From Nitrospira sp. (GTDB lineage: Bacteria; Nitrospirota; Nitrospiria; Nitrospirales; Nitrospiraceae): DNA of 64,000 nucleotides. The translations under genes were made by a program, and so were the position numbers. Below the pieces are notes generated by a model that had not been told where the DNA came from, did not search any database, and worked only from the letters and a program-made list of their open reading frames with translations. Positions within the stretch are counted from its first letter, which is position 1. Every line of letters starts with the position of its first letter. This document shows positions 1-64,000 of the stretch, piece by piece. The stretch spans positions 1 through 64,000 of the forward strand of contig JABFSU010000037.1 in assembly GCA_013140455.1 (NCBI GenBank), written 5' to 3'.

Positions 1-2525
<2,525 letters not shown>

Positions 2526-2721
2526 AGAGGACGTCGTCAAGTCATGAGGATAGTACTTGCGGGAGAGATCGATCTACCGCACAAAATAGTCCGCGCAGTA
2601 TACAGCAAACTTTTTACGAATCCTACCAGGAAGGTAGGGAGGGCGATCCGGCACAGTCTGTCTTGACTCTCCGCACGACTCCCGAGTAGCATGCAGCCAT
2701 TCTTTCCCCTGGCTGTGACTT

Positions 2722-3021
2722 ATGATTCGTCGTTGGCAGACTCTCGTTGCGGTACTCGTGATCCTCTGTGTGATAGGGATCAGCGGAGTTGCGTCTGCCC
2801 AATCGGTCCTCCACGAAAACCAACATAGCCACCACCAAGCAGCCACACATGGGTCGGTCTTCTGCGCATGGTCTTGTGCGGCCGGTCAGACCCACGATGC
2901 AACGGTTGCTCCCGTTGCTCCCCTTGCAACATTGCTTGAGACGCTCGATCAGCCGTCGTTCTCCTCTTCTTATAATGTGACTCCCGCATTCCGCTCCACT
3001 CGTGCTCCTCCAGCCGCCTAG
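2722..3021 (+). CDS. Small exported His/Cys protein, CAW-RAPP family copy 1
   Basis: This is a 99-residue protein of unknown function, the first of nine related small proteins in the window. Residues 1-26 form a signal peptide or membrane anchor (basic start, long hydrophobic run, VASA end). A His-rich stretch follows (HENQHSHHQAATHG), then FCAWSCAAGQTH, which gives a C-x3-C pair, and the protein ends STRAPPAA. The arrangement of N-terminal hydrophobic segment, His cluster, CAWxC and terminal R-A-P-P recurs in the other copies. It recalls DUF2946-type proteins found beside metal-linked TonB receptors, but that is from memory and was not tested. It precedes a TlpA-like thioredoxin by 104 bp. 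I see no strong ribosome-binding site and no copy of the 30-bp island element upstream. Confidence 0.65.
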   Translation: MIRRWQTLVAVLVILCVIGISGVASAQSVLHENQHSHHQAATHGSVFCAWSCAAGQTHDATVAPVAPLATLLETLDQPSFSSSYNVTPAFRSTRAPPAA

Positions 3022-3125
3022 CCCTCTCTGTTCTCGCGCACTGTTTGAATACATAGGTGCAGGTGTTGTCGAATTGGTCATCCTCCGCTGATAGTGCGGG
3101 AGCCAGTGCTTAAGGAGTAGCCTTC

Positions 3126-3683
3126 ATGAGAAGCACCCGATACGGTCGATACGTATTAGCCGCCGCTCTGGCGATCGCCTTCGCAGGGGCGACGGGGTTG
3201 CCGCAATCCTGGAGCATGGGGTCGCGGGTTCCGGCGGTTGGCACACCGGCTGATGAATTCCGTCTGACAGATCTCGAGGGCAAAAGCCATAGCCTCAGTC
3301 AGTACCGTGGGAAGGTGGTATTGGTGAATTTCTGGGCCACCTGGTGCAAGCCCTGCACGACGGAAATGCCGGCCATGCAGGCCAGCTTCGACAAGCTGCG
3401 GGATAAAGGGTTCGTCGTCCTGGCGATCAACGAACTGGAAGACGACGACAAGGTTCGGGCCCACATCAAGCAGTACGGTCATACCTTTCCCGTGTTGATG
3501 GATCGCGACAATAAAGTGGCGAACCAGTTCGGCGTATTTGGATTACCGGTGAGTGTGTTTATCGATCAGCAGGGACGGGTGCAGGAGTACATCAAGGGCG
3601 GTTTGCTGACGGAGCAGATGATCAACGACGTGGTCGCGAAGATTCAACAGCAGGAACCGATTAAGGCGGCATCGCTTCGATAA
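3126..3683 (+). CDS. TlpA/ResA-like periplasmic thioredoxin
   Basis: This 185-residue thioredoxin-fold protein is probably exported and membrane-tethered, with a hydrophobic N-terminal segment at residues 9-24. The redoxin core follows: LVNFWATWCKPCTTEMPAM places the active-site pair at Cys74 and Cys77 (WCKPC), and the cis-Pro loop is GLPVSVFID. ResA/TlpA proteins reduce disulfides in periplasmic substrates such as apocytochromes or copper-binding proteins. Here it sits between two copies of the small Cys/His protein, 10 bp before the second, so those small proteins are plausible redox partners; this is inference from context. A good ribosome-binding site (aaggagta) precedes the ATG. A second TlpA-like gene lies in the tonB operon. 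Confidence 0.88.
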   Translation: MRSTRYGRYVLAAALAIAFAGATGLPQSWSMGSRVPAVGTPADEFRLTDLEGKSHSLSQYRGKVVLVNFWATWCKPCTTEMPAMQASFDKLRDKGFVVLAINELEDDDKVRAHIKQYGHTFPVLMDRDNKVANQFGVFGLPVSVFIDQQGRVQEYIKGGLLTEQMINDVVAKIQQQEPIKAASLR

Positions 3684-3693
3684 GCTTTTTATT

Positions 3694-4005
3694 ATGATGG
3701 TGAATCTGAAACAATCCTGGCTGGTCTGGTCGCTGCTGCTCTGTCTGGTGCTCGTGAACGGGTTCTTGGCGGTACCGGCGGTTGCCCATGCCGATCACCA
3801 TGCGAAGCATCAGGCCGGCACGCATTCCACCGGTCTATGCGCCTGGGAATGTGCCGCCGGTCAGAGCATCGACACGGCGGGGATCCGTCTGATGTCATCG
3901 CTCAGATTGACCGAGATCGTCGAGCACCGCCAGTCCGACTTTGTGCGCCAGGTTTCCGCTACCTCGCATTTCCTCCGCGGGCCTCCCTCTCTTTCTTTCA
4001 ATTAG
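3694..4005 (+). CDS. Small exported His/Cys protein, CAW-RAPP family copy 2
   Basis: This 103-residue protein of unknown function starts 10 bp after the thioredoxin gene and is probably cotranscribed with it. A hydrophobic N-terminus (residues 8-31, ending VAHA) is followed by HADHHAKHQAGTHS, then LCAWECAAGQSID. The C-terminus is FLRGPPSLSFN, the G variant of the family's R-A/G-P-P ending. CAWxCAAGQ matches copy 1 (2722) closely, so these two are the nearest pair on either side of the thioredoxin. The His cluster plus Cys pair suggests metal or heme handling, but no activity can be assigned. The start may be either of two early candidates; ATG 3694 preserves the hydrophobic segment. Confidence 0.65.
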   Translation: MMVNLKQSWLVWSLLLCLVLVNGFLAVPAVAHADHHAKHQAGTHSTGLCAWECAAGQSIDTAGIRLMSSLRLTEIVEHRQSDFVRQVSATSHFLRGPPSLSFN

Positions 4006-4094
4006 TCTTCCATCTGCAGTGATGACTGATCTATGGGGCGCTGATTCCACAAGGTGTGGAAAGGCGGCTTCCCATAATTGAAAGTGAGAGGATC

Positions 4095-4331
4095 ATGAAC
4101 AAACCACTGTTGCGTGTTGAAGAGGCGGCAGAAGCGCTTGCCGTCAGCCGATGGACGATCTACCGCTGGGTGGAGCAGGGCCGGTTGGAAGGCACCAAGA
4201 TCGGTCGCGGCAGTCTGCGGGTGTTTAGCCGGTCGATCGAGAAACTTGTTGAACAGAACCGGACGGATGACGTGTCTTCCGGCTTGTTCGTTCATAGCGG
4301 AGGGCTGTCTCCTGTGGGCTCCGCTGTCTAA
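4095..4331 (+). CDS. Excisionase-family helix-turn-helix protein, copy 1
   Basis: This is a 78-residue DNA-binding protein of the MerR-like/excisionase (HTH_17) type. The line LLRVEEAAEALAVSRWTIYRWVEQGRLEGTKIGRGSLRVF holds the whole domain, including the helix pair EAAEALAVSRWTIYRW and the wing KIGRGSLRVF. I chose ATG 4095, preceded by gtgagagg, over the upstream in-frame ATG because homology begins there and a paralogue at 12083 starts alike (MEPPLLRVQEAA). Such proteins are usually small regulators or recombination directionality factors. There is no integrase here, so a regulatory role in the island is more likely. It lies between the small-protein/TlpA genes and tonB, and ends in a strong hairpin. 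Confidence 0.8.
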   Translation: MNKPLLRVEEAAEALAVSRWTIYRWVEQGRLEGTKIGRGSLRVFSRSIEKLVEQNRTDDVSSGLFVHSGGLSPVGSAV

Positions 4332-4357
4332 TGAGCCCGCAGTATCTGCGATGGCCG

Positions 4358-4390
4358 ATGCCGACGGATGCTTGTAGCATCCGTCGGCAT
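4358..4390 (+). terminator. Strong hairpin after the HTH gene
   Basis: A perfect 14-bp inverted repeat (ATGCCGACGGATGC and GCATCCGTCGGCAT) with a 5-nt loop lies 26 bp after the HTH stop. No T-run follows. The right arm overlaps the 30-bp element upstream of tonB, so the site may combine termination of one operon with the promoter of the next. Confidence 0.5.
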
Positions 4391-4402
4391 TCAGCAGTAG
4401 AC
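4373..4402 (+). promoter_or_regulatory. 30-bp bipartite island element, copy 1 (upstream of tonB)
   Basis: This is the pattern TGTAGCA-N17-GTAGAC with exactly 30 nt end to end, ending 83 bp before the tonB start. The same two blocks with the same spacing recur at 10350, 13180, 18234, 22554, 26197 and 30466, with a degenerate copy at 39763. The element is asymmetric, so it reads more like an alternative-sigma promoter (two boxes 17 bp apart) than a dyad operator. Here part of it also serves as the arm of a hairpin. Confidence 0.55.
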
Positions 4403-4485
4403 GAACCAGGGATTCTGCCTTTACAAAGAAGGGCCGTGGATCACTTGTTCAGTAGTAATGCAGGTGTCCTTCATAAGGTGATGCC

Positions 4486-5625
4486 GTGATGATCGTACAA
4501 GAGCAGGACCGGGTTCCGATTGCAGCCTGGGGCGTGTCGTTTGCTGTACATGGGGCGGCGCTCTGTGTTGCGTTTCTGTTGGCGGCTCAGGTCCAGCCGA
4601 TTCTCAAGGAAGAGATTTTTCAGTGGGAGGTGGCGCTGGTTCAACCTTCATCGGACTCTCCTCGGACCGAGACGGCGCAATCCACTCCGACTGTTCAGCC
4701 GTCGAAGCCGACCCCGGTTCGGGCCGTTCAGGCGGCTCAGCCTGTCCAACCAGTAGAACCGGCGTCTGACATGGTCATGACCCGGGTGGCCACTCCGTAC
4801 AGCCCGGAAGTCGTCCATCCGACGATCGTGCCGCCTAAGCCGGAGCCCGTGCAGGAAATCGTTCAGGCGAAGGTTACGCCGGTCGCGCCGCCAGAACCGA
4901 AGAAAGAAGAGATCAAGCAGGAAGAGATCAAGCCGCAGGAAGTAGTGCAGCCGCAGCCGGTGATCCATGAACCGCATCCGGCACCTGTGCCGAAGGAAGT
5001 GACTCCGCCGGTTGAATCGGTTGTCACGGCCCAGGCCTATGAACCTCCCGCGCCGTCACGCGCGCATCACGCAGAGTCTGCTCCCGTGATTCATCATGAG
5101 AGCCCGTCTCCCGAGGAGATGGCGCCGGAGTGGCGGCCATTGACTGCGGCCGTCGGGAGATCCGCTCACGCGGTTGCCGAACCCTCTGCGCCGGCCGTGT
5201 CCTCATCTACTCCAGATGCGTCTATAGCCGCCGCAGTTCCGGCTCCGGCGTCGGCCGCCGCAATCCAGGCACCTCCTCACCATGCCAATGTGCCGATTGT
5301 CGCCAACGCGGCTTCCGTTCGTCCGGCGAGCAAGGCGGACAATGCCTGGCTGGCCGAGTCGCTCGGCCGGCGCATCAAGGAACTGACACGCTATCCCAGC
5401 TCGGCGCGCCTGAATGGATCGGAGGGGAAAGTTGTGTTGCGCGTCGTCCTCCGTGCCGATGGTCATTTGGTTGATGTGGTGGTGCATCGCAGCTCCGGCC
5501 ATGAGGTGCTCGATCGCGCGGCGATGGAGACGGTGAGATTGGCCTGTCCCATCCATATGAAACAAGCCTTGAGCGCGGCAGAGGTGGCTGTGTATGTGCC
5601 GATTGTCTATAGCCTTGCAGGATAG
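4486..5625 (+). CDS. tonB: TonB energy transducer
   Basis: TonB couples the proton-motive force, via ExbB/ExbD, to outer-membrane receptors. The 379-residue product has one N-terminal membrane helix (about residues 13-36), a long Pro/Glu/Lys/Val-rich periplasm-spanning region (about 45-270), and a TonB C-terminal domain in the last 85 residues (RIKELTRYPSSARLNGSEG, then VVLRADGHLVDVVVHRSSGHEVLDRAA). The start is GTG 4486 or the next codon, ATG 4489, with aaggtg upstream. It is the only tonB in the window, so it probably serves the six receptors here. It heads an operon: the next gene begins 9 bp after its stop. The 30-bp island element lies upstream. Confidence 0.9.
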   Translation: MMIVQEQDRVPIAAWGVSFAVHGAALCVAFLLAAQVQPILKEEIFQWEVALVQPSSDSPRTETAQSTPTVQPSKPTPVRAVQAAQPVQPVEPASDMVMTRVATPYSPEVVHPTIVPPKPEPVQEIVQAKVTPVAPPEPKKEEIKQEEIKPQEVVQPQPVIHEPHPAPVPKEVTPPVESVVTAQAYEPPAPSRAHHAESAPVIHHESPSPEEMAPEWRPLTAAVGRSAHAVAEPSAPAVSSSTPDASIAAAVPAPASAAAIQAPPHHANVPIVANAASVRPASKADNAWLAESLGRRIKELTRYPSSARLNGSEGKVVLRVVLRADGHLVDVVVHRSSGHEVLDRAAMETVRLACPIHMKQALSAAEVAVYVPIVYSLAG

Positions 5626-5634
5626 GAAGCATCC

Positions 5635-6924
5635 ATGAGACGCACGACACCAATATTGAAGAGCAGAGCTGTAGGATGCTTCGGGGTTGTGAGTAGCCTG
5701 ATGCTCTGTGCCACGATTGTGTTGGCCGAGTCTGCGCCTACATTCGTTCTTGGCCCCAAAGTGACGGCAGACCGCAAAGTACGAAGCGTCGTCGGGCCCT
5801 CTGTCCGGATCGATGACCAGGGACAGATCTCTCTTGCCTGGGTCGAGGAGGAAAAGGAGACCCGCACGGTGCTCTACTCGCGCATCGAGAAGGCCGGGGG
5901 CTCCCTCGGCGAAGTGGTGCGGGTGAATGGCCCAGGCGAGGTGCCCTATAGCCGCCAGGAAGCGCCGGCTCTGGCCGTATCCGGTGACGAGGTGCTCATG
6001 ACCTGGGCCATCACCCATCCGAAGGTGACTCCGGACAAGCCCTTCTCCAATGATCTCCGCTTGAGTCGTTCGTCCGACGGCGGGAAGACTTTCCAGCCGT
6101 CGGTGTTGGTGAACGACGATCAGCAAGTCATCGGCCACAGTTTCGATTCGATCCATGTGGCGCCCGACGGCGTCGTCCACTTGGCCTGGATCGACGGGCG
6201 AGAGGGCAAGAAAGAATCCGGCACGTTTGCCACGCGTTCCATCGACCTCGGCCGTACGGTTGAAAAGAACCTCAAAGTCGATGAGAGCACCTGCGTGTGT
6301 TGCCGGACGTCGATGACCAGCAGCCCGGACGGCACGCTGTACGTCGCCTGGCGCAAGATTCTTCCGGGCGATCTCCGCGAGACGGTCGTGGCGCGTTCGA
6401 CCGATGGAGGGCAGACGTTCACAGCACCGGTCATCGTTGGTCATGACAAATGGATATTCCCCGGCTGCCCTCATCGTCCGGCCTCCGTGGGGACGGATCG
6501 CCAGGGGCGCCTCTATGTGGTCTGGTACACGGAAGGCTCGGACGAAACGCCGTCGATCTATCTGGCTTACTCGGACGACAAGGGCGAGACGTTTTCGCCG
6601 AAACAGAAGTTGAATCTCTCCAAGGGCACTTTCCCGGACCATCCGCAGATGGCGGTCGATCCCGAGGGCCGTCTGGTCATTGTGTGGGAAGAACAGTCGC
6701 CGGTCCGGCGCGAAGTCGTGATGAGTGTGTCGCTCGATCGCGGGCAGACATTCAGCGCGCCGCAGAAATTGAACGAGAAGAAGGGGCAAACGCCCGCGCT
6801 GTCCATCAATGCGCAGGGGCTTGCCTCGCTGGCTTGGATGGAGCACGCGATGCCGTCGCATCGGATCGTCGTGCAAACGCTGCAGCTGCCGGTTGCCAAG
6901 GTCGTCGCGAAGCAGGAGCCGTAA
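5635..6924 (+). CDS. Secreted sialidase-like beta-propeller (Asp-box repeat) protein with a CxCC motif
   Basis: This is a 429-residue exported protein with a signal peptide (about residues 1-31, ending VLAES). It contains at least four Asp-box (BNR) repeats of the form S-x-D-x-G-x-T-F: SSDGGKTF, STDGGQTF, SDDKGETF and SLDRGQTF. These define a sialidase-like six-bladed propeller fold. I cannot see the full Arg triad and Tyr/Glu pair expected of an active sialidase, so no glycosidase claim is made. Cys220, Cys222 and Cys223 (TCVCCRT) and a later GCPH are unusual for a propeller and could bind metal or be TlpA substrates. The gene lies between tonB and tlpA with gaps of 9 and 1 bp, which argues for a role in uptake rather than carbohydrate use. 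Confidence 0.75.
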   Translation: MRRTTPILKSRAVGCFGVVSSLMLCATIVLAESAPTFVLGPKVTADRKVRSVVGPSVRIDDQGQISLAWVEEEKETRTVLYSRIEKAGGSLGEVVRVNGPGEVPYSRQEAPALAVSGDEVLMTWAITHPKVTPDKPFSNDLRLSRSSDGGKTFQPSVLVNDDQQVIGHSFDSIHVAPDGVVHLAWIDGREGKKESGTFATRSIDLGRTVEKNLKVDESTCVCCRTSMTSSPDGTLYVAWRKILPGDLRETVVARSTDGGQTFTAPVIVGHDKWIFPGCPHRPASVGTDRQGRLYVVWYTEGSDETPSIYLAYSDDKGETFSPKQKLNLSKGTFPDHPQMAVDPEGRLVIVWEEQSPVRREVVMSVSLDRGQTFSAPQKLNEKKGQTPALSINAQGLASLAWMEHAMPSHRIVVQTLQLPVAKVVAKQEP

Positions 6925-6925
6925 C

Positions 6926-7474
6926 GTGGGTGTTGTGCGAAAAGCATGGGGGATTGCGGGACTGCTGGTCATGCTCAGCCTGGCGGGGATATCAGGCGTC
7001 TGCGCCCACGATCCCTTTACCCCACTCAAGATGAGTCGGTTGCCGGCCGGAAGCATGGCGATGCCCTTCGAACTCACTTCGCTGGATGGCACGCGAGTCA
7101 GGTTGAGCGATCTAGCGGGCAAAGTCGTACTGGTGAATTTTTGGGCCACCTGGTGCGGGCCCTGCAAAGAAGAAATGCCGTCGCTGGCCCGCTTGCAGCG
7201 GCAGTTGGACCCGAAGAAGTTTGTTTTGCTGACCGTGACGACGGATCTCCAACGCCAGGGCATCGCCCAGTTTCTCTCGCATGCGGGTGTCACCCTGCCG
7301 GTGCTGTTCGATGAAGACCAGGAAGTGTCCCGATCCTTTATGGTGCGCGGGTTGCCGACCACAGTCGTGGTGGGCCGCGACGGCACATTGTTGGGTCGAG
7401 CGGTCGGGCCGCGTGAGTGGGACAGTCAGGAATCGGTGGCGCTCATGCGGCAGATGATGGAGAACGGGAAATGA
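6926..7474 (+). CDS. TlpA-like periplasmic thioredoxin, second copy
   Basis: This thioredoxin-fold protein is about 182 residues from GTG 6926. That start lies 1 bp after the preceding stop, with aggag 8 nt upstream; GTG 6935 is an alternative. A hydrophobic signal or anchor segment (residues 8-27) precedes the domain. VVLVNFWATWCGPCKEEMPSL sets the active-site pair at Cys77 and Cys80, and VRGLPTTVVV is the cis-Pro loop. The TlpA/ResA family reduces periplasmic disulfides. The gene is translationally linked on both sides: to the CxCC propeller protein before it, and to small protein copy 3 after it through an ATGA overlap. The physical coupling makes those Cys-containing neighbours its likely partners. 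Confidence 0.88.
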   Translation: MGVVRKAWGIAGLLVMLSLAGISGVCAHDPFTPLKMSRLPAGSMAMPFELTSLDGTRVRLSDLAGKVVLVNFWATWCGPCKEEMPSLARLQRQLDPKKFVLLTVTTDLQRQGIAQFLSHAGVTLPVLFDEDQEVSRSFMVRGLPTTVVVGRDGTLLGRAVGPREWDSQESVALMRQMMENGK

Positions 7475-7779
7475 AGCGGTGGACCCTCCCACTCGCGCTC
7501 GCCACGGCCGTAGTCTATTTGACGCTGTCGTTCAGTGCCGCAGCCTGCCTGTCCACGCATCAGGCGCAGCCGCGTTCTACCCATCACCACAGCGGCGGGG
7601 CCACCCATTCACTACTCTGTGCCTGGGCCTGCCAGGCCAATCAACCGGCTGACGGTCCATCCGCAGCGCCGGACTCGCAGCCGCTGGCTCTGGCGGCGTT
7701 GTTTTTGTCAGTCGCGTCCATCAGGCCCTCTCTGTTTCTTACCTATCTCGCGCAATCGCGCGCGCCGCCTCGTTTCTAA
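7471..7779 (+). CDS. Small exported His/Cys protein, CAW-RAPP family copy 3
   Basis: This 102-residue protein overlaps the tlpA stop by ATGA (ATG 7471, TGA 7472-7474), the tightest coupling of any family member and good evidence that the family is translated. It has a hydrophobic N-terminus (MKRWTLPLALATAVVYLTL onward), the His cluster STHHHSGGATHS, the signature LLCAWACQANQPAD, a second hydrophobic stretch (LALAALFLSVASI) and a terminal QSRAPPRF. A TonB receptor follows 127 bp downstream. Function is unknown. Coupling to a thioredoxin suggests that the C-x3-C pair is kept reduced or is formed by it. Confidence 0.75.
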   Translation: MKRWTLPLALATAVVYLTLSFSAAACLSTHQAQPRSTHHHSGGATHSLLCAWACQANQPADGPSAAPDSQPLALAALFLSVASIRPSLFLTYLAQSRAPPRF

Positions 7780-7905
7780 GCACTCATCACAATAGCGTTC
7801 AATCGTTGTTCTCCTGTGCGGACGATGCCGCGCCGTGTGCGGTCTTCGTCTGCGTGGGGGGCTGTGTCTCATCATTCATTCATTGTCGGGAGAGGAGTAC
7901 GGGCC

Positions 7906-10248
7906 ATGGCGTCGTTCAAGTGCGTCGGTCAGATTGCAGTCGTCATGACAGTCATCGGAACCCTGGCGGTAGGGCAGCCCCTCGCGCAGGCACAGGAGCC
8001 CAATCCAACGGATGCCGCAGCTTCGCCACGTGAACAGGAACTGCGTGGACAGCTCAAGGGAATTCTCCAGGAATTGGAAGAGCTTCAGAAAGGACGGGAG
8101 GAATCGGTGCCACCGGCAGAACGGCCGAAGACCGTGACGGAAAAGGCGCAGCCTGTGCTGCAAGAGGCGGAAACCATCGCGGCGATTCCGGAGTACGAGT
8201 TAGCCGATACGAGTATTATCAGCACGCGAGCTATCAAACGGCCGGAAGGCATTACGTTTTCATCTACCCCGCGCAGTGAGACTGAATCGCAGCCTACCAG
8301 AAACTTTCGTGAGTCGGTGGAGTCGATCCCCGGCGTCATCATGCGCCAGCGCAACGGGCCGCGCGATTTTCAGGTGTCGATTCGCGGATCAGGTACGAAG
8401 AACGGGTTCGGCGTCCGGGATGTGAAGTTTTACGAAGATGGGATCGGACAGACCCAATCGGATGGGTTGTCCCGGCTGGATTTGCACGATCCATGGTTTA
8501 TGGAGAGCGTGGAAGTGGTGCGAGGACCGTCCTCCTCTTTGTACGGCAACTACGCAATCGGGGGCGCGATGCATTTCAAGACGCGCCGCGGGGCTGACAT
8601 TGATGGTGTGGAAACATTTATTTCTGGCGGGTCTTGGGGGTATCAGAAGTACGGGTTGGCGATTGGGAAAGCCTATAAGAACCTCGATATCTCCTTCTTT
8701 AGCAGCTATGTCCGCGAGGATGGCTATCTTCCGCATAGCGACTATCAAACATCGACGGTCAATCTGAATTTGCGGTTCCGGATCGACGACCGGTCGAATT
8801 TTCTGTTCAAGGTCATCAACAACGATCTCGATGCGTTTTCTCCGGGACGTCTGACACAAAGCCAGTTCGATCAAAACCATCGCCAGCTCGGCGGAGTCAC
8901 CAACGCGACGACGAATCCAGTGACCCTGCACAGCAAGCGGCGCGATCGCCGGACGATAGTCGGCGGGCTGTATGAGCGGGAAATCGATGCCAATACGATC
9001 CTCCAGATCGAGGGCGACTACGACGTGAAGGACATCAATCAGCCGGTCAGCACCAACATCAATCCGAATTTCAAGCACTATACCAACCTCATCAATACCA
9101 GCCGGCTCTTCGATATGCCGTTGCGCAGCATCGTCGGATTCTTTGCCGACTATATGGAGCAAGAGGGGGGGAGTTACCGCAACCAGAACGATGGAACGGC
9201 AACCTTTGGCCCGTTACAACAGCAGACTAGGCTGACACAGAAAAATGTCGGCGTGCGGTTCCGCGAAGAATTAGAGTTTGCGCCGAAATGGACCTTGGCC
9301 GCGGGGTTTGGCTATGAAAACTCGGTGATCTCCGGGGTCGTGACCAGTTATGCCACCACCGCGACCACCAGCACCTTTACCAGCCGCACCAATGTGAATC
9401 GGACCTTCGATAATTTTGCGCCGGAGGTGTCGCTGACATTCAGGCCGAACGATGCGACGCGCTACTGGGCGCGCGCCTCGACAGGCTATGGAATCCCGGG
9501 TCTTGGCCAGCTCACGACGGGATTGGACGGGAACCCCGGTCTCAATACAGAATTGAAACCCCAAAAAAACACCGGGTTCGAAATCGGAACCGATTCGTGG
9601 GTCTCTCGGCAGTTCTATCTCCAGTTGGTCGGGTTCTGGACCATCTTTGAGAATGAACTCATTACACAGAGCGTTCCGCTGTCGCCTACGACAAACGGTA
9701 GTTTCTCGACGAATGCTGAAGAGTCGCAATACCGTGGGATTGAGCTGGCGTGGAAGTATCTGCCTGATGCTATTCCGGGGTTCAGTTGGACCGGCGCCTT
9801 TACCCATATGGAGAGCAAGTACGTCAAGTTTACCGACCAGTTTTCCGCCAACAACGTCATCACGCAGGTCAATCAGGCCGGGCATCATGTGCCGGCCGTC
9901 GAGAAGAATGTCTTGAACACGAAGATGGCTTACCACCACGCGGCGTCCGGAATCGGCGGCTGGGTGGAGGGGAGTTGGATCGACAGCTTCTTCGTCAACA
10001 ACAGCAACACGCTGGGATCGCCGGCCTATCTGCTTTTCAACGCCAATCTGAACTACAATATTCCTATCCGGAACAACAGCTTCATCCGGTTCGCCAAGTT
10101 CTATGTGGAGCTGGATAATCTGTTCGACAAGAAGTATGTGGCCAATGCTGTGCCGTCCGCGGACAGCACACCGGATGCGAACAAGCAGGCATTTCTGCCG
10201 GGTCTTGGCCGATCGGTGTATCTTGGTGTCACGCTGGGATTGTTCTAA
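7906..10248 (+). CDS. TonB-dependent outer-membrane receptor 1
   Basis: This is a beta-barrel receptor of 780 residues from ATG 7906, where agaggag gives a clear ribosome-binding site; the longer in-frame upstream ATGs lack one. A signal peptide (ending PLAQAQE) is followed by a charged helical segment with coiled-coil character (about residues 40-70, REQELRGQLKGILQELEELQ). The plug comes next (RNFRESVESIPGVIMRQRN, then VEVVRGPSSSLYGNYAIGGAMHF), then the barrel, ending FLPGLGRSVYLGVTLGLF with the expected terminal aromatic. It has no STN domain. Substrate is unknown; the copper or redox-type neighbours (TlpA, CxCC propeller, small His/Cys protein) suggest a metal or metallophore. It lies at the end of the tonB cluster. 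Confidence 0.92.
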   Translation: MASFKCVGQIAVVMTVIGTLAVGQPLAQAQEPNPTDAAASPREQELRGQLKGILQELEELQKGREESVPPAERPKTVTEKAQPVLQEAETIAAIPEYELADTSIISTRAIKRPEGITFSSTPRSETESQPTRNFRESVESIPGVIMRQRNGPRDFQVSIRGSGTKNGFGVRDVKFYEDGIGQTQSDGLSRLDLHDPWFMESVEVVRGPSSSLYGNYAIGGAMHFKTRRGADIDGVETFISGGSWGYQKYGLAIGKAYKNLDISFFSSYVREDGYLPHSDYQTSTVNLNLRFRIDDRSNFLFKVINNDLDAFSPGRLTQSQFDQNHRQLGGVTNATTNPVTLHSKRRDRRTIVGGLYEREIDANTILQIEGDYDVKDINQPVSTNINPNFKHYTNLINTSRLFDMPLRSIVGFFADYMEQEGGSYRNQNDGTATFGPLQQQTRLTQKNVGVRFREELEFAPKWTLAAGFGYENSVISGVVTSYATTATTSTFTSRTNVNRTFDNFAPEVSLTFRPNDATRYWARASTGYGIPGLGQLTTGLDGNPGLNTELKPQKNTGFEIGTDSWVSRQFYLQLVGFWTIFENELITQSVPLSPTTNGSFSTNAEESQYRGIELAWKYLPDAIPGFSWTGAFTHMESKYVKFTDQFSANNVITQVNQAGHHVPAVEKNVLNTKMAYHHAASGIGGWVEGSWIDSFFVNNSNTLGSPAYLLFNANLNYNIPIRNNSFIRFAKFYVELDNLFDKKYVANAVPSADSTPDANKQAFLPGLGRSVYLGVTLGLF

Positions 10249-10349
10249 GGAGTAAGTCCTCGACGGGGTCGCCATGCGGCGGCTCCGTCGAATGGACAAT
10301 TGCGGTAGATGTTTTTGCAGGAATGCTTTGCTTGAGCAACGCAGGATTC

Positions 10350-10379
10350 TGTAGCACAAGTGAGCAGCCATCGGTAGAC
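10350..10379 (+). promoter_or_regulatory. 30-bp bipartite island element, copy 2
   Basis: TGTAGCA-N17-GTAGAC, 30 nt, ending 49 bp before the ATG of small protein copy 4. The inner positions differ from other copies (CAAGTGAGCAGCCATCG) apart from GTGAGCAG and CGGTAGAC. The conserved part is therefore the two ends plus AGCAG, not a base-paired stem. Confidence 0.6.
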
Positions 10380-10428
10380 AGTCTCGGAGGTTCGGCGTAC
10401 ATGAGTACGCTGAAAGGGTAGATAGGAT

Positions 10429-10779
10429 ATGAGCGGTCGTTCTATGAGAGCAGTCGGGAGTGTCATCGCTGGTATTACGGCGGTGGTCTATTTTGGATTG
10501 GTCTGTCTGGCCGCCACCTGTTCGCTGGCCCTGCCGGTGTTCTCCCAAGCCGGCGGCCATGAGCAACATCACAGTCACGACAGTCATGAGACCGCGCATT
10601 CTTCTCTCTGCGCCTGGGCCTGCCAGGCCACTCCGGAGGCCGGCTTAGTCGTATCGGTTCCAGACGGCTTGTTCGAGCTGGTGGCGCTGGTCCCGACCGG
10701 TTCTCCCGTTCAGTCAATCTCAGTCTCTTCAGTGTCACTCCTCCGCTCCCGTGCTCCTCCCGTGCTCCCGCTCGGATAA
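10429..10779 (+). CDS. Small exported His/Cys protein, CAW-RAPP family copy 4
   Basis: This 116-residue protein of unknown function has a hydrophobic segment (residues 10-35), the His-rich stretch GGHEQHHSHDSHETAHS, and LCAWACQATPEAG, which matches copies 3 and 7 almost exactly. A second hydrophobic stretch follows, and the C-terminus is LLRSRAPPVLPLG. ATG 10429 has a modest ribosome-binding site; ATG 10444 is an alternative. The 30-bp element lies 49 bp upstream. The next gene (MerP-like, 11035) is 255 bp away across a structured leader. Six His residues in about 15 positions make metal binding likely but unproven. Confidence 0.75.
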   Translation: MSGRSMRAVGSVIAGITAVVYFGLVCLAATCSLALPVFSQAGGHEQHHSHDSHETAHSSLCAWACQATPEAGLVVSVPDGLFELVALVPTGSPVQSISVSSVSLLRSRAPPVLPLG

Positions 10780-10920
10780 TTCAGGCGGGACGCGTTCTTC
10801 GATTTTCAGCTTCAACGCGAGGGGGCTCTCGAACTTCAAGTGAGCCGGTCTACGCCTCGCCGAACGCTTTCCACCTGAGCAATCCGGGTTGTCCCGGTCT
10901 GTCTCGAAACATGTGTGTGG

Positions 10921-10987
10921 TTCGGGTGTGGCGGCCTCCTCGCCCGGACCCACTGGAGCGCAGACTCTCTCCACTGAGTCTCCGCTC
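10921..10987 (+). promoter_or_regulatory. Structured leader before the MerP-like gene
   Basis: The 255-bp gap from 10780 to 11034 has no gene. It carries GGCGGCCTCCT (10930-10940) enclosed by a small stem (TTCGGG with CCCGGA). A stronger hairpin follows at 10956-10987: 12-nt arms starting GAGCGCAGACTC with one mismatch and an 8-nt loop. The same core plus hairpin recurs before the gene at 23174. It may be an attenuator or a terminator; no T-run is seen. Confidence 0.4.
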
Positions 10988-11034
10988 CGGCCTTTGGGTG
11001 GATATCTGTGGATTAACCAAGAGGAGAGGGAGCT

Positions 11035-11403
11035 ATGAAGCTTGGTCTCATGGGGATTGGATTGGCGATGTGGCTGAGTCTGTGTACGCCGGTTCAGGCG
11101 GATGAGGGCTCTCAGGCGGCGACCGTGCCGGAGCAGAAAGATGCCGCTGCCGGTCAGGTCATTGTTCAGATCGGCGGACGATTCTGCGAATACCATCGCG
11201 ATGAGGTCGAAGGGGCGCTGCGGCGCTTTCCTACGGTGCAGTCCGTGGAGTTCTTGAACGATCACGGTACGGTGTTGGTGCGCTATCAGCCCGACGGAGT
11301 TCCGCCGATGCAATTGGCGGCGTCGGTTGAGCAGGCGCTTGCGTCGGGAATCGGCTGCAAAGCTTGGGTAGATCGCGGCGGTTCAGGGCAAGCTAAATCA
11401 TAA
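11035..11403 (+). CDS. MerP/HMA-like periplasmic protein with a C-x-x-H site
   Basis: This is a 122-residue exported protein (signal peptide about residues 1-22, ending VQADE). Residues 41-115 have the ferredoxin-like beta-alpha-beta-beta-alpha-beta pattern of heavy-metal-associated domains: QVIVQIGGRFCEYHRDEVEGA, then VQSVEFLNDHGTVLVRYQP, then LAASVEQALASGIGCKAWV. The usual GMTCxxC metal loop is replaced by GGRFCEYH, giving Cys51 and His54, with a further Cys near the end. This is a distant HMA-like assignment from pattern only. It follows small protein copy 4 and starts 11 bp before the cytochrome P460 gene, so the two are probably cotranscribed. A strong ribosome-binding site (gagaggga) is present. 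Confidence 0.6.
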   Translation: MKLGLMGIGLAMWLSLCTPVQADEGSQAATVPEQKDAAAGQVIVQIGGRFCEYHRDEVEGALRRFPTVQSVEFLNDHGTVLVRYQPDGVPPMQLAASVEQALASGIGCKAWVDRGGSGQAKS

Positions 11404-11414
11404 GGAGGCTGAGG

Positions 11415-11963
11415 ATGAAAAAGTGCGGACTCATGCTGGCGGCGGTGTGCATGCTGTGGGGATGCAGCGAAATGGGGACGGCCCCGGCGGCGAAGGCGCC
11501 GGCGAAGCCGAAAGATGGCGAATTGGCGTATCCGGCGGACTATAGAACCTGGCCGAAGTTTCTCTCTGAAGTGCAGCGGCCGGATGCGAAACAGATACGG
11601 GAGCTCGTCGTGAACCAGGCCGGTGCGCGAACAAGCCAGGGACAGATGTTTCCCAGCGGCACCGTGATGGTGATGGAACTATATAAGGCAAAGATGAACG
11701 GGGAGGTGCCGGAGACCGGCGCAGACGGCAAGCTCATCAAGGGCGATCTGGCGAAAGTGTTTGTGATGGCCAAAGGCGATGGCTGGGGGCAGGACGTGCC
11801 GGACAATCTGAAAAACGGGAATTGGGTCTTCTCCGCCTTCGGTCCGGACGGCAAAGCGCTGGCCGAAGATTTCACGAAGTGCCGCGCCTGCCACGCGCCG
11901 CTGGCGGCAAAAGATTTTGTGCATCGCTATGACGAGTATTTCGACAAGCGGATAGCGCGCTAA
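11415..11963 (+). CDS. Cytochrome P460-family lipoprotein with CxxCH heme site
   Basis: This 182-residue protein has a lipobox (MLWGC, lipidated Cys17), so it is membrane-anchored in the periplasm. The P460 pattern is clear: YRTWPKFLSEVQRPD, MFPSGTVMVMELY, LAKVFVMAKGDGW, WVFSAFGPDGK, and a C-terminal heme-attachment motif CRACH (Cys156, Cys159, His160) followed by an amphipathic tail. P460/c'-beta cytochromes bind c-type heme near the C-terminus and are linked to NO or hydroxylamine chemistry in nitrifiers; whether this one is catalytic is unknown. It is probably cotranscribed with the MerP-like gene. Two heme-less relatives lie at 12527 and 23574. Confidence 0.82.
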   Translation: MKKCGLMLAAVCMLWGCSEMGTAPAAKAPAKPKDGELAYPADYRTWPKFLSEVQRPDAKQIRELVVNQAGARTSQGQMFPSGTVMVMELYKAKMNGEVPETGADGKLIKGDLAKVFVMAKGDGWGQDVPDNLKNGNWVFSAFGPDGKALAEDFTKCRACHAPLAAKDFVHRYDEYFDKRIAR

Positions 11964-12027
11964 CTGAGTAATGATGTGGGGCGTTGGGATCTGCGGGTGG
12001 ACTGACCTCCTGACGCAGATCTCACCA

Positions 12028-12054
12028 GGGGGAGCGCGGGTTGGGCGCTCCCCC
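12028..12054 (+). terminator. Hairpin after the cytochrome P460 gene
   Basis: A perfect 10-bp inverted repeat, GGGGGAGCGC and GCGCTCCCCC, with a 7-nt loop, lies 64 bp after the P460 stop and 29 bp before the next gene. No T-run is present. It probably ends the small protein/MerP-like/P460 transcript. Confidence 0.55.
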
Positions 12055-12082
12055 GCCACACCGTTACCCGTTCGGGGAGAGA

Positions 12083-12340
12083 ATGATGGAACCGCCGTTG
12101 TTGCGTGTTCAAGAGGCGGCCGCGCTGCTCAGAGTCAGTAAGTGGACGATCTATCGATGGATCGAGGAGGGCCGCTTGCGCGCGACGAAGATCGGTCGTG
12201 GGAGCCTGCGAATCTTTCGCGCGTCGTTGAACGGACTTATCGAAGGCCAGCGTACCGATCAGGTGAGTCAGGAAGCGGATGGGCGAGGCAAGGTGGTTCA
12301 CGTGCGATCGAGTCTCCGTGCGAGCAAGAGGCGAGGATGA
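12083..12340 (+). CDS. Excisionase-family helix-turn-helix protein, copy 2
   Basis: This 85-residue paralogue of the protein at 4095 has LLRVQEAAALLRVSKWTIYRWIEEGRLRATKIGRGSLRIF, the same HTH_17 domain. I chose ATG 12083 (or 12086), preceded by ggggagaga, over an upstream ATG because homology begins there. The tail (VSQEADGRGKVVHVRSSLRASKRRG) is basic and differs from copy 1. Two nearly identical short DNA-binding proteins inside one uptake island, with no recombinase, suggest local regulators; the target is not known. It is followed by two direct copies of a strong hairpin. Confidence 0.78.
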   Translation: MMEPPLLRVQEAAALLRVSKWTIYRWIEEGRLRATKIGRGSLRIFRASLNGLIEGQRTDQVSQEADGRGKVVHVRSSLRASKRRG

Positions 12341-12387
12341 ATCGGAAACGGGTCTGGCGGTTGTGCACCCTTCTTCCAGACCTGCCC

Positions 12388-12497
12388 GGGGACTCGGAGG
12401 TGGCCTCCCTCCGAGTCCCCGGCCCTTCGGGGGAACAAAAGAGGCGGTGCGCTCTCGCCTGTACGGGAACTCGGAGGTGAATTCCTCCCAAGTCCCC
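12388..12497 (+). repeat. Two tandem related hairpins
   Basis: Two hairpins of one type lie between the HTH gene and the heme-less P460-like gene. The first has perfect 13-nt arms (GGGGACTCGGAGG at 12388-12400, CCTCCGAGTCCCC at 12408-12420). The second is at 12465-12477 and 12484-12497 with one mismatch or bulge. Both are followed by GGCCCTTCG. They may be terminators or attenuators; the duplication is clear on sight. Confidence 0.5.
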
Positions 12498-12526
12498 GGC
12501 CCTTCGTGGAAAGGATGAGGTGATCC

Positions 12527-13033
12527 ATGCTCGGCAGTCTCGAAATGACCCGTGACGCGTTCGTCAGCGCCGTGACACGGAAAGATCCCGGCGACTACGC
12601 GCTTAACGTGGTCGTCGTCCGGCTTCTGGCGATTGCGCTGACGGTGTCTCGTTGGCGGACGAATCCGGCGCAGGTGCAGGGCATGTCCGTGCCGAAGCAC
12701 TACCGGACGTGGCCGCTGATCGAGTCCGAGGTGGATGTATCCGGGGTTTCCCGATATCTGAGATTTGCCGTCTGTCCGAAGGCGGCATCGGTGCCCGACG
12801 AGGACACGTTCCCGGTCGGGACGACACTGGTGGTGGAAACCTTCTCGTCCGCCCCTGTGACTGGGGGACAATTGCGATCGGTCTTTGTCATGGAAAAAGT
12901 GTCGAGCCTGGATCACCAGGGCATGGGGCGCCGTTCGCGTGAAGGATGGGCCTATGCGACCTACGATGCGGTCGGCCGGGTGGTGGCGAGCGATGCCTTG
13001 GATTGCGGCATCTGCCGATTGCCGGTGATGTGA
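12527..13033 (+). CDS. Heme-less cytochrome P460-like protein, copy 1
   Basis: This 168-residue protein matches the P460 pattern of the gene at 11415: HYRTWPLIESEVD, FPVGTTLVVETF, LRSVFVMEKV, GWAYATYDAVGRVVAS. Its C-terminus reads CGICRLPVM: the Cys pair (160, 163) is kept, but the heme-ligating His is Arg164 and the chain stops four residues later. It therefore cannot form a normal CxxCH c-heme site. The N-terminus is not a clear signal peptide; a weak hydrophobic stretch (NVVVVRLLAIALTV) contains an Arg. A paralogue with the same CGICRLP ending lies at 23574, so the change is inherited rather than random decay. Function is unknown; the CxxC could bind metal or act in redox. The ribosome-binding site gaggtg is good. 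Confidence 0.72.
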   Translation: MLGSLEMTRDAFVSAVTRKDPGDYALNVVVVRLLAIALTVSRWRTNPAQVQGMSVPKHYRTWPLIESEVDVSGVSRYLRFAVCPKAASVPDEDTFPVGTTLVVETFSSAPVTGGQLRSVFVMEKVSSLDHQGMGRRSREGWAYATYDAVGRVVASDALDCGICRLPVM

Positions 13034-13119
13034 AGAGACCCAAGGCGGACACGTGTTCATGCCTGTGGGCGGGACTCACAGGGGTTGGACTGCGCTGACC
13101 ACGCAGAGAGTCCTGCATA

Positions 13120-13151
13120 GAGAGGGGCGCATGCCCATGCGCTTCCCTCTC
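13120..13151 (+). terminator. Hairpin between the P460-like gene and the next cassette
   Basis: Arms GAGAGGG and GCGCATG pair with CATGCGC and CCCTCTC, with a 2-nt bulge and a 2-nt loop. It lies 86 bp after the P460-like stop and 28 bp before the next 30-bp element, the expected place for a terminator separating two transcripts. Confidence 0.5.
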
Positions 13152-13179
13152 CCTGCCTCAATGAAGGTAGATCTGCCGC

Positions 13180-13209
13180 TGTAGCATCCATGAGCATTGA
13201 TCGGTAGAC
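13180..13209 (+). promoter_or_regulatory. 30-bp bipartite island element, copy 3
   Basis: TGTAGCA-N17-GTAGAC, 30 nt, ending 61 bp before the GTG start of small protein copy 5. Inner positions CATGAGCATT resemble the consensus CGTGAGCAG. Confidence 0.6.
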
Positions 13210-13270
13210 GGACTTTCCAGAACTCCGTACAGTTCGCCCCCTTTTCTCCACGTGATATGAAAGCGGTGGT

Positions 13271-13591
13271 GTGATTAGAACGATGTATTCGACAGGTGCG
13301 ACGCTGCTGTGCCTGCTGTATCTGCTGCTGGCGGGACAGGTCGCCGTCTGTTCGCACGAGTCGTTGCTCCAGCAGGAGTCGGATCACGGTTCCGGCGAGA
13401 GCGATGAGCCTGAACTGTTCTGCGGAGGAGACTGCCAGAACAGCTCGTCGGTGGCGATCGTCTCGTCGCCCCCTGCGAGCGCTTTCTTCCCACTGGTCAT
13501 TGGATTGGCCATGGTCGCCGGCATCCCGGTTTGGTTTATTCAGTTGCCCCTGGCCTCCTCGCGGGCGCCGCCTTTCGCCGACCTCGCGTAA
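13271..13591 (+). CDS. Small exported His/Cys protein, CAW-RAPP family copy 5 (diverged)
   Basis: This is a 106-residue protein starting at GTG 13271 (or ATG 13283). Its hydrophobic N-terminus ends AVCSHES, the middle is acidic with two His (QESDHGSGESDEPELFCGGDCQNSS), and a second hydrophobic helix (FFPLVIGLAMVAGIPVWFI) leads to the terminal SSRAPPFADLA. The family CAWxC is here FCGGDC, keeping the C-x3-C spacing. This copy is the most acidic and least His-rich. It lies 43 bp upstream of a TonB receptor and is driven by its own 30-bp element, the standard cassette order. Function is unknown. Confidence 0.7.
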   Translation: MIRTMYSTGATLLCLLYLLLAGQVAVCSHESLLQQESDHGSGESDEPELFCGGDCQNSSSVAIVSSPPASAFFPLVIGLAMVAGIPVWFIQLPLASSRAPPFADLA

Positions 13592-13634
13592 TTCCTCTAT
13601 CTCTCTACAACGCTATTCCAAGGAGCATGCAATC

Positions 13635-15890
13635 ATGGCTACGCGATGTGGCTGGCTGAAGTTTTGCCGGTCGGTGGTAACTATTGGTGTCGTCAGTGTG
13701 ATGGGTCCGGGATGGGGATGGTCGGAATCCTGGGCGCAAACGTCGGTTGCACATGGAGAAGAGCCGCCGGTGTTGGAAATGGCTCCCATCCAGGTGGAAG
13801 GCCAACGAATTGAGAACGTGGAGTCGGTCAAGAAGGAGATGGCCAGGCGGCCGGGCAGCAATATCCTCATCGAGGAGAAACAGATTACAGAGTCACGGGC
13901 GATGAACCTCAATGACGTCTTGCAATTCGCGCCCGGCGTGCGTTTCCAGTCACGCTTCGGCGCGGACGAGGGGCAGTTCCAAATCCGCGGCACCTCGCTG
14001 CGCAATAATTATCATCACCGCGGCATCAACATTCTCATTAACGGCATTTTCTTCGGGGACGCAGATGGGTTCTCCGACTTCGAGTCCATCGATCTGCTGG
14101 CCTATGAGCGCATCGAAGTCTATAAGGGCGCGAATGCGTTGCGGTATGGGGCTAATACGATCGGGGGAGCGATCAACTTTGTGCCCCGCACCGGCTACAG
14201 CGCCTCCATTCTTCAGATGCGCATGCTCGCGGGAAGTTTCGGCATGGTCAGCGGCCAGGTCTCCAGCGGAAAAGTCACGGAGCCTTTCAAGATCGGTGAC
14301 ATGAACGCCACCGCTGACTACTACATCAGCGTCTCCGGTAACCGGCAGGATGGCTTTCAGGACCACAGTCAGCAGGCCAGAGAGCGCATCAATGCCAACG
14401 TGGGTTTGCAACTCGGTACCCATCAGGAAATTCGCGCGTACTTTCTCCAATCGGTCGTGTCCGAAGCCATTCCCGGCGCGCTGACCAACCAGCAATTGTC
14501 TCAAAACCGGAGGCAGGCCGGTGGACAAACGCCTTTTGCGGTGCCGGGATTTTTCGCCTGCGTGACAAACAACCAGACCTGCCAATGGGGGCGCTATTAC
14601 AATCAGCAGCGGCTCGGCATTGCCTATCATAATGAATTTGCCGTCAATCAATTCGTCGAGATTATCCCCTACGTGTCGAATCAGTATGTCGATCATCCGA
14701 TCTTTCGGACGCTTCGGCAGAGCACGCAGAACGTGGGCGGCGAAATCCGTTATGTGAATACCAATCAGTTGTTCGGTATGAACCACTCGTTCACGGCCGG
14801 CCTTCAGCCGCGCTATGGAAACCAGAAGCAAACCAGGCATGTGAACATCAACGGAAGCATCGGCGCCCTGGCCCAGGAATATCGGGCCAAATCCACCTAT
14901 ATTGGGGCGTATGCTGAGGATGCGCTCGATGCGACGAAGGACTTGACGCTTGTGGTCGGTGGCCGGTGGGATCACAGTACGCGGGAGGCCACGATTCAGA
15001 ACTACGGGCCAGCGGGCAATCCGTTCGATCCGACGATCGCGTCCACGCCGACCACGGCGCAACGGCCGCTGCGGCATTTCGATGCGCTCAATCCGAAGCT
15101 CGGATTCGTCTATCGCACGACGCCGACCTCGCAGATGTACTTCAATGCCAGCCGATCATATGAAGCGCCGCTTAATGTCGAACTGCTCTCCTCAGTCAAT
15201 GCCAACGGAAGCGCCAATACCGGGTTTCTCGATCTCGATGCGCAACGCGCCTGGCAGTTTGAGTTGGGGCACAGGGGGACCTCTGCGGACAAACGCTACT
15301 CCTGGGATGTGACGGTCTACGATTTAGAAATGCAGAAAGAATTGCTGGCGTCGGTCATCAACAATCAAGACACCTTTCAGAATGCCGGAGGCACCCGCCA
15401 CACCGGCGTCGAAGCCGGCGGGGCCATGGTGCTGACGAAGGGCTTGTTCGCGCAAAGCGGCGGCAAGGAGGATAGTCTCCAAACGCGAGTTGCCTACACC
15501 TGGTCGCGCTTCAAGTTCACGGACGATGTGTATGGCGCCGGGACGCTCATTGCGAAAGACGGGAACACGGTGGCGGGCGCGCCTGAGCACAATCTGAATC
15601 TCGAAGTCCGCTACGATCATCCCGCCGGTTGGTGGGTGGCGCCGAACGTGGAATGGTCGCTGTCGGGCTTCTATGTGGACTACTTGAATACGGTGAAGAA
15701 CCCGTCCTATTTCGTGCTCAATATGAAGTCCGGCTGGAATATCACGGACCGGCTCACGCTCTATGCGGAAGGACGCAACCTGACTAACGCAACCTATGCC
15801 GGATCGGTCGTCGTGAACGACTCGATCAACCGGTTTGCCAATCCTGCGCAAGGCATCAGCGCCTATGGGGGCATCGAATACAAGTTCTGA
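13635..15890 (+). CDS. TonB-dependent outer-membrane receptor 2 (FecA-like)
   Basis: This is a 751-residue receptor from ATG 13635 (aaggag upstream); the longer frame upstream overlaps the small gene and is not used. The signal peptide ends SWAQTS. The plug includes MNLNDVLQFAPGVRFQSRF, RGTSLRNNYHHRGINIL and YERIEVYKGANALRYGANTIGG. The barrel ends GISAYGGIEYKF. The plug resembles the FecA/YncD branch rather than the siderophore group of receptors 3-5. A His pair in the plug (NNYHHRG) is notable. There is no STN domain. It is followed by a secreted His-rich amidohydrolase and exbBD, which probably form one cluster with it. Confidence 0.92.
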   Translation: MATRCGWLKFCRSVVTIGVVSVMGPGWGWSESWAQTSVAHGEEPPVLEMAPIQVEGQRIENVESVKKEMARRPGSNILIEEKQITESRAMNLNDVLQFAPGVRFQSRFGADEGQFQIRGTSLRNNYHHRGINILINGIFFGDADGFSDFESIDLLAYERIEVYKGANALRYGANTIGGAINFVPRTGYSASILQMRMLAGSFGMVSGQVSSGKVTEPFKIGDMNATADYYISVSGNRQDGFQDHSQQARERINANVGLQLGTHQEIRAYFLQSVVSEAIPGALTNQQLSQNRRQAGGQTPFAVPGFFACVTNNQTCQWGRYYNQQRLGIAYHNEFAVNQFVEIIPYVSNQYVDHPIFRTLRQSTQNVGGEIRYVNTNQLFGMNHSFTAGLQPRYGNQKQTRHVNINGSIGALAQEYRAKSTYIGAYAEDALDATKDLTLVVGGRWDHSTREATIQNYGPAGNPFDPTIASTPTTAQRPLRHFDALNPKLGFVYRTTPTSQMYFNASRSYEAPLNVELLSSVNANGSANTGFLDLDAQRAWQFELGHRGTSADKRYSWDVTVYDLEMQKELLASVINNQDTFQNAGGTRHTGVEAGGAMVLTKGLFAQSGGKEDSLQTRVAYTWSRFKFTDDVYGAGTLIAKDGNTVAGAPEHNLNLEVRYDHPAGWWVAPNVEWSLSGFYVDYLNTVKNPSYFVLNMKSGWNITDRLTLYAEGRNLTNATYAGSVVVNDSINRFANPAQGISAYGGIEYKF

Positions 15891-15898
15891 TCGAAGCG

Positions 15899-15940
15899 AG
15901 CGGCGGCGGTTGCCGCCGCTTGTTGCCACTGACAGTGGCA
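15899..15940 (+). promoter_or_regulatory. Hairpin and 17-bp palindrome upstream of the amidohydrolase
   Basis: An 8-bp stem (AGCGGCGG with CCGCCGCT, 15899-15920) is followed by the palindrome TGCCACTG-A-CAGTGGCA (15924-15940), directly before the ribosome-binding site of the amidohydrolase gene. The palindrome has no room for a loop, so it looks more like a protein-binding dyad than an RNA hairpin. The first stem could be a terminator for the receptor gene. Confidence 0.4.
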
Positions 15941-15949
15941 GAGGAGGAT

Positions 15950-17425
15950 GTGTTGTCTAGCTGGATCGATGGTTTAAGCAAGATGCGAGCGAGCCGCTGG
16001 AGAGACCGCAGCGTTATTGCTGCTCTCAGTATGGTTCTGAGAGGAGCGGGAGTCGTGGCGGCGCTCCTCATGATGCTCTGTCCCATTGCATCCGGGCAGG
16101 GGAGGTCTGGCGGCGAAGCGGCCGGCGGATCTTTGTTGAAGCACTACGAGTTGGTCAACGGGCGATGGTTCGATGGGCGTGAGTTTCAGGATGCCACGTT
16201 CTATACGATCGACGGCCGACTGACGAAAACAAAACCCGCCGTCGTGGATGAACGGATCGATCTGAAGGGCGGCTTCGTCGTTCCGCCGTTCGGCGAAGCC
16301 CACAATCACAACGTCGAAGGGCCGTGGAATCTGGACGCGGTCGTGGCGCGCTACCTCCACGACGGAGTGTTTTACGTGAAGAATCCCAACAGCATTCGGG
16401 AATTCACGGCGCAAATTGCGCCGCGCATCAATAGGCCGGCCGGCATCGAAGTGGTCTTTGCGAATGCCGGCTTGACCTCTTCCGGCGGGCACCCGGTTCC
16501 GTTGTATGAACACGTGCTGCGGGAGTCCCGATATCGGGCTGTCATCGGTGAGGTGCCGGCCGGCTGGTTCAATGACCGGGGCTATGTTGTGATCGATCGT
16601 GAAGCAGATATTCAAAATAAGTGGAGCCGTATTGTCGCGGGCAAGCCGGACTTGCTCAAAATCTATCTCGTTCATTCGGAAGAAATCGAGCGTCATCGTG
16701 ACGCGGGTGGGTCTCATGTCCGGAAGGGACTCGATCCTGGGCTAGTTCCGGGGATTGTGGCACAAGCCCATCGTGCAGGGTTACGAGTGTCGGCGCATGT
16801 CGAAACGGCCGCAGATTTTCGGCTGGCTTTGTCGGCGGGTGTCGATGAAATGGCGCATGTGCCGGGGTGGTTCCTGGAGCCGACCGACCAGGATTTAGGC
16901 ATGATGCTGACCGAAGAGGACGCGCGTCTCGCGGCCAAGGCTGGAGTGATCGTGACGACGACTACGGTCGCGATGAAACCGGCTGAGGGCGGGCACGGAC
17001 AGCATGCGCCGCACCACGATGCGCATGGAACTCATAGCCAGGGTGGTCATGCGCTTTCGATGGACTCCACATTGTGGCAGCGGGCGAAAGCCGTGCAGCG
17101 TCACAATATCGGCTTGCTTCATCGCCACGCCGTCAAACTCGCGATCGGCAGCGACCATGCCGAGACGTCGCTGGCCGAAGCGCTGCATCTGCACGAACTC
17201 GGGATCTTCGACAATCTGACCCTGCTCAAGCGGTGGTGCGAGGATACACCACGGTCTATCTTTCCCGATCGGAAGATCGGATCACTCAAAGAAGGATTTG
17301 AGGCGAGCCTTCTTGTTCTGAGAGCCAATCCGCTCGAACGATTCGAGGCGGTCACGAAGATCGATTTTCGAATGAAGCAGGGCCACATTGTTGCGGTGGA
17401 GCAGGGCGAGTCATGGACGCATTAA
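15950..17425 (+). CDS. Secreted His-rich amidohydrolase-family protein
   Basis: This is a metal-dependent amidohydrolase-fold protein of about 491 residues. I take TTG 15950, which sits correctly after agaggagg; ATG 15983 is the alternative and would start the signal peptide directly. A long N-terminal hydrophobic segment (ALSMVLRGAGVVAALLMMLCPIASG) indicates export. Visible metal-site motifs are AHNHN (His118, His120), LRVSAHVETAADF, VDEMAHVPG and AIGSDHAETS. Between the barrel strands lies a His-rich insert, GGHGQHAPHHDAHGTHSQGG, unusual for the family and probably metal-binding. Substrate is unknown. The 3' end overlaps exbB by 13 bp, so it belongs to the TonB energising operon, an odd place for a hydrolase unless it processes an imported metallophore. 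Confidence 0.75.
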   Translation: MLSSWIDGLSKMRASRWRDRSVIAALSMVLRGAGVVAALLMMLCPIASGQGRSGGEAAGGSLLKHYELVNGRWFDGREFQDATFYTIDGRLTKTKPAVVDERIDLKGGFVVPPFGEAHNHNVEGPWNLDAVVARYLHDGVFYVKNPNSIREFTAQIAPRINRPAGIEVVFANAGLTSSGGHPVPLYEHVLRESRYRAVIGEVPAGWFNDRGYVVIDREADIQNKWSRIVAGKPDLLKIYLVHSEEIERHRDAGGSHVRKGLDPGLVPGIVAQAHRAGLRVSAHVETAADFRLALSAGVDEMAHVPGWFLEPTDQDLGMMLTEEDARLAAKAGVIVTTTTVAMKPAEGGHGQHAPHHDAHGTHSQGGHALSMDSTLWQRAKAVQRHNIGLLHRHAVKLAIGSDHAETSLAEALHLHELGIFDNLTLLKRWCEDTPRSIFPDRKIGSLKEGFEASLLVLRANPLERFEAVTKIDFRMKQGHIVAVEQGESWTH

Positions 17426-17838
17426 AAGAGATCGTGGATTACGGGGTGATCGGCCTCTTGTTGGTGCTGGGGTTAGTGGCGTCAGGCGTGGCGATCGAGC
17501 GGTGGAGGTATTTTCAACGCATCAATCCCGCCGAGTTTCAGCATCGCGACACGTTGGAGATGGCGCTCACAAAGCATTTAGTCGTGATCGGGACCATTGC
17601 GGCGAACGCGCCCTACATCGGCCTCCTCGGGACAGTGCTCGGTATCATGCTGACGTTCCACACGATGGGCACATCGGGGGCGCTCGCGGTTTCCACGATC
17701 ATGGTCGGGCTAAGTTTGGCATTGAAGGCCACGGCGGTCGGACTCCTCGTCGCGATTCCCTGTGTCGTCATGAACAACGTGTTGCGCCGTCGCGTGAGTG
17801 AACTGCTCACCCTGCATCAGGCGCAACATGGATCGTGA
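17413..17838 (+). CDS. exbB: ExbB/TolQ-type proton channel subunit (short form)
   Basis: ExbB forms the inner-membrane proton channel that powers TonB. The product is 141 residues with three hydrophobic segments: GVIGLLLVLGLVASGVAI, then the conserved APYIGLLGTVLGIMLTFHTMG, then ALKATAVGLLVAIPCVVMNNVL. It is much shorter than the E. coli protein (about 240) but matches the short ExbB of the TonB-system energiser type. ATG 17413 lies inside the end of the amidohydrolase gene, and its stop overlaps the exbD start by 11 bp, so translation is probably coupled across all three. It is the only exbB in the window. Confidence 0.88.
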   Translation: MDALKEIVDYGVIGLLLVLGLVASGVAIERWRYFQRINPAEFQHRDTLEMALTKHLVVIGTIAANAPYIGLLGTVLGIMLTFHTMGTSGALAVSTIMVGLSLALKATAVGLLVAIPCVVMNNVLRRRVSELLTLHQAQHGS

Positions 17839-18202
17839 ACTCAATAACATCAACGTGATTCCATTGGTCGACGTAATGCTGGTCCTGCTCGTGATCGTAT
17901 TGACCACGGCGACGTTTGTGACGACCGGGCAGGTGCCGGTCGAGTTGGCCAAAGCGGCGACCGCCGGCAACCGGCCGGATAAGCCGCTCATCGTGACGGT
18001 GACGGCGGAGGGGGAGTTGTTTGTGGCGGATCGCCTGGTGGCTGATGCGCAACTCGATGCGATGCTCCTGTCCTATCCTCGCGAGTCGCAGGTCCTGGTA
18101 CGGGCCGACAAAGTGACGCGATTGGAGCGGTTTGTCTCGATCGTCGATCGCATCCGCGGCTTGGGCTTCCGGCAGGTGAGCCTGGAAGTGATTCGCGCGT
18201 GA
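17828..18202 (+). CDS. exbD: ExbD/TolR-type subunit
   Basis: ExbD is the single-span partner of ExbB. The product is 124 residues: MDRELNNINVIPLVDVMLVLL carries the membrane segment with the essential Asp (Asp15), followed by a periplasmic domain (KPLIVTVTAEGELFVADRLV, then VLVRADKVTRLERFVSIVDRI) typical of the family. The start overlaps the exbB end. A second exbD, almost identical at the 5' end but frameshifted, lies at 25801. Together with tonB at 4486 this is the only complete energising set here. The next 30-bp element starts 31 bp after the stop. Confidence 0.9.
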   Translation: MDRELNNINVIPLVDVMLVLLVIVLTTATFVTTGQVPVELAKAATAGNRPDKPLIVTVTAEGELFVADRLVADAQLDAMLLSYPRESQVLVRADKVTRLERFVSIVDRIRGLGFRQVSLEVIRA

Positions 18203-18233
18203 ATCACGAGCCGCTCCGTCTCTCTGTGCACGG

Positions 18234-18263
18234 TGTAGCATCCGTGAGCGGATGTCTGTAGAC
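18234..18263 (+). promoter_or_regulatory. 30-bp bipartite island element, copy 4
   Basis: TGTAGCA-N17-GTAGAC, 30 nt, just after exbD and 67 bp before ATG 18331 (25 bp before GTG 18289). Inner sequence CATCC and GGATG could pair, but this pairing is absent in most other copies. Confidence 0.6.
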
Positions 18264-18330
18264 CTAGAGGGAAGCATGGGCTAGAAACGTGTGGCCCGTG
18301 CTCCCACGTCTTGTGGATCGAGTCCCGGAT

Positions 18331-18663
18331 ATGAATTGGAAGACACTGATCACCCTCCTCCTCCTCCTGCCGATCTTCGAGTGGTACGGGCTGCCTCCCC
18401 TCCAGAGTACCGTCGAAATCGCGGAGTACTTTATTCTGTTGCCTGAGGAGTCGCACTGTAAAGCAGTCTGTGTGCATCCCTCCTCCCTGGTCGACCCGCC
18501 TCAGGCATCGGCTCCGTTCGATATTCCCTATGAAGAACGTGTCCCCCATGAGCAGCTCATCGCACTGCTTCCTCATCATCACACCGCGCGGGACCGACCG
18601 CCGTCTCTGTTGTGTTCGACTAGCCATAGCCTCCGCGCGCCTCCCACGCTGATTCTCGCGTAA
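18331..18663 (+). CDS. Small exported His/Cys protein, CAW-RAPP family copy 6 (diverged)
   Basis: This protein is 110 residues from ATG 18331, or 124 from GTG 18289; neither has a strong ribosome-binding site, and 18331 puts the hydrophobic segment (TLITLLLLLPIFEWYGL) at the N-terminus. The middle has SHCKAVCVHPSS (a C-x3-C pair), then a Pro/Glu-rich stretch and LLPHHHTARDRPP. It ends SHSLRAPPTLILA. CAW is lost, but the C-x3-C spacing, His cluster and terminal R-A-P-P are kept. It sits in the standard place: 30-bp element before it, TonB receptor 93 bp after it. It is among the most diverged copies. Confidence 0.62.
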   Translation: MNWKTLITLLLLLPIFEWYGLPPLQSTVEIAEYFILLPEESHCKAVCVHPSSLVDPPQASAPFDIPYEERVPHEQLIALLPHHHTARDRPPSLLCSTSHSLRAPPTLILA

Positions 18664-18756
18664 CGCAGTCCTGCGCCATCGTCGGCCGTCTGTCTCCCTT
18701 CGAGGGTGCTCCCCTCGGAGGTGGCCGATAGCCCGTGAGAATCATCGAGGAGCATT

Positions 18757-21207
18757 ATGAATTTGTCATCGATCATACACACCTGTTCCCAGCACCAACC
18801 TCGGCTCAGTATGAGCCGCGGCTTTTCAGTGATTTTCGGCTCTGTCATCCTCTCCCTGGTGGTGACGGCTTGTATCGGGCCGATCAAGCCGGTGCCGACC
18901 CAGCAGAGTCAGGAGGCGGCACCACCAACGGAAACAGCCGACGCGCAGAAACGGGTTGAACCAGTTTCATCCGAGGCGCCGCTTTCACCACAACAGACAC
19001 CACTTGTGCCGCTTCCACCGATTGGGATGGGCCAAGTCACTGCATCGCAAGGAAGAGAAGAGCTGCCGGGAAAGGACGAGATGCCGGTGCTGGAGGCGAA
19101 GCCGGTGCTTGTCGTCGCATCGCGCGAATCATATGTTGTGCAGAACGCCACCAGCGGCACCAAGACAGATACGCCGATCATGGAAACGCCGCTGAACATC
19201 CAGGTGATTCCCCAGCAGGTCTTGAAGGATCAGCAGGTCATCAGCATCGACCAGGCGTTGAAGAATGTCAGCGGTGTCACTACGACAAAGGCGGTGAACG
19301 GTGGGTTTGACCAACGATTCTTTTTACGCGGCTTCGAAACCGACACCCTCTTCCGTAACGGGTTTCGAATGGATGGTGGCGATGGTGGCTTCGGAAATGG
19401 CCAGCAATTTGCCAACGTAGAGCGCATCGAAGTGTTGAAGGGACCGGCGGCGATTCTGTACGGGCGGGTCGAGCCCGGCGGCATGATCAATGTGATTACC
19501 AAGCAGCCCCTGGCGGCGCCATATTATGCCCTTACCCAGCAATTCGGCTCCTATGCGCTGTACCGCACCAGTCTCGACGCCACCGGTCCGTTGACGAAAG
19601 ACGATACCCTGCTGTACCGGTTCAATATGTCCTATCAGAACAGCGGCTCGTTCCGCGATCTGGTCACGGACAAGAATGTGTTCCTGGCCCCCGTGCTGAA
19701 ATGGAACATCAGCCCACGGACCCAGGCGACGCTGGAAATGGAGTACCAACATGCGAACTCCAGCGTCGATACGCAACTCTTACCGTTCGTAAACAATCAA
19801 TTTGTCGATCTCCCCCATAACCGGAATCTGCAGGAGCGCAATCCACTCGAAACTGAGCATATCTTCGCGGGCTTCAATTGGTCGCACCAGTTCAACGATG
19901 ACTGGTCCATCAAGCACCAGTTCGCGTTCAAGCGGAAGGAATTTAACCAGGGTGTCGGTTATTTTGTGTTCAATATTAATCCTGACCACCAGGTGGACCG
20001 CTTTCTTCTCAGTGGTCACAATACAGACGATACGTATTCCACCAATCTGGATCTGACCGGACACTTCAAGACTATGGGGCTTGAGCACACCGTACTGCTC
20101 GGCGGCGATTATTATCGATTCGACAATTCCGGTGAACGATTCAATGGCGGTTTTGCCCTTCCTTCTTCCATCAATTATGACAATCCCGTCCATCCAGGTA
20201 CTCCTGCGGCGATCGATCCGACTTCAAGATTTCTCTTGAATACTCACACCGATAATTACGGCCTGTACCTGCAGGACCAAATCAAGTTGCCGTACCATGT
20301 TCATGTCATGGGCGGACTGCGCTACCAATATGTGCGTTCAACAAATGAGAGTGCAGGCGCAGACGGAGTGTTTACCCCAGGTGCTCCACAAACAAACGAT
20401 GCCGTTACCCCACGGGTCGGCCTCTTGTGGCAACCGCAACAATGGTTGAGCCTGTACAGCAATTATGCGGAGAGCTTTGGCGCGAATCCGTTCGGAGTGA
20501 GCTTCGGAGGCATAGACTCATCAGGCAACGTCTTGCCAGGCAAACCCTTGGGCCCGACCAGCGCCCAGCAATGGGAAGTGGGTGCTAAAACCGAGTTCTT
20601 TAATGGCCGCCTACGTGCCACCCTGGCCTATTACAACCTGACCAAGCAAAACGTGGCCACGGCGGATCCCGCACATCCAGTCGAATGCGGGGGCGGCCCG
20701 TGCTCTCTCGCGATCGGCGCAGTCCGCAGCAAGGGGCCGGAACTGGATATCCAGGGCGAAATCCTGCCGGGCTGGAACGTGATTGTCTCGTACACCAACC
20801 AGGATGTCCGCATCACCAAAAGTAACGACACGGCGGAGGCGGGCAGCACCTTTCTCGTGGGCAACCGCATGCAGTTTGTGCCGCGTAATGTCGGGAGTGT
20901 GTGGACGACCTACGAGGTTCAGCAAGGGGACTTGAAGGGCTTGAAGCTCGGCGGCGGCGTGAACGGGCAGGATGGCTCGTACGATGCGGCGAATACATTT
21001 AAATCCCCCGGTTATGTCCTGGTAGGACTCATGACCGGGTACAGCTACCACATCGGCACGTCCAAGGTGACGGCGCGACTCAATGTCCATAACCTGCTCG
21101 ACAAGGCCTATTTTACCAATGCCACTCCTTACCCAGCTAGCGGCTTTGGTTATGGCACCTTCAGCACCCCGCGCACGTTTTTGGGGTCGATTACTATTGA
21201 GTATTAG
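18757..21207 (+). CDS. TonB-dependent siderophore-type receptor 3, possible lipoprotein
   Basis: This 816-residue receptor is of the FhuE/FpvA/FoxA type. The N-terminus is odd: a hydrophobic stretch ends in VVTAC-IGPIKPVPTQ, a lipobox-like motif at Cys39, followed by about 80 Pro/Glu/Gln-rich residues before the plug. The plug has TDTPIMETPLNIQVIPQQVLKDQQ, ALKNVSGVTT, FFLRGFETDT and IEVLKGPAAILYGRVEPGGMINVITKQP. The barrel ends PRTFLGSITIEY. No STN signalling domain is present. Receptors 4 and 5 share the TACIGPxKPVPT start, so they form one subfamily. A PepSY protein follows 10 bp downstream, a pairing known for ferric-siderophore uptake and reduction. The substrate is inferred to be a ferric siderophore. 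Confidence 0.92.
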   Translation: MNLSSIIHTCSQHQPRLSMSRGFSVIFGSVILSLVVTACIGPIKPVPTQQSQEAAPPTETADAQKRVEPVSSEAPLSPQQTPLVPLPPIGMGQVTASQGREELPGKDEMPVLEAKPVLVVASRESYVVQNATSGTKTDTPIMETPLNIQVIPQQVLKDQQVISIDQALKNVSGVTTTKAVNGGFDQRFFLRGFETDTLFRNGFRMDGGDGGFGNGQQFANVERIEVLKGPAAILYGRVEPGGMINVITKQPLAAPYYALTQQFGSYALYRTSLDATGPLTKDDTLLYRFNMSYQNSGSFRDLVTDKNVFLAPVLKWNISPRTQATLEMEYQHANSSVDTQLLPFVNNQFVDLPHNRNLQERNPLETEHIFAGFNWSHQFNDDWSIKHQFAFKRKEFNQGVGYFVFNINPDHQVDRFLLSGHNTDDTYSTNLDLTGHFKTMGLEHTVLLGGDYYRFDNSGERFNGGFALPSSINYDNPVHPGTPAAIDPTSRFLLNTHTDNYGLYLQDQIKLPYHVHVMGGLRYQYVRSTNESAGADGVFTPGAPQTNDAVTPRVGLLWQPQQWLSLYSNYAESFGANPFGVSFGGIDSSGNVLPGKPLGPTSAQQWEVGAKTEFFNGRLRATLAYYNLTKQNVATADPAHPVECGGGPCSLAIGAVRSKGPELDIQGEILPGWNVIVSYTNQDVRITKSNDTAEAGSTFLVGNRMQFVPRNVGSVWTTYEVQQGDLKGLKLGGGVNGQDGSYDAANTFKSPGYVLVGLMTGYSYHIGTSKVTARLNVHNLLDKAYFTNATPYPASGFGYGTFSTPRTFLGSITIEY

Positions 21208-21217
21208 CCATGGCTAA

Positions 21218-22510
21218 ATGGGCCGGCAAAGGCGAGCCATGACCCGCCGTTTCTGGGTATTAGTGCATCGCTATGCAGGGCTGTTCATGGCCGGCTTCCT
21301 CATCGTGGCGGGGCTCACGGGCAGTATTCTCGCCTTTGATGGCGAGCTCAACCGCTGGCTCAATCCGTCGATGCGGGTGGAGCCGCAGGCACAGTCGATG
21401 CTCGATCCGTTCGAGCTGCGCGAGCGAGCGCTGGCGCTATTGCCACAAGGCCGGATCAATGCCATCAGCTTTCCGCAACAACCTGACGAGGCCTATTCGG
21501 CACGCGTCGAGCCGCGCGAAGATCCCGTCACCGGCCAACCCTATGAACTCGCGTTCAACCGCGTCACGCTCGATCCTTACAGCGGGGCTGAGCTGTCACG
21601 GGCCAAAGAGCTGGAGGGGTTCTGGCCGCTCACGCGGCAGAACGTCATTCCCTTCATCGTCGCGCTACATTATCGGCTCGCGGTCCCCGGCTCCATCGGT
21701 ACCTGGCTCTTCGGGATTGCAGCGGTCATCTGGACGATCGATTGCTTCATCGGGCTCTATCTGACTCTGCCGGCTTGGACTCGCAGGCAGACAGACGGCG
21801 AGTCCCCAGGCATGGGTGCGCGTCACTCGTGGTGGATTCGATGGATGCCGTCGTGGTTGGTGAAATGGGGAAGCAAGCCCTATCGGCTCAACTTCGACCT
21901 GCATCGGGCGAGCGGGCTCTGGACCTGGGTCATGCTGTTCGTGTTGGCCTGGTCGAGCGTGGCGTTCAATCTCTACAACGAACTGTATACACCGGTGATG
22001 AAGGCGTTGTTCAAGATGCAGGATCCCTTCGCCGATGTCTTGGATCTCTCGAAGCCACGCCCAGATCCGACTATGGCCTGGCGTGAGGCGCATGAAGTCG
22101 GCACGCGGTTCATGGCCGAGCAGGCCCGGGTGCGAGGCTTTACCGTGCTGCGAGAGGAAGCCTTGTCTTACGACCCAGGAAAGGGGGTGTTTTTCTATAG
22201 TGTACGGAGTGATCGGGATGTCAGCGACGAGTTTGGCGGAACTGCCGTGTTCTTCGATGCCACGACGGGAACGTTTGCCGGCCTGAACTTGCCATCCGGC
22301 CAGGATGCGGGCACCACCATCACGAATTGGCTTATCACCCTCCATGTGGCGGCGATTTGGGGCGCGCCGTTTAAGATCTTCGTCTGCGTGATGGGCGTGG
22401 TCGTGGCGATGCTTTCCATCACCGGCGTCTATCTGTGGTTCAAGAAGCGGCGGTCGAGAGCGGTGGCCAAGGCACGACGACTCCAGCCAAGGATTACTGC
22501 GCCTGGGTGA
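21218..22510 (+). CDS. PepSY-type inner-membrane protein, probable ferric-siderophore reductase, copy 1
   Basis: This 430-residue membrane protein (ATG 21218; ATG 21239 is a likely alternative, with aggcgag upstream) has PepSY-associated transmembrane helices. The first helix carries WVLVHRYAGLFMAGFLIVAGLTGSILAFDGELNRWLNP; others lie near LRLAVPGSIGTWLFGIAAVIW, LWTWVMLFVLAWSSVAFN and the C-terminal VVAMLSITGVYLWF. The PiuB/FoxB family resides in the inner membrane beside siderophore receptors and is thought to reduce and release iron in the periplasm. Conserved His residues in the first helix (VHRYAG), FDLHRASG and LHVAAIWG fit heme coordination. Paralogues follow receptors 4 and 5. Confidence 0.85.
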   Translation: MGRQRRAMTRRFWVLVHRYAGLFMAGFLIVAGLTGSILAFDGELNRWLNPSMRVEPQAQSMLDPFELRERALALLPQGRINAISFPQQPDEAYSARVEPREDPVTGQPYELAFNRVTLDPYSGAELSRAKELEGFWPLTRQNVIPFIVALHYRLAVPGSIGTWLFGIAAVIWTIDCFIGLYLTLPAWTRRQTDGESPGMGARHSWWIRWMPSWLVKWGSKPYRLNFDLHRASGLWTWVMLFVLAWSSVAFNLYNELYTPVMKALFKMQDPFADVLDLSKPRPDPTMAWREAHEVGTRFMAEQARVRGFTVLREEALSYDPGKGVFFYSVRSDRDVSDEFGGTAVFFDATTGTFAGLNLPSGQDAGTTITNWLITLHVAAIWGAPFKIFVCVMGVVVAMLSITGVYLWFKKRRSRAVAKARRLQPRITAPG

Positions 22511-22553
22511 AGGAGGATGTTGCCCGTGGCTCGATCACCTGTCACGCACTATC

Positions 22554-22583
22554 TGTAGCATCTGCCAGCAGCGTTCGGTAGAC
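22554..22583 (+). promoter_or_regulatory. 30-bp bipartite island element, copy 5
   Basis: TGTAGCA-N17-GTAGAC, 30 nt, 52 bp before the preferred GTG start (22636) of small protein copy 7. The inner positions (TCTGCCAGCAGCGTTCG) keep only AGCAG and TCG in common with the other copies. Confidence 0.6.
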
Positions 22584-22635
22584 AGACCGTTGGCAGCAGC
22601 GTATAGCGTATGTGGACAGGAGAGAGGTGTACAGC

Positions 22636-22980
22636 GTGATTCGGCCAGGTTTGTCGCAACAACGTGTCTATCTCGCCGGGTTTGTGGCCCTGGTGTATGT
22701 CTCGCTCGTCGTGCTGACGTCGACCTGCGCATTCGGGCATGCCGATATGTCCGGTAGCCACGCGCACCATGGCTCGTCCGAATCCGCTCCCCACAATGCC
22801 CTCTGCGCCTGGGCCTGCCAGGCGACTTCTGATGCCGTCGTGTCCATTGCATTTCCGATGGCATCGAGCGGGCTCGTCGTTCAGCTGGTCGTGGCGTCGT
22901 CCGATCCACCTGCCTCATCCTCCTTGTCAGTCCTCCACTCCCGCGCGCCACCGTCGGGTCACATGGTCCTCATCGGATAA
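22636..22980 (+). CDS. Small exported His/Cys protein, CAW-RAPP family copy 7
   Basis: This protein is 114 residues from GTG 22636, which has ggagagagg upstream; GTG 22612 is in frame but lacks a site. A hydrophobic segment (LAGFVALVYVSLVVLTSTCAF) is followed by GHADMSGSHAHHGSSESAPHN, then ALCAWACQATSDAV, a second hydrophobic stretch and a terminal LHSRAPPSGHM. The CAWACQAT core is identical to copy 4. The cassette it heads differs from the others: instead of a receptor it is followed by a DUF5666-like protein and a heme-less P460-like protein, much as copy 4 is followed by a MerP-like protein and P460. Confidence 0.75.
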   Translation: MIRPGLSQQRVYLAGFVALVYVSLVVLTSTCAFGHADMSGSHAHHGSSESAPHNALCAWACQATSDAVVSIAFPMASSGLVVQLVVASSDPPASSSLSVLHSRAPPSGHMVLIG

Positions 22981-23080
22981 GGGACTCTTGCGGCCTGTTT
23001 CAGACTGATGTTTCTCGCGTTCCCCTATTCGATCGCAGCCATGCCCACGCATCATTGACAGTTGTTGAACTATTTCATGT

Positions 23081-23149
23081 CCGGGCCAGGCGGCCTCCTG
23101 TCCGGACCAGTGCGGGGCGCAGGTACACTTTCTGTGGTCTGCGCCCCGC
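23081..23149 (+). promoter_or_regulatory. Structured leader before the DUF5666-like gene
   Basis: GGCGGCCTCCT (23089-23099) is flanked by a small stem (TCCGG with CCGGA). A perfect 11-bp hairpin follows (GCGGGGCGCAG at 23112-23122 with CTGCGCCCCGC at 23139-23149). The same core and layout occur at 10930-10987. No other gene or site is seen in the gap from 22981 to 23173. Confidence 0.4.
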
Positions 23150-23173
23150 CCTAACGGCCACGCGAGGTGTCCG

Positions 23174-23500
23174 ATGAAGCCCATACGGTTCGCGCTCTTC
23201 ATGACGTTCTTGATCCCTCCGATGTGCAGCGCCTGGCTCGCGCAGGCGCACGAAGGCCATACCCATGTGATGGGCGCCGTCTCGTCCGTGAGCACCAGCC
23301 AACTGGTCGTGCAAACCAAAGACGGACATACCGAGACGATTCAGCTGGACCACAACACGCGGTACCGCGCCGCCGGCGTGGCGACCAGCAGCGCGACGAT
23401 CCAGGTCGGCGATCGCGTGGTCGTCGAAGTGACGGAGGAGGCGAACGGCCTCCGCGCTGCCGAAGTGCGGTACGCGCCTGCCGCGCCGAGGGCGCCATGA
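23174..23500 (+). CDS. Small periplasmic DUF5666-like protein with His-rich N-terminus
   Basis: This is a 108-residue exported protein (signal peptide to about AQAHE). The mature N-terminus is HEGHTHVMGAVSSV, then a beta-rich OB-like domain (LVVQTKDGHTETIQLDHNTRYR, then VGDRVVVEVTEEANGLRAAEVRYA). The family pattern is G-x-V-x2-V...G-D-R-V-V-V-E...A-x-E-V. A paralogue lies on the minus strand at 53906-54241 beside a cytochrome c gene. The function of DUF5666-like proteins is unknown; the His-Glu-Gly-His-x-His start suggests copper or nickel binding. It precedes the second heme-less P460-like gene by 73 bp. Confidence 0.65.
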   Translation: MKPIRFALFMTFLIPPMCSAWLAQAHEGHTHVMGAVSSVSTSQLVVQTKDGHTETIQLDHNTRYRAAGVATSSATIQVGDRVVVEVTEEANGLRAAEVRYAPAAPRAP

Positions 23501-23573
23501 CGGAGCGACGACGTGCGTCATTCGAATATGCGCGCCAGCCACAATGGTTCTGTCGCCAGAAACGAGGTGATCG

Positions 23574-24077
23574 ATGTCTCTGATTCTCGATAGCACGCAA
23601 CAGGCGTTCGTACAGGCGATGCAGACGGGAGACGCCCGTCAGAAGGCGTTGCATATCGTCGTCGTGCGGCTGCTGGCCGTCGCCCTGATGGTGACGGACT
23701 GGCGCCAGCCGCATGGCTCGACTGCCCCGCAGGCGGCGCCGAATCACTATCGGGCTTGGCCCATGGTGGAGTCCGAGATGGAGTCGCGCGGTCTCCGTCA
23801 GCGGCTGAGATTCTACGTGTGTCCCCAGGCCGCGATCCTCTCAGACGACCAGCTCTTTCCAATCGGCACGGTCTTTATCGTGGAGACTTCTAGGATGGAG
23901 GGGCCCGATAAGTCGCTCGTCACGCGGTTTGTGATGGAGAAATATGCCGGTGTGACGACCGGCGAGTCGGATCCCGTGCCATACGGGGCCTGGGTTGCCA
24001 CAACATATGGTCCGGGGGGTGAAGTCCTGCAGATCGACGCAGCATCCTGCGGTATCTGTCGTCTGCCGCTTGAATGA
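23574..24077 (+). CDS. Heme-less cytochrome P460-like protein, copy 2
   Basis: This 167-residue paralogue of the protein at 12527 shares HIVVVRLLAVALMVTDW near the N-terminus and the P460 pattern NHYRAWPMVESEMES, LFPIGTVFIVETS, VTRFVMEKYAG and WVATTYGPGGEV. It ends CGICRLPLE. As in copy 1, the heme-attachment His is Arg (163) after Cys159 and Cys162, and the chain ends at once. The N-terminal region differs from typical secreted P460 because no clear signal peptide is seen. The ribosome-binding site gaggtgatcg matches that of copy 1, so the two share ancestry upstream as well. Function is unknown. Confidence 0.72.
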   Translation: MSLILDSTQQAFVQAMQTGDARQKALHIVVVRLLAVALMVTDWRQPHGSTAPQAAPNHYRAWPMVESEMESRGLRQRLRFYVCPQAAILSDDQLFPIGTVFIVETSRMEGPDKSLVTRFVMEKYAGVTTGESDPVPYGAWVATTYGPGGEVLQIDAASCGICRLPLE

Positions 24078-24229
24078 GACCAATGTCACTGCGGAACGGG
24101 CGAGAGATGTGCGAGGGGCGGGACAGTCAAAACATTGAACCTTCGCCTGCTTGTGCGCTCGACCGAGGGCTTCGTCAGCCGTTTAGTGCGGATCGATCGC
24201 AGACCGCTCACAACATGAAAGAAGGACTT

Positions 24230-25396
24230 ATGACTATTATAAGACAACGGGATCGTGGCTCATGGCGACAGGCGATCTCTCTCGCCGTCATGCTCTTTGT
24301 CGTCTTGCCCCTGCCGGCTCTGGCCGGGTCCGGTTCGTCCGATCTCTGGCAGACCTTGACGGAGGCGGGGATTGCTGCGCGGCAAGAGGCCCGGTACGAC
24401 GACGCGGAGCGCTTGTTGCTACTGGCGGGCCATGAGACCGAACAATTCACATCGGAAGACCCGCGTGTCGCCGTGACCCTGAACCAGTTGGGGCTGGTCT
24501 ATCACGCGCAAGGGCAGTACGCGCGCGCGAAACCCTGTTACGAGCAAGCATTGGTCCGATGGGAACGGGCCCTGGGCCCCGAGCATGCGGATGTGTCGTC
24601 CGCGCTGAACAATCTCGCGGAAATCTATCTGGAAGAGGGCGATCTCGCGCAGGCAGAATCCTATTACCTCCGCTCCCTGGCGATCGGCGAACGGGTGTTA
24701 GGAGCGGGGCATCCCGAACTGGCGGTCGGCTATAACAATCTGGCCGGGCTCTACCGCAAACAAGGCCACTTCGCGCAGGCGGAAGCGAAGTTCCGCCTGG
24801 CCCTGGCCCTCGTGGACGGCGCCGACCCCTCGGCGTCGATCGATCCCGCGCCGATTCTCAACAATCTGGCAGCCCTCTATAAAGAGCAGGGGGTCTATGT
24901 GTATGCCGAACCGTTGTATCGGCAAGCCCTGGCGCTTCGCCGCGCGCGGTTCGGCGATCGCCATCCGGCGGTGGCCATTTGCCTGAACAACCTGGCCAAT
25001 CTGTACCATGCCCAAGGGCTGTCCGAATATGCGGATCGCTACTATCGTGAGGCGCTGGTGGTCAGCGAAGCGGGGGCAGGAGCGGAGGCCGCGCTCACCG
25101 GGACGATTTTGGGGAACTGGGCCTGGTTGGTCCATGAACGAGGGCTGACGGACGAAGCGACACTCCTCTACCAGCGGGCACTGGTGATTCAGCAGCAGAC
25201 TCTTGGGCGCGATCATCCGATGGTGGCGATGATCCTGGACCGCTACGCCGCCCTCTTGTCCGATCTCGGCCACTCGCTGGAGGCGAATCGGTTTGCCGCA
25301 CGAGCGGCGGCGATTCGCGCTCAGCAGAGCAATCCGTCCCGTTCGACCGTGCTGGGTCAGCCGAAGGTGACGAGTCAGGAGGTCCCGATTCCGTGA
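24230..25396 (+). CDS. Exported tetratricopeptide-repeat protein (kinesin-light-chain type)
   Basis: This 388-residue protein starts at ATG 24230, preceded by gaaagaagga; longer in-frame starts add an unlikely leader. The signal peptide is about residues 9-34 (ending PALAGS). At least six 42-residue TPR units follow, of the form ALNNLAxIYxxxGDLAQAExYYxRSLAIxExxLGxxHPELA, the kinesin-light-chain pattern. Such scaffolds mediate protein contacts, here probably in the periplasm. It lies between the P460-like gene and a small metal-binding protein gene. No enzymatic domain is seen, and its link with metal uptake is by position only. Confidence 0.85.
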   Translation: MTIIRQRDRGSWRQAISLAVMLFVVLPLPALAGSGSSDLWQTLTEAGIAARQEARYDDAERLLLLAGHETEQFTSEDPRVAVTLNQLGLVYHAQGQYARAKPCYEQALVRWERALGPEHADVSSALNNLAEIYLEEGDLAQAESYYLRSLAIGERVLGAGHPELAVGYNNLAGLYRKQGHFAQAEAKFRLALALVDGADPSASIDPAPILNNLAALYKEQGVYVYAEPLYRQALALRRARFGDRHPAVAICLNNLANLYHAQGLSEYADRYYREALVVSEAGAGAEAALTGTILGNWAWLVHERGLTDEATLLYQRALVIQQQTLGRDHPMVAMILDRYAALLSDLGHSLEANRFAARAAAIRAQQSNPSRSTVLGQPKVTSQEVPIP

Positions 25397-25460
25397 GGCC
25401 GGGAGAGAAGGAAGTACCACAGCGGAAGTCAATTCGCCCACAACCGAGGAGGACCGTACA

Positions 25461-25769
25461 ATGATGCAGCTCAGAGTTGCCATGGTGATCAGCGCATGCG
25501 TCATGATGGGGTTAACCATGCTGTCGGAGGATTCGCTGGCGGGGAAGGGAGCGGACCATGTCCAGGAGGTAATCAAACACGCCAAAGAAGGAATCGCGCA
25601 TACCAAGGAAGCGATCCATCACATCGAAGAGTCCGTCAAGGGCACCGGCGACGCGCATGCTCAGGAAGCGTTGCAACATGCCAAGGAAGCGATTACGCAC
25701 GCAGAAGAATCGATCGCGCATGCCGAGATGGCAGGGAAAAAGCCGGAAAGAAAGCCGAAGGCGAAATAG
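25461..25769 (+). CDS. SmbP-like small periplasmic metal-binding protein, copy 1
   Basis: This 102-residue exported protein (signal peptide about residues 1-28) has a mature chain that is almost entirely a heptad-like helical repeat: HAKEGIAHTKEAIHHIEESV, then HAQEALQHAKEAITHAEESI and AHAEMA. His recurs every seven residues beside Glu and Lys. This is the architecture of SmbP of Nitrosomonas europaea, a copper-binding periplasmic protein. A paralogue lies at 39310. The ribosome-binding site gaggagg is strong. It is followed by the broken exbD. A role in metal buffering is inferred from the family. Confidence 0.82.
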   Translation: MMQLRVAMVISACVMMGLTMLSEDSLAGKGADHVQEVIKHAKEGIAHTKEAIHHIEESVKGTGDAHAQEALQHAKEAITHAEESIAHAEMAGKKPERKPKAK

Positions 25770-25800
25770 CGCGTCCGTTGCATCGTGAAGAGGGAGAGCC

Positions 25801-26165
25801 ATGGATCGTGAACTCAACAACATCAACGTGATTCCATTGGTCGACGTGATGCTCGTCCTGCTCGTGATCGTCTTGACCACGGCGACCTTTGTGACGACCG
25901 GGCAGGTGCCGGTCGAGTTAGCCAAAGCGGCCACTGGCCGGACAAGCCACTCATCGTGACGGTGACGGCGGAAGGAGAGTTGTTTGTGGCGGATCGTTTA
26001 GTGGGCGAGGCGCAACTCGACGCCACGCTCCAGGCCTACCCACGCGAGTCGCTGGTTCTGGTCCGGGCCGACAAAGTGACTCGGTTGGAGCGGTTCGTGG
26101 CGATCGTGGATCACATTCGCGGCTGAGGCTTTCGGCAGGTGAGCCTAGAACTGATCCGCGCGTGA
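25801..26165 (+). pseudogene. exbD: exbD pseudogene (10-bp deletion and in-frame stop)
   Basis: This copy is nearly identical to the start of exbD at 17828 (MDRELNNINVIPLVDVMLVLL onward). After AKAAT a 10-bp deletion, relative to the intact gene, shifts the frame and reaches TGA at 25957. Further on, the intact gene's GGC-TTG-GGC reads GGC-TGA-GGC, a second disabling change. Homology continues to the former stop at 26163-26165 and into the next 30-bp element. It has its own ribosome-binding site (agagggagagcc). No exbB precedes it. It is a decayed duplicate of the exbD end of the cassette. Confidence 0.9.
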
Positions 26166-26196
26166 ATCCTGAGCCGCTTGGTCTGGCGGCTCAACT

Positions 26197-26226
26197 TGTA
26201 GCATCCGTGAGCAGATGCCGGTAGAC
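26197..26226 (+). promoter_or_regulatory. 30-bp bipartite island element, copy 6
   Basis: TGTAGCA-N17-GTAGAC, 30 nt, 55 bp before GTG 26282. It is the closest to consensus. GCATC and GATGC within it could form a 5-bp stem, which the other copies mostly do not keep. A small GAGCCGC/GCGGCTC hairpin lies just upstream. Confidence 0.65.
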
Positions 26227-26281
26227 GGGCTTCTGGGTTGTTTTGTAGACTCGCGGCATTCTTGTTCGAAAGGTGTGATCG

Positions 26282-26686
26282 GTGACGAACGTCCTTCGCT
26301 CTATGCATATGACTCGGCGATCTGGCCAGGGGCCGCTGGTGTTAGCGGGATTGGCCTGTCTCTTGGTCATCATTCGTCTCGTGGCTGGGTATATCTGTGC
26401 TACTTGCCCAAATACGGAGTTCGACGCGATCAACGCGCGCACGTTTCATCTCCACAGCGCGAGCGATCACGATCCCTGTCTTCATGGCAAGTCGGTACAG
26501 CCGAGTCCATTCACGGGCTGGGCCTGCGTGGTCACGCACGATGAAGGGGCGTTCATCCTGCCGGAGATTCCCCGTCTGCCGGTCGTGGTCTCGGTCTTCG
26601 TGCCCTTGGTGCTTCTGCTCGTTTCCTATCGAACGCTTCCCCTGATTGCGGCCCATGGCCGTGGTCCTCCCGCTTCTCACTCCTAA
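26282..26686 (+). CDS. Small exported His/Cys protein, CAW-RAPP family copy 8
   Basis: This 134-residue protein starts at GTG 26282 (gaaaggtgtg upstream). An N-terminal helix (LVLAGLACLLVIIRLVAG) is followed by YICATCPNTEFD and a region with DHDPCLHGKS, then GWACVVTHDEGAF, which retains W-A-C of the family motif. A second helix (VVVSVFVPLVLLLVSY) leads to AAHGRGPPASHS. Copies 8 and 9 form a longer subfamily with extra Cys pairs, and their last 40 residues are nearly identical because they lie in a 770-bp direct repeat. The cassette is complete: element, small protein, siderophore-type receptor, PepSY protein. Function is unknown. Confidence 0.72.
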   Translation: MTNVLRSMHMTRRSGQGPLVLAGLACLLVIIRLVAGYICATCPNTEFDAINARTFHLHSASDHDPCLHGKSVQPSPFTGWACVVTHDEGAFILPEIPRLPVVVSVFVPLVLLLVSYRTLPLIAAHGRGPPASHS

Positions 26687-27333
26687 CTTCAACGATCCAA
26701 CGTCAGTGAACATTTACGAGCCGGACGTCCGTACGGTCCGATCTCGCCTGCGTGTCGCCCCGGTGTCGTTCTACGCCGGGGAGCATACGGTCTGGAGACA
26801 GACTCCGTATTGCTGTGCCGCAGGAGGGGTGGTGGCCTGCTCGCGAGGTGCCGGCTCTCAGAGACACGGTGCCTGCCATGAGGCAGGTGTGTGCGGGAGA
26901 GGGAGTTATGTCGCTATCATCATTGCAATCAGGCCGGTCTCTTCATGTCCGTCTTCATCCAAGGTTATCTCGTCCCTATGGCGCCGCCATCAATCGATTG
27001 CTCGGGGTTGTGCTGTGCCTGACGGCGTTCACGGCCTGTATCGGGCCGGTCAAGCCGGTGCCGACGCAGCAGAGTCAGGAGGCGCCGCCTTCTTCAACAG
27101 AAACCGCCGACGCCCGGAAGTCTCCTGAGCCGGATTCCCCTGAGGCGCCGCAGCCGGTTGCTCCCCCTGTCCCGCTGCCTTTGCCGTCGCAGGCCGACGC
27201 GCCAATTCCCACCGAAGGCGATGTGCCGGTGCTGGAAGCGAAGCCGGTCCACGTCATGGCTCTGCGGGAATCGTACAAGGTGGATCGGGCCACCACGGCG
27301 ACGAAGACCGATACGCCGATCATGGAGACGCCG
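26564..27333 (+). repeat. 770-bp direct repeat, copy 1
   Basis: It runs from the 3' end of small protein copy 8 through the leader into the plug-coding region of receptor 4, and is repeated at 30828-31597 with a constant offset of 4264 bp, equal length and only scattered substitutions. It marks a recent duplication or gene conversion between neighbouring cassettes. Confidence 0.75.
26690..26907 (+). promoter_or_regulatory. Leader between small protein copy 8 and receptor 4
   Basis: This is a 218-bp non-coding leader. It contains GGTGGCCTGCT (26831-26841), a variant of the core seen in two other leaders, and a CCTGCC-ATGA-GGCAGG hairpin (about 26873-26888) immediately before the ribosome-binding site gagaggga, so pairing there could affect translation. 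The leader before receptor 5 (30951-31171) is nearly the same. Confidence 0.35.
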
Positions 27334-29262
27334 GTTTCTGTCCAGGTCGTGCCGCAGCAGGTGTTAAAGGATCAACAGGCGGTCAGACTCGAGACTGCCC
27401 TGCAAAATGTCAGCGGCGTGATCGTACAGGGAGGCGCTAATGTGGATACCTCTGACTCCTTTCTCATTCGCGGATTCAATCTCGATACTACCTACCGCAA
27501 TGGCGTACTTGGTGGTGGGAGCAATGGCGTCGGGAAACGGGAAATGGCCAATGTGGAGCAAGTGGAGGTGTTAAAAGGGCCGGGTGCCATTCTCTACGGG
27601 CGTGCCGAGCCTGGAGGGATCATCAATCTTGTGACCAAGCAGCCTTTGGCGACACCCTATTATTCCATTCAACAGCAAGTCGGTTCCTACGATCTTTACC
27701 GCACCACTGCCGACGCGACCGGCCCGCTCACGAAGGACGATACTTTGCTCTACCGCGTGAATATTTCATACGAGAATGCCGGATCGTTCCGTCGGTTTAT
27801 CGAGAATGAATCCGTGTTTATCGCGCCTGTGCTGAAATGGAACATCAGCCCCCGTACCCAGATCACGGCGGAACTCGAATACCAACATATCGACAGGACA
27901 CGAGAGCCGGGCATTCCCATCATCGGTAATCGTCCTGCTAATCTCGGGCGTGACGTCACGGTCGTCGATCCCGTCAACCTCAGGACGGTTGGAGACCGAT
28001 ATTTTTTCGGCGTCAATTGGTCTCACCGGTTCGATGCGAACTGGGAGGTCAGTCTTCGGTTATCGTCGAGCCATGTGAACTACGGTACCGATAAGTCATT
28101 ATTTTTCGCACCAGCGGGACCGGACGGGTCACTTGATCGATTCTTCTTCAACGGGCCAGTCGTCGATCACAAGTATCAAAGCATGCTCAATTTGACGGGC
28201 CATTTGTCAACCGGAGCCGCAAAGCATACGCTTTTGGTCGGGTACGACTATTTTTATCTGCTGGAAAAATACAGCGGAAGCAATGCGGTGCCTGCGCCGC
28301 CATTCAACATCTTCAATCCCACCTATGCCACGGAAGCTCCTGTCTTCGATAACGGCACATTTAATGACAGTTACTCTCAAACATGGCATGGCCTATACGT
28401 TCAAGATCAGATCGCATTGCCATACCACATCCATCTCCTGGCAGGGATTCGGTACGACTATGCCGTGGGACGGCACAATAATCTGGACGCCACGACCTAT
28501 GTGGAGGATCGGTTTAGTCCGCGTGGCGGCTTGCTGTGGCAACCGGTGCCCTGGCTGTCCCTGTACGGCAGTTATACCGAGGGGCTCGGCCCTTCGAGTA
28601 CGCTGTACAGTACGGATCAAAGCAGAGTACGGCCGCAGACCTCCCAACAATGGGAGACTGGCGTCAAGACTGAATTCTGGGACGGACGGCTTCGCGTGAC
28701 CGCGGCCTATTTCGACTTGACCAAGCAGAACTTGGCCGTCCCGGATCCCAGCAATCTATTGCGCACTCGTCCACTAGGTGAGGCTCAAACCCGCGGCATC
28801 GAATTGGACATCACGGGTGAAATTCTGCCGGGTTGGCAGGTCATCGGCGCGTACACCTATCTTCCCTTTGCCAAAATCACCCAGGACGTGGGGTTTAGCG
28901 GATTACCCGGAGACACGGGCAATCAGGGTAACCGATTGTTTCTCGCGGCTCGCGATTTCGGGAGCGTCTGGAGTACGTATCAGTTTCAGAATGAGGCGTG
29001 GCGTGGGCTGAAAGTTGGCGGAGGTGTGGTGGCTGTCGGAGAACGGCAAGGCGATGCCGCCAATACCTATCAACTACCGGGGTTTGTGACCGCCAATATC
29101 ATGGCGAGCTACCGGATGACAGTCAGCGGGAGACCAATGATTGCTCAGCTCAATGTGAATAACTTACTCGATGAACGGTACTTCTCCGGAAGCAATGGTT
29201 TTAACTCTGCCGCCTTCGGTACCCCTCGGTTTGTCATGGGGTCAGTGCGCATGGAGTTCTGA
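26908..29262 (+). CDS. TonB-dependent siderophore-type receptor 4, possible lipoprotein
   Basis: This is a 784-residue receptor from ATG 26908 (gagaggga upstream). The N-terminus has a hydrophobic run ending LTAFTAC-IGPVKPVPTQ (possible lipidated Cys44), then a Pro-rich spacer of about 65 residues. The plug contains TDTPIMETPVSVQVVPQQVLKDQQ, ALQNVSGVIV, FLIRGFNLDTTYRNG and VEVLKGPGAILYGRAEPGGIINLVTKQP. The barrel ends PRFVMGSVRMEF. It is close to receptors 3 and 5, and most similar to 5 over the duplicated first part. It has no STN domain. The PepSY gene starts 2 bp after its stop. A ferric-siderophore substrate is inferred; the barrel loops differ from receptor 5, so ligands probably differ too. 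Confidence 0.92.
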   Translation: MSLSSLQSGRSLHVRLHPRLSRPYGAAINRLLGVVLCLTAFTACIGPVKPVPTQQSQEAPPSSTETADARKSPEPDSPEAPQPVAPPVPLPLPSQADAPIPTEGDVPVLEAKPVHVMALRESYKVDRATTATKTDTPIMETPVSVQVVPQQVLKDQQAVRLETALQNVSGVIVQGGANVDTSDSFLIRGFNLDTTYRNGVLGGGSNGVGKREMANVEQVEVLKGPGAILYGRAEPGGIINLVTKQPLATPYYSIQQQVGSYDLYRTTADATGPLTKDDTLLYRVNISYENAGSFRRFIENESVFIAPVLKWNISPRTQITAELEYQHIDRTREPGIPIIGNRPANLGRDVTVVDPVNLRTVGDRYFFGVNWSHRFDANWEVSLRLSSSHVNYGTDKSLFFAPAGPDGSLDRFFFNGPVVDHKYQSMLNLTGHLSTGAAKHTLLVGYDYFYLLEKYSGSNAVPAPPFNIFNPTYATEAPVFDNGTFNDSYSQTWHGLYVQDQIALPYHIHLLAGIRYDYAVGRHNNLDATTYVEDRFSPRGGLLWQPVPWLSLYGSYTEGLGPSSTLYSTDQSRVRPQTSQQWETGVKTEFWDGRLRVTAAYFDLTKQNLAVPDPSNLLRTRPLGEAQTRGIELDITGEILPGWQVIGAYTYLPFAKITQDVGFSGLPGDTGNQGNRLFLAARDFGSVWSTYQFQNEAWRGLKVGGGVVAVGERQGDAANTYQLPGFVTANIMASYRMTVSGRPMIAQLNVNNLLDERYFSGSNGFNSAAFGTPRFVMGSVRMEF

Positions 29263-29264
29263 AT

Positions 29265-30434
29265 ATGTCAGCTGACATCGAGAGCCGTCGGATCGCCCGT
29301 TCAACTCCGAGACAGGCGCGGCGACGCCTTTGGCTGGAAGTGCATTCCTACCTGGGTGTATTCGTGGGGGCGCTGCTGGTCGTTTTTGGATTGACCGGTA
29401 GCATCCTCGTGTTTTGGCAAGAGCTCGACGAGTGGCTGAATCCCCAACTGCTTACGGTGCCCGTACCAGTGGAAGGTGCGGCGCATCCTCTCTGCGAACT
29501 CATCGCTGTCGCGGAGCGAGCTGCGGCTCCCGACAGCAGAATCACGGCGGTGTTCGGTGCGCGGAATCGAGAGGGCGCATTCATTATGAACTTCAGACAA
29601 TCTTCAGGGGATTGGCAGCGGATCTATGTCGATCCCTACCGGGCCAATGTGGTAGGGACGCGTAATTTTGGTGCACACGAATGGGTACCCGGGTATGTCC
29701 TGGATGTTGTCTTCAAAATGCACTATACATTATTTTTGGGCGAGAATGGCCGGCTGGTCACGGCTATCTGTGCGCTGTTCCTGCTCCTTTCATTGAGCAC
29801 GGGGTTGGTGGTCTGGTGGCCGGTCACAGGACACTGGCGTCGGGCGCTGAGTATCAAATGGCATGTGAGCGCTGCACGACTGAATTTCGATCTGCACAAG
29901 ATGGTTTCGCTTTATACCCTCATTCCGCTAGCGGCCATATTGTTGTCTGGAGTGTATATGAATGTGAGCGACCCCTTCATCCTCGTAACGCAGTGGTTTT
30001 CCCCAGCGACCAGAGGGACTCAAAATGATCTTCGTTCGATCCTCCCGGCATCTCGCACGCGTCCAATCAGACCGGAAGAAGTTTGGTTTATCGTGACAGA
30101 ACGCTATCCGGAAGGAGAATTTACCGGCATCTATCTGCCGGACAGTGCGACAGGAGTCTATCTCGTGATTCAGCGGCATGTGCCCATGCTTAGCGCATTT
30201 TGGGCAGAGAGGACTGTCGCTGTCGACCAATATAGCGGTGCAATCCTTGACGTGCGCGATCCGGCGACCAGGCGGAGCGCCGGGGAAACGTTTCTGGATT
30301 GGCAATGGCCGCTGCATTCGGGGCAAGCCTTCGGCATGACCGGGCGGCTGCTGGTGTTTTTCAGCGGGCTGGCCTGTCCGGTCATCTATGCCACCGGCTT
30401 TCTCATGTGGTGGCGGAAACGGCGGCTACGTTAG
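29265..30434 (+). CDS. PepSY-type inner-membrane protein, probable ferric-siderophore reductase, copy 2
   Basis: This 389-residue PiuB/FoxB-like protein has a first helix VHSYLGVFVGALLVVFGLTGSIL followed by VFWQELDEWLNP, a second near LVTAICALFLLLSLSTGLVVWWP, a third near LYTLIPLAAILLSGVYM, and a last one at LLVFFSGLACPVIYATGFLMWW. His residues in the first helix, in FDLHKMVS and in WPLHSGQAFG are candidate heme ligands. ATG 29265 begins 2 bp after the receptor stop, so the pair is cotranscribed. The last 180 bp are nearly identical to those of the PepSY gene at 33563, evidence of gene conversion. Confidence 0.85.
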   Translation: MSADIESRRIARSTPRQARRRLWLEVHSYLGVFVGALLVVFGLTGSILVFWQELDEWLNPQLLTVPVPVEGAAHPLCELIAVAERAAAPDSRITAVFGARNREGAFIMNFRQSSGDWQRIYVDPYRANVVGTRNFGAHEWVPGYVLDVVFKMHYTLFLGENGRLVTAICALFLLLSLSTGLVVWWPVTGHWRRALSIKWHVSAARLNFDLHKMVSLYTLIPLAAILLSGVYMNVSDPFILVTQWFSPATRGTQNDLRSILPASRTRPIRPEEVWFIVTERYPEGEFTGIYLPDSATGVYLVIQRHVPMLSAFWAERTVAVDQYSGAILDVRDPATRRSAGETFLDWQWPLHSGQAFGMTGRLLVFFSGLACPVIYATGFLMWWRKRRLR

Positions 30435-30465
30435 CGCCCTATCCGATCCACCGGGACCCATCACT

Positions 30466-30495
30466 TGTAGCATCCGTGAGCAGAGGCCGGTAGAC
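30466..30495 (+). promoter_or_regulatory. 30-bp bipartite island element, copy 7
   Basis: TGTAGCA-N17-GTAGAC, 30 nt, 56 bp before GTG 30552. It differs from copy 6 at one position, consistent with the duplicated cassettes. Confidence 0.65.
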
Positions 30496-30551
30496 GGACG
30501 GTATGGCGGTTTTGTAGAGTGGCGACCTTCTCGTATGAAAGGCGGGGGACT

Positions 30552-30950
30552 GTGCCGAATCTGTTTCATCTCATGCATGACCGTCGCCGGGCCGGGCAGG
30601 TGTCCCGCCTCGTTGCCCTGCTGGCTTGTCTGCTCATCGGGATTCGTGTCGCGGCGGCGATGGTTTGCTCCACGTGCTTCACCGATTGGGAGAAGGCGCA
30701 ATCACGGGCGTTTTACCTCCATGCCGGGGTGGATCGCGATCGTTGCCACCATGGCCTGGCCCAGGCCAGTCCCTGGATCGTCTGGGCCTGCTCCGTCAAT
30801 GAAGATGAGTCGGCTTTCGTGCTGCCCGAGATTCCCCGTCTGCCGGTCGTGGTCTCGGTCTTCGTGCCCTTGGTGCTTCTGCTCGTTTCCTATCGAACGC
30901 TTCCCCTGATTGCGGCCCATGGCCGCGGTCCTCCCGCTTTCCACTCTTAA
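30552..30950 (+). CDS. Small exported His/Cys protein, CAW-RAPP family copy 9
   Basis: This protein is 132 residues from GTG 30552; I prefer it to GTG 30519 because it aligns with the start of copy 8 and has aaaggcggggg upstream. Residues 17-33 are hydrophobic (LVALLACLLIGIRVAAA), followed by MVCSTCFTDWEKA, LHAGVDRDRCHHGL, and IVWACSVNEDESAF with the W-A-C remnant. The second helix and the ending AAHGRGPPAFHS are the same as copy 8. The middle has diverged much more than the duplicated end. It heads the third siderophore-type cassette (receptor 5, PepSY copy 3). Confidence 0.72.
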   Translation: MPNLFHLMHDRRRAGQVSRLVALLACLLIGIRVAAAMVCSTCFTDWEKAQSRAFYLHAGVDRDRCHHGLAQASPWIVWACSVNEDESAFVLPEIPRLPVVVSVFVPLVLLLVSYRTLPLIAAHGRGPPAFHS

Positions 30951-31597
30951 CGCCAACGATCCAACGTCAGTAAATATTCATGAGCCGGACTTCCGTACGG
31001 TCCGATCTCGCTTGCGTGCCGCCCCGGTATCGTTCTGCCCCCGGGAGCATGCGGTCTGGAGACAGACTCCGTATTGCTTTGCCGCAGGAGGGGTGGTGGC
31101 CTGCTCGCGAGGTGCCGGCTCTCAGAGACACTGTGCACGCCATGAGGCAGGTGTGTGCGGGAGAGGGAGTTATGTCGTTATCATCATTGCAATCAGGCCG
31201 GTCTATTCATGTCCGTCTTCATCCTAAATTATCTCGTCCCTATGGAACCGTCATCAATCGATTGCTCGGGGTCGTGCTGTGCCTGACTGCGTTCACGGCC
31301 TGTATCGGCCCGATTAAGCCGGTGCCGACGCAGAAGAGTCAGGAGGCGCCGCCTTCTTCAGCAGAAACCGCCGATGACCGGAAGTCTCCTGAACCGGATT
31401 CCTCTGAGGCGCCGCGGCCGGTTGTTCCTCCCGTCCCGCTGCCTTTGCCGTCGCAGGCCGACACGCCAATTCCCACCGAGGGCGATGTGCCGGTGTTGGA
31501 AGCGAAGCCGGTCCACGTCATGGCTCAGCGGGAATCGTACAAGGTGGATCAGGCCACCACGGCGACGAGAACCGATACGCCGATCATGGAAACGCCG
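30828..31597 (+). repeat. 770-bp direct repeat, copy 2
   Basis: Second copy of the repeat at 26564-27333, covering the 3' end of small protein copy 9, the leader and the first part of receptor 5. The two copies need no gaps to align. Confidence 0.75.
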
Positions 31598-33559
31598 TTT
31601 TCCGTTCAAGTGGTGCCTCAACAGGTGATCCGCGATCAGCAGGCGGTGCGCTTAGAGACAGCTTTGAAGAATGTGAGCGGTGTCAGCATTTTCCCAAGCT
31701 CAATCGAGGGGACAGACAGCTATATGATCCGCGGATTCGACACGCTGGCCTACTACCGGAATGGTGTACTGAGGCCCACCAATAACACGATCGAAACCGC
31801 GAACATCGAGCAGGTCGAAGTGTTGAAGGGGCCGGCCTCGATTCTTTACGGTCGGGCTGATCCGGGGGGCATCGTCAATGTCGTGACGAAGCAGCCGTTG
31901 GCGACACCCTATTACTCGTTTCAGCAGCAAATCGGGTCGTATAATTTCTTCCGGACGACCGGCGATGCGACCGGTCCGCTGAATCAGTCCGGGAGTCTCC
32001 TCTACCGGTTTAACTTCGCCTATGAGAACTCCGAATCCTTCCGCGACTTCGTCGATCGCAAGACCATGTTCTTTGCACCCGTGGTGCAGTGGAAGGTCAG
32101 CCCGCGTACGCAAATCACGGCCGAAATGGAATATCACAATATCAACACGAAGTCGGACGGCATGCTTCCGGCTCTCGGAAACCGGCCGGCCCCGGTTCCG
32201 ATCAGCCGGTATTTGGATGAACCAAGCTTCAGCAAGAGTGCGAACGAGCGATTCTTTACGGGGATCAATTGGTCGCATGAACTCAACTCAGACTGGAAGA
32301 TCACCCATCGGTTGTCGGGGGAGTTTATTCATGGGCTGGGTCATAGAGAGATTGTGCCGTTCAGTGGGGTTCAGGCGGATGGGACCGTTCAGCGATTCTT
32401 GGCTGCCGTTCCACGGGGAAGCCAAGAGAACCGCTATCAAAGCACACTCAACCTGACCGGTCATGTCGACACGGGAGCGCTGAGGCATACGCTGCTGTTC
32501 GGGTATGACTATCTGTATCAAACCGACAAATATGTCGTGGCGAAATGTTGCGACCTGGATCCAGCAACGAATTTTCCGATCAACGTGTTCAATCCGGTGT
32601 ATGGGGTGGGGATTCCAAGTCTTGATCAAATCCCCGATAACGGTCCGTTCGGCTCGTCACGGTCCTGGCACGGAATCTATATGCAGGATCAGGTCAAGCT
32701 GCCATTCAATCTGCATGCGCTGGCGGGCATTCGTTACGATGACGCGGTGTCGAACGATACAGTGTTGAATCAACGAACGGGGAAGGACCACCGTCTCTCT
32801 CCGCGCGTCGGTTTGGTGTGGCAACCGATGCCATGGCTCTCGCTCTACGGCAGCTACACGGAGAACTTCGGGCTTCAGAACGCCTTTGATGAAAGTCGTC
32901 AGCCTCTGCCTCCGCAGACGGCGCAGCAGTTTGAAGCGGGAGTCAAAACCGAATTCTTCGACGGGCGACTGAGAACGACCGTGGCCTACTTCGATCTGAC
33001 CAAACAGAATATGGCGATCCCGGTGCCAGGTACGCTTTTCTCCAGGGCGATCGGGGAGGCGCAAACGCGCGGGATCGAATTGGATGTGAGCGGTGAGATT
33101 GCTCCCGGCTGGAGCGTCATCGCGAACTACACGTATATGCCGTTTGCCAAAATCACCAACGATGTCGGGGATGACGGCGGTGGCAATCCCACGCCAGGAA
33201 ACACCGGCAATCGCCTGTTCAACGCAGCAAAGGACATGGGCAGTCTCTGGAGCACTTATGCGTTTCAGGATGAGGAGCTCCAGGGCATCAAGCTGCATGG
33301 TCTGAAGATCGGTGCCGGTTTGTCGGCGGCCGGAGAGCGGCAAGGCGACGCCGCCAATACCTTTCAAATGCCCGGCTACGTCATTGCCAATGCGATGGCC
33401 AGCTATGAATGGCGGATGGGGATGACCAAGATGACCGCCCAGCTCAATGTGAGCAATTTGTTCGATACGACATACTATGCCGGCACCATTGGGGGAAATT
33501 ACTTTATCATGCCCGGCATGCCGCGGTTCTTCATGGGCTCGATCCGCATGGAGTTCTAG
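31172..33559 (+). CDS. TonB-dependent siderophore-type receptor 5, possible lipoprotein
   Basis: This is a 795-residue receptor from ATG 31172 (gagaggga upstream). The start matches receptor 4 (MSLSSLQSGR), with FTACIGPIKPVPTQKSQ as possible lipobox and a Pro-rich spacer. The plug has TDTPIMETPFSVQVVPQQVIRDQQ, ALKNVSGVSI, YMIRGFDTLAYYRNG and VEVLKGPASILYGRADPGGIVNVVTKQP. The barrel ends PRFFMGSIRMEF. An extracellular loop contains a CC pair (VAKCCDLDP) that receptors 3 and 4 lack. The first 140 residues lie in the 770-bp repeat, while the barrel has diverged. The PepSY gene follows at once. A ferric-siderophore substrate is inferred from type and context. Confidence 0.92.
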   Translation: MSLSSLQSGRSIHVRLHPKLSRPYGTVINRLLGVVLCLTAFTACIGPIKPVPTQKSQEAPPSSAETADDRKSPEPDSSEAPRPVVPPVPLPLPSQADTPIPTEGDVPVLEAKPVHVMAQRESYKVDQATTATRTDTPIMETPFSVQVVPQQVIRDQQAVRLETALKNVSGVSIFPSSIEGTDSYMIRGFDTLAYYRNGVLRPTNNTIETANIEQVEVLKGPASILYGRADPGGIVNVVTKQPLATPYYSFQQQIGSYNFFRTTGDATGPLNQSGSLLYRFNFAYENSESFRDFVDRKTMFFAPVVQWKVSPRTQITAEMEYHNINTKSDGMLPALGNRPAPVPISRYLDEPSFSKSANERFFTGINWSHELNSDWKITHRLSGEFIHGLGHREIVPFSGVQADGTVQRFLAAVPRGSQENRYQSTLNLTGHVDTGALRHTLLFGYDYLYQTDKYVVAKCCDLDPATNFPINVFNPVYGVGIPSLDQIPDNGPFGSSRSWHGIYMQDQVKLPFNLHALAGIRYDDAVSNDTVLNQRTGKDHRLSPRVGLVWQPMPWLSLYGSYTENFGLQNAFDESRQPLPPQTAQQFEAGVKTEFFDGRLRTTVAYFDLTKQNMAIPVPGTLFSRAIGEAQTRGIELDVSGEIAPGWSVIANYTYMPFAKITNDVGDDGGGNPTPGNTGNRLFNAAKDMGSLWSTYAFQDEELQGIKLHGLKIGAGLSAAGERQGDAANTFQMPGYVIANAMASYEWRMGMTKMTAQLNVSNLFDTTYYAGTIGGNYFIMPGMPRFFMGSIRMEF

Positions 33560-33562
33560 CCT

Positions 33563-34789
33563 GTGCCTTGCGATGTGTTGACCGGCCAGGCAGCTCCCTT
33601 GCCAACCAGAGAGGTAGGCAGGGGTACTATGGGTTCCCGAGCGCGGCGGTGGCGTCAGTTGTGGATTGACGTGCATTCGTATCTGGGCCTGTTCGTGGGA
33701 GCGCTGCTGGTCGTCTTCGGATTGACCGGCAGCATCCTGGTGTTCTGGCAGGAGATCGACGAATGGTTGAATCCGCGCCTGCTCACGGTGACGGTTCCGC
33801 CAGGAGCTCAGGCAGGAGCCCCGGGATATCGTCCTATCGAGGAGCTGCTGGCGGCTGCCGTGCAGGCGGCGCCGCCGGGCAGTCGTGTGACGCAGATCTA
33901 TGGGCCTGGGAGCACGGAAGGTGTTTTCGCCGTCTATGCCGAGCAGCCGTCGAAAGCCTGGGCGCGGATCTTCGTCGATCCGTATCGCGCCAGGGTAACG
34001 GGGGTGCGCGCCTATGGCGCAGCCGAATGGGTGCCCTCCTCGTTCATGGATGTGGTCTTCGCCCTGCACTACACATTGTTCCTGGGCGAGATCGGCGTGA
34101 CGGCGGCCGGCGTTGCGGCCGTGCTGTTGCTCCTGTCCCTGCTCACCGGAATTCTCGTCTGGTGGCCGCGTGCGGGGCAGTGGCGGCAGGCCTTTGTCAT
34201 CCGGCGGCCGATGACGCCGTTCCGGTTCTGGTTCGATCTGCACAAGACGGTCTCGCTGTATCTCTGTGTGGCTTTGGGCGCCGTGCTGCTGTCAGGGGTC
34301 GACATGAACCTCAATGGCCCGTACGTGTGGATGGTGCAACTCTTTTCTCCGGCCACCCGTGGTCCAGCGCAAGCGCCAACGTCGACGCCGGTGCCTGGTC
34401 TGGTGCCCATCGGAGCGGAGCGGGCCGTGGCGATTGCCGCAGCGACATACCCGGAAGGAGAGCTGAGCGCGGTCGGCATGCCGGACGGCGAGAGAGGGGT
34501 CTACCTGGTGGGCCGACGCCATGTGCCGGGGCTGAGCGCGTTCTGGTCGGAGCGACAGGTGGCGATCGATCAATACAGCGGCGCCATTCTCGACGTGCGC
34601 GATCCGACGACCAGGCGGAGTGCCGGAGAAACGTTTCTGGATTGGCAATGGCCGTTGCATTCGGGCCAGGTCTTCGGCATGACCGGGCGGTTGCTGGTGT
34701 TTCTGAGCGGCCTGGCCTCTCCGGTTATCTACGCCACCGGCTTTCTTATGTGGTGGCGGAAACGGAAACCCAGATCGGCTTCGAACTGA
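33563..34789 (+). CDS. PepSY-type inner-membrane protein, probable ferric-siderophore reductase, copy 3
   Basis: This protein is 408 residues from GTG 33563 (3 bp after the receptor stop), or 386 from ATG 33629, which has a fair ribosome-binding site; the second may be the true start because homology begins just after it. First helix: VHSYLGLFVGALLVVFGLTGSIL then VFWQEIDEWLNP. Further helices: GVTAAGVAAVLLLLSLLTGILVWWP, LYLCVALGAVLLSGV and LLVFLSGLASPVIYATGFLMWW. FDLHKTVS and WPLHSGQVFG carry conserved His. It has the same family and role as copies 1 and 2. It is the last gene of the uptake cassettes, and the RND/ABC genes that follow have no 30-bp element with the exact spacing. Confidence 0.85.
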   Translation: MPCDVLTGQAAPLPTREVGRGTMGSRARRWRQLWIDVHSYLGLFVGALLVVFGLTGSILVFWQEIDEWLNPRLLTVTVPPGAQAGAPGYRPIEELLAAAVQAAPPGSRVTQIYGPGSTEGVFAVYAEQPSKAWARIFVDPYRARVTGVRAYGAAEWVPSSFMDVVFALHYTLFLGEIGVTAAGVAAVLLLLSLLTGILVWWPRAGQWRQAFVIRRPMTPFRFWFDLHKTVSLYLCVALGAVLLSGVDMNLNGPYVWMVQLFSPATRGPAQAPTSTPVPGLVPIGAERAVAIAAATYPEGELSAVGMPDGERGVYLVGRRHVPGLSAFWSERQVAIDQYSGAILDVRDPTTRRSAGETFLDWQWPLHSGQVFGMTGRLLVFLSGLASPVIYATGFLMWWRKRKPRSASN

Positions 34790-34886
34790 GTACCTCACGC
34801 TGGGCGATGCTCTCGCCACAGGCGGCTCTGTAGTAGGTACGAATTTCTATGGTAAGCTTCGCGGCTCTAATGACAACGGAGGTCTT

Positions 34887-36158
34887 GTGTCTGCTCAATC
34901 AACGCCGGAACGTCCGGACCCACTAAAGGTCGGCATCCATGACGCGGATTTGGATGGATTGACCATTCAACGCGAGGAACATTTCGCGAAGCGCTCGCCG
35001 GCTCGGTCCGGACAGTGGCGCTGGTTGCTCCTGATCCTTTTGTTCGCCGGAGCTGTGGGCGCTTGGAGAACCGGACTGATCGACCAGACCCCGTCGGTCG
35101 AAGTGACGGCGGTGGTGCGCATGGCCGCTGGTGGCTCGTCGGGGTTAGCCGCCACGGGCTATGTGGTGGCGCAGCGACAGGCGTCGATCGCGTCGAAAGG
35201 CACAGGCCGGATGGAATATCTCGGTGTCAAGGTCGGGGATCGGGTCAAAGAAGGTGATGTCATCGCGCGGCTGGAGCATACGGATATGGATGCGCTGCTC
35301 CAGCAGGCCCGGGCGAAGCTGGAGGTGGCCCGCGCGCAGCTGGTCACGGCCAGGCCGGAGCTGCAAGAGGCGACGCTCAATTTCGACCGGATGAAAACTC
35401 TCTTCGAACAATCGTTCGCGACGCAGTCCGAATTCGACATGGCCGGCGCGCGGCTCCGGCGCGCCGCCGGGGCGGTGAAGTCAGCCGAGGCGGCGGTAGC
35501 GGCGGCGGAAGCGGAGCGCCAATCCGCCGAGGTGCAGGTTGAGAGCACCAATGTGCGCGCACCGTTCGATGGCACCGTGGTGAAGAAGTTTGCCGAGGTC
35601 GGCGAAGTGGTGGCGCCGATGGCCGCCTCGACGCTCTCGCGCGGGTCGGTCGTGGCCATTGCAGACATGAATTCCGTGATGGTGGATGCGGAGGTGTCGG
35701 AGTCGATGATTCATCGCGTGCAGGCCGGGCAGCCGGCTGAGATCCAGCTGGACTCGGTCCCCGACCATCGTTATCGCGGAGAAGTCTCGCAAGTCATGCC
35801 GATTGCCGACCGGGCCAAAGCGACGATTCTCACCCGCGTGCGGTTTCTCGATCTCGACGAGCGGGTGCGGCCGGAGCTCAGCGCGAAAGTGACGTTCGGG
35901 GCTAAGCCCGGATCGGCCGATGAGGGAGGAGAATCCTGGGGCGTGCCGTCGACGGCCGTCGTGACCCGTGCCGGTCGTCCGGTGGTGCTCCTGGTGAGGA
36001 ACGGCGCGATCGTCGAGACGGACGTTCAGCCAGGTTCCCCGGTGGGGTCCCTCACGCCGGTGCGCGGCACACTCACGCAGAGCGACGAGGTTGTCGCTGC
36101 GCCCTCCGAGAGTCTCCGCTCAGGCACGTCGGTCACGGTCCTCCGGCGTCCGTCGTAA
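34887..36158 (+). CDS. Membrane-fusion (MacA/HlyD-type) adaptor protein
   Basis: This 423-residue periplasmic adaptor starts at GTG 34887 (cggagg upstream). A cytoplasmic N-terminus and one membrane helix (about residues 44-62, WLLLILLFAGAVGAW) lead to the lipoyl-like half-domain (TGYVVAQRQASIASKGTGRMEYLGVKVGDRVKEGDVIARL). An alpha-hairpin with coiled-coil heptads follows (about 135-225, Ala/Glu-rich), then the second half-domain (VRAPFDGTVVKKFAEVGEVV) and beta-barrel region. This protein type links an inner-membrane transporter to an outer-membrane channel. The ABC ATPase and two permeases follow with short gaps, so this is a MacAB-like exporter set or an outer-membrane-directed system. No outer-membrane factor is present nearby. 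Confidence 0.87.
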   Translation: MSAQSTPERPDPLKVGIHDADLDGLTIQREEHFAKRSPARSGQWRWLLLILLFAGAVGAWRTGLIDQTPSVEVTAVVRMAAGGSSGLAATGYVVAQRQASIASKGTGRMEYLGVKVGDRVKEGDVIARLEHTDMDALLQQARAKLEVARAQLVTARPELQEATLNFDRMKTLFEQSFATQSEFDMAGARLRRAAGAVKSAEAAVAAAEAERQSAEVQVESTNVRAPFDGTVVKKFAEVGEVVAPMAASTLSRGSVVAIADMNSVMVDAEVSESMIHRVQAGQPAEIQLDSVPDHRYRGEVSQVMPIADRAKATILTRVRFLDLDERVRPELSAKVTFGAKPGSADEGGESWGVPSTAVVTRAGRPVVLLVRNGAIVETDVQPGSPVGSLTPVRGTLTQSDEVVAAPSESLRSGTSVTVLRRPS

Positions 36159-36169
36159 GGCCTGCCCAC

Positions 36170-36853
36170 GTGTACGATCCGGTTGTCACACTGCAGCGTA
36201 TCTCGAAAGTCTATTTTCGAGCAGGCACGGAGGTGTCTGTCCTGCGCGATCTTTCCTTTTCGATTCCTGCCGGAACGTTTCTCGCGATTATGGGGCCGTC
36301 CGGGTCGGGAAAGAGCACGCTGCTTAACCTGATGGCCGGGATCGATCGTCCGACCAGCGGGGTGGTAGTCGTGGCCGGCACGCGATTGCACGAACTGTCC
36401 GAAGGGGATATGGCGCGCTGGCGCGCCAGGCATATCGGCTATGTCTTTCAATCCTACAATCTCATCCCTGTTCTGACCGCTGCCGAAAATGTCGAGCTGC
36501 CGCTCCTGCTCACGCACCTCTCGCGCTCTGAGCGGACCGACCACGTGAAGACCGCGCTGCGACTCGTGGGCCTCGGCGACCGCATGGACCACTATCCTCG
36601 CCAGCTGTCAGGTGGACAGGAACAACGGGTCGGTCTTGCCCGCGCGATCGTGAGCGATCCCACCATGATTCTCGCGGACGAGCCGACCGGTAATCTGGAC
36701 CGTGAATCGGCCGAAGACATTCTGACCCTATTCGGACGGCTGAATCGGGAATTGGGGAAGACCATCGTGATGGTCACGCACGATCCGCGCGCTGCCGAGC
36801 GAGCGCAGCTGATCCGGCATCTCGAAAAGGGCGTGCTGGAGACTCCTCCATGA
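36170..36853 (+). CDS. ABC transporter ATPase (MacB/LolD type)
   Basis: This 227-residue ATPase has Walker A GPSGSGKST (residues 42-50), Q-loop YVFQSYNLIPVLTAAENVELPL, signature LSGGQEQRVGLARAIV, Walker B MILADEPTGNLD and H-loop VMVTHDPRAA. The MacB/LolD/FtsE branch is indicated by the AENVELPL and DEPTGNLD context. It starts at GTG 36170, 11 bp after the adaptor gene, and its end overlaps the first permease by ATGA, so the proteins act together. Substrate is unknown. Confidence 0.92.
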   Translation: MYDPVVTLQRISKVYFRAGTEVSVLRDLSFSIPAGTFLAIMGPSGSGKSTLLNLMAGIDRPTSGVVVVAGTRLHELSEGDMARWRARHIGYVFQSYNLIPVLTAAENVELPLLLTHLSRSERTDHVKTALRLVGLGDRMDHYPRQLSGGQEQRVGLARAIVSDPTMILADEPTGNLDRESAEDILTLFGRLNRELGKTIVMVTHDPRAAERAQLIRHLEKGVLETPP

Positions 36854-38016
36854 CATTGGGTCGGCTCATCTTTCGCAACACGGTGCGGCGTCCTGTCCGG
36901 TTGTTGTTGACGATCGGCGGGCTGGCGATGGTGGTGCTCGCGTTTGGACTGATTCGCCTGACGCTCGATCAATGGCAGGCGGGGTCGCGGGCGGCATTGA
37001 AGAACCGGTTGATCACCGTGCATGCCATGTCGGACGAGCTGCGTCTGCCGTTGGCGTACAAAGACCAGTTGGCGGTGATTCCCGGCGTGCGGACCGTCCA
37101 CTTTGGGTCGGTCTTTGGTGGCGTCTATCAAGATCCGAAACAGTCGTTCGGTTCGTTCGCCGAACAGGCCGCCACGTTTTTCGAGACCTATCCCGAGGTT
37201 GTCTTGAGCGACGCGGAGCGGCTGGCCTTCCAGCAGGATCGCCGAGGCTGCATCATCGGCCACCGGTTGGCGGCGCGGTTCGGGTGGAAGGTCGGCGAGG
37301 CGATTACGCTCAAGGGCACGGTGTATCCGGGGGATTGGGAACTCGTCGTGCGCGGGATCTTCCGGAGCACCAGTCCGAATGTCATGGGGGAGGGAGAACT
37401 GTATCTGCATTGGGCCTATGCCAACGAACGGCTGAAGACGACAGAACCGGATCGGGCCGATCAGGTCGGCTGGTTTGTCGTCCGTGCTGCCGACGGGATC
37501 AATGGACAGACGGTGGCGGAGGCGATCGATGCGAGTTTTGCCAATTCTTCCGCCGAAACGAGGACGGAGTCCGAGCAGGCGTATTTTGCAGGATGGGTGG
37601 CGCGTTCCGGCGCGTTGCTGCGGGGCTTGGAATGGATGTCAGGAATCATCAACGGTATCGCGTTGCTGGTGTTGGTCAATGCGCTGGCGATGGCCGTTCG
37701 GGAGCGGACCAGGGAATATGCCGTGATCAAGACGCTGGGTTTTCAACCGCGTCACCTGGTATCGCTGGTGCTGGGAGAGTCGCTGCTGTTGGCACTGTTG
37801 GGCGGCGGCCTCGGGCTTGTTCTCCTGTTCCCCGCCGCGCAACTCTACGCGGTGATGACGCAAGACCGGGGCTACGTTTCGTCGTATCTCATCACAGCAG
37901 AGACCATCGGTGCCTGTCTCTCGGTGATGCTCCTCGTGGGCCTGTTGGCTGCGGTCTGGCCCGCCATTCGGCTGATTCGGATGACGACGTTGGAGGGATT
38001 GCGGCATGCCGGATAG
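36850..38016 (+). CDS. FtsX-like ABC permease 1
   Basis: This 388-residue permease overlaps the ATPase gene by four bases. It has an N-terminal helix (PVRLLLTIGGLAMVVLAFGLI), a large periplasmic MacB-core-like domain (about residues 45-260), then three C-terminal helices (IINGIALLVLVNALAMAV, LGESLLLALLGGGLGLVLLF, ETIGACLSVMLLVGLLAAVWP). The conserved FtsX motif RTREYAVIKTLGFQPRHLVSLVLGE is present. Unlike MacB, the ATPase is a separate polypeptide. Two different permeases follow one ATPase, so a heterodimeric transporter is likely. Confidence 0.9.
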   Translation: MTLGRLIFRNTVRRPVRLLLTIGGLAMVVLAFGLIRLTLDQWQAGSRAALKNRLITVHAMSDELRLPLAYKDQLAVIPGVRTVHFGSVFGGVYQDPKQSFGSFAEQAATFFETYPEVVLSDAERLAFQQDRRGCIIGHRLAARFGWKVGEAITLKGTVYPGDWELVVRGIFRSTSPNVMGEGELYLHWAYANERLKTTEPDRADQVGWFVVRAADGINGQTVAEAIDASFANSSAETRTESEQAYFAGWVARSGALLRGLEWMSGIINGIALLVLVNALAMAVRERTREYAVIKTLGFQPRHLVSLVLGESLLLALLGGGLGLVLLFPAAQLYAVMTQDRGYVSSYLITAETIGACLSVMLLVGLLAAVWPAIRLIRMTTLEGLRHAG

Positions 38017-38045
38017 CAGGCTGTTGATTCGGCGGGAGTAATCGG

Positions 38046-39218
38046 ATGTTGCTGTGGGGCGCCTACAGTCTGAGGAATCTCTGGGCCCGCCGTGTGACGA
38101 CGGCATTCACGGTGGCGGGGATGGGCCTGGTGGTGTTCGTCTTCCTGGCCGTGCTGATGCTGGCGCATGGATTGGAGCGGACGCTGGGGAAGACCGGCGA
38201 TCCGGCAAATGCGATCCTGCTGCGCAAAGGCGCCCTCTCGGAAATCGACAGCAGCATTTCCCGCGATCACGCCAAGATCATTGCGCTCCAGCCGGGGATC
38301 AAGCGGACGCTCGAGGGCCGGCCTGTGGCGGTCAGTGAGATCGGGCTGCAACTCACACTCCGGAAGGCGAAGGAACGGAGTCTTGCGAGCCTCAGCCTGC
38401 GCGGGACTTCCCACGATGCCTTTGCCGTTCGGCCGAAGGTTCGGCTGGCTCAAGGCCGCCTGTGGGAGGCCGGCACGACGGAGATCGTGGTGGGGACGCA
38501 AGTGGCCAAACAGTTTCCTGAGGCCGGGCTTCATCGCGTGCTGCACTTTGGCAATCGGGAATGGACGGTGGTGGGTGTGTTCGACGCGGACGGCAGCGGA
38601 TTCGATTCCGAGGTCTGGGGCGATGCGGAACAATTTATGGCGACGTTTCATCGTACAGCCTTTTCTTCGATGACTGTTCGGCTTACGCGGCCCGATGCAT
38701 TGGCTCAGGTCAAGGAGCCGTTGGAGCGGGACCCGCGGTTCAATCTCTCGGTGAAACGCGAGCCGGACTATTACGAAGGCAAAGCCGAGAGTCTGGCGAA
38801 AATGATTCGTGTGACGGGGCTCTTTCTCACGGCGGTCTTCAGCATCGGGGCGATTATGGGCGCGACGATGACCATGTCCGCGGCCGTGGCTCAGCGCACG
38901 ACGGAGATCGGCACACTCCGGACCCTCGGTTTCACTCGCCTCGCGATTCTTCAGACCTTCCTGATCGAGTCGATGGCCCTGGGAGCGAGCGCGGGGCTGC
39001 TCGGCATAGCCGGGGCGTCCTTCCTCCAGTCGGTGACGATCTCGACTGTGAATTGGGACACGGGATCCGAGATCGCATTCGGGTTCTACCTCTCCCCTGT
39101 CATGGTTGGGCTCGCCCTGCTCTTCGCCGTGCTCATGAGCATGGTCGGCGGGCTGATCCCGGCGACGCGCGCGGCCCGACTCGAAGTGGTTCAGGCGCTC
39201 GGCGAACGGACGGTGTGA
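38046..39218 (+). CDS. FtsX-like ABC permease 2
   Basis: This 390-residue permease starts 29 bp after permease 1. Its N-terminal helix is VTTAFTVAGMGLVVFVFLAVLML; a periplasmic domain follows, and the C-terminal helices lie around LFLTAVFSIGAIMGATMTM, FLIESMALGASAGLLGIAGASFL and VMVGLALLFAVLMSMVGGLIPA. The FtsX motif is RTTEIGTLRTLGFTRLAIL. It differs enough from permease 1 to be a distinct subunit. The gene ends 91 bp before the second SmbP-like gene, and no clear terminator is seen between. Confidence 0.9.
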   Translation: MLLWGAYSLRNLWARRVTTAFTVAGMGLVVFVFLAVLMLAHGLERTLGKTGDPANAILLRKGALSEIDSSISRDHAKIIALQPGIKRTLEGRPVAVSEIGLQLTLRKAKERSLASLSLRGTSHDAFAVRPKVRLAQGRLWEAGTTEIVVGTQVAKQFPEAGLHRVLHFGNREWTVVGVFDADGSGFDSEVWGDAEQFMATFHRTAFSSMTVRLTRPDALAQVKEPLERDPRFNLSVKREPDYYEGKAESLAKMIRVTGLFLTAVFSIGAIMGATMTMSAAVAQRTTEIGTLRTLGFTRLAILQTFLIESMALGASAGLLGIAGASFLQSVTISTVNWDTGSEIAFGFYLSPVMVGLALLFAVLMSMVGGLIPATRAARLEVVQALGERTV

Positions 39219-39309
39219 CGGCGCTGTCCGACGCTTTCTAATTTCTCAATATCTCGGTACAATTCGGTCCGTCTCTTCAGTCTATCCATATTGCAAAGGA
39301 GGATCTCTT

Positions 39310-39609
39310 ATGTTGAAAGCTCGCGTGCTGTTGGCCGTGGTGGCGTGTGGTGCGTTGATGGTGGCCGGGCCGGTCGGAACGGCGCTCGCCGGGAATGCGC
39401 ATGTGAAGGAAACGATCGCGCATGCCAAGGAAGCGGTCGCGCATGAGAAGGAAGCGATTACGCATTTGGAAGAAGCCGTGAAGAGCAGCACCGATGCCCA
39501 CGCCAAGGAAGCGTTGGAGCATGCGAAAGAAGCCGTGAAGCATGCGGAAGAAGCCTTAGCGCATGCCGAGCAGGCGGAGAAGTCCGTGAAGGGGAAGAAG
39601 AGCAAGTAA
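39310..39609 (+). CDS. SmbP-like small periplasmic metal-binding protein, copy 2
   Basis: This is a 99-residue exported protein (signal peptide ending TALAGN) with the same heptad-like His/Lys/Glu repeat as the protein at 25461: HVKETIAHAKEAVAHEKEAI, THLEEAV, then HAKEALEHAKEAVKHAEEAL and AHAEQA, with a Lys-rich end. The pattern is very regular, predicting a two-helix hairpin with His on one face, as in SmbP of Nitrosomonas. A very strong ribosome-binding site (aaaggagg) suggests high expression. Metal buffering in the periplasm is inferred. It ends at a clear hairpin. Confidence 0.84.
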   Translation: MLKARVLLAVVACGALMVAGPVGTALAGNAHVKETIAHAKEAVAHEKEAITHLEEAVKSSTDAHAKEALEHAKEAVKHAEEALAHAEQAEKSVKGKKSK

Positions 39610-39641
39610 TCGCAGGGTTCTGTTTTCTGATCGGTCCTCTC

Positions 39642-39671
39642 AGGCACGGCCCCTACAAGTGGGCCGTGCCT
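39642..39671 (+). terminator. Terminator hairpin after the SmbP-like gene
   Basis: A perfect 11-bp stem, AGGCACGGCCC with GGGCCGTGCCT, and an 8-nt loop, 33 bp after the stop. No long T-run, but the position and stability fit a terminator. Confidence 0.65.
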
Positions 39672-39762
39672 CCATCGTCACTCTCGATTCTTCAGCCGAT
39701 TCCCTCTCCGTAACCCTCCACGTTGGTTCTGTTCCGGATGATTCCGATCTTCTGTTGCATCA

Positions 39763-39792
39763 GTGTGCATCAGTTAGCAGGCGTCGGTGGAC
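39763..39792 (+). promoter_or_regulatory. 30-bp bipartite island element, degenerate copy 8
   Basis: This copy matches about 21 of 30 positions of the element (GCATC, AGCAG, CGGTGGAC), with the left block degraded, at the usual distance (47 bp) before a GTG start (39840). It is weaker evidence than the other copies. Confidence 0.35.
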
Positions 39793-39839
39793 AGGGTTTG
39801 AGCGGGTGGCTACAGTAACCCCTCCTCGGAGAATGTGTT

Positions 39840-40178
39840 GTGCGTCTTTGGCTTGCCACGATGCTCACCTGTACGATCCTGCACTCAGGGCTGTCCATTG
39901 CAGCTTCAGATCAGTCGCTAGAGCAGTTGCTTCGCGGGCACACCTTCAATCACGCCTTCGAAGGCTTCGACTACTATTCAGTGACCATTGAAGAGGATCG
40001 ATCGCAGGCAGACGGTTCGCGGGAAGTGACTGCGGTCGCCAGCGGTCGGTTCCTTGAGAATACCAAGCGGTTGAAGATTCTGTTTCTGTTGATCGGCAAT
40101 CATGTCATCGGGGGGCAAGTGCTGGAAGAGGCGGGATTGCCTCCGTGTCACCTGTCCGAAGCGCCTCGTACGTCCTAG
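39840..40178 (+). CDS. Small secreted protein of unknown function
   Basis: This 112-residue protein starts at GTG 39840. The signal peptide spans about residues 1-22 (LATMLTCTILHSGLSIAASD). The mature part is acidic and beta-prone (FEGFDYYSVTIEEDRSQADGSREVTAVASGRFLENTKRLKILFLLIGNHVIGGQVLEEAGLPPCHLS) with one Cys near the end. I do not recognise a family. It lies just downstream of a degenerate 30-bp element, which would place it in the island regulon. An intergenic inverted repeat begins 2 bp after its stop. Confidence 0.55.
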   Translation: MRLWLATMLTCTILHSGLSIAASDQSLEQLLRGHTFNHAFEGFDYYSVTIEEDRSQADGSREVTAVASGRFLENTKRLKILFLLIGNHVIGGQVLEEAGLPPCHLSEAPRTS

Positions 40179-40179
40179 C

Positions 40180-40299
40180 AGGATGCTGAAAAAGTCCGCC
40201 AGCGGCGTTCTCGCTTTACGAAGCGGCTCAACGTAGCGGCGCGTACGCCTCGCCCCTTCGCTCGCTGTGGCCTTGCTGGACGGCCTTTTTGAGCATCCT
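40180..40299. repeat. Interspersed inverted repeat, copy 1
   Basis: A 120-bp element whose outer arms (AGGATGCTGAAAAAG and CCTTTTTGAGCATCCT) are inverted, with inner TCCGCCAGC paired to GCTGGACGG and a central CGTA/GTACG region. It begins 2 bp after a stop codon. Related copies lie at 50153, 58630, 59201, 60763 and 61985. It has no coding capacity. Confidence 0.85.
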
Positions 40300-40310
40300 G
40301 AGGCGACTCC

Positions 40311-40333
40311 GTCCTCCTTACCCTACGGAGGAC
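40311..40333 (+). other. Short hairpin upstream of the cupredoxin-like gene
   Basis: Perfect 7-bp stem GTCCTCC/GGAGGAC with a 9-nt loop, 77 bp before the next start codon. It may be part of the termination region after the interspersed repeat, or regulatory. Confidence 0.3.
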
Positions 40334-40409
40334 TTCAATAGTAGTTTTTGCATATACGGAGTTTTTCCCGCAGCGTACTAATCGTTCTTAACTTAGGAGG
40401 AGGTTGCGT

Positions 40410-40886
40410 ATGGTACGGAAGTTAGGTCTTGGGCTTGTCGGTTGTGCCGCGGTGTTGATGATGGTCTCCGGAGCCTGGGCGTTGCAGTCCGGCGGTGTGG
40501 AAATCGGCGATCTGGAAACCGGGTCGGTGGTCGGCCAGTCGTTCAAGGAGCTGCCGGTTGATCTGGATATCTATGCGACCGAGGTCGGAGCGTTGAAGAT
40601 TCTCTATCCGCCGACGTCGGTGTTGGACTTGAAGAACCGCCCGGGCACGCCGGTCTTGGTGCGAGTGACCAATAAGTCGGCCATGGAGCGCGGATTTCAT
40701 ATGACGGCGGCGGAGAATCAGTCGGCGCCGACCGTGCTGAACGTGAAGATCGTCCTCAAGCCGGGAGAGACGAAGTATATCGGCATTCCGACGAGCGATC
40801 TGCTGTATGCAGCGGGCAGCACGTTCGTGTATCGGGATCAGCTCAATCCCAAAGATGCCGGCGGGAAGCTGATGTTGTTGAAGTAG
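40410..40886 (+). CDS. Secreted beta-rich protein, possibly cupredoxin-fold
   Basis: This protein is 158 residues from ATG 40410, which is well spaced after aggaggagg; TTG 40404 is also in frame. The signal peptide ends SGAWALQ. The mature part is beta-rich: PVLVRVTNKSAMERGFHMTAAE, then VLNVKIVLKPGETKYIGIP, resembling the N-H-x-F and LKPGET strands of cupredoxin-like proteins. The C-terminal C-x-H-x-M copper loop is absent, so it would be a copper-free or differently liganded version. The assignment is tentative. It stands alone between an interspersed repeat and a TPR gene. Confidence 0.5.
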   Translation: MVRKLGLGLVGCAAVLMMVSGAWALQSGGVEIGDLETGSVVGQSFKELPVDLDIYATEVGALKILYPPTSVLDLKNRPGTPVLVRVTNKSAMERGFHMTAAENQSAPTVLNVKIVLKPGETKYIGIPTSDLLYAAGSTFVYRDQLNPKDAGGKLMLLK

Positions 40887-41024
40887 TCGAATCTTCGATG
40901 CGGGGGCGATGCCGTCTCGGCGTCGCTCCCCATGCCTTGCTGGTTGTGCCGCGGCACATTGATTTCCCTCCTGCGGCCCGTTTATAGTCCGACCACACTG
41001 GTTTCTGTGGAAGGAGGGCACGCC

Positions 41025-42092
41025 TTGATTTCAGGCCGCCGAATTCAGGTTGCGACCGTCCTCGGGTTCTGTTGCGTACTCCTCATTCTCTCTCCCTTCC
41101 ATTCTGTCCATGCCGCTGCTCCTCAGGATGCGGTCCAGCATGAGCTGGAACTGACGCGCGCGGCGCTGGCGCGCGGCGACCTCAAAGCGGCAGACGAGGC
41201 GGTGCAGAAGGCGCTGCATCTCAATCCCGCGTCTCCCCAGGCCCTCCATCTCCACGGGCTTGTCTTATTGAAAAGCCGGAAGCCGACTGAAGCGGCGGAG
41301 GAGTTTGTGCGCGCGCTTAAAGTGAAGCCGGCGTTCGCCGAGGCGCTCAACGATCTCGCCGAAGTCTACGCTGCGCAGGGCAAGTCGGCGGAGGCGCAGC
41401 AGGCGTTGACGAAGGCGATTGAAGCCGATCCCAAGCATGCGGAGTCGTATCTGGATCTGGCGAAGCTGTACGAGTCGCAGCGGGATATGCCGGCGGCGAT
41501 CAAGACGTATCAAGGGCTGTTGTCGATTCAGCCGACCCATGCCGAGGCCCTGTTCTCGCTGGCGACACTTCAGGATCACGCCGGTGAGACGAAGGCTGCG
41601 GCGGAGACGCTGGCCCGGCTGACGAAGGCCCATCCCAAACATGCCGATGCCTGGTATTTGACCGGGCGGATGGCCGAGAAACGCAATGATCTCGTGGAAG
41701 CGGCCTATGCCTATAAGCAGGCGGTGGCGGCCAAACCCGATCTGGTCGATGCGCACTACAATTTGGGATTCATCTATCGCAGTCAGGGCAAGTCCGCCGA
41801 GGCTGAACGGGAATTTCTCGAGGTGCTCCGGTATCAACCGAGCTATGCGGAAGCCCATTTGAATTTGGGCGTGGTCTATACGAGCATGGGCATGCTTGAT
41901 GAAGCGGAACGCGAGTATGTCTCGGCGGTGGCGCTGAAGCCGGAGTATGCCGAAGCCCACTACAATCTCGGTGTCTTCTATGAGTTGCACCGGAAAGACA
42001 TGCCGCGCGCGCTGGCGCAGTATCGCAAGTATCGGGAGCTCGGCGGGAGAGACGATCGGGTGGAGCGGATCGTCGGATCGACGTTCCGATAA
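41025..42092 (+). CDS. Exported tetratricopeptide-repeat protein
   Basis: This protein is 355 residues from TTG 41025, preceded by aaggagg at correct spacing; the longer frame from 40932 lacks a site. The signal peptide is about residues 5-30 (VATVLGFCCVLLILSPFHSVHAAA). About nine TPR units of 34 residues follow, of the form AEAHLNLGVVYTSMGMLDEAEREYVSALALKPEY. It is probably a periplasmic scaffold or peptidoglycan/secretion-associated protein; no other domain is seen. It is the last gene before a convergent lipoprotein gene. Confidence 0.85.
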   Translation: MISGRRIQVATVLGFCCVLLILSPFHSVHAAAPQDAVQHELELTRAALARGDLKAADEAVQKALHLNPASPQALHLHGLVLLKSRKPTEAAEEFVRALKVKPAFAEALNDLAEVYAAQGKSAEAQQALTKAIEADPKHAESYLDLAKLYESQRDMPAAIKTYQGLLSIQPTHAEALFSLATLQDHAGETKAAAETLARLTKAHPKHADAWYLTGRMAEKRNDLVEAAYAYKQAVAAKPDLVDAHYNLGFIYRSQGKSAEAEREFLEVLRYQPSYAEAHLNLGVVYTSMGMLDEAEREYVSAVALKPEYAEAHYNLGVFYELHRKDMPRALAQYRKYRELGGRDDRVERIVGSTFR

Positions 42093-42097
42093 AAGAG

Positions 42098-42158
42098 AAG
42101 GTCGAGGTTTAAGCTGAGCGCATCGCAGACAAAGCAGGGGACTTCTTTGCTCGACCTT
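42098..42158. terminator. Inverted repeat between convergent genes
   Basis: 9-nt arms AAGGTCGAG (42098-42106) and CTCGACCTT (42150-42158) lie between the stops of the convergent TPR and Slp-like genes. The long loop makes it a weak candidate for a bidirectional terminator. Confidence 0.35.
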
Positions 42159-42175
42159 GGCCTGAACCTCGTCCG

Positions 42176-42712
42176 TTACCAGTACGGCCAAGGTCTCCAG
42201 TAGGGAGACCAATAGGGTCCCCAATAAGGGCCTGGTCCCATGTGGGGTCGGATACGGACGGGTTGATCCTCCACTCTCACCCAGACTTTTATCGTCTTGA
42301 GTTCGACAATCGGATAGGCATATTCCGTTTCGTCCAGTGGCAGGGTGATTGAACCGGCCACTTCTCCGGTGACCGTGACAAACGTTCCGGCTGGAATGGT
42401 GGCCGGGTCGAGGAATTCCCGTTGGAGTGCGACAAAGCGCCCCTGCGACCTATTCAACTCCATCGTCGGTTGGAGCGACGAGTTGAGCGGGAGCTGTAGA
42501 ATCTCGATGCGGGTTCCCTCCTTCAGGCGCCGCGCGCTCAAGATTTCTCCACCCCAGGTGACGGTGTGGTTTTTATAAGAATCGGGCGCCGCTTTGACCT
42601 GCGTAAACGTGATCTGGGGAGGTTGTGTGCTGTCGACGGATTCTTGGCTGGTGGCACAGCCGGCGGCGCCAAGGAGTATGACGCTGAACAGGAAGATGCG
42701 AAGTCTCTGCAT
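42176..42712 (-). CDS. Slp-family outer-membrane lipoprotein
   Basis: This 178-residue lipoprotein has the lipobox LGAAGC (lipidated Cys19). The Slp-family domain follows: TFTQVKAAPDSYKNHTVTWGGEILSARRLKEGTRIEILQLPL, then LQREFLDPATIPAGTFVTVTGEVAGSITLPLDETEYAYPIVELKTIKVW. The C-terminus is Trp/Tyr/Pro-rich (YWGPYWSPYWRPWPYW), common in the family. Slp proteins are outer-membrane lipoproteins induced in starvation or stress, without known activity. The gene is transcribed opposite to its neighbours, divergent from the DsbA-like gene. Confidence 0.85.
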   Translation of the reverse strand: MQRLRIFLFSVILLGAAGCATSQESVDSTQPPQITFTQVKAAPDSYKNHTVTWGGEILSARRLKEGTRIEILQLPLNSSLQPTMELNRSQGRFVALQREFLDPATIPAGTFVTVTGEVAGSITLPLDETEYAYPIVELKTIKVWVRVEDQPVRIRPHMGPGPYWGPYWSPYWRPWPYW

Positions 42713-42796
42713 AGGCGCAGTATAACAGAGGGCAGGTTCGGCAGGTATCCGTTATAATGGGACGCATGGATTGGACAATCTCGAAAGGAGCAGGAC

Positions 42797-43447
42797 ATGA
42801 CGCACAGCAGCAAGTGGGGATGGCGTGGCGCTCTCGTGGCCGTGGGCGCCGTTCTGGCGCTGGGAGCTTCCGTGGAAGTTTCTGCGGCGACGCCTGAGTT
42901 GAAGGGGAAGTTCGAAGTCCTCAAGGACGAAAAGTCCACGCATCAACCGGGGAAGGTGAAGCTGATCGAGTTCGCCGATTTCTACTGCCCCCATTGCCAT
43001 CGCTTTGACGGTGAAGGGGTGGCGCTTCTCAAGAAAGAATTCGGCGACAAGATCGAAGTCACGATGGTGGGCTTCCCGGTCTTCCAGGGCAAATTGCCGA
43101 CGCCGTTCGATATGTATGAGCAGGCTAGGACCATGGGCAAGGGGGATGAGATGAAGAAGGTTCTTTTCCGGACGATTCATACGGAAAAAGTGACCGGCGT
43201 GCTGGATCGTTCGTTGCGCGAAGTCCTGATCAAGGAAGTCGGGCTCGACCCCAAGGCGTTTGAAGAAGGCATGGCCAGCGGGAAGCCGGCTAAGGCCTTA
43301 GAAGAGAGCAAGAAATGGGGCGAGCGCATTAAGGTGCAGCAGACGCCGACGGTGCTGATCGACGGCAACATCAAAGTCGAGCAGATCGATCCGGACAATC
43401 TGAAACTGGTGATCCACAGCATTCTGGATGCTGACAAGAAGAAGTGA
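42797..43447 (+). CDS. DsbA-family periplasmic thioredoxin
   Basis: This 216-residue protein with signal peptide (ending EVSAATP) has FADFYCPHCHRFDGEG placing the active site at Cys64 and Cys67 (CPHC, the DsbA dipeptide). A helical insertion follows, and the second half has VQQTPTVLIDGNIKV with cis-Pro. DsbA-like proteins introduce disulfides in exported proteins. It precedes copA by 83 bp containing an imperfect inverted repeat. A good ribosome-binding site (gaaaggagc) is present. No dsbB is seen nearby. Confidence 0.88.
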   Translation: MTHSSKWGWRGALVAVGAVLALGASVEVSAATPELKGKFEVLKDEKSTHQPGKVKLIEFADFYCPHCHRFDGEGVALLKKEFGDKIEVTMVGFPVFQGKLPTPFDMYEQARTMGKGDEMKKVLFRTIHTEKVTGVLDRSLREVLIKEVGLDPKAFEEGMASGKPAKALEESKKWGERIKVQQTPTVLIDGNIKVEQIDPDNLKLVIHSILDADKKK

Positions 43448-43530
43448 CGCGTAACTCGTGACGGGTGACAGGCACGGTCTGAAGGCGAATCTCCTGTCAC
43501 TCATCACAGGTCACGCGTGACGGGGGCGCT

Positions 43531-46077
43531 ATGGCAATTGATCCAATCTGTGGGATGACGGTCGATCCGGCCACGGCTGCCGGCCGGTTTGAGTACCAGG
43601 ACCAGACCTACTACTTTTGCGCGATCTCCTGTCTCGATCGGTTCAGAGCCGATCCAGAGAAGGCCTTGAAGAAGGCGCAAGCCCCTCTCATCACGATTCC
43701 CATCTCTCCCACTGTACGAAAACCGCTGCCGATGATGATGCCGGCGGCGCCTGCCGCCGCCGGTATTCTCGATCCGGTTTGCGGCATGACGGTGCAGCCT
43801 GAGACGGCGGCCGGTTCGCACGTGCACGCCGGGAAGACCTACTACTTCTGTGCGACGAGTTGCCTGACCAAATTTAAGAACGATCCCGCCTATTACGTAT
43901 TACCGCCGGATCAGCGTCCGGCCCGCGAGGTTGCTGTTCCTGCTGGAGCGGTAGTCGAGTACATCTGCCCGATGGATCCTGAGATTCTTGAGACGAAGCC
44001 CGGCGCCTGTCGTATTTGCGGGATGGCGCTGGAGCCCAAAATCGTGACGATGGATGAGGGACCGAATCCGGAACTCGACGACATGAACCGGCGGTTCCGG
44101 TGGAGCCTCGGGCCCGCCGCTGCGGTCATGATTCTGGCGATGTCGGACATGATTCCCGGTCAACCGCTGCATCAGTGGTTGGGCGGCGTACAGCTGAATT
44201 GGATTCAGTGGCTGCTGGCGACGCCGGTCGTGCTCTGGGGCGGGTTCCCGTTTTTTCAACGCGGCTGGGTTTCGATCGTCAATCGGGCGCCGAACATGTT
44301 TACCTTGATCGCGATCGGCACCGGGGCCGCCTATGGATTCAGCACCGTCGGGACGGTCATTCCTGAGTGGCTGCCGGCCTCATTTCATCAGCATGGCGGT
44401 GGTGTGGCGGTGTACTTCGAAGCGGCCGCCATGATTACGGTGCTGGTCCTACTCGGTCAGATCCTGGAGCTTCGTGCGAGAAGCCAGACCACGTCGGCTA
44501 TCAAGGGGCTCTTGCGATTGGCTCCGGCGACAGCGCGGGTTGTACAGGATGGCCGGGAGATCGATGTGCCGCTCGATCAGGTGCAGGTGGGCAACCGGCT
44601 GCGTGTACGGCCGGGTGAACGTGTTCCAGTCGATGGCATCGTGGTCGACGGAGGTTCTGCCGTCGATGAGTCGATGCTGACGGGTGAATCGATGCCGGTG
44701 GAGAAGACGGTCGGCTCGATGGTGACCGGCGGCACGATGAACGGTGCCGGTAGCCTGCTGATGCAGGCGCAGAAAGTCGGCAGCGACACGTTGCTTGCGC
44801 GCATTGTGCAGATGGTCAGTGACGCGCAACGGAGCCGGGCGCCGATTCAACGGGTGGCGGATACTGCGGCGGGCTACTTTGTTCCGCTGGTCGTGGCCGC
44901 AGCGGTCATCACGGCGGGTGCCTGGATCTGGTTTGGCCCGGAACCCAAGCTTGCCTACGCGCTGGTCAATGCGGTGGCGGTGCTCATTATCGCGTGCCCC
45001 TGCGCCTTGGGCCTCGCGACACCGATGTCTATCATGGTGGGAACGGGCCGCGGGGCTACGGCCGGTGTGCTGGTGAGAAAAGCCGAAGCGCTGGAAGTAC
45101 TCGGGAAGGTGGACACGATCGTATTCGACAAGACCGGCACTCTGACCGAAGGGAAGCCGGTGCTGGTCTCTGTCCGGTTTGTGCCGCCCTATAGCGATCA
45201 GGATGTGTTGCGGTGTGCCGCCAGTCTCGAACAGGGCAGTGAGCATCCGCTGGCCGAGGCCATTGTATCCGGTGCGCGGGCGCGCGGCATCACGTTGGCG
45301 CCGGTGAAGCAGTTCTTGGCCGTCACCGGAAAGGGCGTGACCGGCACCGTTGACGGCCAGCCGGTGGCGATTGGGACGGCGGCGTTCTTGACCGGCAGCG
45401 GCGGTGTGGCCGGGCGGACTCTGGAGGTGCTGGAGGAAGAGGCGGCCGCCTTTCGTGAGCGGGGGCAGACGGTCATGTTTGTGGCGGTGAATGGAAAGGC
45501 GGCCGGCTTGTTAGGGGTGGCTGACCCGATTAAGGCCTCCTCGGCGGATGCCGTTCGGCGATTGAAGGCCGATGGCCTCCGCTTGGTCATGGTGACCGGT
45601 GACCATCAGCGCACGGCGGATGCCGTTGCAACCCAACTCGGGATCGATGAGGTGAGGGCCGGGGTGTTGCCGGAACAGAAAGGGCACATCGTCCGTGAGC
45701 TCAAGACCGGCGGTCGGATCGTGGCGATGGCGGGAGACGGGGTGAACGACGCGCCGGCCCTGGCCATAGCGGATGTCGGGATTGCGATGGGAACCGGCGC
45801 TGACGTTGCCATGGAGAGCGCAGGGATGACTCTGTTGAAGGGCGATTTGCAGGCGCTCGTTCGGGCGCGCCGATTGAGTGTAGCGACGATGCGAAACATC
45901 CGGCAAAATCTTTTCTTTGCCTTTGCCTACAATCTGCTGGGTGTGCCGATTGCCGCCGGCGTGTTGTATCCGTTCACCGGGTTGTTGCTGAGTCCCATGA
46001 TCGCCAGCGCCGCGATGACGTTCAGTTCGGTGTCGGTGATCTCCAATGCGCTTCGGTTGCGGCATATCGAATTATAA
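43531..46077 (+). CDS. copA: Copper-type P1B ATPase with two YHS domains
   Basis: This 848-residue heavy-metal ATPase probably exports Cu(I) across the inner membrane. The N-terminal region is unusual: two YHS domains ([19 protein letters not shown] with [31 protein letters not shown] with [12 protein letters not shown]) and a heavy-metal-binding zinc-ribbon-like motif ([22 protein letters not shown]), with no GMxCxxC HMA domain. Six to eight helices follow, with the CPC motif at residues 489-491 ([12 protein letters not shown]), the phosphorylated Asp533 ([11 protein letters not shown]), SEHPLAEAI, and [13 protein letters not shown]. All catalytic motifs are intact. Substrate Cu(I) is inferred from CPC plus YHS. 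The gene stands between dsbA-like and htrA. Confidence 0.93.
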
Positions 46078-46158
46078 GTGCGCTCGTTATCCCTGCATGG
46101 TACCCTGGCCACGGCATTTCACAGATTCCAATACAACCGATATTCTCGCAACACGGCT

Positions 46159-47571
46159 ATGAATCGAACGACTGTTATCTCGACATGGACCCTGAGTCTC
46201 TGCCTGGGAAGCTTCCTGGTAGCCGGACCTGGCCTGGCTGCGACGCATCTGGTGCCCGTGGTCAATGGACACGATCTGCAAAACCAGGTGAAGGCCACGG
46301 CCATCAAGGTCATTCCCGCGGTCGTGAGCATCGCCTCCACGGTGATGGTGCGCGATCAGGCGTTCAGCGACGAGACGCTTCCGTTCGGTCTGTTCAAGGA
46401 ACCGCCGGCGCGCCGCCAGTACGGGCAAGGATCCGGCGTGATCGTCTCGCCGGACGGCTACATCATTACGAACAACCATGTCGTGGCCGATGCCGTGGAT
46501 GTGGAAGTGATTCTGGCCGACCGGCGGCAGTATAAAGGGAAAGTCGTGGCCACCGATCCGAAGACGGATGTCGCCGTGGTCAAGATCAACGCGACGAATC
46601 TTCCGACCGTGCCCTGGGCGGACTCCAGCACGTTGGCCGTCGGAGAGTTTGTACTGGCGATCGGCAACCCGCTCGGGCTGAGCCGGACAGTGACGTTCGG
46701 CATCGTCAGCGCGGTGGGGAGGGCGGATGTCGGCGTGGCCGACTTCGAGGATTTCATTCAGACCGATGCGCCGATCAATCCCGGAAATTCAGGCGGTGCC
46801 TTGGTCAACGTCAACGGCGAGCTGGTCGGGATCAATACGGCCATCGCGAGCCCGACCGGCGGCAGTGTCGGCGTCGGCTTTGCGATTCCGAGCAATATGG
46901 CGCGGGCCGCGATGCAGAGTTTGATCAAGACCGGCCGGGTCGTTCGGGGATTTCTCGGGGCCTCGACGCAGGACGTGAGTCCGTCGTTGGGGAAGATTTT
47001 TCGTCTGCCGGACGTCAAGGGCGCGATCGTCACCGATCTGCAAGCCAAGGGATCGGCGGAGCGAGCCGGGCTCAAGCGCGGGGATGTGGTCGTGCGGTTC
47101 GACGGCCGCGATGTGATGGATAGCGGGCAGCTGCGCAACCTCGTGGCGCAATCGCCGATCGGCAGCAAGCATCGCCTGGACCTCATTCGCGACGGCAAGT
47201 CCTATCAGGCGGAGTTGACGGTGCAGGAAGCCCCTCGTGAACGGGCGAAGAAAAACCAGACCGCGGCCGCCGCGGCCTCAACCGCGCACCCGCTGACAGG
47301 AGTCGTCTTTGATGACGTCACGCCTCCACTGGCCAGGCAGATGGATCTCTCCGTGAACAGCGGTGTGGTGGTAACCGATATTGAGGAAGGCAGCCTTGCT
47401 GAGTCTTCAGGCCTGCAACCGGGCGATGTGGTGCTCGAACTCAACCGGCAGGCCATCCACAACTTCGCCACCTTCCAACGAATTGCCGACCCGCTCAAAC
47501 CGACCGACCTCGCGCTCCTGCTCGTCAACCGGCAGGGCAATGCGCTGTACATCCCCATTCAGGGCGAGTAG
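46159..47571 (+). CDS. Periplasmic serine protease HtrA/DegP type
   Basis: This protein is 470 residues from ATG 46159; an earlier in-frame start at 46078 would lack the signal-peptide layout. The catalytic triad is visible: His107 (NNHVVADAVDVEV), Asp137 (KTDVAVVKI), Ser211 (NPGNSGGALVNVNGE). Two PDZ domains follow (about residues 250-345 and 385-470), the first with KGAIVTDLQAKGSAERAGLKRGDVV, the second with SGVVVTDIEEGSLAESSGLQPGDVV. HtrA proteases degrade misfolded periplasmic proteins. It lies 81 bp after copA and could be cotranscribed, fitting metal-stress protein quality control; that link is inference. Confidence 0.93.
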   Translation: MNRTTVISTWTLSLCLGSFLVAGPGLAATHLVPVVNGHDLQNQVKATAIKVIPAVVSIASTVMVRDQAFSDETLPFGLFKEPPARRQYGQGSGVIVSPDGYIITNNHVVADAVDVEVILADRRQYKGKVVATDPKTDVAVVKINATNLPTVPWADSSTLAVGEFVLAIGNPLGLSRTVTFGIVSAVGRADVGVADFEDFIQTDAPINPGNSGGALVNVNGELVGINTAIASPTGGSVGVGFAIPSNMARAAMQSLIKTGRVVRGFLGASTQDVSPSLGKIFRLPDVKGAIVTDLQAKGSAERAGLKRGDVVVRFDGRDVMDSGQLRNLVAQSPIGSKHRLDLIRDGKSYQAELTVQEAPRERAKKNQTAAAAASTAHPLTGVVFDDVTPPLARQMDLSVNSGVVVTDIEEGSLAESSGLQPGDVVLELNRQAIHNFATFQRIADPLKPTDLALLLVNRQGNALYIPIQGE

Positions 47572-47643
47572 TCCCACTCCTTCTCCACCATTCAAGAGCA
47601 GGCCGATTACGGTCTCTGCTCTATCTTGACGCACGCGTTCCTT

Positions 47644-47674
47644 CAGTGCTACGTTCTGTAAAATCGTAGCACTG
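47644..47674 (+). promoter_or_regulatory. NikR operator
   Basis: A perfect inverted repeat: CAGTGCTACG and CGTAGCACTG separated by 11 nt, 7 bp before the nikR start. The core GTGCTAC-N13-GTAGCAC fits the long-spaced palindromes known for NikR boxes in several groups. Its position overlaps the expected promoter and ribosome-binding region, so autorepression of nikR and the receptor is likely. Confidence 0.8.
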
Positions 47675-47681
47675 GAGGAGT

Positions 47682-48098
47682 ATGAAAAAGCTGGTTCGTT
47701 TCGGTGTCTCTCTCGACCAGCATCTGCTGGATGCATTCGATCAACATATCGAGCGACGGAAGTACACCAACCGCTCAGAAGCCCTGCGCGATTTGATCCG
47801 CGATAATCTGGTCGGGCAGGAGTGGGATCAAAATAAGGAAACGGTCGGCACTATCACGTTCGTCTACGATCATCATGTGCGCGATCTGACGAGCAAGCTC
47901 ACCGATATTCAGCACGACTATCACGGAAAGATTTTGTCCGGCCTGCATGTGCATTTGGACCACGATCATTGCCTGGAAGTGCTGGTGGTGAAGGGGAAAG
48001 GCTCGGAAATCAGGAAGATCGCCGACGCCCTGGTGAGCGTGAAAGGTGTGAAGCACGGCAAGCTCACCATGACCACGACGGGAAAGAGCTTGAGTTGA
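47682..48098 (+). CDS. nikR: Nickel-responsive regulator NikR
   Basis: This 138-residue ribbon-helix-helix repressor has DNA-binding residues 1-45 ([39 protein letters not shown]) and an ACT-like nickel domain with [31 protein letters not shown]. Its His89, His91 and Cys97, with His78 or His81, correspond to the nickel-binding set. Length is typical. It sits 7 bp from a perfect palindrome and directly before a TonB receptor, so it probably controls itself and nickel uptake through that receptor. NikR represses when nickel is abundant. Confidence 0.95.
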
Positions 48099-48099
48099 G

Positions 48100-50151
48100 T
48101 TGCGCGTGATTTCCCGGAAGGCTCTCGTGGCGGTGTGTTGTTGGACGGCGCTTATTATTTCTCCCGCGCATGCCCATGATCCCGACGCACCGGAGTTGGA
48201 GATACCTGAAGTCTCCGTGATCGGCGAGCGGCCGGTGGCGGCCTCCTCTCAGCAATTCATTCCCGATAAAGAATATCTTCTTCAGCCGCAGGGCCGCCCG
48301 GCTCAGGTGTTGCGGTTGATTCCAGGATTTCTCGCGGTCGAACATTCCGGCGGCGCCGGGAAAGCGGACCAATACTTTCTGCGCGGTTTCGATGCCGATC
48401 ATGGGACGGACGTCGCCTTCTTCGCCGATGGCATGCCGATCAATTTGCGCTCTCATGGGCATGGGCAAGGCTACACGGATCTCAATTTCATCATTCCTGA
48501 AACTATCGAAGGGTTGGACGTGAACAAGGGGGCGTATCTGCCGGAGTACGGCGATTTCGCAACGGCAGGAGCGGTGAACTTTCGTACCCGCGATGCGGTG
48601 AAGGAAGGAGTCGTCCAGCTTTCCGGCGGGCAGTTCAGTACCCAGCGGCATCTGCTCATGTTCTCGCCGACGAAAGACAGGATCCGCACGCTGTTTGCCG
48701 CGGAGGGCTATTACACCAATGGACCGTTCCAGAGCGACAACCGCTATTTCCGCGCCAACCTTTTCGGGAAACTGACGACGAATCTGAGCGGTCGTGATGA
48801 GTTGAGCCTCACCGGCACCTATCATAAAGCTCAGTGGAATGCGTCCGGAGAAATTCCGTTACGCGCCGTCAATGACGGCTCCCTCGATCGCTTCGGGGCG
48901 ATCGATCCCTCGGAAGGGGGCAAGACCACCAGGAGCACCGCCAAGCTGAAGTATCATTACGACACGATGTCCGGCGGCCAGTTTTTTGCCAATGCCTACG
49001 CGCAATACTATCAACTCGACCTCCATACGAATTTTACGTACTTCCAAAATGATCCGGTGAATGGCGACGGTATCGTCCAATCTGATCGCCGGGTGATGTA
49101 TGGCGGCGATTTCGGGTACAAGCAGCGGGGCGAGGTGTTCGGCCTTCCCAGCATCGGAACGATCGGCTTTCAGGCCCGGGTAGACGACATTCATGCCAAG
49201 CTCGGCACGCAGACGACGCGCGTGATGACCGGTACGACGACCGATACCGACATTCTGGAAGCCTCCTACGCGCCTTTTGTCAAAGCGGAGGTGCAGCCGG
49301 CGAGCTGGTTGCGGCTGGCCGGCGGTCTTCGCGGTGAAACTTTTACCTTCGATGTCCGTAACCGCTGCGCGACCTGCACGGAGCAGCCGGCCGGTCGGAA
49401 GAGTTCCGGCGTCGTCTTGCCCAAGATGAACGTCATTCTGGGTCCCTGGGCGAGCACCGAGTTTTTCGCCAATTACGGGGAGGGCTATCATAGCAACGAT
49501 GCGCGGTCAGCCGTGGCGCCGGGCTCCTCGCCGCTCGCGCGGGCCAGGAGCTATGAAGTAGGCGTACGATCAAAGCCATTCGGCGCCGACGGCATGGAAT
49601 TGATTGCGACGCTGTGGCGTCTCGATCTGAAATCGGAGCTCGTCTTTGTCGGCGACGAAGGCACAACGGAAATTCGTGGGGCAACCAGGCGAGAAGGTGT
49701 GGAGGTCGCTGCTCGCGGCCAGGTATGGGGGCCACTGTATTTCAACGGAAGTGTGACCTGGACCAAGGCGGAATTCCGCAACGGCGATGCCATTCCGTTG
49801 GCTCCGGAGGTGACGGCGTACGGGGCGCTCCTCTTGAAATGGCCTGAGGGGCTGACGTCCCAGTTGCAGGCGACCTATCTCGGAGTACGGCCGTTGATCG
49901 AAGACCGGAGCATCAAGTCGCCGGCCTGGATCGACTTCGATCTCTCGGAACGCTATCAGTTGCCGATCAAGCTGCCGCACGGTCGCATGGAAGCGTTTCT
50001 GTTTATCCAGAATCTCTTCAATACAAAATGGGAACAAGCCACATTTGCGTTCTCCTCGCAGTTGCGCAACGAAGCGGCGGCGGTCAATGATATTCATTTC
50101 GTGCCGGGGAATCCGAGGATGTTCATGGGCGGCCTAGCCTGGTACTTCTAA
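48100..50151 (+). CDS. TonB-dependent receptor 6, probable nickel receptor
   Basis: This 683-residue receptor starts at TTG 48100 or GTG 48106, 1-7 bp after nikR, so the two are cotranscribed. The signal peptide ends SPAHAHD. The plug includes PEVSVIGERPVA, RLIPGFLAVEHSGGAGKADQYFLRGFDADHGTDVAFFADGMPIN, then the His-rich RSHGHGQGYTDLNF; the barrel ends PRMFMGGLAWYF. It differs from receptors 1-5 and carries no small-protein partner or 30-bp element. Control by NikR makes nickel, or a nickelophore complex, the likely substrate. The DADHG and RSHGHGQ loops supply candidate ligands. An interspersed repeat begins 2 bp after the stop. Confidence 0.9.
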   Translation: MRVISRKALVAVCCWTALIISPAHAHDPDAPELEIPEVSVIGERPVAASSQQFIPDKEYLLQPQGRPAQVLRLIPGFLAVEHSGGAGKADQYFLRGFDADHGTDVAFFADGMPINLRSHGHGQGYTDLNFIIPETIEGLDVNKGAYLPEYGDFATAGAVNFRTRDAVKEGVVQLSGGQFSTQRHLLMFSPTKDRIRTLFAAEGYYTNGPFQSDNRYFRANLFGKLTTNLSGRDELSLTGTYHKAQWNASGEIPLRAVNDGSLDRFGAIDPSEGGKTTRSTAKLKYHYDTMSGGQFFANAYAQYYQLDLHTNFTYFQNDPVNGDGIVQSDRRVMYGGDFGYKQRGEVFGLPSIGTIGFQARVDDIHAKLGTQTTRVMTGTTTDTDILEASYAPFVKAEVQPASWLRLAGGLRGETFTFDVRNRCATCTEQPAGRKSSGVVLPKMNVILGPWASTEFFANYGEGYHSNDARSAVAPGSSPLARARSYEVGVRSKPFGADGMELIATLWRLDLKSELVFVGDEGTTEIRGATRREGVEVAARGQVWGPLYFNGSVTWTKAEFRNGDAIPLAPEVTAYGALLLKWPEGLTSQLQATYLGVRPLIEDRSIKSPAWIDFDLSERYQLPIKLPHGRMEAFLFIQNLFNTKWEQATFAFSSQLRNEAAAVNDIHFVPGNPRMFMGGLAWYF

Positions 50152-50152
50152 T

Positions 50153-50233
50153 CGCCACCTGAGAATAACCTCCAGCGGCGTTCTCGGGCGCTCGTCTCCC
50201 TGCGGCCTTGCTGGATGTCATTTTGAGGTGGCG
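50153..50233. repeat. Interspersed inverted repeat, copy 2 (short form)
   Basis: An 81-bp element with outer arms CGCCACCT and AGGTGGCG and the inner CTCCAGCGGCGTTCTCG...CTGCGGCCTTGCTGGA common to the family. The central CAACGTA segment present in other copies is missing. It lies 2 bp after the receptor 6 stop. Confidence 0.75.
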
Positions 50234-50261
50234 GTGTGAGAGTATTTGCGAACGGACTCCT

Positions 50262-50825
50262 ATGAGCAAGGTTCTCTCCCAGCAGTATTTCTCTCGTCCC
50301 ACCGTTCAGGTCGCGCGATCGTTGATCGGCAAGTATCTGGTGCGTTCCATCGATGGCCGTGCGGTTGCGGGAAAGATCATCGAAGTAGAAGCCTATGTCG
50401 GTCCACGGGATAAGGCCTGCCATGCGTCGAAAGGAAGAACGCGTAGAACCGACGTCATGTTCGGTTCGAGCGGGATGGCGTACGTGTATCTTATCTACGG
50501 GATGTATCACTGTTTGAATGTCGTGACCGAACGGGAGGAGTTTCCTGCCGCGGTGTTGATTCGCGCGATCGAAATCGATGGAGTGCTGATCGATGGTCCC
50601 GGGCGGCTCTGCCGCGCGTTGCACATCGACCGGCGTTTGAACCGGATTGATCTGACGACTCGGGAGTCTCTCTGGTTTGAGGATCGAGGAGGCCGGATCT
50701 TGCGCAGGCAGGTCGCCGCGTTTCCGAGAGTCGGCGTCGACTATGCCGGCGTGTGGGCCACGAAGCCCTGGCGGTTTCGATTGCAACCGGATGTGAATAC
50801 GAGGCCGAGGAAACCCAGGGAGTAG
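50262..50825 (+). CDS. mpg: 3-methyladenine DNA glycosylase (Mpg/AAG family)
   Basis: This protein is 187 residues from ATG 50262; a longer frame from 50208 starts inside the repeat and is rejected. It excises alkylated and deaminated purines in base-excision repair. The AAG-family blocks are clear: YFSRPTVQVARSLIGKYLVR, KIIEVEAYVGPRDKACHASKGRTRRTDVMFG, and AYVYLIYGMYHCLNVVTE, followed by AAVLIRAIEI and GPGRLCRAL. The Glu of IIEVEAY is the catalytic base. Length is normal for the bacterial form. It appears to be a single-gene unit ending at a convergent terminator. Confidence 0.93.
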   Translation: MSKVLSQQYFSRPTVQVARSLIGKYLVRSIDGRAVAGKIIEVEAYVGPRDKACHASKGRTRRTDVMFGSSGMAYVYLIYGMYHCLNVVTEREEFPAAVLIRAIEIDGVLIDGPGRLCRALHIDRRLNRIDLTTRESLWFEDRGGRILRRQVAAFPRVGVDYAGVWATKPWRFRLQPDVNTRPRKPRE

Positions 50826-50871
50826 GGTCGAAGGGCGAAGAACTTGTTTACGAAGGGTGATCGGGAGAAAA

Positions 50872-50909
50872 GAAACGGGGTCATCGTATGGCTACGACGA
50901 CCCCGTTTC
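50872..50909. terminator. Bidirectional terminator between convergent genes
   Basis: A perfect 11-bp stem, GAAACGGGGTC with GACCCCGTTTC, and a 16-nt loop, lies between mpg (plus) and a minus-strand gene. A-rich sequence before and the GTTTC end give short T-runs in both directions. Confidence 0.75.
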
Positions 50910-50929
50910 GTGATGCGATAACCGTTCGA

Positions 50930-51295
50930 CTACTCGATCTTACGATCAGCGCCAATCTTGGTGGCGGAAGTCACCGGCGGCGCAATCTGAATCTGCGGAC
51001 CTTGCACCTTCGGGAGCCGTCCGGCTCCGGCACTCTCGACGATCCGGGCATTGTCGGTCTTGGACAAGTTCTGCTGGGCGCTCTTGATGGAGTCTGCGGA
51101 CTTGAGCAGGGTCGCTTCGCCGCGGGCATCGGATTGACCCGGGTCATTGGCAGTGGGCTGGCCAGTGACAGGGCTGCCGCTGTTCTTCATCGGATATCCC
51201 TCATGCTTGGGGAGCAGTGCGGGGTTGGCAGAGGCCAACGACAACGTGAAAAGCACACCGGACAACGTCGCAATAGTGCCGAGTACGAGCTTCAT
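50930..51295 (-). CDS. Small secreted protein of unknown function
   Basis: This is a 121-residue exported protein: signal peptide about residues 1-23 (LVLGTIATLSGVLFTLSLASANP), then a low-complexity polar chain rich in Ser, Ala, Lys and Gly (NSGSPVTGQPTANDPGQSDARG) with no Cys. No family is recognised. The start ATG at 51295 is preceded, on its strand, by aaaggagtag, a strong site. The 238 bp upstream (51296-51533) to the kinase gene holds no gene or clear site. Confidence 0.6.
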   Translation of the reverse strand: MKLVLGTIATLSGVLFTLSLASANPALLPKHEGYPMKNSGSPVTGQPTANDPGQSDARGEATLLKSADSIKSAQQNLSKTDNARIVESAGAGRLPKVQGPQIQIAPPVTSATKIGADRKIE

Positions 51296-51533
51296 ACCCT
51301 ACTCCTTTGAAAAATGGTGACCGGAGAAAATACGTTTAAGAACAGTTAAATTCTTAGGCCGAATCAAGTGGCGGCGATCATAGCGATGGGGGGGTATCCC
51401 TGTCAAGTGAGAAAGCGAGGACTGATATTGCGGCGCGAGTCGTCCTATCACGTTGAAATGATAGTGGAGTGACAAGAGCGTCTTGACGGGGATATCCCGA
51501 GGTGGAGAGACGATCAGTGACGCGGTGCGTGGC

Positions 51534-53360
51534 CTAGGCCGTAGGACGGCGAGCCGGTCGTCGTCCCCGCCCGCGATGGCGGAAGGCCGGTCCCCGGCTC
51601 ACGCCGGGGAGGCGAATTGTCAGCGTAGTGCCTTCGCCGTGGGCGCTGGCAATGGCAATCGATCCGCCATGCTCTTCGATGATCTTTTTCACGGTCGCGA
51701 GACCCAAGCCGGTTCCGGAGCGCTTCGTCGTAAAGAACGGCTCGAAGACCTTGTCGAGAATTTCTGCCGGAATAGGGGCGCCGTCATTCTTGATCAGGAT
51801 CTGCACCTCGATTCCGCGGCCGGCGCGATGTTGGGTGACCTGAATATGTAAGTGACCGCCGGGAGTCATGGCCTCGCCGGCATTCTTGAAGATACTCAGG
51901 AACACCTGCTGGAGCTTCGCTTCGTCGCCGCGCACCGGGGCGATTTGCGTCGCGTAATCTTTCGTGACCTGAATGCGGGTGACCTCCAGATCGGTGCCCA
52001 CCACCACCAACGCGCTCTCGAGCACTTCGGGAATGCGGCAGAGGCGCCGGTTCAGTTCAAGCGGTTTCGCGAAATCGAGGATTTCGTTCAGGATGGCTTC
52101 GACCCGGATCAAATCGCGCATAGCGTTTTCGACGCGGGTTTGCGGGTCAAAATCAAGAATGCCTTCAGCCGTCACTTCTTCCAGTTGGGAACGGATGGCT
52201 CCGATCGGCTCCCGGATTTCCGTGGCGAGGAAGGCGCTGAATTCTCCAATGGCGGCCTGCCGTTCCTGCTTGCGGATCACCGGTTCCAGGATTGTCGGCG
52301 CTGTCGCGGGGACAACGGCGTTGTCGGATCCGGCTTCGGGTTGGGCTGCCGGGGCTGTCACCGGTGCGGGTGGTGCCTGAAGGAGATCGGCCAGTTTCAG
52401 AATGATCGGTTCCAACGTGCGGGCGTCGGTGGCTTGGTAGCGTCCCGCCTCTTTCGACCCGAGAGTCAGCGTTCCGCCGACCTGTCCGCGGACAAAGAAC
52501 GGAACCACGAGCGAGGAGACGAACCGCTCTTTATAGAGATGCTTATGGTCCAGGAAGCGCCCTTGGGTCGAGGCCAGATCATGGTCGACGCGCGGCTTCC
52601 TGTGGCGCACGGCCCAGCCGGAGGCCGAGCTGTCGAGTGTGAGCCGATGCCCGGCACGCATATCTTTCTTGCTGTCTTTCTCGCTCTTTTGATCGCCGGC
52701 CACGCCAAGCACTTCCATGCTGCCCGCCAGAGGATCGTAATAACAGGCCCAGGCCCGGTCATACGTCGTGTACTGGCTCGCTTCTTCCAGCACCTTGATG
52801 ATTTTTTCTTCCAATTCAGGCGTGAATTGCGCAGTCGGTGCGGCAAACATTTCCGCGACCGCCGGTGCGGCCGGTGCCGGCTCGCGCGACACATAGGGAC
52901 GGCTGAGCACCACGTTCATGTCGAACAGGCCTTCGCGCTCCAGCGCTTTCGTGATGTCGTCGCCGGCCTGTTCCATCAGGCCTTTTTCCTTCTTGGCGAA
53001 GGTGGCGTTTTCTTTTCGGGCGATGACGAGAAAGCCGTAGGTGCGCTGGCGGTGGCGGAGCGGCATGCCGAGCAGCGATTTGGCTCCCGGCGTAATGAGG
53101 CGCAGTCGGATCGTGCGGCCGGCATCCTGATCCTGCGGCGCAGATTGGACCGCTGCCGCCTGGGTTGAGAGCGTCCTCAGGATGGCTTGCACATCGCGCG
53201 GGGTAAAGCCGCGGGTGGCGTGACCGACGAGCGGCCCTTGATCCTGGTGGAAAATCGCGGCGAGCGCCGAATCCGTCCCCAATTCGTTCAGGGCGGTATT
53301 CAACGTCCGCTGCAAATGCGTTTCAGCGTTCTGTTTCGATTGCGGCGCAGGCATGGTCAT
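51534..53360 (-). CDS. GAF-domain histidine-kinase-like protein lacking the phospho-acceptor His
   Basis: This is a 608-residue soluble protein with no membrane segments. Two GAF-like regions (about residues 15-150 and 185-335) precede a HisKA-like helix and a HATPase domain. The H-box reads QAAIGEFSAFLATEIREPIGAIRSQLEEV: the expected LAHEIRNPL is LATEIREPI, with Thr380 where His should be. The ATPase side looks intact (FLSIFKNAGEAM as N-box, FEPFFTTKRSGTGLGLATVKKIIEEHGG as G-boxes). It probably cannot autophosphorylate in the normal way, so it may be a signal-binding pseudo-kinase or may act on another protein. No response regulator lies nearby. Confidence 0.85.
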   Translation of the reverse strand: MTMPAPQSKQNAETHLQRTLNTALNELGTDSALAAIFHQDQGPLVGHATRGFTPRDVQAILRTLSTQAAAVQSAPQDQDAGRTIRLRLITPGAKSLLGMPLRHRQRTYGFLVIARKENATFAKKEKGLMEQAGDDITKALEREGLFDMNVVLSRPYVSREPAPAAPAVAEMFAAPTAQFTPELEEKIIKVLEEASQYTTYDRAWACYYDPLAGSMEVLGVAGDQKSEKDSKKDMRAGHRLTLDSSASGWAVRHRKPRVDHDLASTQGRFLDHKHLYKERFVSSLVVPFFVRGQVGGTLTLGSKEAGRYQATDARTLEPIILKLADLLQAPPAPVTAPAAQPEAGSDNAVVPATAPTILEPVIRKQERQAAIGEFSAFLATEIREPIGAIRSQLEEVTAEGILDFDPQTRVENAMRDLIRVEAILNEILDFAKPLELNRRLCRIPEVLESALVVVGTDLEVTRIQVTKDYATQIAPVRGDEAKLQQVFLSIFKNAGEAMTPGGHLHIQVTQHRAGRGIEVQILIKNDGAPIPAEILDKVFEPFFTTKRSGTGLGLATVKKIIEEHGGSIAIASAHGEGTTLTIRLPGVSRGPAFRHRGRGRRPARRPTA

Positions 53361-53435
53361 GGGTAGCGTTCTCGATTAAGGAATCGCATTCTAACAACGA
53401 TGGAGGGGTGATGCAATGACACGAGTGTAGATAGT

Positions 53436-53891
53436 TTAGTCTGGATTGATAATCTTTGGGGCGCGCCGCTCGATGATGACTTGCTCGACTGGCGGCGGTT
53501 CGAGTCGCCGCATGTTCAGGATGCCGGTGACGATACTGATAACCAGGGCGCCTCCGACGGCGGGCCAAAATCCCGCCACCGTAAAATCTTTCACAAGATA
53601 GGCGGTGAATTCCAGGAGCAGCGCATTGACCACGACGAGGAACAGTCCCAGCGACAGGACGATCAGCGGGAGCGTGAGGATCAAGAGGATCGGCCGCAGG
53701 ATGAGATTGAGAAACGTCAGCACCAGGACGGCGGCTGCGCCTGCTGTTAGGGTCGAAGCTTCGATGCCGGGCACGATGGCCACGGCCAGAAAGACGGCAA
53801 TGCCGGTTGTCACCACACGGGTGAGCGCGGCCCGCAGGCCTCCATGGAATGGTGAGGCCTGCGCGAATCGGGATACCTGAATTCTCTCCAT
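53436..53891 (-). CDS. Phage-holin-4-like four-helix membrane protein
   Basis: This 151-residue membrane protein has four hydrophobic helices (VVTTGIAVFLAVAIVPGI, GAAAVLVLTFLNLILRPILLILTL, PLIVLSLGLFLVVVNALLLEF, AVGGALVISIVTGILNM). LNLILRPILLILTLPLIVLSLGLFLVVVNALLL is the signature of the YvlD/mycobacterial holin-like family. Despite the name, most members are chromosomal and uncharacterised. The C-terminus is Pro/Glu-rich. It lies 14 bp after the DUF5666-like gene in the same direction and is probably in the same transcript. Confidence 0.88.
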   Translation of the reverse strand: MERIQVSRFAQASPFHGGLRAALTRVVTTGIAVFLAVAIVPGIEASTLTAGAAAVLVLTFLNLILRPILLILTLPLIVLSLGLFLVVVNALLLEFTAYLVKDFTVAGFWPAVGGALVISIVTGILNMRRLEPPPVEQVIIERRAPKIINPD

Positions 53892-53905
53892 GCCGGACGG
53901 AGCCT

Positions 53906-54241
53906 CTATGGTGCCGCAGGCGCTGGTGGCGGCGCCGCGACTTTCTTTGCCGCGGAGTAATGCACTTCCGTCGCCGTCAACGTCTTCTTGTCCTTCGTCG
54001 CTTCGATTACCACGCGGTCACCGATGGCCGGCGGCTCGGTCGACGATGGATTGCCCTTGGCTTTGAAGTGGGTCTGTTTGGTCAGCATCACCGAGACCAT
54101 TTTACCCTGCTGAGTTTTGACTTCGATATGGGTGCCGTCGATCGCGGTGACGGTGCCCAGCACATGCTGGCCAGAGCCGTGAGCCCAGGCGGCGGAGGAT
54201 GTGAATACGAGTGCGCAGGCCAATACAAGGTGTCGAACCAT
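53906..54241 (-). CDS. Small periplasmic DUF5666-like protein, second copy
   Basis: This protein is 111 residues from ATG 54241, which gives a proper signal peptide (HLVLACALVFTSSAAWAHG); the longer frame upstream is rejected. The mature part starts HGSGQHVLGTVTAIDGTHIEVKTQQGK, and GDRVVIEATKDKKTLTATEVHYS matches the protein at 23174 over its length. The C-terminus is Ala/Pro-rich. OB-like beta structure is expected. It is downstream of a cytochrome c gene, whereas the first copy is upstream of a P460-like gene, so the family travels with heme or metal proteins. Function is unknown. Confidence 0.68.
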   Translation of the reverse strand: MVRHLVLACALVFTSSAAWAHGSGQHVLGTVTAIDGTHIEVKTQQGKMVSVMLTKQTHFKAKGNPSSTEPPAIGDRVVIEATKDKKTLTATEVHYSAAKKVAAPPPAPAAP

Positions 54242-54269
54242 GGTAGGCACCAGCTCCTTATCAAACATA

Positions 54270-54890
54270 TTAATGATGATGACCGGATCCTGTTGTTGGG
54301 GCCGCCGAGTCATCGCCCTGGAGAAATTTATCGAATGCGGCTTCCTCGTCAGCCGCATGCTTCGACTTCGGATTCAGCGACTTCATCGTGTCCAATTCCT
54401 GCGGCGTGAGTTTGGGAAGATGGCGAATGAAATGGACAAGTTTCCAACTGTCGAGATCCTGTTCCGGATCGCCTTCGCCCCAGGCCGGCATGGCCGTAAA
54501 ACGAATGCCGTTGTGAATCACCCAGAAGAGTTCGCCGTCCGACATGGTCTGGGTCGGTGATTCGCGCAGATCCGGCGCTTTCGGATAGACGTTCTTGCCG
54601 ATCGGCGTTTGGCCGCTGCCGTCGTTCGCGTGGCAGGTGGCGCAGTGATCGGCAAAGTGCGCCAATCCATCCTGCAACACGTCCGGAGTCACGGGCACAG
54701 GGTTCAGCTTGTTGCGGTGCTCCAGCGGGATCGCCAGATAACGGACTTGCCGGGCCAGTAATACTTCCAAGGCATTCGGTTCGGCTTTGGCGCTGAACCC
54801 GGTCGTGAACATCTGGTAGCCGAACCAGCCCAGCACAGCCAGGGCTCCGAGGATTCCAAGGACCAGAAGGGTGATGAGTTTGGTTTTCAT
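54270..54890 (-). CDS. Membrane-anchored monoheme cytochrome c
   Basis: This 206-residue protein has an N-terminal helix (LITLLVLGILGALAVLGWFGYQM) with no obvious cleavage site. One heme site, CATCH (Cys83, Cys86, His87), lies in a class I cytochrome c domain; the distal Met is in FTAMPAWGEGDPEQDLDSWKLVHFIRHLP. The C-terminal tail is acidic and ends GSGHHH. It is an electron carrier of the inner membrane facing the periplasm; partner unknown. It lies 44 bp after the cruF-like gene and ahead of the DUF5666-like gene. Confidence 0.92.
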   Translation of the reverse strand: MKTKLITLLVLGILGALAVLGWFGYQMFTTGFSAKAEPNALEVLLARQVRYLAIPLEHRNKLNPVPVTPDVLQDGLAHFADHCATCHANDGSGQTPIGKNVYPKAPDLRESPTQTMSDGELFWVIHNGIRFTAMPAWGEGDPEQDLDSWKLVHFIRHLPKLTPQELDTMKSLNPKSKHAADEEAAFDKFLQGDDSAAPTTGSGHHH

Positions 54891-54934
54891 ACGCGCGATT
54901 CACTATACAAAGTCTGCTGAAGAATTGCCAACCG

Positions 54935-55747
54935 CTACGAGGCGACAGGCCGCCGCGATTGCTCGATCAGGCGAGAGGCGAGCAGGATGAGCACCGGCAG
55001 ATGCATCAGGAGTCCGCTCAAGCCCATGAAGGACTCGCCGATCCAGAAGGTCATCGCGAGGTTGAAGGCCAAGACTCCGTAGTAGAGACCTACTCCAAGA
55101 AGGATCTTGAGTGTCACAGGAACAGCAGGGAGGGAATTCAACGCGGGCAGTCGGCGGTCGAGTGGAAAGTAGAGGGCGAGAGAAATCAGTCCGACGACGG
55201 CCCATCCGACATAGTTGGCGAAGGGAACGCCGAAGTGCCAGCCGGGGTCGGGGTAGTAGTAGATCTTGCCGAGGAACCAGCGATCACCGCGGAGCGCAAC
55301 CGGATCGATGACCGTATCGATGAAGGCGAATAGGCCCGCAGTCAGAAGCCAGAGACGCCAGTTTGTGCGTGCGGTTAGGTTGAAGCGCAGCGATCTGATG
55401 GGGAGGGACGAGGCGGCTGTGCGATCGATCGGCAGCAATAGACAGAGTGCGACACAGTAGGCGGCGTAGAGCAGAAAGCTGAACGAGATCGAATCCATGA
55501 ACGGGATATTAGAGAAATACAGTTCCTGTCCGATCGTCGAGCCGTTGTAGTGGTACCAGCCGAACGGAATGCCGTTGCGCGTCGACGAGTATTCGCAGAC
55601 GAAGGCCGTGGCCCAACTGATCAACCAGAAGCGCCAGGCTCTCGGCCAGCCGATCAATTGGATTGCGGCAAAAAGAAAGGCCGCCAGGAAGACGAAGACG
55701 TAGGGGCGGAAGAGGATGGTGTTGAAAAAGAGGGTGATGTCCTCCAC
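54935..55747 (-). CDS. cruF: CruF-type carotenoid hydratase (DUF422 membrane protein)
   Basis: This 270-residue protein has about seven hydrophobic helices. Motifs of the DUF422/CruF family include EYSSTRNGIPFGWYHYNGSTIGQELYFSNIPFMDSISFSFLLYAAY and FIDTVIDPVALRGDRWFLGKIYYYPDPGWHFGVPFANYVGWAVVG. CruF adds water at the 1,2 bond of carotenoid ends. The neighbouring prenyl diphosphate synthase and HpnA-type epimerase support a terpenoid role. It starts 12 bp after the hpnA stop. The family also has members of unknown activity, so the precise substrate is uncertain. Confidence 0.82.
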   Translation of the reverse strand: MEDITLFFNTILFRPYVFVFLAAFLFAAIQLIGWPRAWRFWLISWATAFVCEYSSTRNGIPFGWYHYNGSTIGQELYFSNIPFMDSISFSFLLYAAYCVALCLLLPIDRTAASSLPIRSLRFNLTARTNWRLWLLTAGLFAFIDTVIDPVALRGDRWFLGKIYYYPDPGWHFGVPFANYVGWAVVGLISLALYFPLDRRLPALNSLPAVPVTLKILLGVGLYYGVLAFNLAMTFWIGESFMGLSGLLMHLPVLILLASRLIEQSRRPVAS

Positions 55748-55759
55748 AGTGTCGGAGCC

Positions 55760-56743
55760 TCAGGCGTAATGGTGGTCACGGAACCATCGCACCGCTTTTT
55801 CGAGTGCGATCTCCGGCGCGGTTTGCGGCATCCCGAGTTCACGGATCGCCTTGCTGCAATCGTAGTGCATCTTGTATTTGGCCATCTTTACCCCTTCCAG
55901 CGGAATGCGCGGGGGAATACCGGTCACCCAGGAAAAGGCCAGATTCAGATAGGCCAACGGGAGGACGAGCTCACGAGGGAGTTTCACTGACGGCATTTTG
56001 ACGCCGGTCAAGCGGCTCAAGATCTCGAACACCTCTCGCAACATCAGATTCTTTGTGCCGAGAATATAGCGTTCGCCGATTCGCCCTTTCTGCATGGCGA
56101 GCAGATGGCCGGCGGCGACGTCATCGACATCGACGATGTTCATGCCCGTTTCAATATAGGCCGGCATCCTGCCCTTCATAAACTCGACGATCATCTGCCC
56201 GGTGGGGGTCGGCTTCACATCGCCTTCGCCGACCGGCGCGCTGGGATTGACGATCACAACCGGCAGCCCCTGCATCGCCAGCTTCAGAACTTCCTGCTCG
56301 GCCAGGTACTTGGATCGTTTGTAGTGGCCGGCCATTTGTTCGAGCGACACAGGGGTTTCTTCCGTGCCCAGACCGCCTCCGGGCGGCAGTCCGATCGCGC
56401 CGATGGTGCTGCAATAGACGATGCGTTCGGTGCCGACGTCCCGCGCGGCTTCCAGCAGGTTCTTTGTGCCGGTCACGTTCACATCGTAGAAGATCGCCGG
56501 ATTGCGGGCCCAGAGGGCGTAGTGCGCGGCGACGTGGTACAGCTGCCCGCAGCCGGCGAGGGCCTTGCGCAGAGACTCTTTGTCGCGCAGGTCGCCATAG
56601 GCGCCGTCGATCTTAAATTGTTGCAGGTTGGAGAAATCGCTGTCGCGGCGGGCCAGTACACGGACCTCGATGCCGGTCTTGATTAACGCGCGGACGACCG
56701 CCGCGCCGACGAATCCGGTTGCGCCTGTGACGAGAGCTTTCAT
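55760..56743 (-). CDS. hpnA: Hopanoid-associated NAD-dependent sugar epimerase
   Basis: This protein is 327 residues from ATG 56743, where the sequence MKALVTGATGFVGAAVVRAL begins the Rossmann fold; a longer frame upstream is unlikely. The short-chain dehydrogenase catalytic Tyr-x3-Lys is visible as GHYKRSKYLAEQ, with GAIGLPPGGGLGTEE before it and VIVNPSAPVGEGDVKPTPTGQ after. This corresponds to the HpnA group near hopanoid genes. It forms a cluster with the prenyl synthase (upstream) and CruF-like (downstream) genes. Squalene-hopene cyclase is not in the window. Confidence 0.88.
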   Translation of the reverse strand: MKALVTGATGFVGAAVVRALIKTGIEVRVLARRDSDFSNLQQFKIDGAYGDLRDKESLRKALAGCGQLYHVAAHYALWARNPAIFYDVNVTGTKNLLEAARDVGTERIVYCSTIGAIGLPPGGGLGTEETPVSLEQMAGHYKRSKYLAEQEVLKLAMQGLPVVIVNPSAPVGEGDVKPTPTGQMIVEFMKGRMPAYIETGMNIVDVDDVAAGHLLAMQKGRIGERYILGTKNLMLREVFEILSRLTGVKMPSVKLPRELVLPLAYLNLAFSWVTGIPPRIPLEGVKMAKYKMHYDCSKAIRELGMPQTAPEIALEKAVRWFRDHHYA

Positions 56744-56837
56744 GAGCTGTGAGTGCTGACAAGCGACAAGTGAGCAAGTGGCACGATTCTGCAAGACCTG
56801 TCAGCCTGAAATCGTGTCAGCATGTCAGCGGGGCGCC

Positions 56838-57728
56838 TCAGTTCTTGCGAGACGTAATATAGCGCGCGATCTCACGGAGTGGATCGGCCGACGGGCCGAA
56901 TGACGACAAGCGATTGATTGCGCGCGTGACGCAGTCGTCGGCCAGCTTCCTGGCCCCGTCCACGCCGTAAAAAGTCGGATAGGTCTTCTTGCCGCGCTCG
57001 GCGTCCGTGTTGGGATTCTTGCCGAGTTCTTCGCGTGTGCCGGTCACGTTCAGGACATCGTCGGCGATTTGGAAAGCCAGACCGATATCTTCGGCGTAAC
57101 CCGTCATGTCGTCAAGCTGCCGGTCGGTCGCTCCGGCGGCGATCGCACCCATCCGCACAGCTGCGCGCATCAACATGCCGGTTTTGTGCTTGTGAATGTT
57201 TTGCAGCGTCGGCAGATCGATGTCTTTATTCTCCGCTTGAATGTCGAAGACCTGGCCGCCGACCATGCCCACGTTGCCGGAGCCGTAGGCCAGCTCCTGA
57301 ATCAGGCGGACCTGTCGCGCGGGATCGCAGCCCTTCATCAGGTCAGGCCGGCTGCAGAGATCGAAGGCCATGGTCAGCAAGGCATCGCCGGCGAGGATCG
57401 CCATCGCTTCGCCGTAGACTTTGTGATTCGTCGGTTTTCCCCGGCGGAAGTCATCGTTATCCATCGAGGGCAGGTCGTCGTGAATCAGCGAATAGGTATG
57501 GATGAATTCCAGCGAGCAGGCGACGGCCATCAATCCCGGGGGTGTCGTTCCCAACGCTTCCGCCGCGGCAATCGTCAGAATCGGCCGCACCCGCTTGCCG
57601 CCCGCCATCAGGCTATAGCGCATGCTCTCGTGCAAGGTCGTCGGCGGCGTCGTGGCCGGGGGGCTCACGTCATCCAGGAAGCGATCGACTGCAATCCGCT
57701 TTTGTTCGAGATAGTCCTTAATGTTCAT
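56838..57728 (-). CDS. ispA: Polyprenyl diphosphate synthase (farnesyl/geranylgeranyl)
   Basis: This protein is 296 residues from ATG 57728; an in-frame start at 57860 would add an unlikely Arg/Pro-rich leader. Trans-prenyltransferase motifs are complete: GGKRVRPILTI, first Asp-rich motif HDDLPSMDNDD, HKVYGEAMAILAGDALL, GMVGGQVFDI, and second Asp-rich motif FQIADDVLNVTG. Two residues before the first DDxxD (SLIHDD) suggest a farnesyl or geranylgeranyl product. It supplies the precursor for hopanoids and carotenoids made by the following genes. It is the first gene of the minus-strand run. Confidence 0.93.
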   Translation of the reverse strand: MNIKDYLEQKRIAVDRFLDDVSPPATTPPTTLHESMRYSLMAGGKRVRPILTIAAAEALGTTPPGLMAVACSLEFIHTYSLIHDDLPSMDNDDFRRGKPTNHKVYGEAMAILAGDALLTMAFDLCSRPDLMKGCDPARQVRLIQELAYGSGNVGMVGGQVFDIQAENKDIDLPTLQNIHKHKTGMLMRAAVRMGAIAAGATDRQLDDMTGYAEDIGLAFQIADDVLNVTGTREELGKNPNTDAERGKKTYPTFYGVDGARKLADDCVTRAINRLSSFGPSADPLREIARYITSRKN

Positions 57729-57819
57729 GGAGATAAAAAGAGGTTTGTCACGACTGGCTCTATATTTTCGGAGAGTAACAAATGGCCTGGGGGGTGTCAA
57801 ACGGGGGGCGGGGCGGTCA

Positions 57820-57867
57820 CTCGTGATTGTTTCCTCGCTCTCTGAGCGCGGTGGAATCAATCACGAG
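57820..57867. other. Inverted repeat in a divergent intergenic region
   Basis: Perfect 10-nt arms CTCGTGATTG (57820-57829) and CAATCACGAG (57858-57867), with an inner CGCTC/GAGCG, lie between the divergent ispA and 58006 genes. It may be regulatory or transcript-ending. Nothing else is seen in the 277-bp gap. Confidence 0.35.
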
Positions 57868-58005
57868 CGCCGACCCAGGCGAGCAGGAAAGAAGGGAGAA
57901 GAGGCTGAGGCAACGCGTCCTGGGTATTGGGCCTTCCGAGCGACCATGCTGCAGGCTAGTCATTGCTTGTTTTTCTTCTGAGCGCTTCGCTATACTCCCA
58001 CCACT

Positions 58006-58296
58006 ATGAGCATCAGAAAAGGCGGCGGAGATTGGGAGCCGATGTTGCTGGGGATTGAACCTCGGCACTGCAAGGTGTGCAACGAAGGGCTCTATCGGAA
58101 CAAGACCTTCTTTACCGGCGGCTGGTCCCGTTGCGCCCTCTGCGATGAGTTTGTCCACTACAGCTGTCTCGCCAGCGGCAAAGTATCGTTTCTGAAAGCC
58201 CGTCCGCGCGTGTGTAAAACATGCCGCGCGGCTCAAGAGGGCACCCCCTCTCCTTCGCCTACGAAGGATGAGACCCCGGCTGCCGTCGGGTCGTGA
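58006..58296 (+). CDS. Small treble-clef/PHD-like zinc-binding protein
   Basis: This 96-residue protein of unknown function has four ordered Cys/His pairs: CKVC (22, 25), CALC (43, 46), H-Y-S-C (51, 54), CKTC (70, 73). This is a C4-HC-C2 arrangement as in RING/PHD-type cross-brace zinc fingers, uncommon in bacteria. The tail is Ser/Pro/Thr-rich and disordered. It overlaps the following membrane-protein gene by four bases (GTGA), so the two are cotranslated. It lacks a signal peptide. A role as a protein-binding zinc module is likely from fold only. Confidence 0.6.
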   Translation: MSIRKGGGDWEPMLLGIEPRHCKVCNEGLYRNKTFFTGGWSRCALCDEFVHYSCLASGKVSFLKARPRVCKTCRAAQEGTPSPSPTKDETPAAVGS

Positions 58297-58628
58297 CCTC
58301 CAATTCCCCGTCGAATCAAGTTCCTTCCAGAACCGATTGGCATGCCTATTTTTCTGAAGCGATCCGGCTGGCGCTGGCCCCGCTGGTCCTGCTCTTCGCG
58401 GGGTTCTTTACCTCTAATTTCATCATCAGCGGTCAGTACACCTGGCCGCGGACGAGCCGCACGCTGGCGCTGACATTGACCGTGCTGATCCTCTCCTACG
58501 AGTTTGTCTACAAAGAACAGCTCGCGCGCCAGGCGTCACCGGAGCGGGCGAAATCCGTCCTGCTCTATTCCTGTGTGATTCCCTATCTGGTCGGCGTCTT
58601 CGTGATGGTGGCCTTGTGGAAGCTGTAG
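58293..58628 (+). CDS. Small membrane protein of unknown function
   Basis: This 111-residue protein with a GTG start overlaps the zinc-binding gene. Three hydrophobic segments (ALAPLVLLFAGFFTSNFII, LALTLTVLILSYEFVY, VLLYSCVIPYLVGVFVMVALW) indicate an inner-membrane protein. No family is recognised. The coupling with the zinc protein suggests that the two interact. An interspersed inverted repeat begins 2 bp after its stop. Confidence 0.6.
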   Translation: MTSNSPSNQVPSRTDWHAYFSEAIRLALAPLVLLFAGFFTSNFIISGQYTWPRTSRTLALTLTVLILSYEFVYKEQLARQASPERAKSVLLYSCVIPYLVGVFVMVALWKL

Positions 58629-58629
58629 C

Positions 58630-58750
58630 AGGATGCTGAAAAAGTCCGCCAGCGGCGTTCTCGCTTCACGCAGAGACTCAACGTACCGAAGCGTACGCCT
58701 TCGCCTCTGCGCTCGCTGCGGCCTTGCTGGACGGCCTTTTTGAGCATCCT
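58630..58750. repeat. Interspersed inverted repeat, copy 3
   Basis: A 121-bp copy very similar to that at 40180 (outer AGGATGCTGAAAAAG and CCTTTTTGAGCATCCT). It differs mainly in the central hairpin (CGTACC and GTACG context). Confidence 0.85.
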
Positions 58751-58820
58751 GATGGGATGGAAGTTTCCATGCGCTATGGAACATGGTAACGAGCCTTCTG
58801 GCAGAGGCAGAGGATAGACA

Positions 58821-59198
58821 ATGGCCCAGGTCATTCGAAGCGGCGCATTTTTGCAGCAATGCTGGTCGGTGCATCCGCTCTGTGTCACGGTGAAACGGAT
58901 TGCCGATGATCGCACGGTCGTGCTGCTCTGCAGTTCCTGCCGTTCCGCGCATCATTTGCAGTGTGATTCGGTGGTTGCTCAGCAATCAGCGGCGCAGGGT
59001 GAGGGGGAAGCTTCGGCTCCCACCGTAGCCAATGAGAGCGATGGGCTGACGAAACTTGCCAACTGTATCGCTGCCCATCGACCGGCCCTATCGTTGCGTG
59101 AGATGGATGTGTTTGAAGACCGGGTGCTGGTCCGCTGCGCCGATTGCCGGTGCCACTATGCCTTGGCGGTCGCTCAGTTTGAAATGCGTCAGAAATAA
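58821..59198 (+). CDS. Cytosolic Cys-rich small protein of unknown function
   Basis: This 125-residue protein has CSSC (37, 40) followed by HHLQC, and near the C-terminus CADCRCHYALAVAQFE. The spacing suggests two half zinc ribbons. The region between (residues 60-90) is Ala/Glu-rich. No family is recognised and there is no signal peptide. It sits between two interspersed repeats, each adjacent to gene ends, with a weak ribosome-binding site (ggcagagg). Confidence 0.5.
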   Translation: MAQVIRSGAFLQQCWSVHPLCVTVKRIADDRTVVLLCSSCRSAHHLQCDSVVAQQSAAQGEGEASAPTVANESDGLTKLANCIAAHRPALSLREMDVFEDRVLVRCADCRCHYALAVAQFEMRQK

Positions 59199-59200
59199 CG

Positions 59201-59358
59201 AGAGGATGTTGCAAAAGCCCTCCAGCAGCGTTCCCTGCCTCCGCCGAAGCGCTTCGCGCAGGCAGGTCGCTTCACTCAAGGCCTCAACGTACCAACTGCG
59301 TACGTCTCGGCCTTTCGTTCGCTGCGGCCTTGCTGGAAGTCCTTTTTCATCATCCTCT
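59201..59358. repeat. Interspersed inverted repeat, copy 4 (long form)
   Basis: 158 bp, outer arms AGAGGATG and CATCCTCT, inner CCCTCCAGCAGCG paired with CTTGCTGGAAG. It has an extra CTGCCTCCGCC...GCAGGCAG hairpin not found in the other copies. Confidence 0.75.
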
Positions 59359-59402
59359 GGGACGCAGCTGGTGTGCGCAGGGTAGGACCTGATTATTTCT
59401 CC

Positions 59403-60023
59403 ATGCCGCATTCACTCGCTTTGACCGATGAAGAGGCCGCTTTTGTGGCCGATGCGCAATTCTTTCGCAAGAAAGAGCGGATTTCGGCGAAAGTGCGGGC
59501 TCAACTCGATGCAGCCTATGCAGGACTGACGGAAGAATTGGGCCACGCCAGTTTGATGGCGCCGCCGGGGTTTAATTCTCGCGCGCATCAGTTCGTGAAA
59601 GGTGAGCATCTCGAATCGTTTCCCTACCAGTATCTCGATTGCCCCAAGCATTTCGACGGGCCGAACAAGTTCACCTTCCGGACGCTGTTCTGGTGGGGCC
59701 ATCATCTGGCCTGCGCGCTGATTCTCGAAGGGGAAGGCCTCAAGCAGTACAAGAAGCACATCGTCGACCGGTTTCATCAGGTGGCTGGTCAGGAATTGGA
59801 GTTGTCGCTGGCTCCGACGTTGTGGGAATGGAAGCGCGGGGAAGGCTATACCCTGCCGATCACGCACGATCGCAAGGCGCAGATCGCGTCGGTGTTGGCC
59901 GAGCGGCGGTTTCTCAAGATCGTGCGGTTCGTGCCGATGACTGATCCCCGGCTTGCAGCCGGGTTGCTCCCCGACCTGAGTCGGGAGACCTTTCGTTCGA
60001 TGTTGCCCATTGTGAGAGTCTGA
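59403..60023 (+). CDS. Protein of unknown function
   Basis: This protein is 206 residues from ATG 59403; an earlier start at 59373 exists but overlaps the end of the repeat region. It is mainly alpha-helical with conserved-looking aromatic and charged patches (FPYQYLDCPKHFDGPNKFTFRTLFWWGHHLACALILEGEGL, then PTLWEWKRGEGYTLPITHDRKAQIASVLAERRFLKIVRFVPM). No catalytic motif, signal peptide or membrane helix is evident. I do not recognise the family. It is a single-gene unit between a repeat and a lipoprotein gene. Confidence 0.55.
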   Translation: MPHSLALTDEEAAFVADAQFFRKKERISAKVRAQLDAAYAGLTEELGHASLMAPPGFNSRAHQFVKGEHLESFPYQYLDCPKHFDGPNKFTFRTLFWWGHHLACALILEGEGLKQYKKHIVDRFHQVAGQELELSLAPTLWEWKRGEGYTLPITHDRKAQIASVLAERRFLKIVRFVPMTDPRLAAGLLPDLSRETFRSMLPIVRV

Positions 60024-60115
60024 CGGCCCGGTGTTTCGGGAATTGTCTCCGGATGCCAACTTGGGTAGACTGGGCCAGCGTCGGCGCAATATATGTTTAG
60101 CGTGAGGAGGCGTCC

Positions 60116-60763
60116 GTGAAATCAATGATGTTGCGACAGGTGGTGGGAATGAGTCTGGTCGGAGTCATGGCCGTGATGGCCGGATGTGTGGGGAAGGGGG
60201 AGACACGTTATCTGGACGTCCGAACGCCGACGGCCGCCGCTCCGTCTCCCGAACAAGAGCCGGTCAAGATTGTGATTGAACCATTTGAAGATCGTCGTGA
60301 TGACAAAACGCGGGTGGGACAGCGGACGCATCTATGGGGCGGCACGACGGTATTTAATGTGGCGGGAGAACGTCCGGGAGAAGTGATTGCCCAGGCCCTG
60401 GCGGATCGTCTGAAGAATCGCGGCTGGCGGGGACGCCCCTGGAAAGTGCAAGTCGGCCGGGCGGTGGATGCTCCGGATGCCGACATTATTATCAGCGGCC
60501 AGGTATCGGAATTCTCAGTGACGGCCAAGAGCCGGGTGTTTTCGACCGTGATCAACGCCAGTAACAAGTTCAGTATTCAGGCGCGCAATGTAGGGGATAC
60601 CAGCACGACGATTCGAAGCGTCGAGGGCGCGCAACGGACTACGGTCTTCTGGTTTGCCGAGGAAGATGTGCAGGAATTGTTGGCAGCGACTTTGAAAGAC
60701 GGCATCGACCGGTTCATTGCGGATACGATGGTGGCAGATCGGGCATTACGACCAGCGCACTAG
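60116..60763 (+). CDS. Outer-membrane-type lipoprotein of unknown function
   Basis: This 215-residue lipoprotein has the lipobox VMAGC (Cys24) and starts at GTG 60116 with gaggagg upstream. The mature domain begins EPVKIVIEPFEDRRDDKTRVGQRTHLWGGTTVF, then VIAQALADRLKNRGW and DADIIISGQVSEFSVTAKSRV, a pattern of lipoproteins built on a YajG/CsgG-like alpha/beta repeat. It is probably periplasmic and anchored to the outer membrane. An interspersed repeat begins at its stop codon. Confidence 0.7.
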   Translation: MKSMMLRQVVGMSLVGVMAVMAGCVGKGETRYLDVRTPTAAAPSPEQEPVKIVIEPFEDRRDDKTRVGQRTHLWGGTTVFNVAGERPGEVIAQALADRLKNRGWRGRPWKVQVGRAVDAPDADIIISGQVSEFSVTAKSRVFSTVINASNKFSIQARNVGDTSTTIRSVEGAQRTTVFWFAEEDVQELLAATLKDGIDRFIADTMVADRALRPAH

Positions 60764-60888
60764 CGGGATGCTGAAAACGTCCGCCAGCGGCGTTCTCACA
60801 TCGTTCAGACTCTCAACGTACCCCAGAGGGTACGCCTCGGCCCTTCACTGGCTGCGGCCTTGCTGGACGGCCATTTTGAGCATCCCGC
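60763..60888. repeat. Interspersed inverted repeat, copy 5
   Basis: 126 bp; outer arms GCGGGATGCTGAAAA and TTTTGAGCATCCCGC, inner CCGCCAGC with GCTGGACGG, central CGTACC/GGTACG. It starts directly at the preceding stop codon. Confidence 0.85.
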
Positions 60889-60921
60889 GTATCCACGTGT
60901 CGACAGGGGAGATTCGGAAGA

Positions 60922-61983
60922 GTGCGTGAGCGGCGCTGGGAAACAACGACACCGCTGACGTTCAGCCAGGTTCTGGCGGTCGGAGAACGGCTGGCGGCGT
61001 TAGGCCTCAAGCCGGCGGTGCCTGCGCAGGACGTGATTTGTTACGTCGAGGAGTGGACTGTATCCGCGCCAGACGAATTCGATCAGCTCGATCCCTGGGC
61101 CACAGAAGATGTCACGTTGGTGCATGTGCGTGAGGGCTGGCGGGGCGATTTCTTCCTATTGGCCGGCGCCTACCATACCGTTTTTCAACGCTATCAGGAT
61201 GTCGGAACCTACTGTTCGGTGAGCCACCCCTGGCGCATCCGTGAATCGTTGCGGCGGCATGAACCACGCAGCATGTTCTGGCTCGGGTTCCGGCATGCCC
61301 ATTCCTTCCTGCGCATCCGCCTGCAGACGACGGAGGTGATCACGCCGGGGGAAACGCGCGCCGACAGCGACCGCGCGGAATGGCTCGACGAACGGCGGGC
61401 CGCCTTTCTCGACGCCATCACGATTCTGGAACTGCCCATCGAAACGCTCATCGAGAAGGAGCAGGTCATCTTGCGTCCGGCCGATCCCGCCACACCATTC
61501 TTCTGTTCCTGGCCCGACGCATTCGGCCCTTGCCAGTTCGAGTACAATACGACCGACTCCTATGAGTTCCTGGTGCCGGCCAGCAAACTGGCGGCCACCT
61601 TTGCGCAGGAACCGGCCGGCGTGCGAACCTACCTGACGGGATTTTCCGAAGAGGCGCTCACCGATTTTGCGGCCATTGAGCCGGGTGCCCGCTTTGCCTA
61701 TCGCTGTTCCGTTCATTGCCCGTTGGACGAGTTGCTGGAAGTCTTGGAGGCGATCCAGCCGGAGGGTCGTTTGTACGCTACGCTCTGTGAGTTCCAAACG
61801 CAGGCGGTGTTGCCGGAAGGGGACGATGCCTCGGCGATCATCGGCATCGTCGGGTTGAACGGGCAATTCCAGATCGAGGCCCGCCTGAACCGGGCTCCGC
61901 TCAAGGAAGAGGCCATGGGGCCATGGCTGGAGCGACTGATTGGATACCCGGTGACGTATGCTCCGCTCCCCGCCTTTGTGTGA
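60922..61983 (+). CDS. Protein of unknown function, 353 residues
   Basis: This is a GTG-start gene without signal peptide or membrane helices. The chain is acidic and mixed alpha/beta, with segments such as WLDERRAAFLDAITILELPIETLIEKEQVILRPADPATPFFC and YRCSVHCPLDELLEVLEAIQPEGRLYATLCEFQTQAVLPEGDDASAIIGIVG. No motif that I recognise is present. Because it lies between two copies of the interspersed repeat and has normal codon use, it looks like a resident gene of unknown role. Confidence 0.55.
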   Translation: MRERRWETTTPLTFSQVLAVGERLAALGLKPAVPAQDVICYVEEWTVSAPDEFDQLDPWATEDVTLVHVREGWRGDFFLLAGAYHTVFQRYQDVGTYCSVSHPWRIRESLRRHEPRSMFWLGFRHAHSFLRIRLQTTEVITPGETRADSDRAEWLDERRAAFLDAITILELPIETLIEKEQVILRPADPATPFFCSWPDAFGPCQFEYNTTDSYEFLVPASKLAATFAQEPAGVRTYLTGFSEEALTDFAAIEPGARFAYRCSVHCPLDELLEVLEAIQPEGRLYATLCEFQTQAVLPEGDDASAIIGIVGLNGQFQIEARLNRAPLKEEAMGPWLERLIGYPVTYAPLPAFV

Positions 61984-61984
61984 G

Positions 61985-62107
61985 AGGTTGCTGAAACGGG
62001 CGGCCAGCGGCGTTCTCGGTTCGAAATAATCCTCAACGTACCCCAGAGGGTACGCCTCCGGTTATTTCTCTCCTCCGGCCTTGCTGGCCATCCCGTTTGA
62101 GCAACCT
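61985..62107. repeat. Interspersed inverted repeat, copy 6
   Basis: 123 bp; outer arms AGGTTGCTGAAACGG and CCGTTTGAGCAACCT, inner GGCCAGC with GCTGGCC, central CGTACC/GGTACG. Both arms changed together relative to other copies, keeping the pairing. Confidence 0.85.
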
Positions 62108-62176
62108 GTAAGACGTCTTCTCTTTAAGAACAGAATTTTCGTTGAACAATTCCTTCGGATTTCGCACAGTGGGGCC

Positions 62177-63286
62177 ATGAGTCCGATTGCGAAGATCCAA
62201 TCTCTCCTTGCCAAGCCCTTCATGCCGGCGGTGTTTTTCCTCTCCGGCGTTTCGTACGATACCCTCACGCTCACGCGTATCGACCGGTTGCAGGATAATC
62301 TCCTGCTGTTGATCTATTTGCTGTTGCTCGGTGTGCTCATTGTGCTGACCGGCCGGTTGGGGATCGAGCCGGCGCCGGAGGGGGAGCATCTCGCGTCATT
62401 TTCCCCGTTCGCGCGGTGGATGCTCAAAGCCCGGTCCTATTATCCGATGGCGGTGCAGTTTCTACTGGGCGGGCTCTTCAGCGCCTATGCGATCTTCTAT
62501 TCCCGGAGCGCGACCCTGACGAGCAGCGCGATCTTTTTTGCTCTGTTGATCCTGCTGCTGGTCGGGAACGAGTTTCTGCGTGACCGGCTGTCCAGCCTGC
62601 GTCTCTTGATCAGCCTCTATGCGCTGGTGTGCTTCGCTTTTTTCACGTTCTTTCTCCCGGTGATGACCGGGCTAATGAACATGGCCGTTTTCCTCGCGGG
62701 AGCCGGATTGACCGCGATGGTCACGCTCCGGGTTGTGCACTTGATCTATCGCAATAATCCGGATCGCTCCAAACGTGAAGCCGTCGGCGTCACCGCTCCG
62801 GCGTTCGGGCTTATTGCGCTGCTGGTCGGGTTTTATTTTCTGAACTGGATTCCACCGGTGCCGCTCTCGATGAAGTTCGGCGGCATCTATCGCGAGGTGC
62901 AGCGGCAGGGAGATCAGTTTCTCCTGACCTACGATCGCAAATGGTACGAAGTCTGGAAACGCTCCGAGAATCCGTTCCCTGCCGATGAGCCGATCTATTG
63001 CTTCACTGCCGTCTTTGCCCCGGTGGCACTGGATGCGACGGTGTATCATCATTGGTATTTCCGCCCCAACAGCAGCAAGCTCTTTACCCATGCCGACAAG
63101 ATTCCCATCAAGATCTCCGGCGGCCGCGAGGGCGGCTATCGGGCATATTCCTTCAAGCAGCGCCTCGATCCCGGCGACTGGCGTGTGGACGTCGAAACAG
63201 AAGATGGCCGCATCGTCGGGCGGGTGTCGGTCCGAGTCGAACAGCGGAATGATCAACCGACCGCACTGAAGACACTGTCCTACTGA
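62177..63286 (+). CDS. DUF2914-family membrane protein
   Basis: This is a 369-residue protein from ATG 62177; the longer frame upstream starts inside the repeat. Seven or eight hydrophobic segments (about residues 14-265) are followed by a periplasmic C-terminal domain with YCFTAVFAPVALDATVYHHWYFRPN, IPIKISGGREGGYRAYSFKQRLDPGDWRVDVETEDGRIVGRVSVRV, the DUF2914 signature. Function is unknown; the domain is beta-sandwich-like and often paired with multi-helix regions. 219 bp of apparently empty sequence follow (63287-63505). Confidence 0.85.
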   Translation: MSPIAKIQSLLAKPFMPAVFFLSGVSYDTLTLTRIDRLQDNLLLLIYLLLLGVLIVLTGRLGIEPAPEGEHLASFSPFARWMLKARSYYPMAVQFLLGGLFSAYAIFYSRSATLTSSAIFFALLILLLVGNEFLRDRLSSLRLLISLYALVCFAFFTFFLPVMTGLMNMAVFLAGAGLTAMVTLRVVHLIYRNNPDRSKREAVGVTAPAFGLIALLVGFYFLNWIPPVPLSMKFGGIYREVQRQGDQFLLTYDRKWYEVWKRSENPFPADEPIYCFTAVFAPVALDATVYHHWYFRPNSSKLFTHADKIPIKISGGREGGYRAYSFKQRLDPGDWRVDVETEDGRIVGRVSVRVEQRNDQPTALKTLSY

Positions 63287-63505
63287 TGAAACGCCTCAAC
63301 GCGATGGTTCTTGGGCAGTGCCAAGCCATCGCCGGTATCGAGCAAGCGCTGCCGGGCGTGAAAACCGGCACAATTGCACCGTCCGCATCAGTCCCCATCT
63401 GGTCTATTGAGAGAGGGATGTCTAGGATGTAGTTCCTCCGAATGCTGCGCGTATCGTCGAGATCTGGTTGCGAGAGATTTCTCAAGAGCGTAGAGTCGGC
63501 ATGTC

Positions 63506-63868
63506 ATGAGTATTCGAATCCTTCCTCCCTGCCCCTCCAGTCCTAACTGCGCTTCTACCCAGGCAACAGACGAAGGCCATGCCATTGCGCCGTTCCGCTA
63601 TCGCAAGTCGCGGGCGGAGGCGAAGGAGGCGTTGAAGGACATCGTTCGGACCATGCCTCGCACCAGGCTTGTCGAGGAAGACGAGTCCTATCTGCATTAC
63701 GAATTCACGAGCTTGCTGCTCCGCTTTGTCGATGACGTGGAGTTTCTCCTCGACGACGAGAACAAGACGATTCACTTCCGTTCCGCCTCACGCACCGGCT
63801 ACGGTGATCTCGGGGTGAACCGGAAGCGAATGGAAGAGATCCGGTCGCTTGCCGGCGACAAGCTCTAG
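63506..63868 (+). CDS. DUF1499-family protein
   Basis: This 120-residue protein has the DUF1499 pattern: PPCPSSPNCASTQ near the N-terminus, then RYRKSRAEAKEALKDIVRTMPRTRLVEEDESYLHYEFTSLLLRFVDDVEFLLDDENKTIHFRSASRTGYGDLGVNRKRMEEIR. The spacing C-P-S-S-P-N-C-x-S is diagnostic. No signal peptide is seen in this copy. The function of the family is unknown. Confidence 0.88.
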   Translation: MSIRILPPCPSSPNCASTQATDEGHAIAPFRYRKSRAEAKEALKDIVRTMPRTRLVEEDESYLHYEFTSLLLRFVDDVEFLLDDENKTIHFRSASRTGYGDLGVNRKRMEEIRSLAGDKL

Positions 63869-63938
63869 CGCTATTCGGTAATTTTCTTGGGAGTTGTCCG
63901 GCTGCTTGTTATGCTTCCAACCCAGGAGGCCGGATTCT

Positions 63939-64000
63939 ATGGGGTTCAAACGAAAAGGCTCGCGTGTCGATGTCAGCCGTGCCGGCCGTTTGCAGCGGGG
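63939..64000 (+). CDS. 5' end of an unidentified gene (runs off the window)
   Basis: An ATG at 63939 preceded by aggagg opens a reading frame (MGFKRKGSRVDVSRAGRLQR) still open at the window edge. The basic start is not enough to name a family. It is included because of the strong ribosome-binding site. Confidence 0.5.
   Translation, partial: MGFKRKGSRVDVSRAGRLQR

Follow-up and report, generated by a model that had tools for sequence, protein, structure and literature searches.

Does the gene at 51534-53360 encode a histidine kinase that phosphorylates an unusual residue, or a protein that keeps the fold of a histidine kinase and works by other means? The window analyzed here is a stretch of 64,000 nucleotides from a Nitrospira sp. 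The open reading frame at 51534-53360 lies on the minus strand, starts with ATG, has its stop codon within this range and, by translation, encodes a protein of 608 amino acid residues. A sequence-only reading of this DNA had noticed Thr in place of the phospho-acceptor His in the motif LATEIREPI, and had named a pseudo-kinase and an unusual acceptor as the options. The replacement was confirmed: the H-box of the protein reads FLATEIREPI, with T380 at the acceptor position. The features of the gene are as follows.

51534-53360, minus strand: GAF-GAF-DHp-CA pseudo-histidine kinase gene, 608 residues (open reading frame and translation)
52935-53270, minus strand: GAF1, residues 31-142 (Pfam GAF_3 at 67-142; alpha/beta pattern in the predicted structure)
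52377-52820, minus strand: GAF2, residues 181-328 (Pfam GAF at 183-316, 63 bits; predicted structure)
52548-52628, minus strand: best-conserved block of the family, in GAF2 around SAxGWxxRHxKPRxDxxLASTQGRFxD, residues 245-271
52068-52286, minus strand: DHp-like helical hairpin, residues 359-431 (Pfam HisKA at 372-432; model helices 359-398 and 404-431)
52221-52223, minus strand: Thr380 codon ACG, the phospho-acceptor position (codon read; alignments)
52209-52211, minus strand: Glu384, acceptor +4 (alignment; mostly Asn or Thr in HisKA kinases)
51603-52046, minus strand: CA/GHKL-like domain, residues 439-586 (Pfam HATPase_c at 478-585, 85 bits; model)
51894-51896, minus strand: Ser489, replacing the first N-box Asn (alignment)
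51768-51788, minus strand: altered G1 box NDGAPIP, residues 525-531, canonically DxGxG (alignment)
51699-51719, minus strand: intact G2 box SGTGLGL, residues 548-554 (alignment)
51537-51602, minus strand: Arg-rich C-terminal tail, residues 587-608 (net charge count)

Both of the GAF regions described in the sequence-only reading were recovered, by Pfam (two stretches, the best of them at 183-316 with 63 bits) and in the predicted structure. The model has a pair of GAF-like alpha/beta domains, long helices at 359-398 and 404-431, and a domain resembling GHKL. Its mean pLDDT is 82.9 and its pTM 0.41, and because of the latter value the packing of the domains in the model is unreliable. A two-helix DHp hairpin followed by a GHKL ATPase fold was found by Pfam, in the model and by fold search. 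The HisKA match of the protein scored 25.0 bits, just under the Pfam cut-off of 26.9, and the same place scored 29.4, above the cut-off, in the genome-wide search. Neither a receiver domain nor a PAS match was found in the protein by the Pfam search.

The gene or a fragment of it was found in all 59 genomes searched (58 relatives and the source genome), and the source genome holds a single copy. Elsewhere, one genome (G017) has two near-full copies, another (G015) has two overlapping pieces, and in a third (G233) the gene lies in two frames. In a class-wide sample, a GAF profile (A2, E 1e-10) matched 160 of 196 genomes, 155 of them in Nitrospirales and five outside. Among the genomes listed, 155 of the 162 from Nitrospirales were matched, and the seven misses comprise two that hold a fragment and five that gave only ordinary-kinase-like matches; 16 further misses, beyond those listed, are placed by list order in the same class only. 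The matches in the five genomes outside the order (9.6e-11 to 2e-15) were taken as general GAF similarity. In a phylum sample, profile A1 at E 1e-60 matched 24 of 118 genomes, all 24 in Nitrospirales, and a comparison of the hairpin-CA part with plasmids gave 169 records, all below 60% identity. As far as searched, the family is confined to the order Nitrospirales. The Nitrospira gene is also carried, at 73% and 70% identity, by two public contigs titled 'uncultured Nitrosospira' (L081 and L090), whose titles look wrong.

For the comparisons below, 236 loci were kept, which correspond to 155 distinct proteins since the genome and contig sets overlap; 15 loci of ordinary kinases were dropped under identity and coverage limits. 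Four of the 155 proteins do not cover the acceptor, three do not cover acceptor +4 and one does not cover the N-box. The members were assigned to four families, f1 to f4, by their best-matching representative, and the window protein belongs to f1. In a tree of 57 members, f2, f3 and f4 each formed one side of a fully supported branch; no branch resolved f1 in this way. The branching of f2, f3 and f4 is consistent with vertical descent.

At the acceptor position, the 151 distinct proteins that cover the site have Thr (135), Gln (7), Ala (3), Gly (2), Ser (2), Met (1) or His (1), and Tyr occurs in none of the 151. By family, the residues are Thr in 113 and Met in one member of f1, Thr in 22 and Ala in three of f3, Gln in seven and His in one of f2, and Gly in two and Ser in two of f4. 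The other HisKA-like sites of the source genome served as controls (39 sites, 36 above the Pfam HisKA cut-off and three below): His was aligned at the acceptor in 39/39 by MAFFT, and Thr was present only in the window protein. A tblastn count puts Thr in the acceptor column of three of these kinases, which we read as gap placement in FLATMSHEIRTP-type motifs; MAFFT aligned His in all 39. Sequencing error, for which the sequence-only reading had proposed a search for His at this site among orthologues, was not borne out, the only His among the 151 lying in another family, f2. A sequencing error or a species quirk as the source of Thr is ruled out by the orthologues in independent assemblies.

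The one member with His (L141), from a genome that is 71% complete, is the sister of a Gln member within f2 in the tree. Given this position, its His reads most simply as a reversion but may also be a remnant; an outgroup would be needed to give the polarity.

The acceptor codons of f1 are ACG (56), ACC (22), ACT (18) and ACA (17), plus the single ATG for Met. All four Thr codons are in use with the third base free, and Thr is therefore maintained by selection in f1. Its presence in 113 of 114 members suggests that the side chain may matter in this family. These counts, together with the 22 of 25 Thr in f3, an acidic residue at acceptor +1 in 151/151 members, and the retention in f1-f3 of the G2 box and of the second N-box Asn, are what would be expected if the CA domain phosphorylated Thr380 or another Ser/Thr, which would make the protein a Ser/Thr kinase built on the histidine-kinase fold. 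A Thr acceptor is disfavoured by the 13 of 151 members in which the residue is Gln, Ala, Gly or Met and offers no hydroxyl (seven in f2, three in f3, two in f4 and one in f1), and the replacement of the G1 Asp and the first N-box Asn nearly family-wide also argues against it. Of the two options first named, we regard the unusual acceptor as very unlikely.

Acceptor +4 is altered as well. Asn or Thr at acceptor +4 serves the phosphatase reaction of HisKA proteins, and in the source genome one of these two residues was found at 35 of the 39 control sites, the remaining four having Gly, Gly, Ala and Arg. Among 152 distinct family members the position is Glu in 139, Arg in nine, Pro in two, Asp in one and Gln in one, with Asn or Thr in 0/152. 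This distribution stands against a dedicated phosphatase, that is, a protein that has lost kinase activity and strips phosphate from a response regulator. The four controls without Asn or Thr indicate that +4 is no absolute rule, and the acceptor His itself is not essential to HisKA phosphatase activity according to an excerpt of PMC12632262. Considering both sides, we judge a dedicated phosphatase to be quite unlikely. At acceptor +3, Arg (R383 in the window protein) is present in 115/115 members of f1, 24/25 of f3 and 4/4 of f4, and Gln in 8/8 of f2.

The sequence-only reading had considered the N- and G-boxes of the ATPase complete, and this had to be corrected. Ser489 stands in for the first N-box Asn and the G1 box reads NDGAPIP, with the G2 box left intact. 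Across 154 members, the first N-box position is Ser in 145, Cys in eight and Asn in one. In f1-f3, the G1 Asp is changed to Asn in 150/150 members and the second G1 Gly to Pro in 149/150, while the three Gly of G2 and the lid Lys are kept in 150/150. The second N-box Asn is kept in f1-f3 and is Cys in 4/4 members of f4, and in the three f4 members that reach that part G1 is gone and neither the G2 glycines nor the lid Lys are intact. By comparison, canonical Asn, Asp and Gly were found at those places in 36/36 aligned ATPase places of the source genome and likewise in 8/8 of the nearest foreign kinases. The former control comprises 34 of the 38 loci with HisKA-like places (one locus has two such places, of which a single one was aligned) and two ATPase places that lack a HisKA match.

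The G1 Asp contacts adenine, and its change to Asn impairs ATP binding in Hsp90 and GyrB. NxGxPIP-type G1 variants may occur in active kinases elsewhere; when an NxGxPIP G1 box was sought in active kinases as a control, the query, which is short and may be filtered, gave no match. The acidic +1 residue and, in f1-f3, the G2 box, the lid Lys and the second N-box Asn are kept, which leaves room for nucleotide binding and some catalysis. The CA-like domain might accordingly be read as a site for another ligand, for example a 6-oxo purine nucleotide (GTP or (p)ppGpp), and so as a second sensor. The uniform Asp to Asn change beside a preserved G2 box and lid Lys would fit such a site, as would a dN/dS of 0.005-0.026 for the CA domain in four f1 pairs, since the pocket has changed yet is under selection. 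The f4 members that reach that part have lost the motifs and kept the rest of the protein, which argues the other way, and on balance this sequence-based suggestion is unlikely.

Selection was examined over the whole gene. For the same four f1 pairs, dN/dS was 0.034-0.076 for the whole gene and 0-0.039 for the hairpin. Five pairs of f2, f3 and f4 gave 0.083-0.165, one with saturated dS; the values for two f4 pairs were 0.117 (saturated dS) and 0.165. The family is under purifying selection. An alignment of 69 members has 25 invariant columns: 18 fall in GAF2 (residues 237-296), three in the hairpin, and two each in GAF1 and the CA domain. Within f1 (112 proteins), the hairpin is the most conserved domain, with a mean share of the commonest residue of 0.949, and the corresponding values for GAF2 and CA are 0.831 and 0.845. 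The C-terminal tail is also a constant feature: the net charge of the last 22 residues is +6 to +10 in 112 f1, +5 to +9 in 17 f3, +7 to +9 in seven f2 and +6 in three f4 proteins, these numbers being limited by a coverage filter (17 of 25 f3, seven of eight f2 and three of four f4). The ends of 32 other kinase open reading frames of the source genome have a mean net charge of 0.2 and a maximum of 4.

If the gene were a decaying kinase or an artefact of assembly, the protein would have no function. The f2 member with His, the loss of most CA motifs in f4, and interrupted frames or fragments in some members could be taken in this sense. The same state recurs in independent assemblies, including the complete genome of Ca. 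Nitrospira defluvii (L100), and a dN/dS of 0.03-0.08 and near-universal presence are not what decay would leave, so that we consider a functionless gene highly improbable. The four f4 members (L135, L136, L137 and L138) keep the GAF2 block and the hairpin, and three of them also keep a basic tail; L138 is cut by a contig end, and the model of L135 has a mean pLDDT of 72.9 and a pTM of 0.35. In one assembly, the orthologue L104 is split into two frames in the GAF2-hairpin linker.

Taken together, changes at the acceptor, at +4 and in two nucleotide-binding boxes are shared by nearly the whole family, which is under purifying selection, and the pseudo-kinase option of the sequence-only reading is well supported. 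The catalytic outputs of HisKA proteins look disabled in the family, while the sensor and the hairpin are strongly selected.

The surroundings of the gene were then considered. As the sequence-only reading had stated, no response regulator is near: the 140.9-kb contig (C33) carries none of the 113 PF00072 matches of the genome, and in the genome-wide search no second HisKA match was found on it. The two neighbors of the gene are as follows.

50930-51295, minus strand: downstream neighbor, 121 amino acid residues, with a signal-peptide-like N-terminus (by eye) and the conserved motif ANPALLxKHxGYP
53436-53891, minus strand: upstream neighbor, Phage_holin_4_2 family membrane protein (Pfam, 85 bits)

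The 121-residue protein has no Pfam or NCBIfam match. It is found downstream on the same strand at 107/113 f1, 20/25 f3, 8/8 f2 and 0/3 f4 loci with room for it, and its distance from the pseudo-kinase gene in f1 has a median of 233 bases and a largest value of 4183. At one f2 locus (L129), a second copy of it directly follows the first. The Phage_holin_4_2 protein is found upstream on the same strand at 92/112 f1, 23/23 f3, 0/7 f2 and 0/4 f4 loci with room.

Upstream, 53436-57860 (minus strand) is a same-strand run with genes for a polyprenyl synthetase, HpnA (456.7 bits, above the cut-off), a carotenoid-type protein, cytochrome c, a DUF5666 protein and the holin-like protein, and its gene order is partly common to f3 genomes. 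Counted upstream on the same strand at loci with room, the polyprenyl synthetase was present at 35/45 f1 and 15/16 f3 loci, HpnA at 46/55 and 17/19, and the carotenoid-type gene at 56/64 and 15/22; none of the three was present in f2 or f4. The link of the pseudo-kinase to membrane isoprenoids is purely positional. On the other side, at 47682-50151 (plus strand), a NikR-type nickel regulator directly precedes a TonB-dependent receptor gene, which suggests that the receptor gene is a nickel-controlled outer-membrane uptake gene.

The explanation that we consider likely is an old, apparently vertically inherited pseudo-histidine kinase family of Nitrospirales that signals by ligand-controlled protein binding. 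Sequence anatomy, conservation, loss of catalytic residues and purifying selection are observed in the family, and from this point we infer how it might work. The two GAF domains would receive the signal, with the ligand most likely held in the highly conserved GAF2 pocket. The signal would reshape the DHp-like hairpin, which is expected to dimerize and to offer a docking surface, and the CA-like domain would be retained in the role of a conformational partner, not of a catalyst. Autophosphorylation on the usual His would be impossible and the usual phosphatase residue is absent, so that the output would be binding. By analogy with DivL, this could be the docking of a response regulator, perhaps in one phosphorylation state only; alternatively, the protein may pair with a true kinase and alter its activity, again with DivL as the model. 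The Arg-rich tail probably gives a further point of contact with an acidic partner.

Some observations count against this proposal. The contig offers no response regulator or second kinase as a partner, and the Gln at +3 in f2 suggests that this family may dock another partner, which counts against one common docking mode. The kept residues of the nucleotide site, the single His in f2 and the possible use of NxGxPIP G1 boxes by active kinases weigh on the same side.

A double sensor may also be envisaged, in which one ligand would be sensed by GAF2, the remodelled GHKL pocket would recognise some other nucleotide (a guanine nucleotide, for instance), and the acceptor-less hairpin would turn both into partner binding. 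We hold this version to be rather improbable. If it were true, the whole order would carry a histidine kinase converted into a nucleotide sensor, and f4 would have lost the nucleotide pocket.

The family is a conserved candidate regulator in organisms of importance to nitrogen cycling. It is apparently undescribed, as far as the literature was searched, and most of the genomes sampled from the order of the nitrite-oxidising Nitrospira carry it; several of its catalytic residues have changed together, with strong selection on the remainder. The natural variety at its acceptor (Thr, Ala, Gln, Gly, Ser, Met and, once, His), plus a lineage without most ATP motifs, allows tests of how a histidine-kinase scaffold is used when it no longer has to handle phosphate. 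The searches made in open-licence literature, some of them requiring many terms at once and returning nothing, listed no Nitrospira pseudo-histidine kinase.

Among known systems, sensor kinases of the ZraS/AtoS type, which have an acceptor His, were the closest by both sequence and fold in these searches. In a fold search in which 1000 solved chains were compared, residues 354-589 were most like ZraS 9jfj (Z 23.1, rmsd 3.9 over 228 residues), and the sequence match to 9jfj had an E value of 4.3e-32. The NCBIfam AtoS match of the window protein, at 179.8 bits, is far under its cut-off of 646. Unlike this type, the window protein has Thr at the acceptor and two GAF domains, and its contig carries no response regulator. 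On the sensor side, the GAF profile matched only 3o5y (1.4e-5) and 3ci6 (7e-4) among solved structures.

RetS of Pseudomonas was matched by sequence (6dk8, E 1.5e-10). An excerpt of PMC12189002 describes its heterodimerization with another kinase, GacS, and by analogy such pairing is a possible mode of output for the window protein. RetS is a hybrid kinase, whereas the window protein has no receiver domain.

Pseudo-histidine kinases are a recognised class: 722 of 76,471 sampled bacterial HisKA domains (0.9%) are without His, as given in the excerpt of PMC12632262. The class is described there as having a histidine-kinase fold that has lost residues of at least one kinase function, and the window family has this fold, lacks such residues and, by a criterion of our own, is under selection. 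What is new here is apparently this family, as a variant within the class.

The case described in the part of the pseudo-histidine kinase literature that was found is DivL of Caulobacter crescentus, a protein with multiple PAS domains that controls CckA. It shares with the window protein a HisKA-type DHp-CA fold without the acceptor His (sequence match E 3.4e-15; 4q20 in the fold search, Z 21.8, rmsd 6.5 over 218 residues), and the DivL-equivalent Arg at acceptor +3 is kept in f1, f3 and f4. In the excerpt of PMC4211667, DivL has no autokinase or phosphatase activity, binds an ATP analogue weakly and binds DivK~P, for which R553 at acceptor +3 is required. The same excerpt reports that DivL retains the H, N, G1, F and G2 boxes save for the Tyr. 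The window protein differs in its altered N-box and G1 box and its Arg-rich tail, in its GAF rather than PAS sensors, and in its acceptor, which is Thr where DivL has Tyr (reportedly Ala in one species). Judged from sequence, the family thus appears to be like DivL in logic, yet it is not DivL.
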